A stretch of DNA of 29,490 nt from positions 1 through 29,490 of IMG/VR virus record IMGVR_UViG_3300028388_004755; one strand, 5' to 3'. The notes beneath the pieces are model-generated. The model was given only the letters and a program-made list of their open reading frames with translations. It was not told the DNA's origin and searched no databases. Position numbers and translations under genes: made by a program. Origin of the DNA: a virus. Positions 1 to 29,490 of the stretch are shown here, in pieces. The first letter of the stretch is position 1. Each line of letters begins with the position of its first letter.

Positions 1-10
1 GTGGACCACC

Positions 11-2710
11 ATGGATGATCTGAAAGACCAGGTACTCGAAGCGCTGGCCAATGACAGCCGCCTCGACTTTAAAGAACGCAACGGTTCTTTTTTCCGCCGC
101 GGCCTGTGCCCGGAGTGCGGCAAGCGCGAAGCCTATTGCCCGGTTGAAAACCCCTGGGTGGTGATCTGCCCGCGTGAAAATGAATGCGGCGAACGCACCA
201 GCGTGCGATCGCTATTCCCCGACCTGTTCACCAACTTCACCGAGCGTTACGCCGCTACCGAAGACGACCCCAACAAAGCCGCCCGCGCCTATCTGGAAGT
301 TGGCCGGGGTTTCGATGTCGGCAAGCTGGCCGGGCAATACACCCAGGGCCAATGGCCTGTCTTCAACAGCGAACGGAAAATCACCGGGTACGTGCAAACC
401 GTCCGCTTTCCGCTCATGGACGGCTACTGGCACCGCATTATTGATAACCAAGACATCCAGCGCCTGGGCGGCGGTAAAACCCGCATCAAGAAAAACCAGC
501 AGACGTTCAGCGGCCACGGCTGGCAGCCACAGGGGCAGGAACTGAACGAAGGCGACTGGGTGCTGATAACCGAAGGCATTTTTAAGAGCATCGCCTTCAC
601 CGAAATGGCCAGCGAGCACCGCATCAAGACCATCGCCGCCATCAGCGCCAACAACCTGCCCATCGAGGTCATCAAAGCCCACCAGGGCCAGGGCATTATT
701 TGGGTGCTGGCGTATGACAACGACAACGCCGGCATCAACTTCACGCGCAAATACCGCGAGCAGCTGGACGACCTGGGCGAAGACTACCTGGTGGCCATGC
801 CCCCGGCGGGTAAAGACTGGGACGACCTGCACCGCCTGGGCGAGTTGACCGATAAAACACTCGATGCCGCCTTACTGCGTGGCCAGCTGCTCAGCGCTGC
901 CACAGCGCGTGAAAAAGCCTTCTGGATGTTTTGCCAGTCACCGATGACGCGCAGCCACCGCTACGAACACGACCGCGCCTGGTGGCGTGCCACGCTCGAT
1001 GACAAACGCGCTCGCGACAACTGCATCCACGAACTCGACTTCGACCACTGCTGGGCCGACCCAACGCCCCACCCGGAACGCATGAACGCGGTGCTGGCCT
1101 CAATGTCGTTTGAACGCATCAGCAACTGTGTGGCCGACTTCCGCTACATCGAGCGCGACGAACTCTTTGGCGACCAGACGTACTGGTTCCAGGTTGCCTT
1201 CAACAATGGCAACGACCAACACCTGGTCGGCATGGACGGCGGCGCCCTCACCTCACCCGCCACCTTTGCGCAAACGCTGATGAACGCCACCACGGCGGGC
1301 CTGTTCGATGGCAAACCGCGCGACCTGAAATACTTTCGCGACCAATGGTTCAAGCGTAAAACCAAGCTGGTGCGCTCGGTGCCCTTTGTTGGCTACGACC
1401 GCCAGACGCAAACCTACATTTTCCAAGAAGTCGCCTACCGTCACGGCCACCGCATACCGGTGAACGCCGACGGCTACATCGACAGCGGCAAACACCAGGT
1501 GAAAACCAGTCTGCGGTCGCTGCAACTGCAGCAAACAGAACAATTCGACCGCAGCTGGGTGACAGACTATTTGACCAGCTTTCACACCAACGGCCTGGCG
1601 GTGCTTGCCTGGTGGTTTGGCACCCTGTTCGCTGAGCAGATCCGCCAGGCGCAGGAATCCTGGCCGCTGCTGGAATTCACCGGTGAACAAGGCGCCGGCA
1701 AATCCACCGTGCTGGAGTTCTGCTGGAAACTGGTGGGTCGGGATCACCACGAAGGTTTCGACCCCAACAAAGCCACCAACCCAGGCCGTGCGCGCAGCTT
1801 TGTGCAGGTATCGAACTTGCCGGTCGTCTTGATTGAAGGCGACCGGGACGCCGACGAGCGTGGTGCACGCAAAGGCAAATTCGAACTGGATGAACTGAAA
1901 ACCACCTTTAACGGTCGCGGGTACCGGTCGTTGGGTGTTGCCAAACGCGGCGCCGACACGGAAGAGCTGCCGTTTCGAGGTGGCATTGTTATTTCACAGA
2001 ACGCCACCGTCGATGGCAGCGATGCGTTGCTGTCGCGTCTGGTTCACCTGCACGCCGACCGCAGCCACTTCACCGATGCTTCTAGCGCAGCGGTTAGCCG
2101 GTTGACGCAGCGCGACACTCAAGAGCTGTGCGGTTTCCTGCACCAGGTGCTGAGCCAGGAAAAAGTCCTGTTTGATGCCTACCTGCGCGAATACGCCAGC
2201 TGCCGGGCAGACATGAACCAAGCTCTGCCGGGTGTGCAAAACCGGATCGTGCACAACCACAGCCAAGTGCTGGCCTGGGCGCGAGTGCTGCCCATGGTCC
2301 TGGGCGCACAACTGACCGCCGACCACCTGGCCAAGCTGAAAGACCACCTGGTGAAGCGCGCCCAGGACCGGCAAGACCGGCTGAAAAAAGACCACCCCAT
2401 GGTCGAACAGTTCTGGGACATCTACGAGGCCGAAAACCTCACCAGCGACCAATTCGCACCGCCCACCTTTAACCATTCGAAGAACAGTCAGCAGATCGCC
2501 ATCAACCTGGTCGACTTCGAGCGCAAATGTAACCAACGCAACCTGGGCCGTCAGTTGGATTACACCTTGCTGAAACGCCTATTAGCCACGTCACAGCGCT
2601 ATGCCTTCCAGGGCAAGAAGCCGGTCAACTCGCAGTTGGAAAACCGAACGCTCTACTGCTGGACGTTCAGCAGCCAGAAAAAAGAAGGCACCGAAGACGC
2701 CCGCCCGTAA
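11..2710 (+). CDS. phage DNA primase-helicase (zinc finger, TOPRIM, P-loop ATPase)
   Basis: This 899-residue protein is a probable replication protein that primes and unwinds phage DNA. Near the N-terminus is a primase-type zinc ribbon (Cys33, Cys36, Cys43, Cys53, with Cys59 nearby). A TOPRIM domain follows, with the catalytic ITEG at about 187-190 and the acidic DND at about 236-238. The C-terminal half carries a Walker A motif GEQGAGKST at 558-566, followed by VVLIEGDRD as the likely Walker B region. The gene leads an early operon that ends near 4.7 kb. The ATG at 11 is a natural start, but the frame is open to the window edge, so a slightly earlier start cannot be excluded. The domains are clear; the exact family and whether it is the origin-recognition protein are inferred. 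Confidence 0.88.
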   Translation: MDDLKDQVLEALANDSRLDFKERNGSFFRRGLCPECGKREAYCPVENPWVVICPRENECGERTSVRSLFPDLFTNFTERYAATEDDPNKAARAYLEVGRGFDVGKLAGQYTQGQWPVFNSERKITGYVQTVRFPLMDGYWHRIIDNQDIQRLGGGKTRIKKNQQTFSGHGWQPQGQELNEGDWVLITEGIFKSIAFTEMASEHRIKTIAAISANNLPIEVIKAHQGQGIIWVLAYDNDNAGINFTRKYREQLDDLGEDYLVAMPPAGKDWDDLHRLGELTDKTLDAALLRGQLLSAATAREKAFWMFCQSPMTRSHRYEHDRAWWRATLDDKRARDNCIHELDFDHCWADPTPHPERMNAVLASMSFERISNCVADFRYIERDELFGDQTYWFQVAFNNGNDQHLVGMDGGALTSPATFAQTLMNATTAGLFDGKPRDLKYFRDQWFKRKTKLVRSVPFVGYDRQTQTYIFQEVAYRHGHRIPVNADGYIDSGKHQVKTSLRSLQLQQTEQFDRSWVTDYLTSFHTNGLAVLAWWFGTLFAEQIRQAQESWPLLEFTGEQGAGKSTVLEFCWKLVGRDHHEGFDPNKATNPGRARSFVQVSNLPVVLIEGDRDADERGARKGKFELDELKTTFNGRGYRSLGVAKRGADTEELPFRGGIVISQNATVDGSDALLSRLVHLHADRSHFTDASSAAVSRLTQRDTQELCGFLHQVLSQEKVLFDAYLREYASCRADMNQALPGVQNRIVHNHSQVLAWARVLPMVLGAQLTADHLAKLKDHLVKRAQDRQDRLKKDHPMVEQFWDIYEAENLTSDQFAPPTFNHSKNSQQIAINLVDFERKCNQRNLGRQLDYTLLKRLLATSQRYAFQGKKPVNSQLENRTLYCWTFSSQKKEGTEDARP

Positions 2711-2745
2711 GCGATGCATTAAGGAACCCACAGAAGGACACCCCC

Positions 2746-3108
2746 ATGATTCACAATCTCGACCGCCTCGCCATGGCCTGGCCCCGGCTGAACCTGGTGC
2801 AACTGCGCATCATCGCCGCCGTGTATGAGCAGCAAGGCCAGACCATGACCGAACTGGCGCTGAACCTCGACATTCGCCTGGCCACCGTCCAGTTCGAGTG
2901 CCGCACACTTTGCGACGGCCAGCGAGGCCGACCGGGCCATCACCTGCTGGCCATTTTCAAAGGCGCGGACAGCCGCACCCGCCAGGTGTTCCTGGCACCG
3001 CGAGGCTTGCAGATCGCCCGGCTGATCGAACCGTTGACCGAACACGAAGCCCCACCCTGGACAGCCGAGAATCAACCGGAACTGTTTACTCAAGGCCAGA
3101 GGGCATAA
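2746..3108 (+). CDS. small winged-helix (MarR-like) DNA-binding protein
   Basis: This 120-residue protein has a helix-turn-helix near its centre: helices run through RIIAAVYEQQG, MTELALNLDI and ATVQFECRTL, then a basic wing region with GRPGHHLL, then a tail beginning FLAPRG. This is the pattern of a small winged-helix regulator of the MarR type, though the match is from reading alone. It starts at ATG 2746 behind AGAAGGACA, 35 bp after the primase, and is followed 2 bp later by the membrane-wHTH gene. Its place in the early operon suggests control of phage replication or early transcription. Its target is unknown. Confidence 0.6.
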   Translation: MIHNLDRLAMAWPRLNLVQLRIIAAVYEQQGQTMTELALNLDIRLATVQFECRTLCDGQRGRPGHHLLAIFKGADSRTRQVFLAPRGLQIARLIEPLTEHEAPPWTAENQPELFTQGQRA

Positions 3109-3110
3109 CC

Positions 3111-4052
3111 ATGGCTCAACCGCTCACGCTGCCCTTTCGAATGGCCCTTTGGTGCGCCGCGCTAACGCTTGCCGCCGTCTCAATTGCCTGCGAAATTCTG
3201 CTACTGACCAGCCATACCGAACAGCCGCTTGATACTGCCATCGCCGTGGCGACCGGCACCGCACTGGTGGCCAGCCAATACCTGTTCGCCGCGCTCTCGG
3301 GTGCGTTGTTCCGCCAGCGCCGCCGCTTGGCCGGTTTTGCGGTTGCGTTGATCACCACCGTGTTGTTGGTCGTGAGCATTGCCGGCAGTACCGGCTTTCT
3401 GGAAAGCCGCTACACCACCGACCAAACCGCCAACACCCAACGCAGCGACGCCTACCAACTGCGCCAACAGGCCATTAACGGCATCACCGAACAGCAACAG
3501 GAACTGACCAACACCGCAGAAACGGCCCGCGCTAAAGGCAACACCTGGTACGCCGGGCAACTGCTCGACCAGGCCCAACAGCTGAACCAACAGCGGCTCG
3601 CTTTAGTGGCTGAACTGAGCACGCTAAACACTCCCGCCTCCAACAGCGCCAGCGCCCTGGCATTGGCGGCAGGCCAGGCGCGCTGGGTGTTGTGGGGTTT
3701 GCTGGCCACCCTAATCGACCTGTGCCCAGTGTTGGTGTTTGCCCTGTTAGGCAGCCCCGCGAAGGTATTACCCAGCGTTAAAACACCCAAGGCTCCCTCC
3801 AGACCAACACCCAAACAGAGCGTTGCAACAGCCGACCAACGGCCCAGTGAACACCCCATCGAACAGATGAAACAGGCTATTCGCCAGGGCGTGCTGGGAA
3901 GTCAGCTCGGTATTCGTGCTGCCATGCGAACGCTCAACACCACCAACTACAGCCACACCCGCCAAGCCTTCGACGAGCTGATTGAGGAAGGATTTCTGAT
4001 CGCCGACGGCAAAGGCTTTCACTACGCCAACCAAACTGAGGGAACCCTATGA
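3111..4052 (+). CDS. four-TM membrane protein with C-terminal winged helix
   Basis: A 313-residue protein not recognised by family. Three hydrophobic segments lie at about 11-33, 41-67 and 72-95. A polar, Gln-rich segment likely to form a coiled coil spans about 100-188, and a fourth membrane segment lies at about 192-213. After a Pro/Lys-rich linker, residues 248-306 look like a winged helix (EQMKQAIRQG, LGIRAAMRTLN, TRQAFDELIEEGFL). The start at ATG 3111 was chosen because upstream codons overlap the preceding gene and lack hydrophobic character. The stop overlaps the next start (ATGA). The architecture suggests a membrane-tethered DNA-binding protein, perhaps anchoring phage DNA or sensing the envelope; this is inference. 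Confidence 0.65.
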   Translation: MAQPLTLPFRMALWCAALTLAAVSIACEILLLTSHTEQPLDTAIAVATGTALVASQYLFAALSGALFRQRRRLAGFAVALITTVLLVVSIAGSTGFLESRYTTDQTANTQRSDAYQLRQQAINGITEQQQELTNTAETARAKGNTWYAGQLLDQAQQLNQQRLALVAELSTLNTPASNSASALALAAGQARWVLWGLLATLIDLCPVLVFALLGSPAKVLPSVKTPKAPSRPTPKQSVATADQRPSEHPIEQMKQAIRQGVLGSQLGIRAAMRTLNTTNYSHTRQAFDELIEEGFLIADGKGFHYANQTEGTL

Positions 4053-4270
4053 GCGACGCCGCCGACATCGCCAACGACCTGGTACTGGAAACCACCGAAG
4101 CGCGGATCCGCGCCCTAACTACCCAACGCCCAGCCAGCCATCAAACCCACTGCGAAGACTGTGGCGACAGCATACCGACCGCCCGCCGCAAACAACTGCC
4201 CTGGGCAACCACCTGTGTGCCCTGCCAAACCGCCCGCGAACAACAGGAGCGCCACCAATGGATGCGATAA
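4049..4270 (+). CDS. DksA/TraR-type C4 zinc-finger protein
   Basis: A 73-residue protein with the CxxC-x17-CxxC zinc finger of the TraR/DksA family (CEDC, then CVPC), including the usual GDSIPTARRKQLPWATTC stretch between the pairs and a short N-terminal helix. Phage members of this family, such as P2 Orf82-like proteins, bind RNA polymerase through the secondary channel and change promoter response without ppGpp. It overlaps the previous gene by 4 bp (ATGA) and the next by 13 bp, so it is translated within the early operon. The family is confident; the promoters it affects are unknown. Confidence 0.88.
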   Translation: MSDAADIANDLVLETTEARIRALTTQRPASHQTHCEDCGDSIPTARRKQLPWATTCVPCQTAREQQERHQWMR

Positions 4271-4449
4271 CTATTTTTGTCCGAGTACAGGAACTGGCTG
4301 ACCAATACGCCCGCGAACGCCAATTCAACGAACGCAGCAATAGGGTTTATCAACAATGGAAGGCCGATGGCGCCGAAATCGCCATGCGCGACCTGGCCAA
4401 AGAGATTCGCAGCGCCATGACAGCGCCTGAAGTTGAACGTGAAGCCTAG
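4258..4449 (+). CDS. hypothetical small helical protein
   Basis: A 63-residue protein, charged and probably all-helical, with ELADQYARERQFNER and MRDLAKEIRSAM as the likely helices. It has no signal peptide or membrane segment. The ATG lies inside the end of the DksA-like gene behind AGGAGCGCCACCA, a good ribosome binding site at usual spacing, which supports a real gene despite its small size. The family is not recognised. Its operon position suggests an early phage accessory protein. Confidence 0.6.
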   Translation: MDAITIFVRVQELADQYARERQFNERSNRVYQQWKADGAEIAMRDLAKEIRSAMTAPEVEREA

Positions 4450-4699
4450 TCAGTCTGCTGCCCTGCTGTGCAAAGATCCGGCCTTTGGGTTGTGGCTGGA
4501 TCGGCGCACAGCCTACCGCTATCAACTCGATATTCCCGACGGTACACACACCGAAACCGATGCCCGCGATTATTTATATCGCGCCTGCCAAATAAACAGC
4601 CGCTCGGAATTGGATGCCAATTCAAACGCTTTCGCGATTTATCAGAAAATTCGCGCTTCCTTCAAACGGTGGAAATTACGACAACCGGTTAGAGTTTAG
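4433..4699 (+). CDS. conserved-looking phage hypothetical protein (88 aa)
   Basis: An 88-residue protein opening with a TTG at 4433, or GTG at 4439, overlapping the preceding gene. It has a compact globular pattern: KDPAFGLWLD, DIPDGTHTETDARDYLYRAC, SRSELD and IRASFKRWK. The ACxINSRSELD..A...Y.KIRASFxRW layout looks like small proteins often found beside phage replication or recombination genes, but no named family can be given. It is the last gene of the early operon; sequence composition turns AT-rich directly after it. No cysteine pair or membrane segment is visible. Confidence 0.6.
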   Translation: MNVKPSQSAALLCKDPAFGLWLDRRTAYRYQLDIPDGTHTETDARDYLYRACQINSRSELDANSNAFAIYQKIRASFKRWKLRQPVRV

Positions 4700-4834
4700 T
4701 CAGTCAAAAGTGTTTTTCTAATACCAACAATAAAAAGCGGGCAATATAGCCTATTTCGAAGCATTTACCGGCAAATTAATGGCATTTTATTGATATTTGG
4801 TTCTTTTGAGTAAATCGAAAAATCCGTACAGTAT

Positions 4835-4860
4835 CTGAAAAACCACGGACGTTATTTCAG
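4835..4860. promoter_or_regulatory. dyad in the AT-rich island, possible operator
   Basis: CTGAAA at 4835-4840 and TTTCAG at 4855-4860 are perfect inverted repeats. The dyad extends inward by AAC/GTT if one unpaired A is allowed. It sits in the AT-rich 4700-4905 spacer, about 45 bp upstream of the TTG-start small gene, where an operator or leader hairpin could act. No convincing -35/-10 pair was found beside it. Confidence 0.3.
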
Positions 4861-4905
4861 AACCCGGATTGTTTTTATTGAACAGATTTTAAGGGAGTAC
4901 TTTTT

Positions 4906-5067
4906 TTGAATGACGACAGTTCCGCGCTGATCGATCTACTGATCAACCTACTCAGCCAACAAGGGGATATTGTGTTAAGTGATGCGGATAAGCTGGCGCT
5001 GATCCGTTACCTGGAATTGATCAAAGAACAAATGAGAAAGAAAAAACCAGCACTGGATGCTGAATAA
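4906..5067 (+). CDS. small TTG-start protein (53 aa), unknown
   Basis: A 53-residue ORF beginning TTG at 4906 and ending TAA at 5067, reading MNDDSSALIDLLINLL, then SQQGDIVLSDADKLALIRYL and a basic C-terminus (KEQMRKKKPA). The main support is a strong Shine-Dalgarno (AAGGGAG at 4891-4897) at about 8 bp, and a full amphipathic-helix pattern with normal codons. It stands alone in an AT-rich island between the early operon and the convergent ogr gene. The family is not recognised. It might be a small regulator; a chance ORF remains possible. Confidence 0.5.
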   Translation: MNDDSSALIDLLINLLSQQGDIVLSDADKLALIRYLELIKEQMRKKKPALDAE

Positions 5068-5080
5068 CGACCCAAACCGA

Positions 5081-5359
5081 CTAGGCGGCCTGAATGGCCG
5101 CCAGTTTATTCAGGATGCTGGTGCGTTCGGCCTTGGGTAAACGCTGCAAATAGGCCAACGCCATCTCACTGTTTACCCCGATCGGCGGCTGCAAATCGTG
5201 CTTATGGGCAACCGTTAACACCACCCGTGCCAAACATCCCTCGTTATCGCAATCGGCATAGAGTTCGCGCACGCCTGCAGTCACCTGGCGGGAGCTGCGA
5301 ACGTGCAAGACCGATCGTTGATTGCGTTCCAGGCAGTGGGGGCAATAAAGCTTCGCCAT
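5081..5359 (-). CDS. ogr: Ogr/Delta-type late transcription activator
   Basis: A 92-residue zinc protein beginning MAKLYCPHC, with Cys6, Cys9, Cys37 and Cys42 in the CxxC-xn-Cx4C order of the P2 Ogr / P4 Delta family. These proteins bind a dyad about 55 bp upstream of late promoters and recruit host RNA polymerase to switch on head, tail and lysis genes. The start at 5359 was chosen over an upstream in-frame ATG because it puts the zinc motif at the usual distance and has AGGAA about 7 bp before it. It reads the same way as, and lies just after, portal and terminase genes, so late readthrough may raise its level. A TATAAT at 5402-5407 gives it a likely promoter of its own. Confidence 0.88.
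   Translation of the reverse strand: MAKLYCPHCLERNQRSVLHVRSSRQVTAGVRELYADCDNEGCLARVVLTVAHKHDLQPPIGVNSEMALAYLQRLPKAERTSILNKLAAIQAA
5084..5102. terminator. hairpin between convergent genes
   Basis: GGCGGCC (5084-5090) and GGCCGCC (5096-5102) form a perfect 7-bp stem around TGAAT. It lies at the 3' end of the ogr reading frame, 16 bp past the end of the convergent 53-residue gene. The following rightward sequence, AGTTTATT, is only moderately T-rich, so this is a weak or bidirectional terminator at best. Confidence 0.4.
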
Positions 5360-5401
5360 GCGCCGGTTCCTGTGGTGAATGACCGTCTGAGTTGAGTGAG
5401 A

Positions 5402-5407
5402 ATTATA
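5402..5407 (-). promoter_or_regulatory. -10 element of the probable ogr promoter
   Basis: On the minus strand a perfect TATAAT lies in the short spacer between the portal stop codon and ogr, about 43 bp before the ogr start. No good -35 is seen 17 bp further upstream. P2 ogr is known to have its own promoter besides late readthrough, which makes this plausible. Confidence 0.45.
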
Positions 5408-5413
5408 CACTCT

Positions 5414-6421
5414 TTAATCCCCGCCACCGTTGGGTTTGTCGAAATCAAACTCGAATTTGAACCGCTCAAGCTGTGCGTTTAATTCCAGGTATGGCTGCAC
5501 TAACGAACTCACTTCATTGCGCCGGTAAAACCCTTCGGATTTTTCAATATCGCCAAAGCCACCGGCGTTGTCGGGCTTCATGCCAGCCAACACCGGTGGC
5601 ACACCGTGGGCGACGATGATGTCGTCAGCACTGATGTTTTTAACCCGCTCGAATTCGTCTTTTTGGCTGATGTCACCGACCGGAATGATCTGCACCGCTT
5701 TATCGTTACCGTTGGGAATATTCACGTACATCGAGCGGAAATTACCCACGCCTTTGCCGTTGCGCACCGCCTCTTCAATTTCCTTGCGCTGTGGCTCGCT
5801 CAAGTTCGGGTCTGTGGTGTAGAGGATGTAACCCAGGTGGCTGCCGTTTTTGTAATAGCGGCGGCGAAACAGCGTCGCCTCGGTATTCAAAAACACATCG
5901 TTGATGGCGGCAATCCACTCGGGCAAGCCATAGACCGACTGGCCAGTGTCGTAGTGGAACGCATGCAGCACTTCACCGGCGGCAAACTTCAGCGGTTCTT
6001 CGCCCGGCCGGAGCATCACAAAGCGGTCGTCTTTGCCTTTGCGCATGTTGAGCGCTGGCAAATGACGCAACCCCACTACCCGCCCCAGCCCATTGGTGAC
6101 CTGCTGCAGATAGGTGTTGCCGAAGGTGTCGAGGTCGCGTGCGGAACGGCGAAAATCGCGCAGGCCCATCAGCCCGGTTTCCTGAAACACGATTGCCATC
6201 TGGTTCACTTTGAAATTGATGCAACGGCGGTGCGTGCTGTTGGCCCGTGTCAGCGTATCGAGCCCGCTCATCTCGATCGGTGGCATGTAGTAGCCACCAA
6301 AGTCGTTAAAGTACACACCCAAGCCGAGCAGCGGGTTGTGGGTGACCAGTTCCGGTTCACCGAAAGACAGGGCCATCGAGGGTTGTGATGAAACGGCAGA
6401 CAATGCGGTGGATTCGCTCAT
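5414..6421 (-). CDS. Q: phage portal protein (P2 gpQ family)
   Basis: A 335-residue protein of the P2 gpQ / PBSX-type portal family, close to the 344 residues of P2 Q. Family-like stretches include the N-terminal GLGVYFNDFGGYYMPP, the central EVLHAFHYDTGQSVYGLPEW, the FRRRYYKNGSHLGYIL region, and the HGVPPVLAGMKPDNAGGFGD loop near the C-terminus. The portal ring forms the DNA gateway at one capsid vertex, binds the terminase during packaging and later joins the tail. Its ATG overlaps the stop codon of the large terminase, so the two are translationally coupled. Readings on the opposite strand here are shadows. Confidence 0.95.
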   Translation of the reverse strand: MSESTALSAVSSQPSMALSFGEPELVTHNPLLGLGVYFNDFGGYYMPPIEMSGLDTLTRANSTHRRCINFKVNQMAIVFQETGLMGLRDFRRSARDLDTFGNTYLQQVTNGLGRVVGLRHLPALNMRKGKDDRFVMLRPGEEPLKFAAGEVLHAFHYDTGQSVYGLPEWIAAINDVFLNTEATLFRRRYYKNGSHLGYILYTTDPNLSEPQRKEIEEAVRNGKGVGNFRSMYVNIPNGNDKAVQIIPVGDISQKDEFERVKNISADDIIVAHGVPPVLAGMKPDNAGGFGDIEKSEGFYRRNEVSSLVQPYLELNAQLERFKFEFDFDKPNGGGD

Positions 6422-8223
6422 TAAGCGGCCTCAGCTAAAACATAGGAAGACGTGGGTGCGCGGTGTGAATTCAAACCTTCAGCAATCAGCGCGTGCATGA
6501 TCGCCCAGGCGGCATCGGCATGGCCGATGTTGTTGTCGCGTTTGGCAACGTAGGTGATGCCGTTGCCGGTACTGGCGCGTTGAATGGCCATAAAGGCCAG
6601 CGGAATGTCGGCGTGGCTGTCGGCCCACTCGATGCGTTGCCCGGTGATCACCTCCTGGCCCTTGAGCACCAGGCGGGTTTTCACATCCTGGGTGTAGTGC
6701 AGGTTCATCGCAGCCGGGTAGAACTCCAGCACCCGTTCAAACACGCCGTTACCCGGCCCGGTGGTATCGATGCCAATGTGCTGCACGGTGTAGCGTTCGG
6801 TAATGCGGCGGATCAGCTCGGCCTGGTAGACCCAGTTTTGGTTGTGCATCACATGCTTTTCGAGCAGCCGGAATTTGCCGCCAGGGTTCGTAGGTGGTGC
6901 CAGCACGACCACCACCGCGCTGTCGCGTGAACGGCTTGGATCGTACCCCACCCAAACGGCGCGATTGCCAAAGGGACGTACAGCCTCGGGGTTAAAATCG
7001 GGCCAGCGGGCATCGCTGACAGCGCAGGCCAGCAGGTCGTTCAGGTTAAAGGCGGAATTGGTGTCGTCGATGAACTCGCAGCCGTAGAGCTGGGCGAAGG
7101 TGTCCGGATCGTTTTCACGCTGCAGCTGGTCGAGGTCGAACAGATCGCAACCGCCGTCCATGGCATCGTGCAAGGTGATGACCTTGCGGTACATATCGTC
7201 AACGCCGGTCCAGCCTTTGCGCAGCTGCTTGCGCGTTGGCTCTTTAAAGGGCGTGAGTTCGGGGCGTTTTTCCTGAATCTTCCGGTACTGCTCACCGCTC
7301 CACAGCACATAGGCGTCGTGGCTTTTGGTGCTGGGCGTACTGAAATAGGTTTTGCGGTAATGCTTATGTGAGGCGATGGCGCCGGCGAGTTTTTCCAGCT
7401 TCTGGAAATCGCGGATCCAGAAACACTCATCCAGGTAGACATGGCCACTCGGTCCCTGGGCGGTATTGGAGTTGGTCGATAAGAAAAACAGCGTGGCGTC
7501 ACCAGCGTCGGTGCGCAGGGTGATTTTTTCACCGCCTTTCAGCTCCACTCCAAACCATTCTAGCGCGAAGCTCTGAATGTAGGTTTTGAACAGCAGCGCC
7601 TGGGCTTTACTGGCCGATAGAAACACCTGGTTCTGGCCGGTCATCAAGGCATCGGCAAAGGCTTCGCGGGCGCAATAGAAGGTCCAGCCGATCTGGCGGC
7701 TTTTCAGGTAAAAGCGTCGGCGCTTATGGCGCACCGCCCATTCGTTCAACTGGTAACTGAACAACCCTTCCCTGAATTTCGACTCCACCACCTCAGCCGT
7801 GATGCCGGTGAAATCGTTCTTGCCGCGTTTGCCTTTGCGCGCCTGGCGTTTGCCCTCGGCGATGCGCTGCGGATCTTGCGCCTGGTTTTCCATCACCTGG
7901 CTGGTGGCCTGGTTCAGCATGGCCACCGGTGCTTCGGTGGCAGGCTGAGTGCGCTCTATCTCTTTACGCCGGGTGGTCATCAACCGGTCGATAGCGTTGA
8001 GATCGGCGTCTGTTGGTTCGGCCTTTTCCAACAACAGCAACAGCCGTTTGTTGATGGCCTCCAACACCGAATCTTCCTTCACCAACGCATCCCAACCGAA
8101 ACGATCGATCCAGGCATAGAGCGTGCGCCGTGGCACACGGGTTTCGCGTTCGATGTCGGCAACCTTGGCGCGGCGCAAATAGAGGTTGCGGGCCAGGTGA
8201 ATGGTGGCGTCGGTGTATTTCAT
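6421..8223 (-). CDS. P: terminase large subunit, ATPase/nuclease (P2 gpP family)
   Basis: A 600-residue packaging motor protein. An N-terminal helix-turn-helix (ADIERETRVPRRTLYAWIDRF region, about 22-43) precedes the ATPase domain, with a deviant Walker A KSRQIGWT at about 174-181 and a Walker B VYLDE at about 262-266. The C-terminal nuclease has the acidic residues of VGYDPS (Asp428) and HIGIDTT (Asp486). P2 gpP works with gpM to cut DNA at cos and to pump it into the prohead. The start was placed at 8223 (MKYTD), because the 30 upstream in-frame codons run through a strongly symmetric operator-like element. The ribosome binding site there is weak. Confidence 0.95.
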   Translation of the reverse strand: MKYTDATIHLARNLYLRRAKVADIERETRVPRRTLYAWIDRFGWDALVKEDSVLEAINKRLLLLLEKAEPTDADLNAIDRLMTTRRKEIERTQPATEAPVAMLNQATSQVMENQAQDPQRIAEGKRQARKGKRGKNDFTGITAEVVESKFREGLFSYQLNEWAVRHKRRRFYLKSRQIGWTFYCAREAFADALMTGQNQVFLSASKAQALLFKTYIQSFALEWFGVELKGGEKITLRTDAGDATLFFLSTNSNTAQGPSGHVYLDECFWIRDFQKLEKLAGAIASHKHYRKTYFSTPSTKSHDAYVLWSGEQYRKIQEKRPELTPFKEPTRKQLRKGWTGVDDMYRKVITLHDAMDGGCDLFDLDQLQRENDPDTFAQLYGCEFIDDTNSAFNLNDLLACAVSDARWPDFNPEAVRPFGNRAVWVGYDPSRSRDSAVVVVLAPPTNPGGKFRLLEKHVMHNQNWVYQAELIRRITERYTVQHIGIDTTGPGNGVFERVLEFYPAAMNLHYTQDVKTRLVLKGQEVITGQRIEWADSHADIPLAFMAIQRASTGNGITYVAKRDNNIGHADAAWAIMHALIAEGLNSHRAPTSSYVLAEAA

Positions 8224-8266
8224 GGCCGGGAGTTTACCGGCGAGTTGGGGCTTCGGATCCGGGTTC

Positions 8267-8313
8267 TTGTTGTGGGCATTTGTGAAATCGCAATCCACAA
8301 AAAACCACAACAA
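8267..8313. promoter_or_regulatory. 47-bp dyad at the divergent late promoters, candidate Ogr box
   Basis: The arms are TTGTTGTGG (8267-8275) with TTTGTG (8279-8284), and the mirror CACAAA (8296-8301) with CCACAACAA (8305-8313), centred on 8290. It lies between the divergent P and O genes, 44 bp upstream of P and 77 bp upstream of O. The TTGTG half-sites repeat at 10 bp on each side, one helical turn. P2 Ogr sites are TGT-N12-ACA at about -55; the inner pair here is TGT-N13-ACA. The symmetry is certain from the sequence; the assignment to Ogr is inference. Confidence 0.65.
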
Positions 8314-8390
8314 AAACGCCTGGCGACGGCGTTGGCGCGGCGATTAAGGTGCGCTCATCAACGAACGACGACACCCATGAGACCAATTCG

Positions 8391-9242
8391 ATGCCAAAAC
8401 TGCTGACTCACTTCGTCACCATCGCCACCGCCGGTGCAACTCTCGATGGACGCGAAATTAAAGAGGAATGGCTGCAGCAGGTCGCCAAAAACTACGACCC
8501 GGACCTGTACACCGCCGTCATCAATTTTGAGCACATCCGCAACTTTGGAAATTTTGGAACGGTGCAGGCGGTTCGGTTGGGCCGAAGCAAAAGCGGCAAA
8601 ACCACGTTGGAAGCACAACTGGCCCCCAACCCGCGCATGATCGAGCTGAACAAGAGCGGCCAAAAACTGTTCACCAGCGCCGAAATTAAAATCAAGTTTG
8701 CCGACACCGGCGAGGCCTATTTGTTTGGCTTGGCGCTCACCGATTCACCCGCCAGCCTGGGCACCACCCTGATCGAACTCAGTGCACAAGAAACCAACCA
8801 CTGCTACAGCGAACCGCTGGAGCTGAATCTCGACGCGCCCGCTGACATCGAAGCCGAAGCGGGTATGAAAGCCCTGCTCTCCACCCTGACCCAACTGTTC
8901 CGCAAAGAGGCTCACAGCCCCGAGCCAGCACAGGATGAACACATGAATGATAAACAACTGAAACAACTGCTGGACGCCCAAAGCCAGCACTTCGCCACCC
9001 TCAATACGACCATTGCCGACGCCCTGGCCAAAGCCACGATGCCCAGCACCGAGACGACCGAACCGCCAGCGCCTGAAGGCGACGACACCAGTGGCGAAAC
9101 CTATGCCAGCCAGGCGTCCGTCGAGCAGTTGACCACCCAGGTCGAGCAACTGAGCGCCCAGCTGACTCAAGCCTTGGAAGGCAAGGTGACCACCCCCGTT
9201 CCGCCGCAAACCGGCAGCGAATCCGAACCCGCTTTCGTTTAA
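8391..9242 (+). CDS. O: capsid scaffolding protein / maturation protease (P2 gpO family)
   Basis: A 283-residue protein with an N-terminal serine-protease domain and a C-terminal scaffold, as in P2 gpO. Asp19 and His48 sit at the positions known for two of the P2 triad residues, and a serine in LTDSPASLGT (about Ser119) is the likely nucleophile. The C-terminal part is rich in Gln/Glu helices (QLKQLLDAQSQ, VEQLTTQVEQLSAQL), typical of scaffolds. It guides prohead assembly, then cleaves itself and other capsid proteins. The start at 8391 (MPKLLTHF) aligns the catalytic residues better than the GTG at 8349, but its ribosome binding site is weak. Confidence 0.92.
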   Translation: MPKLLTHFVTIATAGATLDGREIKEEWLQQVAKNYDPDLYTAVINFEHIRNFGNFGTVQAVRLGRSKSGKTTLEAQLAPNPRMIELNKSGQKLFTSAEIKIKFADTGEAYLFGLALTDSPASLGTTLIELSAQETNHCYSEPLELNLDAPADIEAEAGMKALLSTLTQLFRKEAHSPEPAQDEHMNDKQLKQLLDAQSQHFATLNTTIADALAKATMPSTETTEPPAPEGDDTSGETYASQASVEQLTTQVEQLSAQLTQALEGKVTTPVPPQTGSESEPAFV

Positions 9243-9287
9243 CACCTGGCCCATCACGGAATGGTCCAAACCCAGGGAAACCTTTAG

Positions 9288-10310
9288 ATGAAAAACATCA
9301 CCCGCGAAAAATACGCCCTCTTACTGGCCGCCATGGCCAGCAGCTACGGCGTCGCCGACCCGACCAAAAAATTCAGCGTGCAGATCCCCATCGAGACGGC
9401 GCTCAACGATGCTATTCAGGAATCGAGCGCCTTTTTAAGCCGCATCACCATGACCGGCGTCACCGACAGCGCTGGTCAGGCGTTGGAGATGGGCATTTCC
9501 GGCCTGCTAGCGAAGCGCACCAACGTCAGCAACAAAGATCGTCAGCCAAAAATGCTGGGCGGCCCGGATGGTTCCGAGTGGGCCACCAAGCTGACCGAAT
9601 TCGATGTCGGCATTCCTTACAACATTCTCGATGTCTGGGCGCGTTACCGCGACTTTGCTGCCCGCTACATGCGCCAGGTGTATCAGTCGATTGCGCTCGA
9701 CCGCATGACCGTCGGTTTCCACGGCCAAAGCGCCGCCGCTGAAACCGATGCCGACGCTAACCCGTTGGGCCAGGACGTGAACATCGGCTGGCTGAAAATT
9801 TTGGAAACGCAGAACCCTGGCCACTTTATGACAAGCGGTAAAACCGAAGGCGAAATCACCATCGGCAAGGCCGACGGTAACGACTACGCCAACCTGGATG
9901 CCTTTGTGTACGACCTCTATTCCGGCATTCCGGTGGAGCGCCGCAGTGGCTCAGAAGTGGTGATCGTCGGCCAGTCGCTGGTCTCCGATGATATGAATCG
10001 CATCATTTCCGACCACGCCACCACCCCGACTGAAAAGTCGGTGGGCATCATCGAGCTGTCGAAGAGTTACGGCGGCCTGCCGGCCATTCAGGTGCCACGC
10101 TTCCCCGACACCGGTGTGGTGGTCACCGACCTGAACAACCTGCACCTCTATTACCAGGAATCGGCCACCCGTCGGCACACCGACGAACAGCCACAGCGCA
10201 ACCGCGTGGTCGACTTCATCAGCAGCAACGACGCCTACGCCATTGGCGACGTGAAAGCCATGGTCGCGGCCAAGGCCGAGAACGTGAAGATTCGCCACGA
10301 AGCGGCCTAA
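9288..10310 (+). CDS. N: major capsid protein (P2 gpN family)
   Basis: A 340-residue protein of the P2 capsid family, with the N-terminal NITREKYALLLAAMASSYGV, the domain around GISGLLAKRTNVSNKDRQPK, and the C-terminal RRHTDEQPQRNRVVDFISSN. The HK97-fold shell is built from cleaved copies of this protein, with gpO as scaffold and protease. It follows O by 45 bp and is followed by a strong hairpin, which may stabilise the mRNA end of this highly expressed gene. The length fits the family (P2 N is 357). Confidence 0.95.
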   Translation: MKNITREKYALLLAAMASSYGVADPTKKFSVQIPIETALNDAIQESSAFLSRITMTGVTDSAGQALEMGISGLLAKRTNVSNKDRQPKMLGGPDGSEWATKLTEFDVGIPYNILDVWARYRDFAARYMRQVYQSIALDRMTVGFHGQSAAAETDADANPLGQDVNIGWLKILETQNPGHFMTSGKTEGEITIGKADGNDYANLDAFVYDLYSGIPVERRSGSEVVIVGQSLVSDDMNRIISDHATTPTEKSVGIIELSKSYGGLPAIQVPRFPDTGVVVTDLNNLHLYYQESATRRHTDEQPQRNRVVDFISSNDAYAIGDVKAMVAAKAENVKIRHEAA

Positions 10311-10313
10311 CCC

Positions 10314-10331
10314 GGTGGGCTTCGGCCCGCC
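10314..10331 (+). terminator. UUCG hairpin after the capsid gene
   Basis: GGTGGGC (10314-10320) pairs with GCCCGCC (10325-10331) around a TTCG tetraloop, with one G-U pair. It begins 3 bp after the capsid stop codon. The downstream tail CCTTTGATTT is too poor in T for an efficient terminator, so an mRNA-protecting or processing hairpin is as likely. Confidence 0.45.
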
Positions 10332-10352
10332 CCTTTGATTTCGGAGAACGTC

Positions 10353-11066
10353 ATGACCACCCCATTCCAGCGCCACAAAGCCGAGGCGGAACGCCAGCAG
10401 GCCATTGCCGCTCAGCAACGCCAGCTGGCGAGCAATGCCCCTGCCAAACCACAGCCAGACCCGACCAATTACGGCGAGTTCGAAGTACTCAAGGGCAGCT
10501 TGCAGCAGGACGTCACCGCCCTGGCCAACCTGCCCTCGGGCGCGGACAAGGTCGCCCGTAAAGGCGAGCTGGGTCAGAAATACCTGAGCCACGTTCAGGC
10601 TTATTTAGACGGCGGTTCGGTGTATGCAAACCCGGTACTGGTTCAGGTGGTGATCTGGCTGTTCGACGCGGGCCGCATCGACCAGGCACTGCCATTGGCG
10701 TTCACCGCCATCGAGCAGGCGCAAGTGATGCCCGACCAATTCAACCGCAACCTGGCCACCTTCGTCGCCGACAGCGTACTGGCTTGGGCCGAAGCCGAAC
10801 TGAAAGCCGATCACGGCATCGAGCCTTATTTCACCAGCGTCGAAACCGCCCTGCACAGCTGGCCGGTACCGGATGTGGTCAAACTGAAATACGCAAAACA
10901 ACGCGGCCTGATTGCTTTCGATGCCAAGGATTACCAGGAAGCCGTGCTGCAGTTCCAACGCGCCGAGGCACTGGAAGCCACCGCTAACGGCACGAAGGCC
11001 CAGGTGAAAACCAAGCTGGCCGAAGCGCAAAAACACCTGGCTGCCCAGCAGCCAAAAACCGACTGA
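10353..11066 (+). CDS. M: terminase small subunit / endonuclease (P2 gpM family)
   Basis: A 237-residue protein of the P2 gpM family, the partner of gpP in cos cleavage. Typical features are the N-terminal TPFQRHKAEAERQQ, the conserved core around YVHP-like positions (SHVQAYLDGGSVYANPVLVQVVIWLFDAG region), and a C-terminal TPR-like helical segment (KYAKQRGLIAFDAKDYQEAV). ATG 10353 was chosen because GGAG lies 8 bp upstream, whereas the in-frame TTG at 10335 has none. It lies between two hairpins, one before and one after the gene. Confidence 0.92.
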   Translation: MTTPFQRHKAEAERQQAIAAQQRQLASNAPAKPQPDPTNYGEFEVLKGSLQQDVTALANLPSGADKVARKGELGQKYLSHVQAYLDGGSVYANPVLVQVVIWLFDAGRIDQALPLAFTAIEQAQVMPDQFNRNLATFVADSVLAWAEAELKADHGIEPYFTSVETALHSWPVPDVVKLKYAKQRGLIAFDAKDYQEAVLQFQRAEALEATANGTKAQVKTKLAEAQKHLAAQQPKTD

Positions 11067-11075
11067 CCCCACCGT

Positions 11076-11146
11076 CAGAAGGGCGCCCCGTCGTGATCTC
11101 AATGGCGAGGCCATCCGGGTTAGCGACGGTCAGCGCCCTTTCTTTT
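11076..11146 (+). terminator. three-tier stem-loop between M and L
   Basis: Three nested perfect stems are visible: AAGGGCG (11079-11085) with CGCCCTT (11134-11140), CCGTCG (11088-11093) with CGACGG (11124-11129), and ATGGC (11102-11106) with GCCAT (11110-11114). The element is followed by TCTTTTGATT. It could act as a terminator/attenuator or as an RNA-processing site within the late operon; all downstream genes depend on readthrough, so full termination is unlikely. Confidence 0.6.
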
Positions 11147-11172
11147 GATTGGAATTGAAACTGGAGCAAGGC

Positions 11173-11640
11173 ATGACGCAGAACATCGGCTTTCAGCCGG
11201 ATCCGAACACTCAACGTAGTGATGAAACCATCGCCAATGGCTGGTTTCCGTCGCTGTCGGTAGCCGCCTTTGCGGACACCATGGGTGTGCCTTCGGAACT
11301 GCCGAACGCCATTGTTAAAGCCGCCTTGCTGCAGGCCATCGGCCAGGTGAACCAGGACGTCGATTCGCTGCGCGTTCGGCACCCCAATGCCGCCAAATTG
11401 GCCGAAGTGGAAGCCGACACCCTGGGTGATGAATCCGCCCTGGTGTTCTGGTACCGGCAGGCCGTTTACAACCGCGCCAAAGCGCGCCTGGTGCGCGACC
11501 AGATCAGCATCGGCCGCAAACCCAACGCCGAGAGCGAAGCCAAAACCGGTGTTGAGCTGGTCAACCATTTCGACGCGGAAGCCAGCGCGGCCATCGCCGC
11601 TCTGTTCGGTTCCAGCAACCTGCGGACGGTGCTGATATGA
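11173..11640 (+). CDS. L: head completion/stabilisation protein (P2 gpL family)
   Basis: A 155-residue protein of the P2 gpL family that stabilises the filled head. Family-like features are the opening around NGWFPSLSVAAFADTMGVP, the middle LLQAIGQVNQDVDSLR and the LVFWYRQAVYNRAKA helix. ATG 11173 was chosen over a TTG at 11149 because GGAG precedes it and upstream codons belong to the tail of the stem-loop. The stop overlaps the start of the next gene (ATGA). Confidence 0.88.
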   Translation: MTQNIGFQPDPNTQRSDETIANGWFPSLSVAAFADTMGVPSELPNAIVKAALLQAIGQVNQDVDSLRVRHPNAAKLAEVEADTLGDESALVFWYRQAVYNRAKARLVRDQISIGRKPNAESEAKTGVELVNHFDAEASAAIAALFGSSNLRTVLI

Positions 11641-12092
11641 ACAGCCTGAACGCCTTGCAAAGCGTCATCGATGACAACTTGCCGTTGCTGAGTATTCAGC
11701 ATCCACAGCGCGAACTGTGGCTGGAACAAGGCCGCTTGGTACCGGGCAGCAACAAGACCGACGAACGCGGTTTCCACGCGCTCGATCTGGAATACCGCCT
11801 GGTGTTGGCCGTCGATCAACTGCCCCGCCAACACGCCAGTCTGTTGGCTCTGTTGGTGCACCAGTTTGTCGGCACCCTGGACCGCGAAGGCGGCCTGAAC
11901 CCACCGGACATCGAAGTACACCCGAACGACGAACGCACCGCTGACGTTGAAATCACCGTCGACGTGCGCGACCCGGTACACCTGGTGGAAGTGCAACACA
12001 GCCCGATCGAATTCAACGGCAAAAAATGGGGCTTTGGCGAAGGCAGCCTGGCCATCGCCGATCAGCTGGGAGGCGTGCATGTTAACGGTTGA
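11637..12092 (+). CDS. R: tail completion protein (P2 gpR family)
   Basis: A 151-residue protein matching P2 gpR in size, position and pattern: an N-terminal helix (LNALQSVIDDNLPLLS), the segment LDLEYRLVLAVDQLP, and a C-terminal half with the DVRDPVHLVEVQ strand. gpR closes the head-proximal end of the tail and is needed for tail-to-head joining. It overlaps L by 4 bp and the following S-like gene by 14 bp, which suggests coupled translation. Confidence 0.85.
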   Translation: MNSLNALQSVIDDNLPLLSIQHPQRELWLEQGRLVPGSNKTDERGFHALDLEYRLVLAVDQLPRQHASLLALLVHQFVGTLDREGGLNPPDIEVHPNDERTADVEITVDVRDPVHLVEVQHSPIEFNGKKWGFGEGSLAIADQLGGVHVNG

Positions 12093-12717
12093 TCTCGAAG
12101 GCTTACTGCCCGCCCGCAAACAGCTGCAGGCATTGGCGCTGACACCCGCCAAGCGCAAGCGCTTTCACAAGCAGCTGGGCCAGGAAGTGATCAAGACCGG
12201 CCGAGCCAACATCCGCGCCCAACGCACGCTCGATGGCAGACCGATGACGCCCCGCAAAAACGGTAAGGCCAAGGTGCTGCGCCGGATGATGCGTGGCGTC
12301 AAAGCCTGGTCTGGCCCTAACCAGGTAAAAGTCAGCTGGACCAATACCCGCGCTGGCCAGGTGGCTCGCGCTCACCAGGAAGGCCAGACCGAACGCATGA
12401 CCGCCGCCAAGGCGGCACGTCGAGCTGGCACACCGGACTACGACGCCCCGGCCACCCGCACCCAGGCACGCGCTCTGATCAAAGAAGGCTACCGGCACCC
12501 ACGCGGTGGTCGCGTCAGCATGAAGTGGATCACCGAGCACATGAGCCTGGGCCAGGCTGGCGTGGTGCTGCGCTCAATGCGCGACGCGCCACCGAAGCAG
12601 AGCTGGGAAATCGAGACACCCGCACGACCGTTTTTTGGCCTGACCCGTGGCGACATAAAGCACTGGGCTGACCACCTCATCACCACCTTGACCCGATCAG
12701 CGCGCAAGCGCCATTAG
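12079..12717 (+). CDS. S: virion morphogenesis protein (P2 gpS family tail completion)
   Basis: A 212-residue basic protein of the phage virion morphogenesis family. It begins MLTVDLEGLLPARKQLQ, followed by RKRFHKQLGQEVIKTGRANI and the family signature RTLDGRPMTPRKNGK; near the C-terminus is PARPFFGLT. The start at 12079 has GGGAGG about 5 bp upstream; the reading frame continues further up but only as a shadow of R. It probably acts with R in finishing the tail. At 212 residues it is longer than P2 S (150), owing to an extra middle segment. Confidence 0.85.
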   Translation: MLTVDLEGLLPARKQLQALALTPAKRKRFHKQLGQEVIKTGRANIRAQRTLDGRPMTPRKNGKAKVLRRMMRGVKAWSGPNQVKVSWTNTRAGQVARAHQEGQTERMTAAKAARRAGTPDYDAPATRTQARALIKEGYRHPRGGRVSMKWITEHMSLGQAGVVLRSMRDAPPKQSWEIETPARPFFGLTRGDIKHWADHLITTLTRSARKRH

Positions 12718-12730
12718 GAGCAGCAACGAC

Positions 12731-13852
12731 ATGGCCACTGGCACAGTCACCATTACCCAAGAAAACAACTTTTCAGGCGGCATCGATGACGTTGAACGGC
12801 GCGTGCTGTTCATCGGCCAGGCCGCCACCGGCGCTCAAACCGATGCTGTGCTGGCCCTGAGTGCTCAGAGCGATCTGGATGCCGTGCTCGGCAACGACGA
12901 CAGCGAGTTGAAAACCAACATCGATGCGGCCCGCTTGAATGCCGGTTCCAATTTCACGGCCTGGGCCATTGCCCTGGGCAACCTTACCTGGGAGCAGGCA
13001 CTGGAACTCGCAATGGATGCACCGAACGATCTGAACGTCGAGCTGGTCGCCTTAACCACGCCGATCATCGACGCCGGTTTAATCGATGAGCTGCAGGCCG
13101 CTGCCATCAGCGCCAAGCAAGTCTGGGCAAAGCTGATCAGCTTTCACGTGGCGGTACCGGGCATCGATGCAGAAACCCAAAGCTGGGCTGAATACCAGAC
13201 CGCCACCGCAGCGCTGCAGGTCGACAAGGTCGCCAACCGCGTCTGCCTGGTACCGCAACTGCACGGCAACAACCTGGGCGTCGTCATTGGCCGGCTGTGC
13301 AACGACAGCGTCAGCCTGGCCGATTCGCCAATGCGCGTGCGCACCGGATCCGTTGAAGGCTTGGGCGATGCCCCGGTCGATAAAGACGGCGCTGCGCTGA
13401 CCATGGCCCACCTCGAAGCGCTGGCCTTGAAACGCTTTTCGGTACCGCAGTGGTATACCGGCCGCGACGGCATCTTTTGGGCCGACCACATGACGCTCGA
13501 TGCCGAAGGCGGCGACTTCCAGGTGTTCGAAAACCTGCGCGTGATCGATTACGTGACCCGCCGCGTGCGCCTGCTCGCCATCCAGAAAATCGCCGACCGA
13601 TCCTTGAACAGCAGCGAGTCGTCCACGGCCTTCCACCAGGGCTATTTCATGCAGCCCATTTTCGATGCCAGCAAGACCGTTCAGGTGGCCGGTGAGGTTC
13701 GCCCCGGCATGGTCCAGCCACCGGTCGATGGCGACATGACCATCCACTGGAACAACGCCGGAAGCGTCGATCTGTACCTGCTGGCCGCCCCTGTTAACAG
13801 CCCGAAAAAAATTGGCGCCCACATCGCGCTGGACCTGAACCGGCTGGGTTAA
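12731..13852 (+). CDS. tail sheath protein, HP1-like (DUF2586-type)
   Basis: A 373-residue protein in the position and size of the HP1-like sheath. It has the short N-terminal VTITQENNFSGGIDDVERRV, a middle domain including VPGIDAETQSWAEYQ, and a C-terminal part with RVRLLAIQKIADRSLNSS and FHQGYFMQPIFDASK. The C-terminus (APVNSPKKIGAHIALDL) resembles the last strands of sheath subunits, which exchange between neighbours. Sheath contraction drives the tube through the cell envelope. The preceding AGGAG and the tube gene 15 bp later fit a sheath-tube pair. Confidence 0.85.
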   Translation: MATGTVTITQENNFSGGIDDVERRVLFIGQAATGAQTDAVLALSAQSDLDAVLGNDDSELKTNIDAARLNAGSNFTAWAIALGNLTWEQALELAMDAPNDLNVELVALTTPIIDAGLIDELQAAAISAKQVWAKLISFHVAVPGIDAETQSWAEYQTATAALQVDKVANRVCLVPQLHGNNLGVVIGRLCNDSVSLADSPMRVRTGSVEGLGDAPVDKDGAALTMAHLEALALKRFSVPQWYTGRDGIFWADHMTLDAEGGDFQVFENLRVIDYVTRRVRLLAIQKIADRSLNSSESSTAFHQGYFMQPIFDASKTVQVAGEVRPGMVQPPVDGDMTIHWNNAGSVDLYLLAAPVNSPKKIGAHIALDLNRLG

Positions 13853-13867
13853 GCCGAAGGAGTTTTG

Positions 13868-14326
13868 ATGAACCGCATCAATGGAAAATCGTTCGACGTG
13901 CGCCTGATGGGCTTCATGATCCATGTGGAGTCGTTCACCTTGAGCATCGAGGACAACTCAACCACCGCCAAACAAAAAGGCGTGCCTAACGGCTGGCTGG
14001 AAGGCGACGTGGCCGCCAGTGGCGACATCACGCTCGACATCGCCAACTTCCAGTTGATCGGTGCCGCTGCCCGCGTGGCCGGTTCCTGGCGCGATCTGCC
14101 CGCCTTCCCGATCGATGCCTATGCCGCCGGAGCCAATACCGTTGGCCCAGAGCTAATGCACGTTCGCGCGCACGGCTGCAAGTTGAAGATCACCGATGTG
14201 ATGAACGTCGATCCGAACAGTACCGACAAGAGCACGGTCACGCTGTCGTATGAAGTGACCGACCCGAACTTTGTCTGGATCAACGGCACCCCTTACCTGC
14301 GCGACTCTGAGTTTCGCCTGCTCTAA
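13868..14326 (+). CDS. tail tube protein, HP1-like (DUF2597-type)
   Basis: A 152-residue tube protein beginning MNRINGKSFDVRLMGFMIHVESF, given here in part by its MNRINGKSF start and the VESFTLSIEDNSTTAKQKG segment. It then has ASGDITLDIANFQLI and a C-terminal VTLSYEVTDPNFVWING. This beta-rich pattern and its position after the sheath mark it as the inner tube. ATG 13868 was chosen over an overlapping TTG because GAAGGAG stands at ideal spacing. Confidence 0.88.
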   Translation: MNRINGKSFDVRLMGFMIHVESFTLSIEDNSTTAKQKGVPNGWLEGDVAASGDITLDIANFQLIGAAARVAGSWRDLPAFPIDAYAAGANTVGPELMHVRAHGCKLKITDVMNVDPNSTDKSTVTLSYEVTDPNFVWINGTPYLRDSEFRLL

Positions 14327-14340
14327 CGGAGACCCTAACC

Positions 14341-14808
14341 ATGACCCGTTTTGGTTTATCCCTGCGCGGCATCATCGAACGCGCCCTGACCCGCTACCAG
14401 CTGCCCGATTCAGAAGCTGCGGTGCGCTTGCTGCTGATGATCGCCGCCCACGAAAGCGGTGGCTTCACCTACTGCAAACAGGTGAATGGCCCGGCGCTGG
14501 GCGTCTTCCAGATGGAGCCGCCAACTTATCGCGCGGTGCTCGAATACCTGGAACGCAGCGGCCGGTTCCCATCAATCCCGCGCAACCTGCGCGAAGAACG
14601 CCTGGTGTTTGATGCCGACTTCGCCGCTGCCATTGCCCGCGTCTACCTGGTCAGCAAACCCGAGCCACTGCCCGAAGCTGACGACCTGGACGGCCTGGCC
14701 GAGTACGCCAAAAAACACTGGAACACTTACCTGGGTAAGGCGACGCCGGAGCAATACCACCGCGCCTTTCTGAAGCACGTTTGGGGTGATGACCATGGGC
14801 ATTCTTAA
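14341..14808 (+). CDS. endolysin, probable lytic transglycosylase
   Basis: A 155-residue protein with a lysozyme-like fold signature. The motif HESGG places a likely catalytic Glu at residue 38; PALGVFQMEPPTY resembles the GLMQI..T motif of lytic transglycosylases, and later AAAIARVYLV and AEYAKKHWNTYLG fit the helical core. It should cleave murein glycan strands at the end of the lytic cycle. No signal peptide is visible, so it probably depends on the holin encoded directly downstream, whose start overlaps its end. The family call is from motif reading only. Confidence 0.72.
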   Translation: MTRFGLSLRGIIERALTRYQLPDSEAAVRLLLMIAAHESGGFTYCKQVNGPALGVFQMEPPTYRAVLEYLERSGRFPSIPRNLREERLVFDADFAAAIARVYLVSKPEPLPEADDLDGLAEYAKKHWNTYLGKATPEQYHRAFLKHVWGDDHGHS

Positions 14809-15223
14809 AAATCTACTCAGTGGCGGCGGCGCCAAGTTAGTCGACGCCATTGGCGATGCACTCGACAAAGTCATCACCAGCGATGAAGAACGCAACGCAG
14901 CCAAAGCGTTGATGGAAAAACTGCGTCAGGAACCGGGTCGCTTACAGGTTGAGCTGAACAAAATCGAAGCGGCGCACCGCAGCATTTTGGTCGCGGGTTG
15001 GCGACCGTTCATCGGTTGGGTTTGTGGTGTGGCCCTGGCGTTCTTTTATGTGCCCAAGTTCATCGTCGCGCCCGGGATCTGGGTGGTTGCCATTCACAAC
15101 GGCGGCTGGATCGAAATTCCGCCCTATCCGGTGGCGGCTGACGGCTTGTTTGAATTGGTGTTGGCTCTGCTCGGCATGAGCACCCTTCGGACGGCTGAAA
15201 AGGCTATGGGGACAGCAGCGTGA
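14795..15223 (+). CDS. holin, 3TM type
   Basis: A 142-residue protein of the 3TM-holin pattern: an N-terminal amphipathic region (ILKNLLSGGGAKLVDAIGDALDKV), a charged helix with EERNAAKALMEKLR, the conserved AHRSILVAGWRPFIGWVCG, then hydrophobic segments at about 62-80, 84-95 and 110-126 ending LLGMSTLRTAEK. Such proteins form membrane lesions that release the endolysin. The ATG at 14795 has GGGGTG 6 bp upstream, but ATG 14789 and GTG 14786 are also possible. It overlaps both neighbours. Confidence 0.82.
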   Translation: MGILKNLLSGGGAKLVDAIGDALDKVITSDEERNAAKALMEKLRQEPGRLQVELNKIEAAHRSILVAGWRPFIGWVCGVALAFFYVPKFIVAPGIWVVAIHNGGWIEIPPYPVAADGLFELVLALLGMSTLRTAEKAMGTAA

Positions 15224-15477
15224 CGGACCTAACGGAAAACGAGGTCAAAGCGTTGGTGAAAACCGCCATGGAAGAATCGACCAAAAGCATTCTGCTTCAG
15301 TTGGGTATTGATTCGGACAACGCGCTGGACGTTCAAAAAGATCTGGCGTTTTTGCGACGCCAACGAGAAAGCAGTGAAGCCGTGGCCCGCTGGGTAAAAC
15401 GCGGCGTCATTATGACTGCTCTTTCCAGCTTGGCCACCGTCGTGTGGCTGGGCATTCAACAAGCCTTTAAGGGGTAA
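15220..15477 (+). CDS. small membrane protein of the lysis cassette
   Basis: An 85-residue protein starting GTG at 15220 and overlapping the holin stop. The N-terminal 55 residues are charged and helical (ENEVKALVKTAMEE, then DVQKDLAFLRRQRESSE). A single C-terminal membrane segment spans about 62-82 (GVIMTALSSLATVVWLGI). This size and topology recur next to phage holins; it may be a holin regulator, a second holin or a tail-associated membrane protein. No lipobox or Rz/Rz1 pair is seen here. Confidence 0.6.
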   Translation: MTDLTENEVKALVKTAMEESTKSILLQLGIDSDNALDVQKDLAFLRRQRESSEAVARWVKRGVIMTALSSLATVVWLGIQQAFKG

Positions 15478-15482
15478 CCAAG

Positions 15483-15758
15483 ATGAGCGCAACTACCAAC
15501 CCAAAAACCAACGTCACCATCGAAGCGGGTGAAGACGAACTGAAATTTAAAGTCGGCCTGACGGAATTCACTCAGTTCCAAAACGAGTTCATGCCGAACA
15601 ACAAGGTAGCGCCCAGCGTGAACTTTCTGAACAAGTGCGTCGATGAAGAACACCGCGACGCCGTGAACACACTGTGCGATCAAGGCATGGCCATCGAACT
15701 GGCGCAGCTTGTTTCCAGTGAATTCCAGCCGGCCATCGAGCTGAAGGTAAAAAAATAG
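15483..15758 (+). CDS. tail assembly chaperone, upstream frame
   Basis: A 91-residue protein in the usual place before the tape measure gene, with the pattern of phage tail assembly chaperones (NVTIEAGEDELKFKVGLTEF, then a helix around FMPNNKVAPSVNFL). These proteins coat the tape measure during tail assembly and play the role of P2 E or lambda G. The frame ends in TAG at 15756-15758, directly after a run of seven A that forms a slippery heptamer, so part of the product is probably extended in the -1 frame. ATG 15483 follows AAGGGG. Confidence 0.85.
   Translation: MSATTNPKTNVTIEAGEDELKFKVGLTEFTQFQNEFMPNNKVAPSVNFLNKCVDEEHRDAVNTLCDQGMAIELAQLVSSEFQPAIELKVKK
15749..15755 (+). promoter_or_regulatory. 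-1 ribosomal frameshift site in the tail chaperone gene
   Basis: The zero frame reads GTA AAA AAA TAG, which contains A-AAA-AAA, an ideal -1 slippery heptamer, immediately before the stop. Slipping back one base opens a 63-codon frame to 15946. A weak stem just downstream (GCGGG with CCTGC) may help. P2 E/E' and lambda G/GT use the same device. Confidence 0.75.
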
Positions 15759-15946
15759 AGCGGGTCGTCTCGGGCCTGCGCGATAACGGTCTGAATCAGG
15801 CGATTGTGCTGGCCCGTTTGTTTTTCGATGACGACGACCCGGACGAAACCACGCTCGGCCAGGCCACCTGGTTGTATGGCGACTTAGTCGATGCGATCGC
15901 AAGCGCGGTGCAGAAAGGCATCGTGCAGGCGTTCCCCAAAAAATAG
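15755..15946 (+). CDS. tail chaperone C-terminal extension made by -1 frameshift
   Basis: The -1 frame from 15755 is open for 63 codons, reading from IERVVSGLRDNGL through AIVLARLFFDDDDPDETT to a C-terminus AFPKK. It has no ATG, GTG or TTG with a ribosome binding site near its beginning, so independent initiation is unlikely. Fused to the upstream 91 residues it gives a product of about 154 residues, the equivalent of lambda GT or P2 E+E'. The acidic DDDDPDE stretch and helices are typical of the part that contacts the tape measure and tube. The start coordinate is the slip position, not an initiation codon. Confidence 0.72.
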   Translation: MERVVSGLRDNGLNQAIVLARLFFDDDDPDETTLGQATWLYGDLVDAIASAVQKGIVQAFPKK

Positions 15947-15963
15947 GTTGATGGCGTTACCCA

Positions 15964-17733
15964 ATGAACACCACCGCACTCGAAAAACTGATGTTCACCG
16001 TTGGCATGAAAGACATGGTCAGCCCGCAGGTGAAAGGTATCAACCGAACCATGGCGGGCATGAAGCAAAACGCCCAGGCCGGTTTCGGTGCGGTGCGTGA
16101 TGGTGCCTTTGGGTTGGCCGGTTCAGTGTTCGCCATCAAAAGTTTCATGGCCCCGGTGTATGAGATGCAACGCGCCCTGGGTGAAGTTCGCAGCCTGGGT
16201 GTGGCCGACAGCGCGCTGCAGCAGCTGGAAAAAACCGCGCTGAATTTCTCGATGCAATACGGCGAAAGCGCCACGGACTTTGTGAAGTCGAGCTACGACA
16301 TCCAGAGCGCCATTGGCGGGCTGACTGACCGGGAACTGACTCAGTTCACGGAAGCCTCGAACGTGCTGGCTAAGGGCACCAAGGCCGATGCCGCTACCGT
16401 GACCAGCTACATGGGCACCATGTACGGCATCTTTAAGAACCAGGCCGATGCCATGGGCCGGGCGGAATGGGTAACGCAACTCACCGGCCAGACGGCCGCA
16501 GCCGTTCAAATGTTCAAAACCACCGGTTCGGAAATGTCGAGCGCCTTCACCTCGCTCGGTGCCAGTGCCACGTCCGCCGGTGTTTCCGCCAATGAACAGA
16601 TGGCCATTCTCGGCCAGCTGCAGGCCACCATGAGCGGCAGCGAAGCCGGGACCAAATACAGCGCCTTCCTGGCGTCTGCTGGCAAAGCCCAGCAGGAACT
16701 GGGGCTGCAATTCACCGACAGCCAAGGCCGGTTGCTGCCCATGGTGCAGATCCTCGAACAGCTGCAGGGCCGGTTCGGCAGTACCTTTGATGAAATGGAA
16801 AGCCTGCAGCTCAAAGAGGCGTTCGGCACCAAGGAAGCGGTCGACCTGATCAAGCTGCTGATGAACGACACAGGTGGCCTGGCCGAGAACATCGACAAGC
16901 TCGGCCGCATCAACGGCATGAAAAACGCCGAAGACATGGCCAAGGCGATGGTCGATCCCTGGGAACAGTTCACGGCAACCACCGAAGCGCTGCGCATCAA
17001 GTTTGGCGAAGCCTTACTGCCGACCGTGAATGATCTGCTTAGCACTCTCTCGGGTGGCCTGGGTACCGTCGCCAGTTGGACCGAGGAATTCCCCAACATC
17101 ACGCGCTGGGTTGGTCTGGCAACGCTGGGCATTCTAGGCCTGAGTGCGGCCACCAGTGTGATCACCATGCTGATGGGGTTTGGACGCCTGGCGATGGTTG
17201 CCTGGAGCGGCGTGATGTTGATCGGGCGCGGCATCATGCTCGCCGTCAGCGCCAGCATGTGGGTGATGCGCGGGGCTGTGATCGCGCTGAACTTCGCCAT
17301 GCGAGCCAACCCGATCGGCGTCGTTATCACGCTGCTGAGCGGCTTGGTGATGTGGATCGGCCACACCCTGGGTTGGTGGAGCAAGCTGTACACCGCTTTC
17401 GCCGACTCATCGATCGGCCAGGGCATCATGAGTTTTATCCGCACGCTGATCGGCGCCCTGGGCAAGGTCGCCGAATGGCTGGGCTTCGATTCCTTCAGTT
17501 TTGATGTGGGTTCAGCCGATGCGCCCGATGCGACGGCACCGTCGTGGGCCAACGTTGACGATCTGCCCACCCTGGAACACAACCAGGTGCGCACAGCCGC
17601 CAGTGGCAACCAGCTGAACGCGCAACAGCTGCGCAGCGCCGCCGGCACGCAATACGGCGACGTTCACATCAATGCCGAAGGCGGCATGCGCCCGGAAGAC
17701 ATGGAAGCCTGGGCGGCGCTGAACGGAGGCTGA
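15964..17733 (+). CDS. tail tape measure protein
   Basis: A 589-residue protein setting tail length, of the TP901-like tape measure family. The N-terminal half has VKGINRTMAGMKQNAQAG and the family core ALGEVRSLGVADSALQQLEKTA, with Gln/Ala-rich helices following. Several hydrophobic segments lie at about 379-405, 412-434 and 450-470, which probably insert in the host membrane at DNA ejection. The C-terminus carries VHINAEGGMRPEDMEAW, a typical end. It is short for a tape measure, implying a short tail of roughly 90 nm by the usual relation of about 1.5 angstrom per residue. It follows the chaperone pair directly. Confidence 0.9.
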   Translation: MNTTALEKLMFTVGMKDMVSPQVKGINRTMAGMKQNAQAGFGAVRDGAFGLAGSVFAIKSFMAPVYEMQRALGEVRSLGVADSALQQLEKTALNFSMQYGESATDFVKSSYDIQSAIGGLTDRELTQFTEASNVLAKGTKADAATVTSYMGTMYGIFKNQADAMGRAEWVTQLTGQTAAAVQMFKTTGSEMSSAFTSLGASATSAGVSANEQMAILGQLQATMSGSEAGTKYSAFLASAGKAQQELGLQFTDSQGRLLPMVQILEQLQGRFGSTFDEMESLQLKEAFGTKEAVDLIKLLMNDTGGLAENIDKLGRINGMKNAEDMAKAMVDPWEQFTATTEALRIKFGEALLPTVNDLLSTLSGGLGTVASWTEEFPNITRWVGLATLGILGLSAATSVITMLMGFGRLAMVAWSGVMLIGRGIMLAVSASMWVMRGAVIALNFAMRANPIGVVITLLSGLVMWIGHTLGWWSKLYTAFADSSIGQGIMSFIRTLIGALGKVAEWLGFDSFSFDVGSADAPDATAPSWANVDDLPTLEHNQVRTAASGNQLNAQQLRSAAGTQYGDVHINAEGGMRPEDMEAWAALNGG

Positions 17734-17737
17734 TGCG

Positions 17738-18058
17738 ATGACCACCTACACCGATTTAAAGATTACCGACAACGACCTGGAGCTGGACAGCGCCGGTATG
17801 CCGGTGTTCGTCCACGACCGGGAAGTGATCGCCCAGGACATTCGTCATGGCCTGCTGGATTCCAGTTTGCTGATCGACCTGATCGGTGAGCGCAACCGCG
17901 ACTACCGCAAGCTGATCTTTAAAAAAATCCGCATGCGCATCGAGGCCGACCCACGCATCAAACCCGGTAGCAGTCAGATCACCGAGACCGAACCCGGCCA
18001 GCTGGTGATCGTCGCTTCCTCTGAATTCGGACCCATCACCCTGGGAATCAGCCAATGA
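17738..18058 (+). CDS. baseplate wedge protein, W/gp25-like (DUF2590-type)
   Basis: A 106-residue protein between the tape measure and baseplate J genes. It contains VFVHDREVIAQDIRHGLLDSS and a basic stretch RKLIFKKIRMRIEADPRI, then strands ending GPITLGISQ. The order and the DIRHGLL / RIEADPRI pattern match the small wedge proteins related to P2 gpW and T4 gp25, which link sheath and baseplate. The stop overlaps the J start (ATGA). Confidence 0.78.
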   Translation: MTTYTDLKITDNDLELDSAGMPVFVHDREVIAQDIRHGLLDSSLLIDLIGERNRDYRKLIFKKIRMRIEADPRIKPGSSQITETEPGQLVIVASSEFGPITLGISQ

Positions 18059-19257
18059 GCCTGGACAACCTCACCCCCGAACAACAGGCGTTTGCCAATA
18101 GTATGCAGGCCGCCGGCATTCCCATCACCGAAGCCGAGTTGAAGGCGCGGTTTGAAGCCATGGCTGACGACGAAGGACTGGCGTTCAAAAACCCCGGTGA
18201 ACAATCGGCCTGGTGGCGCTGGCTAAAAGCCATTGCCGTGATCCCAGTTCAATGGCTGATTGAATACCTGATCACCCAGGTACTGCCCGCCCTGTTCGTA
18301 AAAACAGCGGGCGGCATCTATTTGGACATGCACGGCTGGAGTCGAGGCGTTATCCGCAAAGCTGCCACCAAGGCACAGGGCGTGATCCTGTTCAGCCGCG
18401 CCAGTACCGGTACCAGCCAGACGATTGCGGCGGGCACCGTCATTGAGACCGCGCCAATCAACGGCACCGTGTACAAAGTTAAGACGACAGCGCCGGGTGT
18501 TTTTTCAGCAGCCGACAGCCAGATTGCCATTCCCGTCGAAGCACTCGGCACCGGTGACGCTTACAACCTGGCGGCGAACTATTACGTCAAGCTGGCACAA
18601 CCGATCCCCGGCATCACCCAAATCACCAACAACGCCGATTGGCTGACCCGCCCTGGCTCTAATGTCGAAACCGATGACGACTACAGACTGCGGATCCGTG
18701 CACGCTTTTCATCGCTGGCCAGCTACCACGTTAACGCGGCTTACAAGTCGCTGGTCAGCGAGTTCAGTGGCATCGATATCGACCGCATTTTTGTTGATGA
18801 AACCAAAGCACCTCGCGGCCCTGGCAGTGCCGATGGGTTGATTCTGTTCGACGTGGGCACCGCGTCGCAGAGCATCATCGCTGACATCAACCGCTACATC
18901 GCAGACCAAGGCTTCCATGGCCTGGGCGACGACTTCCAGGTGAAACCCATGCCGGAAACCCAGCACGACCTGGTCGGCACCTTATGGGTTGGCCGTGGTA
19001 CCAGCGTAGCGACCCAGGCCGAGATTCTGTCCAACGTCGAACAGATGGTGCGCTGTGCCTTCCGCGAAAACGCCGCCTATACGCTGACCCAAACCTGGCC
19101 GACGAAACGATTCAGCTTTGGCGTGCTCACGGCTGAAATCTTGGATCGGCAAAGCGGCCTGCTGTCGATCGAATGGGGGCAAAGCGACATTCAAAACGGC
19201 TGGAATATTCCGCGCATTCAGTCGCTGACGTTGACCGTGCAAGAGGTGCCGTCCTGA
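18055..19257 (+). CDS. J: baseplate assembly protein J
   Basis: A 400-residue baseplate J protein, part of the wedge at the baseplate edge in contractile tails. Family features are LYLDMHGWSRG-like start of the core (YLDMHGWSRGVIRKAATKAQG), the TVIETAPINGTVYKVKTT strand pair, the conserved WLTRPGSNVETDDDYRLRIR motif, and the LVSEFSGIDIDRIFVDE region. P2 J is about 300 residues; this longer form fits HP1-like phages. It overlaps neighbours on both sides, consistent with coupled translation of the wedge genes. Confidence 0.92.
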   Translation: MSLDNLTPEQQAFANSMQAAGIPITEAELKARFEAMADDEGLAFKNPGEQSAWWRWLKAIAVIPVQWLIEYLITQVLPALFVKTAGGIYLDMHGWSRGVIRKAATKAQGVILFSRASTGTSQTIAAGTVIETAPINGTVYKVKTTAPGVFSAADSQIAIPVEALGTGDAYNLAANYYVKLAQPIPGITQITNNADWLTRPGSNVETDDDYRLRIRARFSSLASYHVNAAYKSLVSEFSGIDIDRIFVDETKAPRGPGSADGLILFDVGTASQSIIADINRYIADQGFHGLGDDFQVKPMPETQHDLVGTLWVGRGTSVATQAEILSNVEQMVRCAFRENAAYTLTQTWPTKRFSFGVLTAEILDRQSGLLSIEWGQSDIQNGWNIPRIQSLTLTVQEVPS

Positions 19258-19787
19258 TGGATTGGAAACCGATCAAACCTCCGTTTTGGCTGTCCGCCGG
19301 TGAGCTGCAGAAATACACCCGATTCCTGAATCGCTGGTACCAGCAAGTGAAAGCCTGGATTGCCTGGCCCATGGATCAGATCGAGGTCGACACCGCCAGC
19401 CTGGCCATCGTCGATCTGCTCGCCTGGCAACGGGACATCGAGCGCTTTGAAGGCGAACCGGAATGGCTCTACCGCAAGCGCGTGAAATTCGCCGAACAGA
19501 ACGTGCTCGATGCCGGATCGACCGCCGGACTGCACGCCATTTGGCAGCGCATGGGGTTGGGGCCGCTGGTCATTGAAGAACGCCTGGAAGACCGGGATTG
19601 GGACGTTATTCGCTTAACCATTACCGAGTTGACCCTGAGCCAATACCCCAAGCTGGTCGATGTGGTGCTGAAGTCTTACGCCATCACCTGCCGCCGTTAC
19701 GAGCTGACCAGCTTTGCAGTGACATCGGTAGCCGTGCGCCCCAACCATTTTTCCAACGAGTCGCAAAACCTGACTGCGAGGATCTGA
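19257..19787 (+). CDS. I: baseplate/tail protein I
   Basis: A 176-residue protein, the same length as P2 gpI, lying directly after J with TGATG overlap. The N-terminus MDWKPIKPPFWLSAGELQ leads to VDLLAWQRDIERFEGEPEWLY-type sequence, characteristic of the family (cut here at LAWQRDIERFEGEPEW), then RVKFAEQNVLDAGSTAGL. gpI joins the baseplate wedge to the tail fibre base. The upstream in-frame extension is a shadow of J. Confidence 0.85.
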   Translation: MDWKPIKPPFWLSAGELQKYTRFLNRWYQQVKAWIAWPMDQIEVDTASLAIVDLLAWQRDIERFEGEPEWLYRKRVKFAEQNVLDAGSTAGLHAIWQRMGLGPLVIEERLEDRDWDVIRLTITELTLSQYPKLVDVVLKSYAITCRRYELTSFAVTSVAVRPNHFSNESQNLTARI

Positions 19788-19788
19788 C

Positions 19789-21252
19789 ATGCCTGCCATT
19801 ACCCTGGCTGGAGAACAGTTAATGGCCGGCCTTCAAGCCGCCGGCCAACCCTTAATCATCGACCGGATGATTTTCGCCTACATCGATGGGCTAGACCCGA
19901 ACACGGCCGTCGATCGTTCAGAAACACGGCCAACAACCAATGAAGTGGCCGACATGGCGCTGACTCAGATTGGCGCAGTCGACAACGACACCGTGGTCTA
20001 TTCATGTGTGCTCGGCAGCGACGTGGGCACCTGGATGTTCAACTGGTTCGGCTTGTGGAGCAGCGAGCACGACACTCTGGTGGCCATCGCCTACGTGCCG
20101 GAACAAGAAAAACGCGCCACGGTCGGCATCGAACTGGGAAACGTGGTGACCAAAAATTTCGCCCTGGAATTCAACGCGGCGGCGGACCTGACTGGCATCA
20201 ACATCAACGCTGAAAGTTGGCAGATTGACTACACCGCCCGCTTGCGTTCGATGGATGAACACCTGCGCCAGGTCACGCAAACCACCTATGGCCGGTCGTT
20301 GTTTCAGGGCGATGCCTTCCTGCCAACTTTGGGAGGTGAAGGATGGGCGTTAACACCTGGCGAAGCGGTTCTGGCTGGTTTGCCCATTCACTCGGCCGAA
20401 GCTGTGCCCTTCTCTACTGGTTTGCTGCCCGCCAAGGTTTGGCTCGATGTGTATCAATCAGTCGACATGGCATCAATCACCAACACCTTCGAGGTGTGCG
20501 TTGGTGACGACCTGGTCGATTACACGGACGGCAACGTTCAGCACTTTTTAATTCCGATCGCTCAGATTGAAGACACCAACGAAGTGACCGATCTGCGCAG
20601 TGCCGTTGGCGAAAGCCTGGAAAGCTGGCACCCCGGCAACCTGAAGTATGCGACCAAGGTGCAGGCGGGTTTTCTGCGTATTGCGACCAACCAAGAAACG
20701 GTGACTGGCGACCTCGACAACGTGGCCGTCTCCCCGGCGGCGCTGAAACACCGCCTGGGCAACGTGCGCAATACCGACTACATCCCAGCCGGCACGCGCA
20801 TGTTATTTCAGCAGAGCAATGCGCCGACCGGTTGGGTTAAGTCGACCGATCATGACAACAAAGCGCTGCGTGTCGTTTCAGGCAGTGCAAATTCGGGCGG
20901 ATCCAATGGTTTTACCCAGGCTCTGAACTCATCCAAGAGCACATCTGAAAACGGTGGTCACAGCCATTCCATATCGGTGAATAACCACACCCTTAGTGGC
21001 AGCCAGATGCCTAACCATGCGCATACGCTGGGTGGTGTGCGCAGCAGTTCATCCGGTGGATCACGCAACAGCCTTACTGGGTCTGGTAGTAACCCATCAT
21101 CAGTTTCTGCGGGTAGCTCTTATGGCGTCCACTCTTCAGGCGGTGGGTCATCACACAGCCATGGAGCCAGTTCCAGCTCGGTGCCCAATCACGCCCACAC
21201 CTTCAACCTCGACGTGGCCTATGTCGATCTGATCATTGCGGTGAAAGAGTGA
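19789..21252 (+). CDS. tail fibre protein with HxH metal-binding tip
   Basis: A 487-residue fibre protein. The N-terminal 150 residues (ITLAGEQLMAGLQAAGQPL, VLGSDVGTWMFNWFGLWS) are of the type that attaches fibres to the baseplate in P2/HP1-like phages. Near residue 330 the distal part begins (IPAGTRMLFQQSNAPTGW), then a Ser/Gly-rich region of low complexity holds four HxH motifs: GHSHS, NHAHT, SHSHG and NHAHT. In T4 gp37 similar HxH motifs from three chains bind iron along the receptor-binding needle. The C-terminus LDVAYVDLIIAVKE is typical of fibre ends. It determines host range. Confidence 0.88.
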   Translation: MPAITLAGEQLMAGLQAAGQPLIIDRMIFAYIDGLDPNTAVDRSETRPTTNEVADMALTQIGAVDNDTVVYSCVLGSDVGTWMFNWFGLWSSEHDTLVAIAYVPEQEKRATVGIELGNVVTKNFALEFNAAADLTGININAESWQIDYTARLRSMDEHLRQVTQTTYGRSLFQGDAFLPTLGGEGWALTPGEAVLAGLPIHSAEAVPFSTGLLPAKVWLDVYQSVDMASITNTFEVCVGDDLVDYTDGNVQHFLIPIAQIEDTNEVTDLRSAVGESLESWHPGNLKYATKVQAGFLRIATNQETVTGDLDNVAVSPAALKHRLGNVRNTDYIPAGTRMLFQQSNAPTGWVKSTDHDNKALRVVSGSANSGGSNGFTQALNSSKSTSENGGHSHSISVNNHTLSGSQMPNHAHTLGGVRSSSSGGSRNSLTGSGSNPSSVSAGSSYGVHSSGGGSSHSHGASSSSVPNHAHTFNLDVAYVDLIIAVKE

Positions 21253-21548
21253 TGCCTAAGACACGCACCAAACCCAAACTGTGCCCAATGTTGCGCAAGC
21301 CCTGTATCGAAGACGATTGCATGTTTTGGGTACACATTCGTGGCACTCACCCGCAAACCGGCGAACCCGTCGATGAGTGTGACTGCGCCACGGTTTGGCA
21401 ACCCCTGTTGTTGATCGAAAACAGCCAACAGCAACGCGCCACTGCCGCCGCTGTTGAGAGTTTCCGTAATGAAATGGTGAAGGCCAACAACAACAGCCAG
21501 CAACTGCTGGCCCAGGCGTCCACCCAACCACTGACAAGGAGCAACTGA
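21252..21548 (+). CDS. cysteine-rich phage hypothetical protein
   Basis: A 98-residue protein following the fibre gene. The first half has several cysteines in a conserved-looking arrangement (KLCPMLRKPCIEDDCMFW, then DECDCATVW), which suggests a bound metal or iron-sulfur cluster, followed by LLIENSQQQRATAAAVESFRNEM, a long helix. Proteins of this layout occur near tail genes in other gammaproteobacterial phages, but no function is known to me. ATG 21252 was chosen over the GTG one codon before it; the former overlaps the fibre stop codon. Confidence 0.65.
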   Translation: MPKTRTKPKLCPMLRKPCIEDDCMFWVHIRGTHPQTGEPVDECDCATVWQPLLLIENSQQQRATAAAVESFRNEMVKANNNSQQLLAQASTQPLTRSN

Positions 21549-21835
21549 TGCGACTCACTTTTGTCCGCGACGACGATCATGGTCACCAGGTCATCATCAA
21601 TGGTGAATCCCGAGAGATTCCAGAAGTACCCGCTACGGTACCGGCCAACATCTACGCCGTTCAGGTTTACACGACTTACACCGAGGTTGAATTCATCAAC
21701 CTGACCAACAGCGTGACATCCGAACCCCCTGATTATGTTCAACAGCTGGTCGCAGCCTGGGAAGAAAACGAGCCGGTACCGGAACCAGAGCCGGAGCCGG
21801 AAGCGCCCGAAGAACCCAGCGAAACAGGCGAGTAG
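21548..21835 (+). CDS. hypothetical protein with Pro-Glu-rich tail
   Basis: A 95-residue protein with a folded first part (MRLTFVRDDDHGHQVIING, YAVQVYTTYTEVEFINL) and a C-terminal low-complexity tail of PE repeats (PVPEPEPEPEAPEEP). Its ATG overlaps the preceding stop. Position after the fibre suggests a fibre-assembly or virion accessory protein, but there is no direct evidence. Not recognised as a family. Confidence 0.55.
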   Translation: MRLTFVRDDDHGHQVIINGESREIPEVPATVPANIYAVQVYTTYTEVEFINLTNSVTSEPPDYVQQLVAAWEENEPVPEPEPEPEAPEEPSETGE

Positions 21836-21840
21836 CACGC

Positions 21841-22668
21841 ATGTGGCGCGACCTTTCTTTTGGCTTACCGGCGGCGGCTTTTGATCACTTGTTTAACAGC
21901 AGTCTGGTTGCCGCGTTGGCTGGTTCGACGCTGCCAGTTGCGCTGGCCGAGGCCAGTGAATTAGCCGCCGATGCTGAACAGGACGCCCAGCGCCGCAATG
22001 CGCTGTCGGCGTATGCGCAGCAGCTGCACTGCCTATCCTTCGACCCCTGGCAGCATGGCAATGGCGGCAACAAACGCAGCCTGGCGCGGCAGCTGTCGCC
22101 ATCGACGGCTCTGGCACAGCTGCAAATCGCACTGGAACACCAGGACTGGCAAGCCTGCCTGGTATTGGTGATCACCGGTGCCCAGCTGGAAGATTGGGTG
22201 CTGGCATTGCAGCAGGCCGAAACCGCCCTGGCGTTACCGGAAATTCAGCGCTGCAAACGTCATGCGATGGCCCTGGCCACACACGATACCGACAAGCTGT
22301 TTATTGCGGCGGCATCACCATTGGTCACCCAAACCCAAGCCAACCAGTGGCCAGCCTTGAGCGACCTGGCGGCAGTGCAACAGAACCTGGCTTACAGCGA
22401 GGCACTGGCGACCGACACCAACCCGGTGGTGCAGCTGGCCGATTTTAATGAGCGCCGCCAGCAACGCCTGGCCGACCTTCGCCAACGGTTAAACGAAGCC
22501 CAGACGCTGACTGGTGCCACGGTTCAGGTGCTGCACCTACAGGGTGAATTCCTGGCCGCTCAGCTGGCAGACAACCCGGTACCGGACAGCAATGCGCCCT
22601 GGACCTTGGTGGTGGCTTTGGGTGGAACAATGGACGCGGTGCAACCCATTCATGAGGCGCTGAGCTGA
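21841..22668 (+). CDS. hypothetical tail-region protein (275 aa)
   Basis: A 275-residue, largely helical protein rich in Ala, Gln and Leu (LAGSTLPVALAEASELAADA, LRQRLNEAQTLTGATVQVL) with a short beta-like end (APWTLVVALGG). No catalytic motif is seen. It sits between fibre-associated genes and baseplate-hub genes, overlapping the next start by TGATG, so a structural or baseplate-assembly role is likely. The family is not recognised with confidence; HP1-like phages have an unknown ORF in a similar place. Confidence 0.6.
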   Translation: MWRDLSFGLPAAAFDHLFNSSLVAALAGSTLPVALAEASELAADAEQDAQRRNALSAYAQQLHCLSFDPWQHGNGGNKRSLARQLSPSTALAQLQIALEHQDWQACLVLVITGAQLEDWVLALQQAETALALPEIQRCKRHAMALATHDTDKLFIAAASPLVTQTQANQWPALSDLAAVQQNLAYSEALATDTNPVVQLADFNERRQQRLADLRQRLNEAQTLTGATVQVLHLQGEFLAAQLADNPVPDSNAPWTLVVALGGTMDAVQPIHEALS

Positions 22669-23219
22669 TGATCCTGGAACACGACGACACCCTGTTCGAG
22701 TTGGATTTTTCCGAGCTGCTGGTCTCGCTGAAATTGTCGCTGTCGAACCAAAAGGTCGGCGGCAATACCAGCTCGACCGATTCGGTGAATACCGGCACCA
22801 AGCCAAAGCAACTGAGCATCGCCGGAGTACTGCCCTTTGCCAAAGTGGAACACCTGCGGCAGTTGATCCAGGTAGCCGAGGCCACTACCGCTAGCGGCGC
22901 ACGCCAGGTGTACAACATCACCGACGAAACCGCCGACGCGGCGGACATCCGCCAGGTGAAATTCGACGGCGATTTCAACGTGCGCAAGATGAAGGAATAC
23001 AACGCCTGGAACGTGACTTTTTCGCTGCACCAGGTGAACAGCATCGCCGAGGCGAACGAAGCTCGAGCATTCGATGCATCGGTGGCCGTGGGTGATTCCG
23101 CCGCTGGGCAATCGATCGTTGGTGATGACGCCTTCGAACAGGCCAACCAGCAACACGGAATGATCTACAACGTACTGAAGCGCGTCGACGCGGCACTGGC
23201 ACCTAATGAAAATTCCTAA
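22668..23219 (+). CDS. putative baseplate complex / tail terminator-like protein
   Basis: A 183-residue protein with beta-rich N-terminus (FELDFSELLVSLKLSLSNQK), a Ser/Thr/Gly loop, then KQLSIAGVLPFAKVEHLRQL and YNAWNVTFSLHQVNSIAE. The pattern of a small barrel with a long helix, and its position just before the hub gene, suggest a role like P2 gpU or a LysM-type tail initiator. The last 14 bp overlap the hub gene. The role is inferred from context. Confidence 0.6.
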   Translation: MILEHDDTLFELDFSELLVSLKLSLSNQKVGGNTSSTDSVNTGTKPKQLSIAGVLPFAKVEHLRQLIQVAEATTASGARQVYNITDETADAADIRQVKFDGDFNVRKMKEYNAWNVTFSLHQVNSIAEANEARAFDASVAVGDSAAGQSIVGDDAFEQANQQHGMIYNVLKRVDAALAPNENS

Positions 23220-23934
23220 GCAGCTGCACATCAACGGCGAGACCTGCGAGCTGATCAACGATCAGATCCGCCTCGATCTGTTTGCGCCGGGTCGGGCCTT
23301 AATCACGTTCAGCGGTGACCTACCTCAACCGGGCGCGTTGGTTGAGATCAACGCAGGCACCGATGACGGGCCGATGTGTCGCCTGTTTTATGGCTACGCC
23401 GAGGCGGTGACGGAGATCCGCGCCGGCGTTTACCAGGTACTGGCGCGTGAGCTGGCAGCCACCATGAACCGACGCCTGGCGCTGAACGTTCGGCACTGCA
23501 CCCCGGCGCAAGTGCTGTCTGCGATCAGCCTAGAGACCGGCCTGCAATTCGTACTGCCAAACCGGCCCTGGGTGAACGATATCAGCCCGCGTTTTCAACA
23601 CATCGGCGGCGGCTACATGGCGCTTGATCGTCTGCTGCAGGTTTGGAAGGTTCAGCGCGGCGTGTGGTTACAGCAAAGCGATGGCCAGGTGTTTGTCGGT
23701 GAGCTGGAACAGTCGCTGCCCGGATCCCGCAGCCTGTCGCTGCCCGCCAACCTGTTCAAATCCAACACCGTCACCGGTGGCACTTTGCCCCTGATTCCAC
23801 GCCTGCGCCCCGGTGTGCACATCGAGCACGGCGGGCAACGCTGGGTAATTACCCAAGTGGAAATCAGTGGCATCGAAATGCGGCTGCAATGGACCAACGA
23901 CACCTGGGTCGACCGACTAAAGGCGGTGATCTAA
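23206..23934 (+). CDS. baseplate hub protein (gpD-like)
   Basis: A 242-residue protein resembling the baseplate hub (P2 gpD / T4 gp27 type) by its position directly before the spike and its beta-rich pattern: DLFAPGRALITFSGDLPQPG, LFYGYAEAVTEIRAGVYQVL, then LQVWKVQRGVWLQQSDGQVF and ITQVEISGIEMRLQW. The hub trimer joins the tube to the spike. It is shorter than P2 D (387), as in HP1-like phages. It ends overlapping the spike start (TAATG). Confidence 0.72.
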   Translation: MKIPKQLHINGETCELINDQIRLDLFAPGRALITFSGDLPQPGALVEINAGTDDGPMCRLFYGYAEAVTEIRAGVYQVLARELAATMNRRLALNVRHCTPAQVLSAISLETGLQFVLPNRPWVNDISPRFQHIGGGYMALDRLLQVWKVQRGVWLQQSDGQVFVGELEQSLPGSRSLSLPANLFKSNTVTGGTLPLIPRLRPGVHIEHGGQRWVITQVEISGIEMRLQWTNDTWVDRLKAVI

Positions 23935-24860
23935 TGAGTGCGCTTCGCAAACAGATATTGCGCGAATTCCCAGAGCTGGCCGCTGGCTACCACTTACCGA
24001 TCGCGGCTGAAGTGCTGGCCATTCCCGACGCGCCAGCAAAAGGCGGCGTCAGCGATGGATTCCGGCCACGCCTGGCCGTCGATGTGGTGCTGCTCGATCA
24101 CGACTACCAACAGACCACCATCCGCCTCGATGCGGTTCCGGTGAGTGTTCAAGGCGGTGGCGATGAGCGCGGCTTTTTTGCACTGCCGCCGGCGGGCACC
24201 GTGGTAGAACTGGCCTGGTTGAACGGCAACCCGGAACGGCCGTTCGTGCGTTCCATCCTGGGCGATCGGCAAGCCCTGCCCTGGTTAAACAGCGCCGACA
24301 TGGCCTGGCAACAAGCCGAAGGCGTCAGCCAACGCGTCGACGCCGCCGGCAACTGGCAGCGAACCACCCACGCGGGCATCCACGACCAGGCGCACCAACT
24401 GACCCAGGACATCGATCAGGTGCTGCAGTCGATCGGAAACGAGATCCGCCGCGTGCGCGAACACTCCACGGAAGACATCGACGGCACCAAGCGCATCGAG
24501 GCCGGCGCCATTCATCAGTTGAGCCTGTCGGTACTGAACCTGCTGGCCATGGGTAGCATCAACCAGGCAACGGCCGAACACGCCACACGCAGCGCGGCTG
24601 GGGATATTCGGGACAAGGCGACCGGTCAGTTGCAGTTGATAGGCAGCAAGGTCGAACTGGGTAATGGCACCACCAACGTTTTGCAATTGCTCGCTGATCT
24701 GATCGGCGAATTAACCACAGCGCTGAACGCGATTTCGACCATGACGGTCGGATGTACGTCACCCGGAACACCAAGCACGCCGCCGATCAATGCGGCCAGC
24801 TTCGTCAGTGCTGCCACCAAACTGACCACACTCAAAACCACCCTCTCTACTCTGATCTAA
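23934..24860 (+). CDS. V: baseplate spike protein (gpV/gp5-like)
   Basis: A 308-residue spike protein. The N-terminal part is an OB-like domain (PRLAVDVVLLDHDYQQTTI, FFALPPAGTVVELAWLNGNP, ERPFVRSILGD). After it comes a repetitive region likely to form a trimeric beta prism (IHDQAHQLTQDIDQVLQSIG through SAAGDIRDKATGQLQLIGSK) and a C-terminal region ending TPPINAASF. This is the cell-puncturing tip of the tail. Unlike P2 gpV it has no HxH apex motif at its end; the C-terminal 60 residues are helical instead. ATG 23934 is the start that overlaps the hub stop. Confidence 0.82.
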   Translation: MSALRKQILREFPELAAGYHLPIAAEVLAIPDAPAKGGVSDGFRPRLAVDVVLLDHDYQQTTIRLDAVPVSVQGGGDERGFFALPPAGTVVELAWLNGNPERPFVRSILGDRQALPWLNSADMAWQQAEGVSQRVDAAGNWQRTTHAGIHDQAHQLTQDIDQVLQSIGNEIRRVREHSTEDIDGTKRIEAGAIHQLSLSVLNLLAMGSINQATAEHATRSAAGDIRDKATGQLQLIGSKVELGNGTTNVLQLLADLIGELTTALNAISTMTVGCTSPGTPSTPPINAASFVSAATKLTTLKTTLSTLI

Positions 24861-24871
24861 TCGGACCTGAC

Positions 24872-25666
24872 ATGACTAAACCCATCATTCCCTGGATGGG
24901 CGGCAAACGCCGCCTGGTCGACCGCATCCTGCCTTTCTTCCCACCCCATGAGTGCTACGTCGAACCCTTCGCAGGCGGTGCCGCGCTGTTTTTCATGCGG
25001 CCACAACCTGCCCAGGTGGAAGTACTCAACGACATCAATGGGGACCTGGTGAACCTGTACCGAGTGGTGCAGCACCACCTCGAAGAATTCGTGCGGCAAT
25101 TCAAATGGGCACTATCAAGCCGCCAGGTGTTCGAGTGGCAAAAGATGACCCGCCCGGAAACCCTAACCGACATCCAACGCGCTGCCAGGTTCTACTACCT
25201 GCAGCACCTGGCGTTCGGCGGCAAGGTATCCGGCCAATCGTTCGGCACAGCCACAACGGCACCGCCGGGCTTAAACCTACTGCGCATCGAGGAGCAGCTA
25301 TCGGCGGCACACTTGCGCCTAAGCCAGGTATACATCGAAAACCTGAGTTGGCAGGATGTCATCAAACGCTACGACCGCGAGCACAGCTTTTTCTACCTGG
25401 ATCCACCCTACTGGGAAACCGCAGGCTACGGTGTCGGCTTCGGCTGGGAGCAATACGAGGAAATGGCCGTGCTACTGGCTACCATCAAAGGCAAGGCCAT
25501 TGTGAGCCTGAACGACCACCCGGATGTGCGGCAGGTGTTTGGGCGGTTTCATATTGAGAGTACGGAGATACGGTATACAGTGGGTGGAGGGAAAAATAAT
25601 GTTGATCGTGGTGAAGTGCTGATTTTTAACTGGGATGTGGAAAATGATCCGTCGGGTTTGTTCTAA
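24872..25666 (+). CDS. D12-class adenine-N6 DNA methyltransferase
   Basis: A 264-residue Dam-type enzyme that transfers methyl from S-adenosylmethionine to adenine. It begins MTKPIIPWMGGKRRL, has motif I as PFAGGAAL at about 32-39 and the catalytic DPPY at 177-180. Dam members usually recognise GATC; the target here is not provable from sequence. It follows the spike gene after 11 bp and probably protects phage DNA or alters host or phage gene control. The last 120 bp have an AT-richer, different codon use from the rest, and the next gene begins inside it, suggesting a recombination junction. Confidence 0.92.
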   Translation: MTKPIIPWMGGKRRLVDRILPFFPPHECYVEPFAGGAALFFMRPQPAQVEVLNDINGDLVNLYRVVQHHLEEFVRQFKWALSSRQVFEWQKMTRPETLTDIQRAARFYYLQHLAFGGKVSGQSFGTATTAPPGLNLLRIEEQLSAAHLRLSQVYIENLSWQDVIKRYDREHSFFYLDPPYWETAGYGVGFGWEQYEEMAVLLATIKGKAIVSLNDHPDVRQVFGRFHIESTEIRYTVGGGKNNVDRGEVLIFNWDVENDPSGLF

Positions 25667-26387
25667 AGTTTGTGATTTCTTGGTTACCAATGGCGGGTAT
25701 TATCTAGTACTTGCCATTTTGTTTGTTGGAACGATGTTGGCTGCACCAATGCAAATGGATGCTGCCTTATTATTTAATATTGCCGAAGGTTTAGCACTAG
25801 TCACGATTGCATTAGTTGCACTAAGAACATGGAAAAAAACTGAGCACTGGAAAGTGAAGAAAGAAGCGTTTCTAATTCTTTATGAGTACGAAAACCAAAT
25901 CGATGATTCACAAGTCATCCTATCTGACATATATAGTAGAATTCAAGAGTTCACAGTTGATCTATTAATGCCTGAGGAATACACAGATTACAAAACCTAT
26001 GTAATCAACGAACTATCAGATATCGAAAATTCACTTAAAGAAAAAGTCGAAACAACTCCAAATCGTTTAACAAAAAACCTTAAAAGCTGCCTGAGTGCTA
26101 TCGACATAACTTGGGCAAATAAATTCACTAACGAAGTTCGCTATAAAATAATTTTGACTCTTCGAGATAGCGATAGTCGGCCATTTGGAGATTATTCAAA
26201 TATATCAATCAGGCATGAAATTTCGCAGTTAAAACTTATCAACGACCCTAAACCTATGGTTATAGATAGGTTAAAAAAATTGGCGAAGCATTTTAAACAA
26301 TATATAGAAAAAGCAGAAGAAGTTAAAAAATCAATTCCCTCAATTGCTAGAAGCATTGAAATTTCAATTTCAGAGATAGAGCGATGA
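25635..26387 (+). CDS. unknown two-TM membrane protein, paralogue 1
   Basis: A 250-residue protein that is not recognised. Two membrane segments lie at about 21-38 and 43-63, followed by the juxtamembrane motif RTWKKTEHWKVKKEAF (64-79) and a long cytoplasmic helical domain with SAIDITWANKFT at about 154-165 and a coiled C-terminus (KKLAKHFKQYIEKAEE). The same layout and motifs occur in the protein at 27198. The gene is much more AT-rich than the tail genes, a sign of transfer. ATG 25635 or 25644 could start it; both overlap dam by 20-30 bp. The position suggests a superinfection-exclusion or defence role, which is inference. Confidence 0.65.
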   Translation: MWKMIRRVCSKVCDFLVTNGGYYLVLAILFVGTMLAAPMQMDAALLFNIAEGLALVTIALVALRTWKKTEHWKVKKEAFLILYEYENQIDDSQVILSDIYSRIQEFTVDLLMPEEYTDYKTYVINELSDIENSLKEKVETTPNRLTKNLKSCLSAIDITWANKFTNEVRYKIILTLRDSDSRPFGDYSNISIRHEISQLKLINDPKPMVIDRLKKLAKHFKQYIEKAEEVKKSIPSIARSIEISISEIER

Positions 26388-26496
26388 TTTCCGAGGACAA
26401 TAACTGTTCATGTATAAACAAAAACAAATTTCGAGATCTATGAATGTATGACTTCACACCTCTAGTTGATGCTCCCCCAATTTTTGAATTTTGTGA

Positions 26497-26525
26497 TTGA
26501 CGAAGCTCACGCCAAGTAATACATT
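26497..26525 (+). promoter_or_regulatory. promoter of the toxin-antitoxin pair
   Basis: TTGACG at 26497-26502 and TACATT at 26520-26525 are spaced by 17 bp, a good sigma-70 promoter. The -10 lies inside the palindrome that is the likely antitoxin operator, so bound antitoxin would block transcription. Confidence 0.65.
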
Positions 26526-26533
26526 TGTATTAC
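26516..26533. promoter_or_regulatory. palindromic operator of the toxin-antitoxin pair
   Basis: GTAATACA (26516-26523) and TGTATTAC (26526-26533) form a perfect 18-bp palindrome with centre TT, overlapping the -10 element and ending 23 bp before the antitoxin ATG. AbrB-fold MazE antitoxins normally bind such palindromes with their toxin to repress their own operon. Confidence 0.7.
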
Positions 26534-26556
26534 ACCGTAAAGCGAGGGCTAGCAAT

Positions 26557-26820
26557 ATGATGAAGCTGACGACCAAACTACGTAAATCCGGCAACGCGCA
26601 GGTCTTGCCGGTCCCCGCCGCTGCCCTGAAAGAACTAGGTGTCGAGCTTGGCACCGAGTTTTCCATGACCGTTGAGCATGGCCGCATCGAGTTAGTCCGC
26701 ACCCGTCAGCTCCCCAGCCGCGAAGACGTGTTGGCCGCCCTGGGCGATGCCGACCTAAGCATTCCCGACGACATCCGCGATTTTACCGATGCAGCACCAG
26801 TTGGACGGGAGATCCTCTAA
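26557..26820 (+). CDS. MazE-like AbrB-fold antitoxin
   Basis: An 87-residue protein whose N-terminal half is an AbrB/MazE swapped-hairpin domain (MKLTTKLRKSGNAQVLPVP, then LGVELGTEFSMTVEHGRIEL), with a C-terminal tail LPSREDVLAALGDADLSIP likely to wrap and inhibit the toxin. ATG 26557 was chosen over an upstream TTG because CGAGGG lies at about 8 bp and because the start then follows the operator. It ends directly before the toxin GTG. GC-rich codon use differs from the AT-rich genes on both sides, so the pair may have entered as its own unit. Confidence 0.85.
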   Translation: MMKLTTKLRKSGNAQVLPVPAAALKELGVELGTEFSMTVEHGRIELVRTRQLPSREDVLAALGDADLSIPDDIRDFTDAAPVGREIL

Positions 26821-27156
26821 GTGGCCTACATCCCACAACGCGGTGACATCATCGCCCTGGACTTCGATCCATCCGCAGGCAAGGAAATCCAAAAACGCAG
26901 GTCGGCTCTGGTGATCTCAGTCGACGCCATGAACCAACTGGGCCAAGCTTGTGTGATACCCATCACCAGTACCGAGAAAAAACCGGCCATCCTGCACCCA
27001 CAAGTGATGAGCTCATCCACCAGCGGTTACCTGGTCCCCACCCAACTGCGCACCCTCGACTGGCAAGCCCGCCGCGCCAGCCTCATCGAAAAAGCCCCGG
27101 CCGATCTGGTGGATGAATGTGCCAATTTATTGAAGCATTTATTGGGTATAGATTGA
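26821..27156 (+). CDS. MazF/PemK-like endoribonuclease toxin
   Basis: A 111-residue protein of the MazF family: PQRGDIIALDFDPSAGKEI, then RRSALVIS, CVIPITSTEK and a conserved LRTLDW. MazF toxins cut single-stranded RNA at short sequences and stop translation. The start is GTG immediately after the antitoxin stop, with GGGAG upstream, ensuring coupled synthesis. In a prophage the pair can stabilise the element or abort infection by other phages; which applies here is not shown. Confidence 0.9.
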   Translation: MAYIPQRGDIIALDFDPSAGKEIQKRRSALVISVDAMNQLGQACVIPITSTEKKPAILHPQVMSSSTSGYLVPTQLRTLDWQARRASLIEKAPADLVDECANLLKHLLGID

Positions 27157-27197
27157 TAACGATCTAATTAAACCCATCGACCACAGGAAGCCCATTC

Positions 27198-27908
27198 ATG
27201 AAATATCTCGGTGCCACCACCCTGTTTCTGGTCGTACTCATACTGGGCATTCTTTACTTCTCAGAACCAGGCGTCAGCGGTCCCGAATTCTTCAATATGG
27301 TGACAGGTGCAGCGCTGGTTGTTGCGGCCTTCTACGCACACAGAACGTGGAGAAAAACAGAACACTGGAAGGTGAAAAAAGATGCTTTTTCTTACCTAAC
27401 CAAACAAGTCTCCAGGGTTAGAAAATTTGAAAAAGTACTTAGCCTTTGCGAATTGGATTTTAACGAATTTGGCTATTCGCCTAGAACCTCGTTATTAGAT
27501 AAGGGTGATAGCAGTAAGGAATACATATCACTAGTTAAGAGAACTGAAGGAAAAATCAGAAGCAAATTAGCAATAGTTGATATCGATGAGATTGTTAGCA
27601 CCTTGAATATCTACTTAATCAGCACCGATATAAAATGGGCAAGAGAGTATACCGGTAGAATATACGATCACATGGCTTCAATATTATCGGACGAAAGTGG
27701 GTTCGACAGTTTTTCTATACTACTTAACCATTTTGAAAATCAGTACAGATACGAAATGGCAGATGCTCTTATTGATGAATTCGCTATTGAAAACGCAAAA
27801 TTTATCGCCGATAAACTAGCCGAACTGCGACATAAGCTATCTGCTCTTGAATGGTATTTCGATAAAGTGATTGATGAGATTGAAGCTAAACTAGGCAGCT
27901 CTTTTTAA
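27198..27908 (+). CDS. unknown two-TM membrane protein, paralogue 2
   Basis: A 236-residue protein with membrane segments at about 5-20 and 33-47, then RTWRKTEHWKVKKDAF (49-64), nearly identical to the motif in the protein at 25635. Further on, STDIKWAREYT (142-152) matches SAIDITWANKFT in the first protein, and both end in long helices. The two are thus full-length but strongly diverged paralogues. The start at ATG 27198 has CAGGAAG upstream. Its first 200 bp are GC-richer than the rest, which is AT-rich. Together with the toxin-antitoxin between them, this suggests an accessory defence or exclusion locus; function is unknown. Confidence 0.7.
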   Translation: MKYLGATTLFLVVLILGILYFSEPGVSGPEFFNMVTGAALVVAAFYAHRTWRKTEHWKVKKDAFSYLTKQVSRVRKFEKVLSLCELDFNEFGYSPRTSLLDKGDSSKEYISLVKRTEGKIRSKLAIVDIDEIVSTLNIYLISTDIKWAREYTGRIYDHMASILSDESGFDSFSILLNHFENQYRYEMADALIDEFAIENAKFIADKLAELRHKLSALEWYFDKVIDEIEAKLGSSF

Positions 27909-27931
27909 GCTCCTATTGCCCTCCCTGCAAA

Positions 27932-28024
27932 CCCAGCCATACTACCCCAGGCCGTGCGGGCGCGCCTTCGAGACGAGTCGAACCGGCATCGCTTCTGCAT
28001 CCGGACGTTTCACCCGCACGGCTT
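27932..28024. ncRNA. structured element A (possible C4/CI-type antisense RNA)
   Basis: The long stem GCCGTGCGGG (27951-27960) pairs with CCCGCACGGC (28013-28022), extended by two more pairs. Within it are a hairpin TTCGA/TCGAA (27967-27982) and a CCGG/CCGG hairpin (27983-28004) whose loop holds GCTTCT. Upstream is CCCAGCCATACTA, identical in element B. The multibranch shape and phage location recall P1 C4 and P4 CI antisense immunity RNAs, but the family and even the transcribed strand are unproven. Confidence 0.4.
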
Positions 28025-28111
28025 ACCCTTACCCACCCTCTTTTTTAAAACCAAAAAACACAGCCCCAGCAACCTATTGTCTTTAACCCGCCACAGAGCT
28101 ATGGTGTCTAC

Positions 28112-28187
28112 GCGCTGGCAAAATCCAGCGCCGGGATTCGAACCCCGGATAACAAAGAGCGGCAAGACCGCCGCTGGCGGTTTTTTT
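28112..28187 (+). ncRNA. possible small RNA: two hairpins and terminator
   Basis: GCGCTGG/CCAGCGC (28112-28131) is followed at once by CCGGG/CCCGG (28131-28148), with loop ATTCGAAC, and then by an intrinsic terminator. This compact chain of about 76 nt looks like a terminated small RNA. No clear promoter is seen upstream, and it may simply be the end of a leftover transcript. Confidence 0.35.
28167..28187 (+). terminator. intrinsic terminator
   Basis: ACCGCC (28167-28172), loop GCT and GGCGGT (28176-28181) form a perfect stem followed by a run of seven T (28181-28187). An alternative hairpin AGCGGC/GCCGCT (28158-28175) overlaps it and could compete. It would end rightward transcripts from the moron genes. 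Confidence 0.75.
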
Positions 28188-28202
28188 GTGCCCAGCGGTT
28201 GG

Positions 28203-28292
28203 CCCAGCCATACTATGGCGGGCCGTGCGGGGCGCCTTAGGGCGCGCCGGTTTGCTTCTTTGTCCGGTAGTTCGAACCCGCACGGTTCCGCC
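28203..28292. ncRNA. structured element B, second copy of the RNA-like repeat
   Basis: It begins with CCCAGCCATACTA (28203-28215), then a long stem CCGTGCGGG (28223-28231) with CCCGCACGG (28277-28285), continued by GGCGG (28217-28221) with CCGCC (28288-28292). Inside are GCGCC/GGCGC (28232-28245) and CCGG/CCGG (28247-28267) with GCTTCT in the loop. The same architecture as element A is kept although one hairpin uses other bases, which favours selection on RNA structure. Confidence 0.42.
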
Positions 28293-28320
28293 ACCCCGAT
28301 TCGAACCGGGAACGGCGGAA
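28286..28320. other. tRNA-like minihelix hairpin
   Basis: TTCCGCC (28286-28292) pairs with GGCGGAA (28314-28320), a 7-bp stem, enclosing CCCG/CGGG around a TTCGAA loop. On the minus strand this looks like an acceptor stem joined to a T-arm. It ends 14 bp before the ribosome binding site of the next gene, and its left arm also takes part in the stem of element B. Confidence 0.4.
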
Positions 28321-28347
28321 TAAACCACCGACAAAAGGAGCACTACA

Positions 28348-28698
28348 ATGAGTGAGATCCGCCTCAACACTCAACAAGGTAAATGGCTGCAAGCTGGCCT
28401 GATGCTCGATGCCGTAGACGACAGCGGTAACAGCTACACCCTCTGCGAAATCAGCAACCTCGACCTTCCCTCCAACGCCGAAGAAGGCGCTAACCGCGCT
28501 GAGAGCATCCTGATGTTCTTAGAAGGCATCACCGGCGAGTTCAACAGCGACCTAATCCTCAGCACCAACGAATGGTCCGGCCTGTCGTTCCTGCTTGGCC
28601 ACTGCCGTGCCCTGGTTGGCATGACCAACGAGGAGAGCACCAAAGCCCGACATGTACTGAAGCTGATGGAAGAATTCGATCGGGAGGGCCAGGAATGA
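28348..28698 (+). CDS. hypothetical protein (116 aa)
   Basis: A 116-residue acidic protein, not recognised: MSEIRLNTQQGKWLQAGLML, a middle with NAEEGANRAESILMFLEGIT and a helical C-terminus (STKARHVLKLMEEFDREG). A strong AAAAGGAG lies 7 bp before the ATG. It overlaps the following Lar-like gene by 4 bp (ATGA), so the two are co-translated and possibly act together. Its codon use is like that of the phage core genes, unlike the AT-rich genes before it. No signal or membrane segment. Confidence 0.65.
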   Translation: MSEIRLNTQQGKWLQAGLMLDAVDDSGNSYTLCEISNLDLPSNAEEGANRAESILMFLEGITGEFNSDLILSTNEWSGLSFLLGHCRALVGMTNEESTKARHVLKLMEEFDREGQE

Positions 28699-28913
28699 AC
28701 CAGCAACGAATCCTGGAGCACTGCCCCATCTGTGACGGCAACCACCTGGTGGTCTACAAACGCCCATCCAGGCTGGCTGGCCAACTGATCACCGTCGAGT
28801 GCCGCAGCTGCCTATGCAGCGCCCCGATCGATCACTGGAACAACGGCAGACCAGCAGCGCCGCTGCAGCACACCCTACTGCCCCACCCTGGCCAACTGCG
28901 CCTGGCGCACTAA
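28695..28913 (+). CDS. Lar-like zinc-ribbon protein
   Basis: A 72-residue protein with two CxxC pairs (CPIC near residue 10, CRSC near 36) and IDHWNNGRP, the layout of the Lar restriction-alleviation family (CPFCG...C..C....W.N). Lar of the Rac prophage lowers type I restriction by enhancing modification; many phage relatives are unstudied. Here it pairs with the unknown gene before it through an ATGA overlap and is followed by a terminator. An adenine methyltransferase is encoded 3 kb upstream, so both could serve in avoiding restriction; this is inference. Confidence 0.7.
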   Translation: MNQQRILEHCPICDGNHLVVYKRPSRLAGQLITVECRSCLCSAPIDHWNNGRPAAPLQHTLLPHPGQLRLAH

Positions 28914-28930
28914 AGCCAACATCAACCCAC

Positions 28931-28956
28931 AGCCCCGGTAAAGCCGGGGCTTTTCG
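28931..28956 (+). terminator. intrinsic terminator at the right end of the phage genes
   Basis: AGCCCCGG (28931-28938) and CCGGGGCT (28944-28951) form a perfect 8-bp stem with loop TAAAG, followed by TTTT. It lies 18 bp after the last phage gene and closes the rightward transcription unit. Confidence 0.85.
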
Positions 28957-29042
28957 CTCCTGCAGCGTACTCCAGCAAAAATCCAAATGCCCACAAAAAA
29001 TCACTCCTCCCACCCTCTTCGCTGCCGTTTTTAGCAAAAAAG

Positions 29043-29152
29043 TGTGCAATGAGATTCTGTGCAATATACAGACGCCAGGCCGCGCCAACTGTGGACACTT
29101 TGTGGTCATTCGGTAATGCACAAAGTGCAAAAGATGTCGTATACGGTGCAAT
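29043..29152 (+). repeat. GTGCAAT and TGTGG(A/T)CA short repeats
   Basis: TGTGCAAT occurs at 29043-29050 and 29058-29065, GTGCAA at 29125-29130, and GTGCAAT at 29146-29152. TGTGGACA (29090-29097) and TGTGGTCA (29101-29108) repeat 11 bp apart. Spacing near one or one and a half helical turns suggests protein binding, possibly integrase or Cox/IHF-type factors. Confidence 0.5.
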
Positions 29153-29212
29153 TGGCTTGGAGGCTGAGCGGGCAAAATCCGCTTGGTCATGCGGGTTCAT
29201 GAGGCGTCAGCA

Positions 29213-29327
29213 GTGACACCACTTGTGACACAACTGAAAAAGCAAGATTTTCAAGAATTCCGATATAACCCATTAAATTCAATAGGTTAGAGCGATTTAA
29301 GTAAAAACAGTGACACGCTGGTGACAC
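29213..29327 (+). repeat. four GTGACAC repeats in two pairs
   Basis: GTGACAC stands at 29213-29219 and 29225-29231 (12 bp apart) and again at 29310-29316 and 29321-29327 (11 bp apart), in the same orientation. The last pair lies about 67 bp from the tRNA 3' end. Candidate integrase arm-binding sites. Confidence 0.55.
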
Positions 29328-29393
29328 CAGGTGTTTTTGGGGGTTTTAGGTTGAAGGCAGTCGGCCGGAGGCCAGTATTCATGGGGGTTGTAA

Positions 29394-29481
29394 TGGTGCC
29401 CGGAGCCGGAATCGAACCGGCACGGCCGCAATGGCCGAGGGATTTTAAGTCCCTTGTGTCTACCAGTTTCACCATCCGGGC
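29394..29481 (-). tRNA. tRNA-Leu (anticodon UAA), CCA encoded
   Basis: The minus strand gives a complete tRNA-Leu: acceptor arms GCCCGGA and TCCGGGC with discriminator A and encoded CCA (29394-29396), D-arm region TGGTGAAACTGGTAGACAC, anticodon stem-loop around ACTTAAAAT (UAA), a long variable arm as in leucine tRNAs, and the T-arm GCCGGTTCGATTCCGGC. Its 3' end points to the phage, as when a tyrosine integrase uses a tRNA 3' end as attB. This is most likely a host gene restored by the prophage end. Confidence 0.95.
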
Positions 29482-29490
29482 GTTGAACTT

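Follow-up and report, generated by a model that had tools for sequence, protein, structure and literature searches.

The stretch of DNA analysed here (the window) is a viral record of 29,490 bases that runs from a primase gene to a tRNA-Leu (TAA) gene on the minus strand (29394–29481), a probable attachment site. Because of these limits, the integrase and the repressor are out of view, and further targets of the antisense RNA described below may lie outside the window. Towards the tRNA gene, the plus strand carries, in order, a weak promoter, a target site (a1b1), a terminator, a C4-type RNA (element B, or C4-B), a second target site (a2b2) and a predicted gene, ORF1, while a relative of the C4-type RNA (element A) lies upstream. 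A separate feature of this end of the record is a toxin-antitoxin pair of MazE-like and MazF/PemK-like genes (26560–27156; PemK E 4e-21), flanked by two A+T-rich frames (25635–26387 and 27198–27908) with a similar start, in which a hydrophobic stretch is followed by RTW(R/K)KTEHWKVKK. The third-position GC of these frames is 0.30 and 0.39, respectively, whereas the structural genes have about 0.75, and they therefore look like foreign cargo.

Elements A (27932–28032) and B (28203–28298) are homologous. Their starts are 271 bp apart, and they share a 13-nt leader (CCCAGCCATACTA), the stem arms GGCCGTGCGGG and CCCGCACGG, and a hairpin of the form CCGG...GCTTCT...CCGG, as an earlier note on this DNA had described. 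The two are 86% identical over 29 nt and can be aligned from end to end; the local score is 54, compared with a maximum of 33 in 2000 dinucleotide shuffles of A (0 of 2000 as good); outside A and B, no local alignment to A in the window scores above 28. Both also contain an inner hairpin made of different bases (TTCGA/TCGAA in A, GCGCC/GGCGC in B), again in line with that description, and on the plus strand both fold better than shuffled sequences (z −2.9 for A and −3.6 for B, the latter with a fold energy of −50.1 kcal/mol). The earlier note had overlooked that the lower P1 stem of B, GGCGG/CCGCC, is lost from A, which does not have a full P1, and that an isrK/c4-a1b1 element lies between the copies. 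It had also pointed to the string RTARHSMAGP, which can indeed be read from element B in an ORF on the minus strand (28083–28370); since its codons simply lie opposite the C4 leader and P1 stem, the string does not speak for a protein.

Element B is a C4 antisense RNA. It matches the Rfam C4 family (RF01695) at 28211–28298 on the plus strand with 72 bits, well over the cut-off of 45 (E 2e-12), contains the three stems P1, P2 and P3, and has the AUGG start and the subsequent ACCC of the family. The P3 loop b' (UUUGCUUCUUUGU) lies at 28251–28263 and the arm a' (UAGUUCGAACCC) at 28268–28279, both on the plus strand. Covariation, which had been suggested as a check, was seen in part: among 24 relatives of B, paired changes occur in P2 and in lower P1, while P3 was too poorly aligned in this set to be assessed. 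A broader C4 alignment misaligned P2 and P3, and hence no second C4 model was built from it. Together with the standard isrK-terminator-C4-gene layout, the score of B supports the central part of the earlier proposal, namely that a P2-like phage carries an immunity RNA of the same kind as P1 C4. In general terms, the CI RNA of P4 follows the same logic, a P2/P4-type element using an antisense RNA for immunity.

The Rfam scan that had been proposed returned, besides the C4 match at B, an isrK match (RF01394) between A and B, at 28112–28187 on the plus strand, with 75.8 bits against a cut-off of 50 (E 9e-15). An intrinsic terminator (28165–28187, plus strand) closes this leader. A possible promoter, TTGTCT-17-TATGGT (28077–28105, plus strand), was found by eye and has 8 of 12 consensus bases, which would put the transcription start near 28112; it scores too low for the promoter scan, which reported none. 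The first C4 target, c4-a1b1 (28099–28158, plus strand), is matched by RF03163 at 28099–28151 with 40.0 bits (E 6e-7), just short of the cut-off of 46.7 and in the expected place. Its a1 part is the loop ATTCGAAC (28136–28143), and its b1 part is ACAAAGA (28152–28158), both on the plus strand. The second target, a2b2 (28299–28341, plus strand), is predicted from sequence and pairing energy: its a2 loop (28299–28306) has the same 8 nt as a1, and b2 (ACAAAAGGAGC, 28331–28341) includes AAGGAG, the Shine-Dalgarno sequence of ORF1.

Predicted pairing of C4-B with these sites is favorable for three of the four halves. The arm pairs with a1 at −13.4 kcal/mol, and the P3 loop with b1 at −10.7 kcal/mol and with b2, in the Shine-Dalgarno region of ORF1, at −11.0 kcal/mol; only 2, 4 and 5 of 3000 random windows, respectively, were as good or better. 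Pairing of the arm with a2 is weak alone (−8.2 kcal/mol; 178 of 3000 random windows as good), and the contact between the P3 loop and the Shine-Dalgarno region has five uninterrupted Watson-Crick pairs, becoming longer only with a G-U pair. Among bipartite sites for C4-B in the window, a1b1 ranks first once the complement of C4-B itself is set aside, with another site close behind, and a2b2 falls outside the top twelve. C4-B thus has a target upstream and one over a ribosome-binding site, the arm-a2 half of the latter being weak. When the whole leader is folded, a1b1 lies on C4-B in cis, and so the precursor may be inactive until cut.

Across loci, these contacts change together. The a1 loop co-varies with the C4 arm (17 distinct combinations, mean run 6.8 nt versus 3.0) and b1 with the P3 loop (40 combinations, 7.0 versus 3.5), and on the downstream side the arm co-varies with a2 (7.0 versus 4.1) and the P3 loop with the Shine-Dalgarno region (8.1 versus 4.3), both in 66 distinct units; each of the four results was matched by 0 of 1000 shuffles, although these tests overstate independence because many units are related. 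The changes are nevertheless found among distinct sequences, in the target as well as in the C4, and these patterns agree with the roles described for the parts of P1 C4 (PMC5320573).

The gene behind a2b2, ORF1 (28348–28698, plus strand, 116 amino acids), has a third-position GC of 0.72, like the structural genes of the phage, and its ribosome-binding site is predicted to be covered by C4-B. No relative of ORF1 was found in Pfam, PHROGs or NCBIfam, or in viral, genome, phage and plasmid collections and 369 Gammaproteobacteria genomes (searched without a positive control), and nothing therefore links it to phage immunity; a structure model from the single sequence (pLDDT 57) was too poor to read. 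The start of ORF2 (28695–28913, plus strand, 72 amino acids) overlaps the ORF1 stop. ORF2 is weakly similar to Lar, a restriction alleviation protein, with matches to PHROG 599 (E 0.002, no curated cut-off), Pfam Lar (E 0.036) and TIGR03655 (E 0.047). Since the Pfam and NCBIfam scores are below their curated cut-offs, a role of ORF2 in escaping restriction is only a suggestion. Because the P3 loop would cover AAGGAG of ORF1 and corresponding matches are found family-wide, C4-B most likely represses ORF1 and ORF2 as a two-gene operon.

Taken together, we hypothesize that C4-B is an antisense switch that keeps ORF1-ORF2 off in the lysogen, which is the best explanation of the whole locus, with a probability of about 0.8. 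The hypothesis draws on the assignment of B and isrK to their families, the order of the parts, the pairings predicted by sequence and energy, and the covariation in the family. Transcription would start near 28112, and the isrK terminator would halt most transcripts. Read-through RNA would be cut, as in phage P1, where C4 is freed by RNase P, its b' loop masks the ribosome-binding site, and its a' part provides specificity (PMC5320573). The C4-B set free in this way would bind loop a2 with its arm and b2 with its P3 loop, masking the Shine-Dalgarno sequence and so preventing translation of both ORF1 and the ORF2 coupled to it. The upstream a1b1 would be a second copy of the target that might restrain C4 in cis or serve as a decoy, given that it folds onto C4-B in the intact leader. 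In a newly entered cell that lacks C4 RNA, the operon would be expressed until C4 accumulates.

This arrangement is similar to the C4 of P1 and P7 (RF01695), which likewise has three stems, an arm and a P3 loop complementary to the target, with the loop placed over the ribosome-binding site, and is encoded upstream of the gene that it controls. In contrast to P1 and P7, the genes apparently controlled in the window are an orphan ORF and a weakly Lar-like ORF, with no recognisable antirepressor, and an extra, diverged C4 copy lies upstream.

The isrK-orf45-anrP region of the Salmonella prophage Gifsy-1 (RF01394) is comparable as well, having an isrK leader with terminator, a C4 and a controlled gene; however, the downstream gene is unrelated to ORF1. 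In the Gifsy-1 sequence (L327), isrK is at 34240–34316 and C4 at 34131–34214 on the minus strand, followed by a gene annotated at 33513–34076. IsrK of Gifsy-1 was published as a trans-activator of orf45-anrP, with the first AUG of orf45 at 107 and the stop of orf45 overlapping the start of anrP (PMC4825925); the term C4 RNA is absent from the text of that paper. By its numbering, the Gifsy-1 C4 match would overlap orf45, that is, the C4 part appears to have been treated as orf45. In a rival view, the isrK leader rather than C4 might be the main regulator in the window and switch on translation of the following gene in trans, in the way reported for Gifsy-1. The two loci are built alike, the Gifsy-1 C4 match lies between isrK and the anrP-type gene, where orf45 has been placed, and the isrK part of the window folds onto C4-B in cis. 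Nevertheless, the Shine-Dalgarno region covaries with the C4 loop, and we regard an isrK-led mechanism as unlikely. The two views are also compatible, because isrK could titrate C4 or open its precursor.

The order of target, terminator, C4 and gene recurs in Gifsy-1, in phages Tyrion and ZX5, in Uetakevirus and in dozens of viral contigs. A viral contig with a C4 unit (L330) additionally has a match to the Type II hammerhead ribozyme on its minus strand (7644–7710; 65.6 bits against a cut-off of 37). In Uetakevirus phages the C4 unit stands before an antirepressor, and in the other C4 units the next gene is mostly antirepressor-like, as judged by reading of the sequences and, in three cases, by annotation. 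In several units, however, the next gene is small and of unknown family, and in Trabulsiella it is near the derepression protein family PF25738 (E 2e-5, below the cut-off of that family). Control of an antirepressor, as in P1, is a habit of the C4 family that stands outside Rfam's definition, and because some units precede other small genes, the gene predicted to be under C4 control need not be a recognisable antirepressor. Among 50 records of phages related by their methyltransferase, two contain a C4, in neither case near the methyltransferase stretch.

Several C4 RNAs may also stand side by side. A relaxed C4 grammar was unspecific, giving 431 matches in a 3.5 Mb control, and tandem cases were therefore kept only if confirmed by Rfam. 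On the reverse strand of contig L196 (6497–7000), two orphan C4s (65.7 and 64.6 bits, above the Rfam cut-off) lie directly upstream of a complete cognate unit. In contig L127 (reverse strand, 6530–9900), isrK-C4-gene units follow one another four times in tandem at a spacing of about 854 bp; their antirepressor-like genes are related, and the target and loop sequences differ. Four tandem units, 354–598 bp apart, are also present in L600 (G312:C9; 1610–3150); their arms are different, their downstream frames are very short or run-on, and a P4-type primase-like gene follows downstream. Two C4-gene units were found in L099. A similar situation is known from the Group 1 sRNAs of Acinetobacter baumannii, where a single genome encodes numerous C4-type RNAs whose loops differ; these were found to be expressed and processed by RNA-seq (PMC5320573), whereas the phage pair described here is known from sequence.

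How, then, is element A to be understood? It can be laid out as a C4-like RNA (plus strand) by homology to B, by our own C4 model and by its fold, with the leader at 27932–27944, P1 at 27950–27960 with 28013–28021, P2 at 27967–27982, P3 at 27983–28004 and the arm at 28005–28015. The score of A with the C4 model built in this analysis, 18.7 bits, is partly by construction because the model loci were picked for the P1 stem type of A. We consider it a second C4 copy, diverged and orphaned, that lies upstream of the unit and is perhaps a relic. The reading that we slightly favor is a decayed duplicate, idle today, whose target has gone along with some of the structure. The Rfam C4 model gives no match to A up to E 10 even with lax filters, the lower P1 stem is gone, and the P3 loop is partly closed on itself in the predicted fold. 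No cognate target was found in the window, where two patterns and pairing scans returned only unrelated sites, and two patterns run against viral contigs found nothing target-like; searches for closer relatives by arm or loop gave chance matches only. The best fit of A to any of 72 known targets spans 12 nt and includes bulges; second-best matches of other C4s are at least as good. On the other hand, the P1 core and P3 stems of A and B are unchanged at 28 of 28 columns, whereas 24 of 51 columns differ elsewhere (Fisher p 2e-6, post hoc), and A still has a short P1 followed by ACCC.

Alternatively, A may be a working second C4 of other specificity, directed against a different phage or plasmid (heterotypic immunity) within a small C4 array, and we see this as a possibility of clearly lower standing. 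C4 arrays do exist; the two L196 orphans are placed directly upstream of a cognate unit like A in the window, and one of them matches the target of another phage, L130, about as well as C4-B matches its own (7 + 7 nt). The differing arms of the four L600 units and the antirepressor-like genes of the four in L127 fit as well. However, no target for A turned up in the collections searched, and A, known from a single sequence, is a poorer C4 than any member of the L196, L600 and L127 groups. It would be more speculative still to generalize that phages and satellites build C4 arrays of one cognate RNA plus orphans against the leaders of other phages, with A as a working orphan. By far the least probable is the earlier suggestion that one copy is the regulator and the other its target. 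The leader and stems are common to both, but GCTTCT has the same sense in A and B, so that A cannot pair with B at the loop, and better targets lie elsewhere, namely a1b1 (28136–28158) and a2b2 (28299–28341).

If the C4-B antisense switch operates as proposed, a full C4 switch adjoins the probable attachment site of a P2-like prophage and stands before genes that are not recognisable as antirepressors. C4 might accordingly be a portable means of silencing genes that are required only when the phage enters a new cell. The comparison of loci also shows that the isrK and C4 families are two parts of one leader, in Gifsy-1 as in the window, and that tandem C4s with differing loops occur in several phages.
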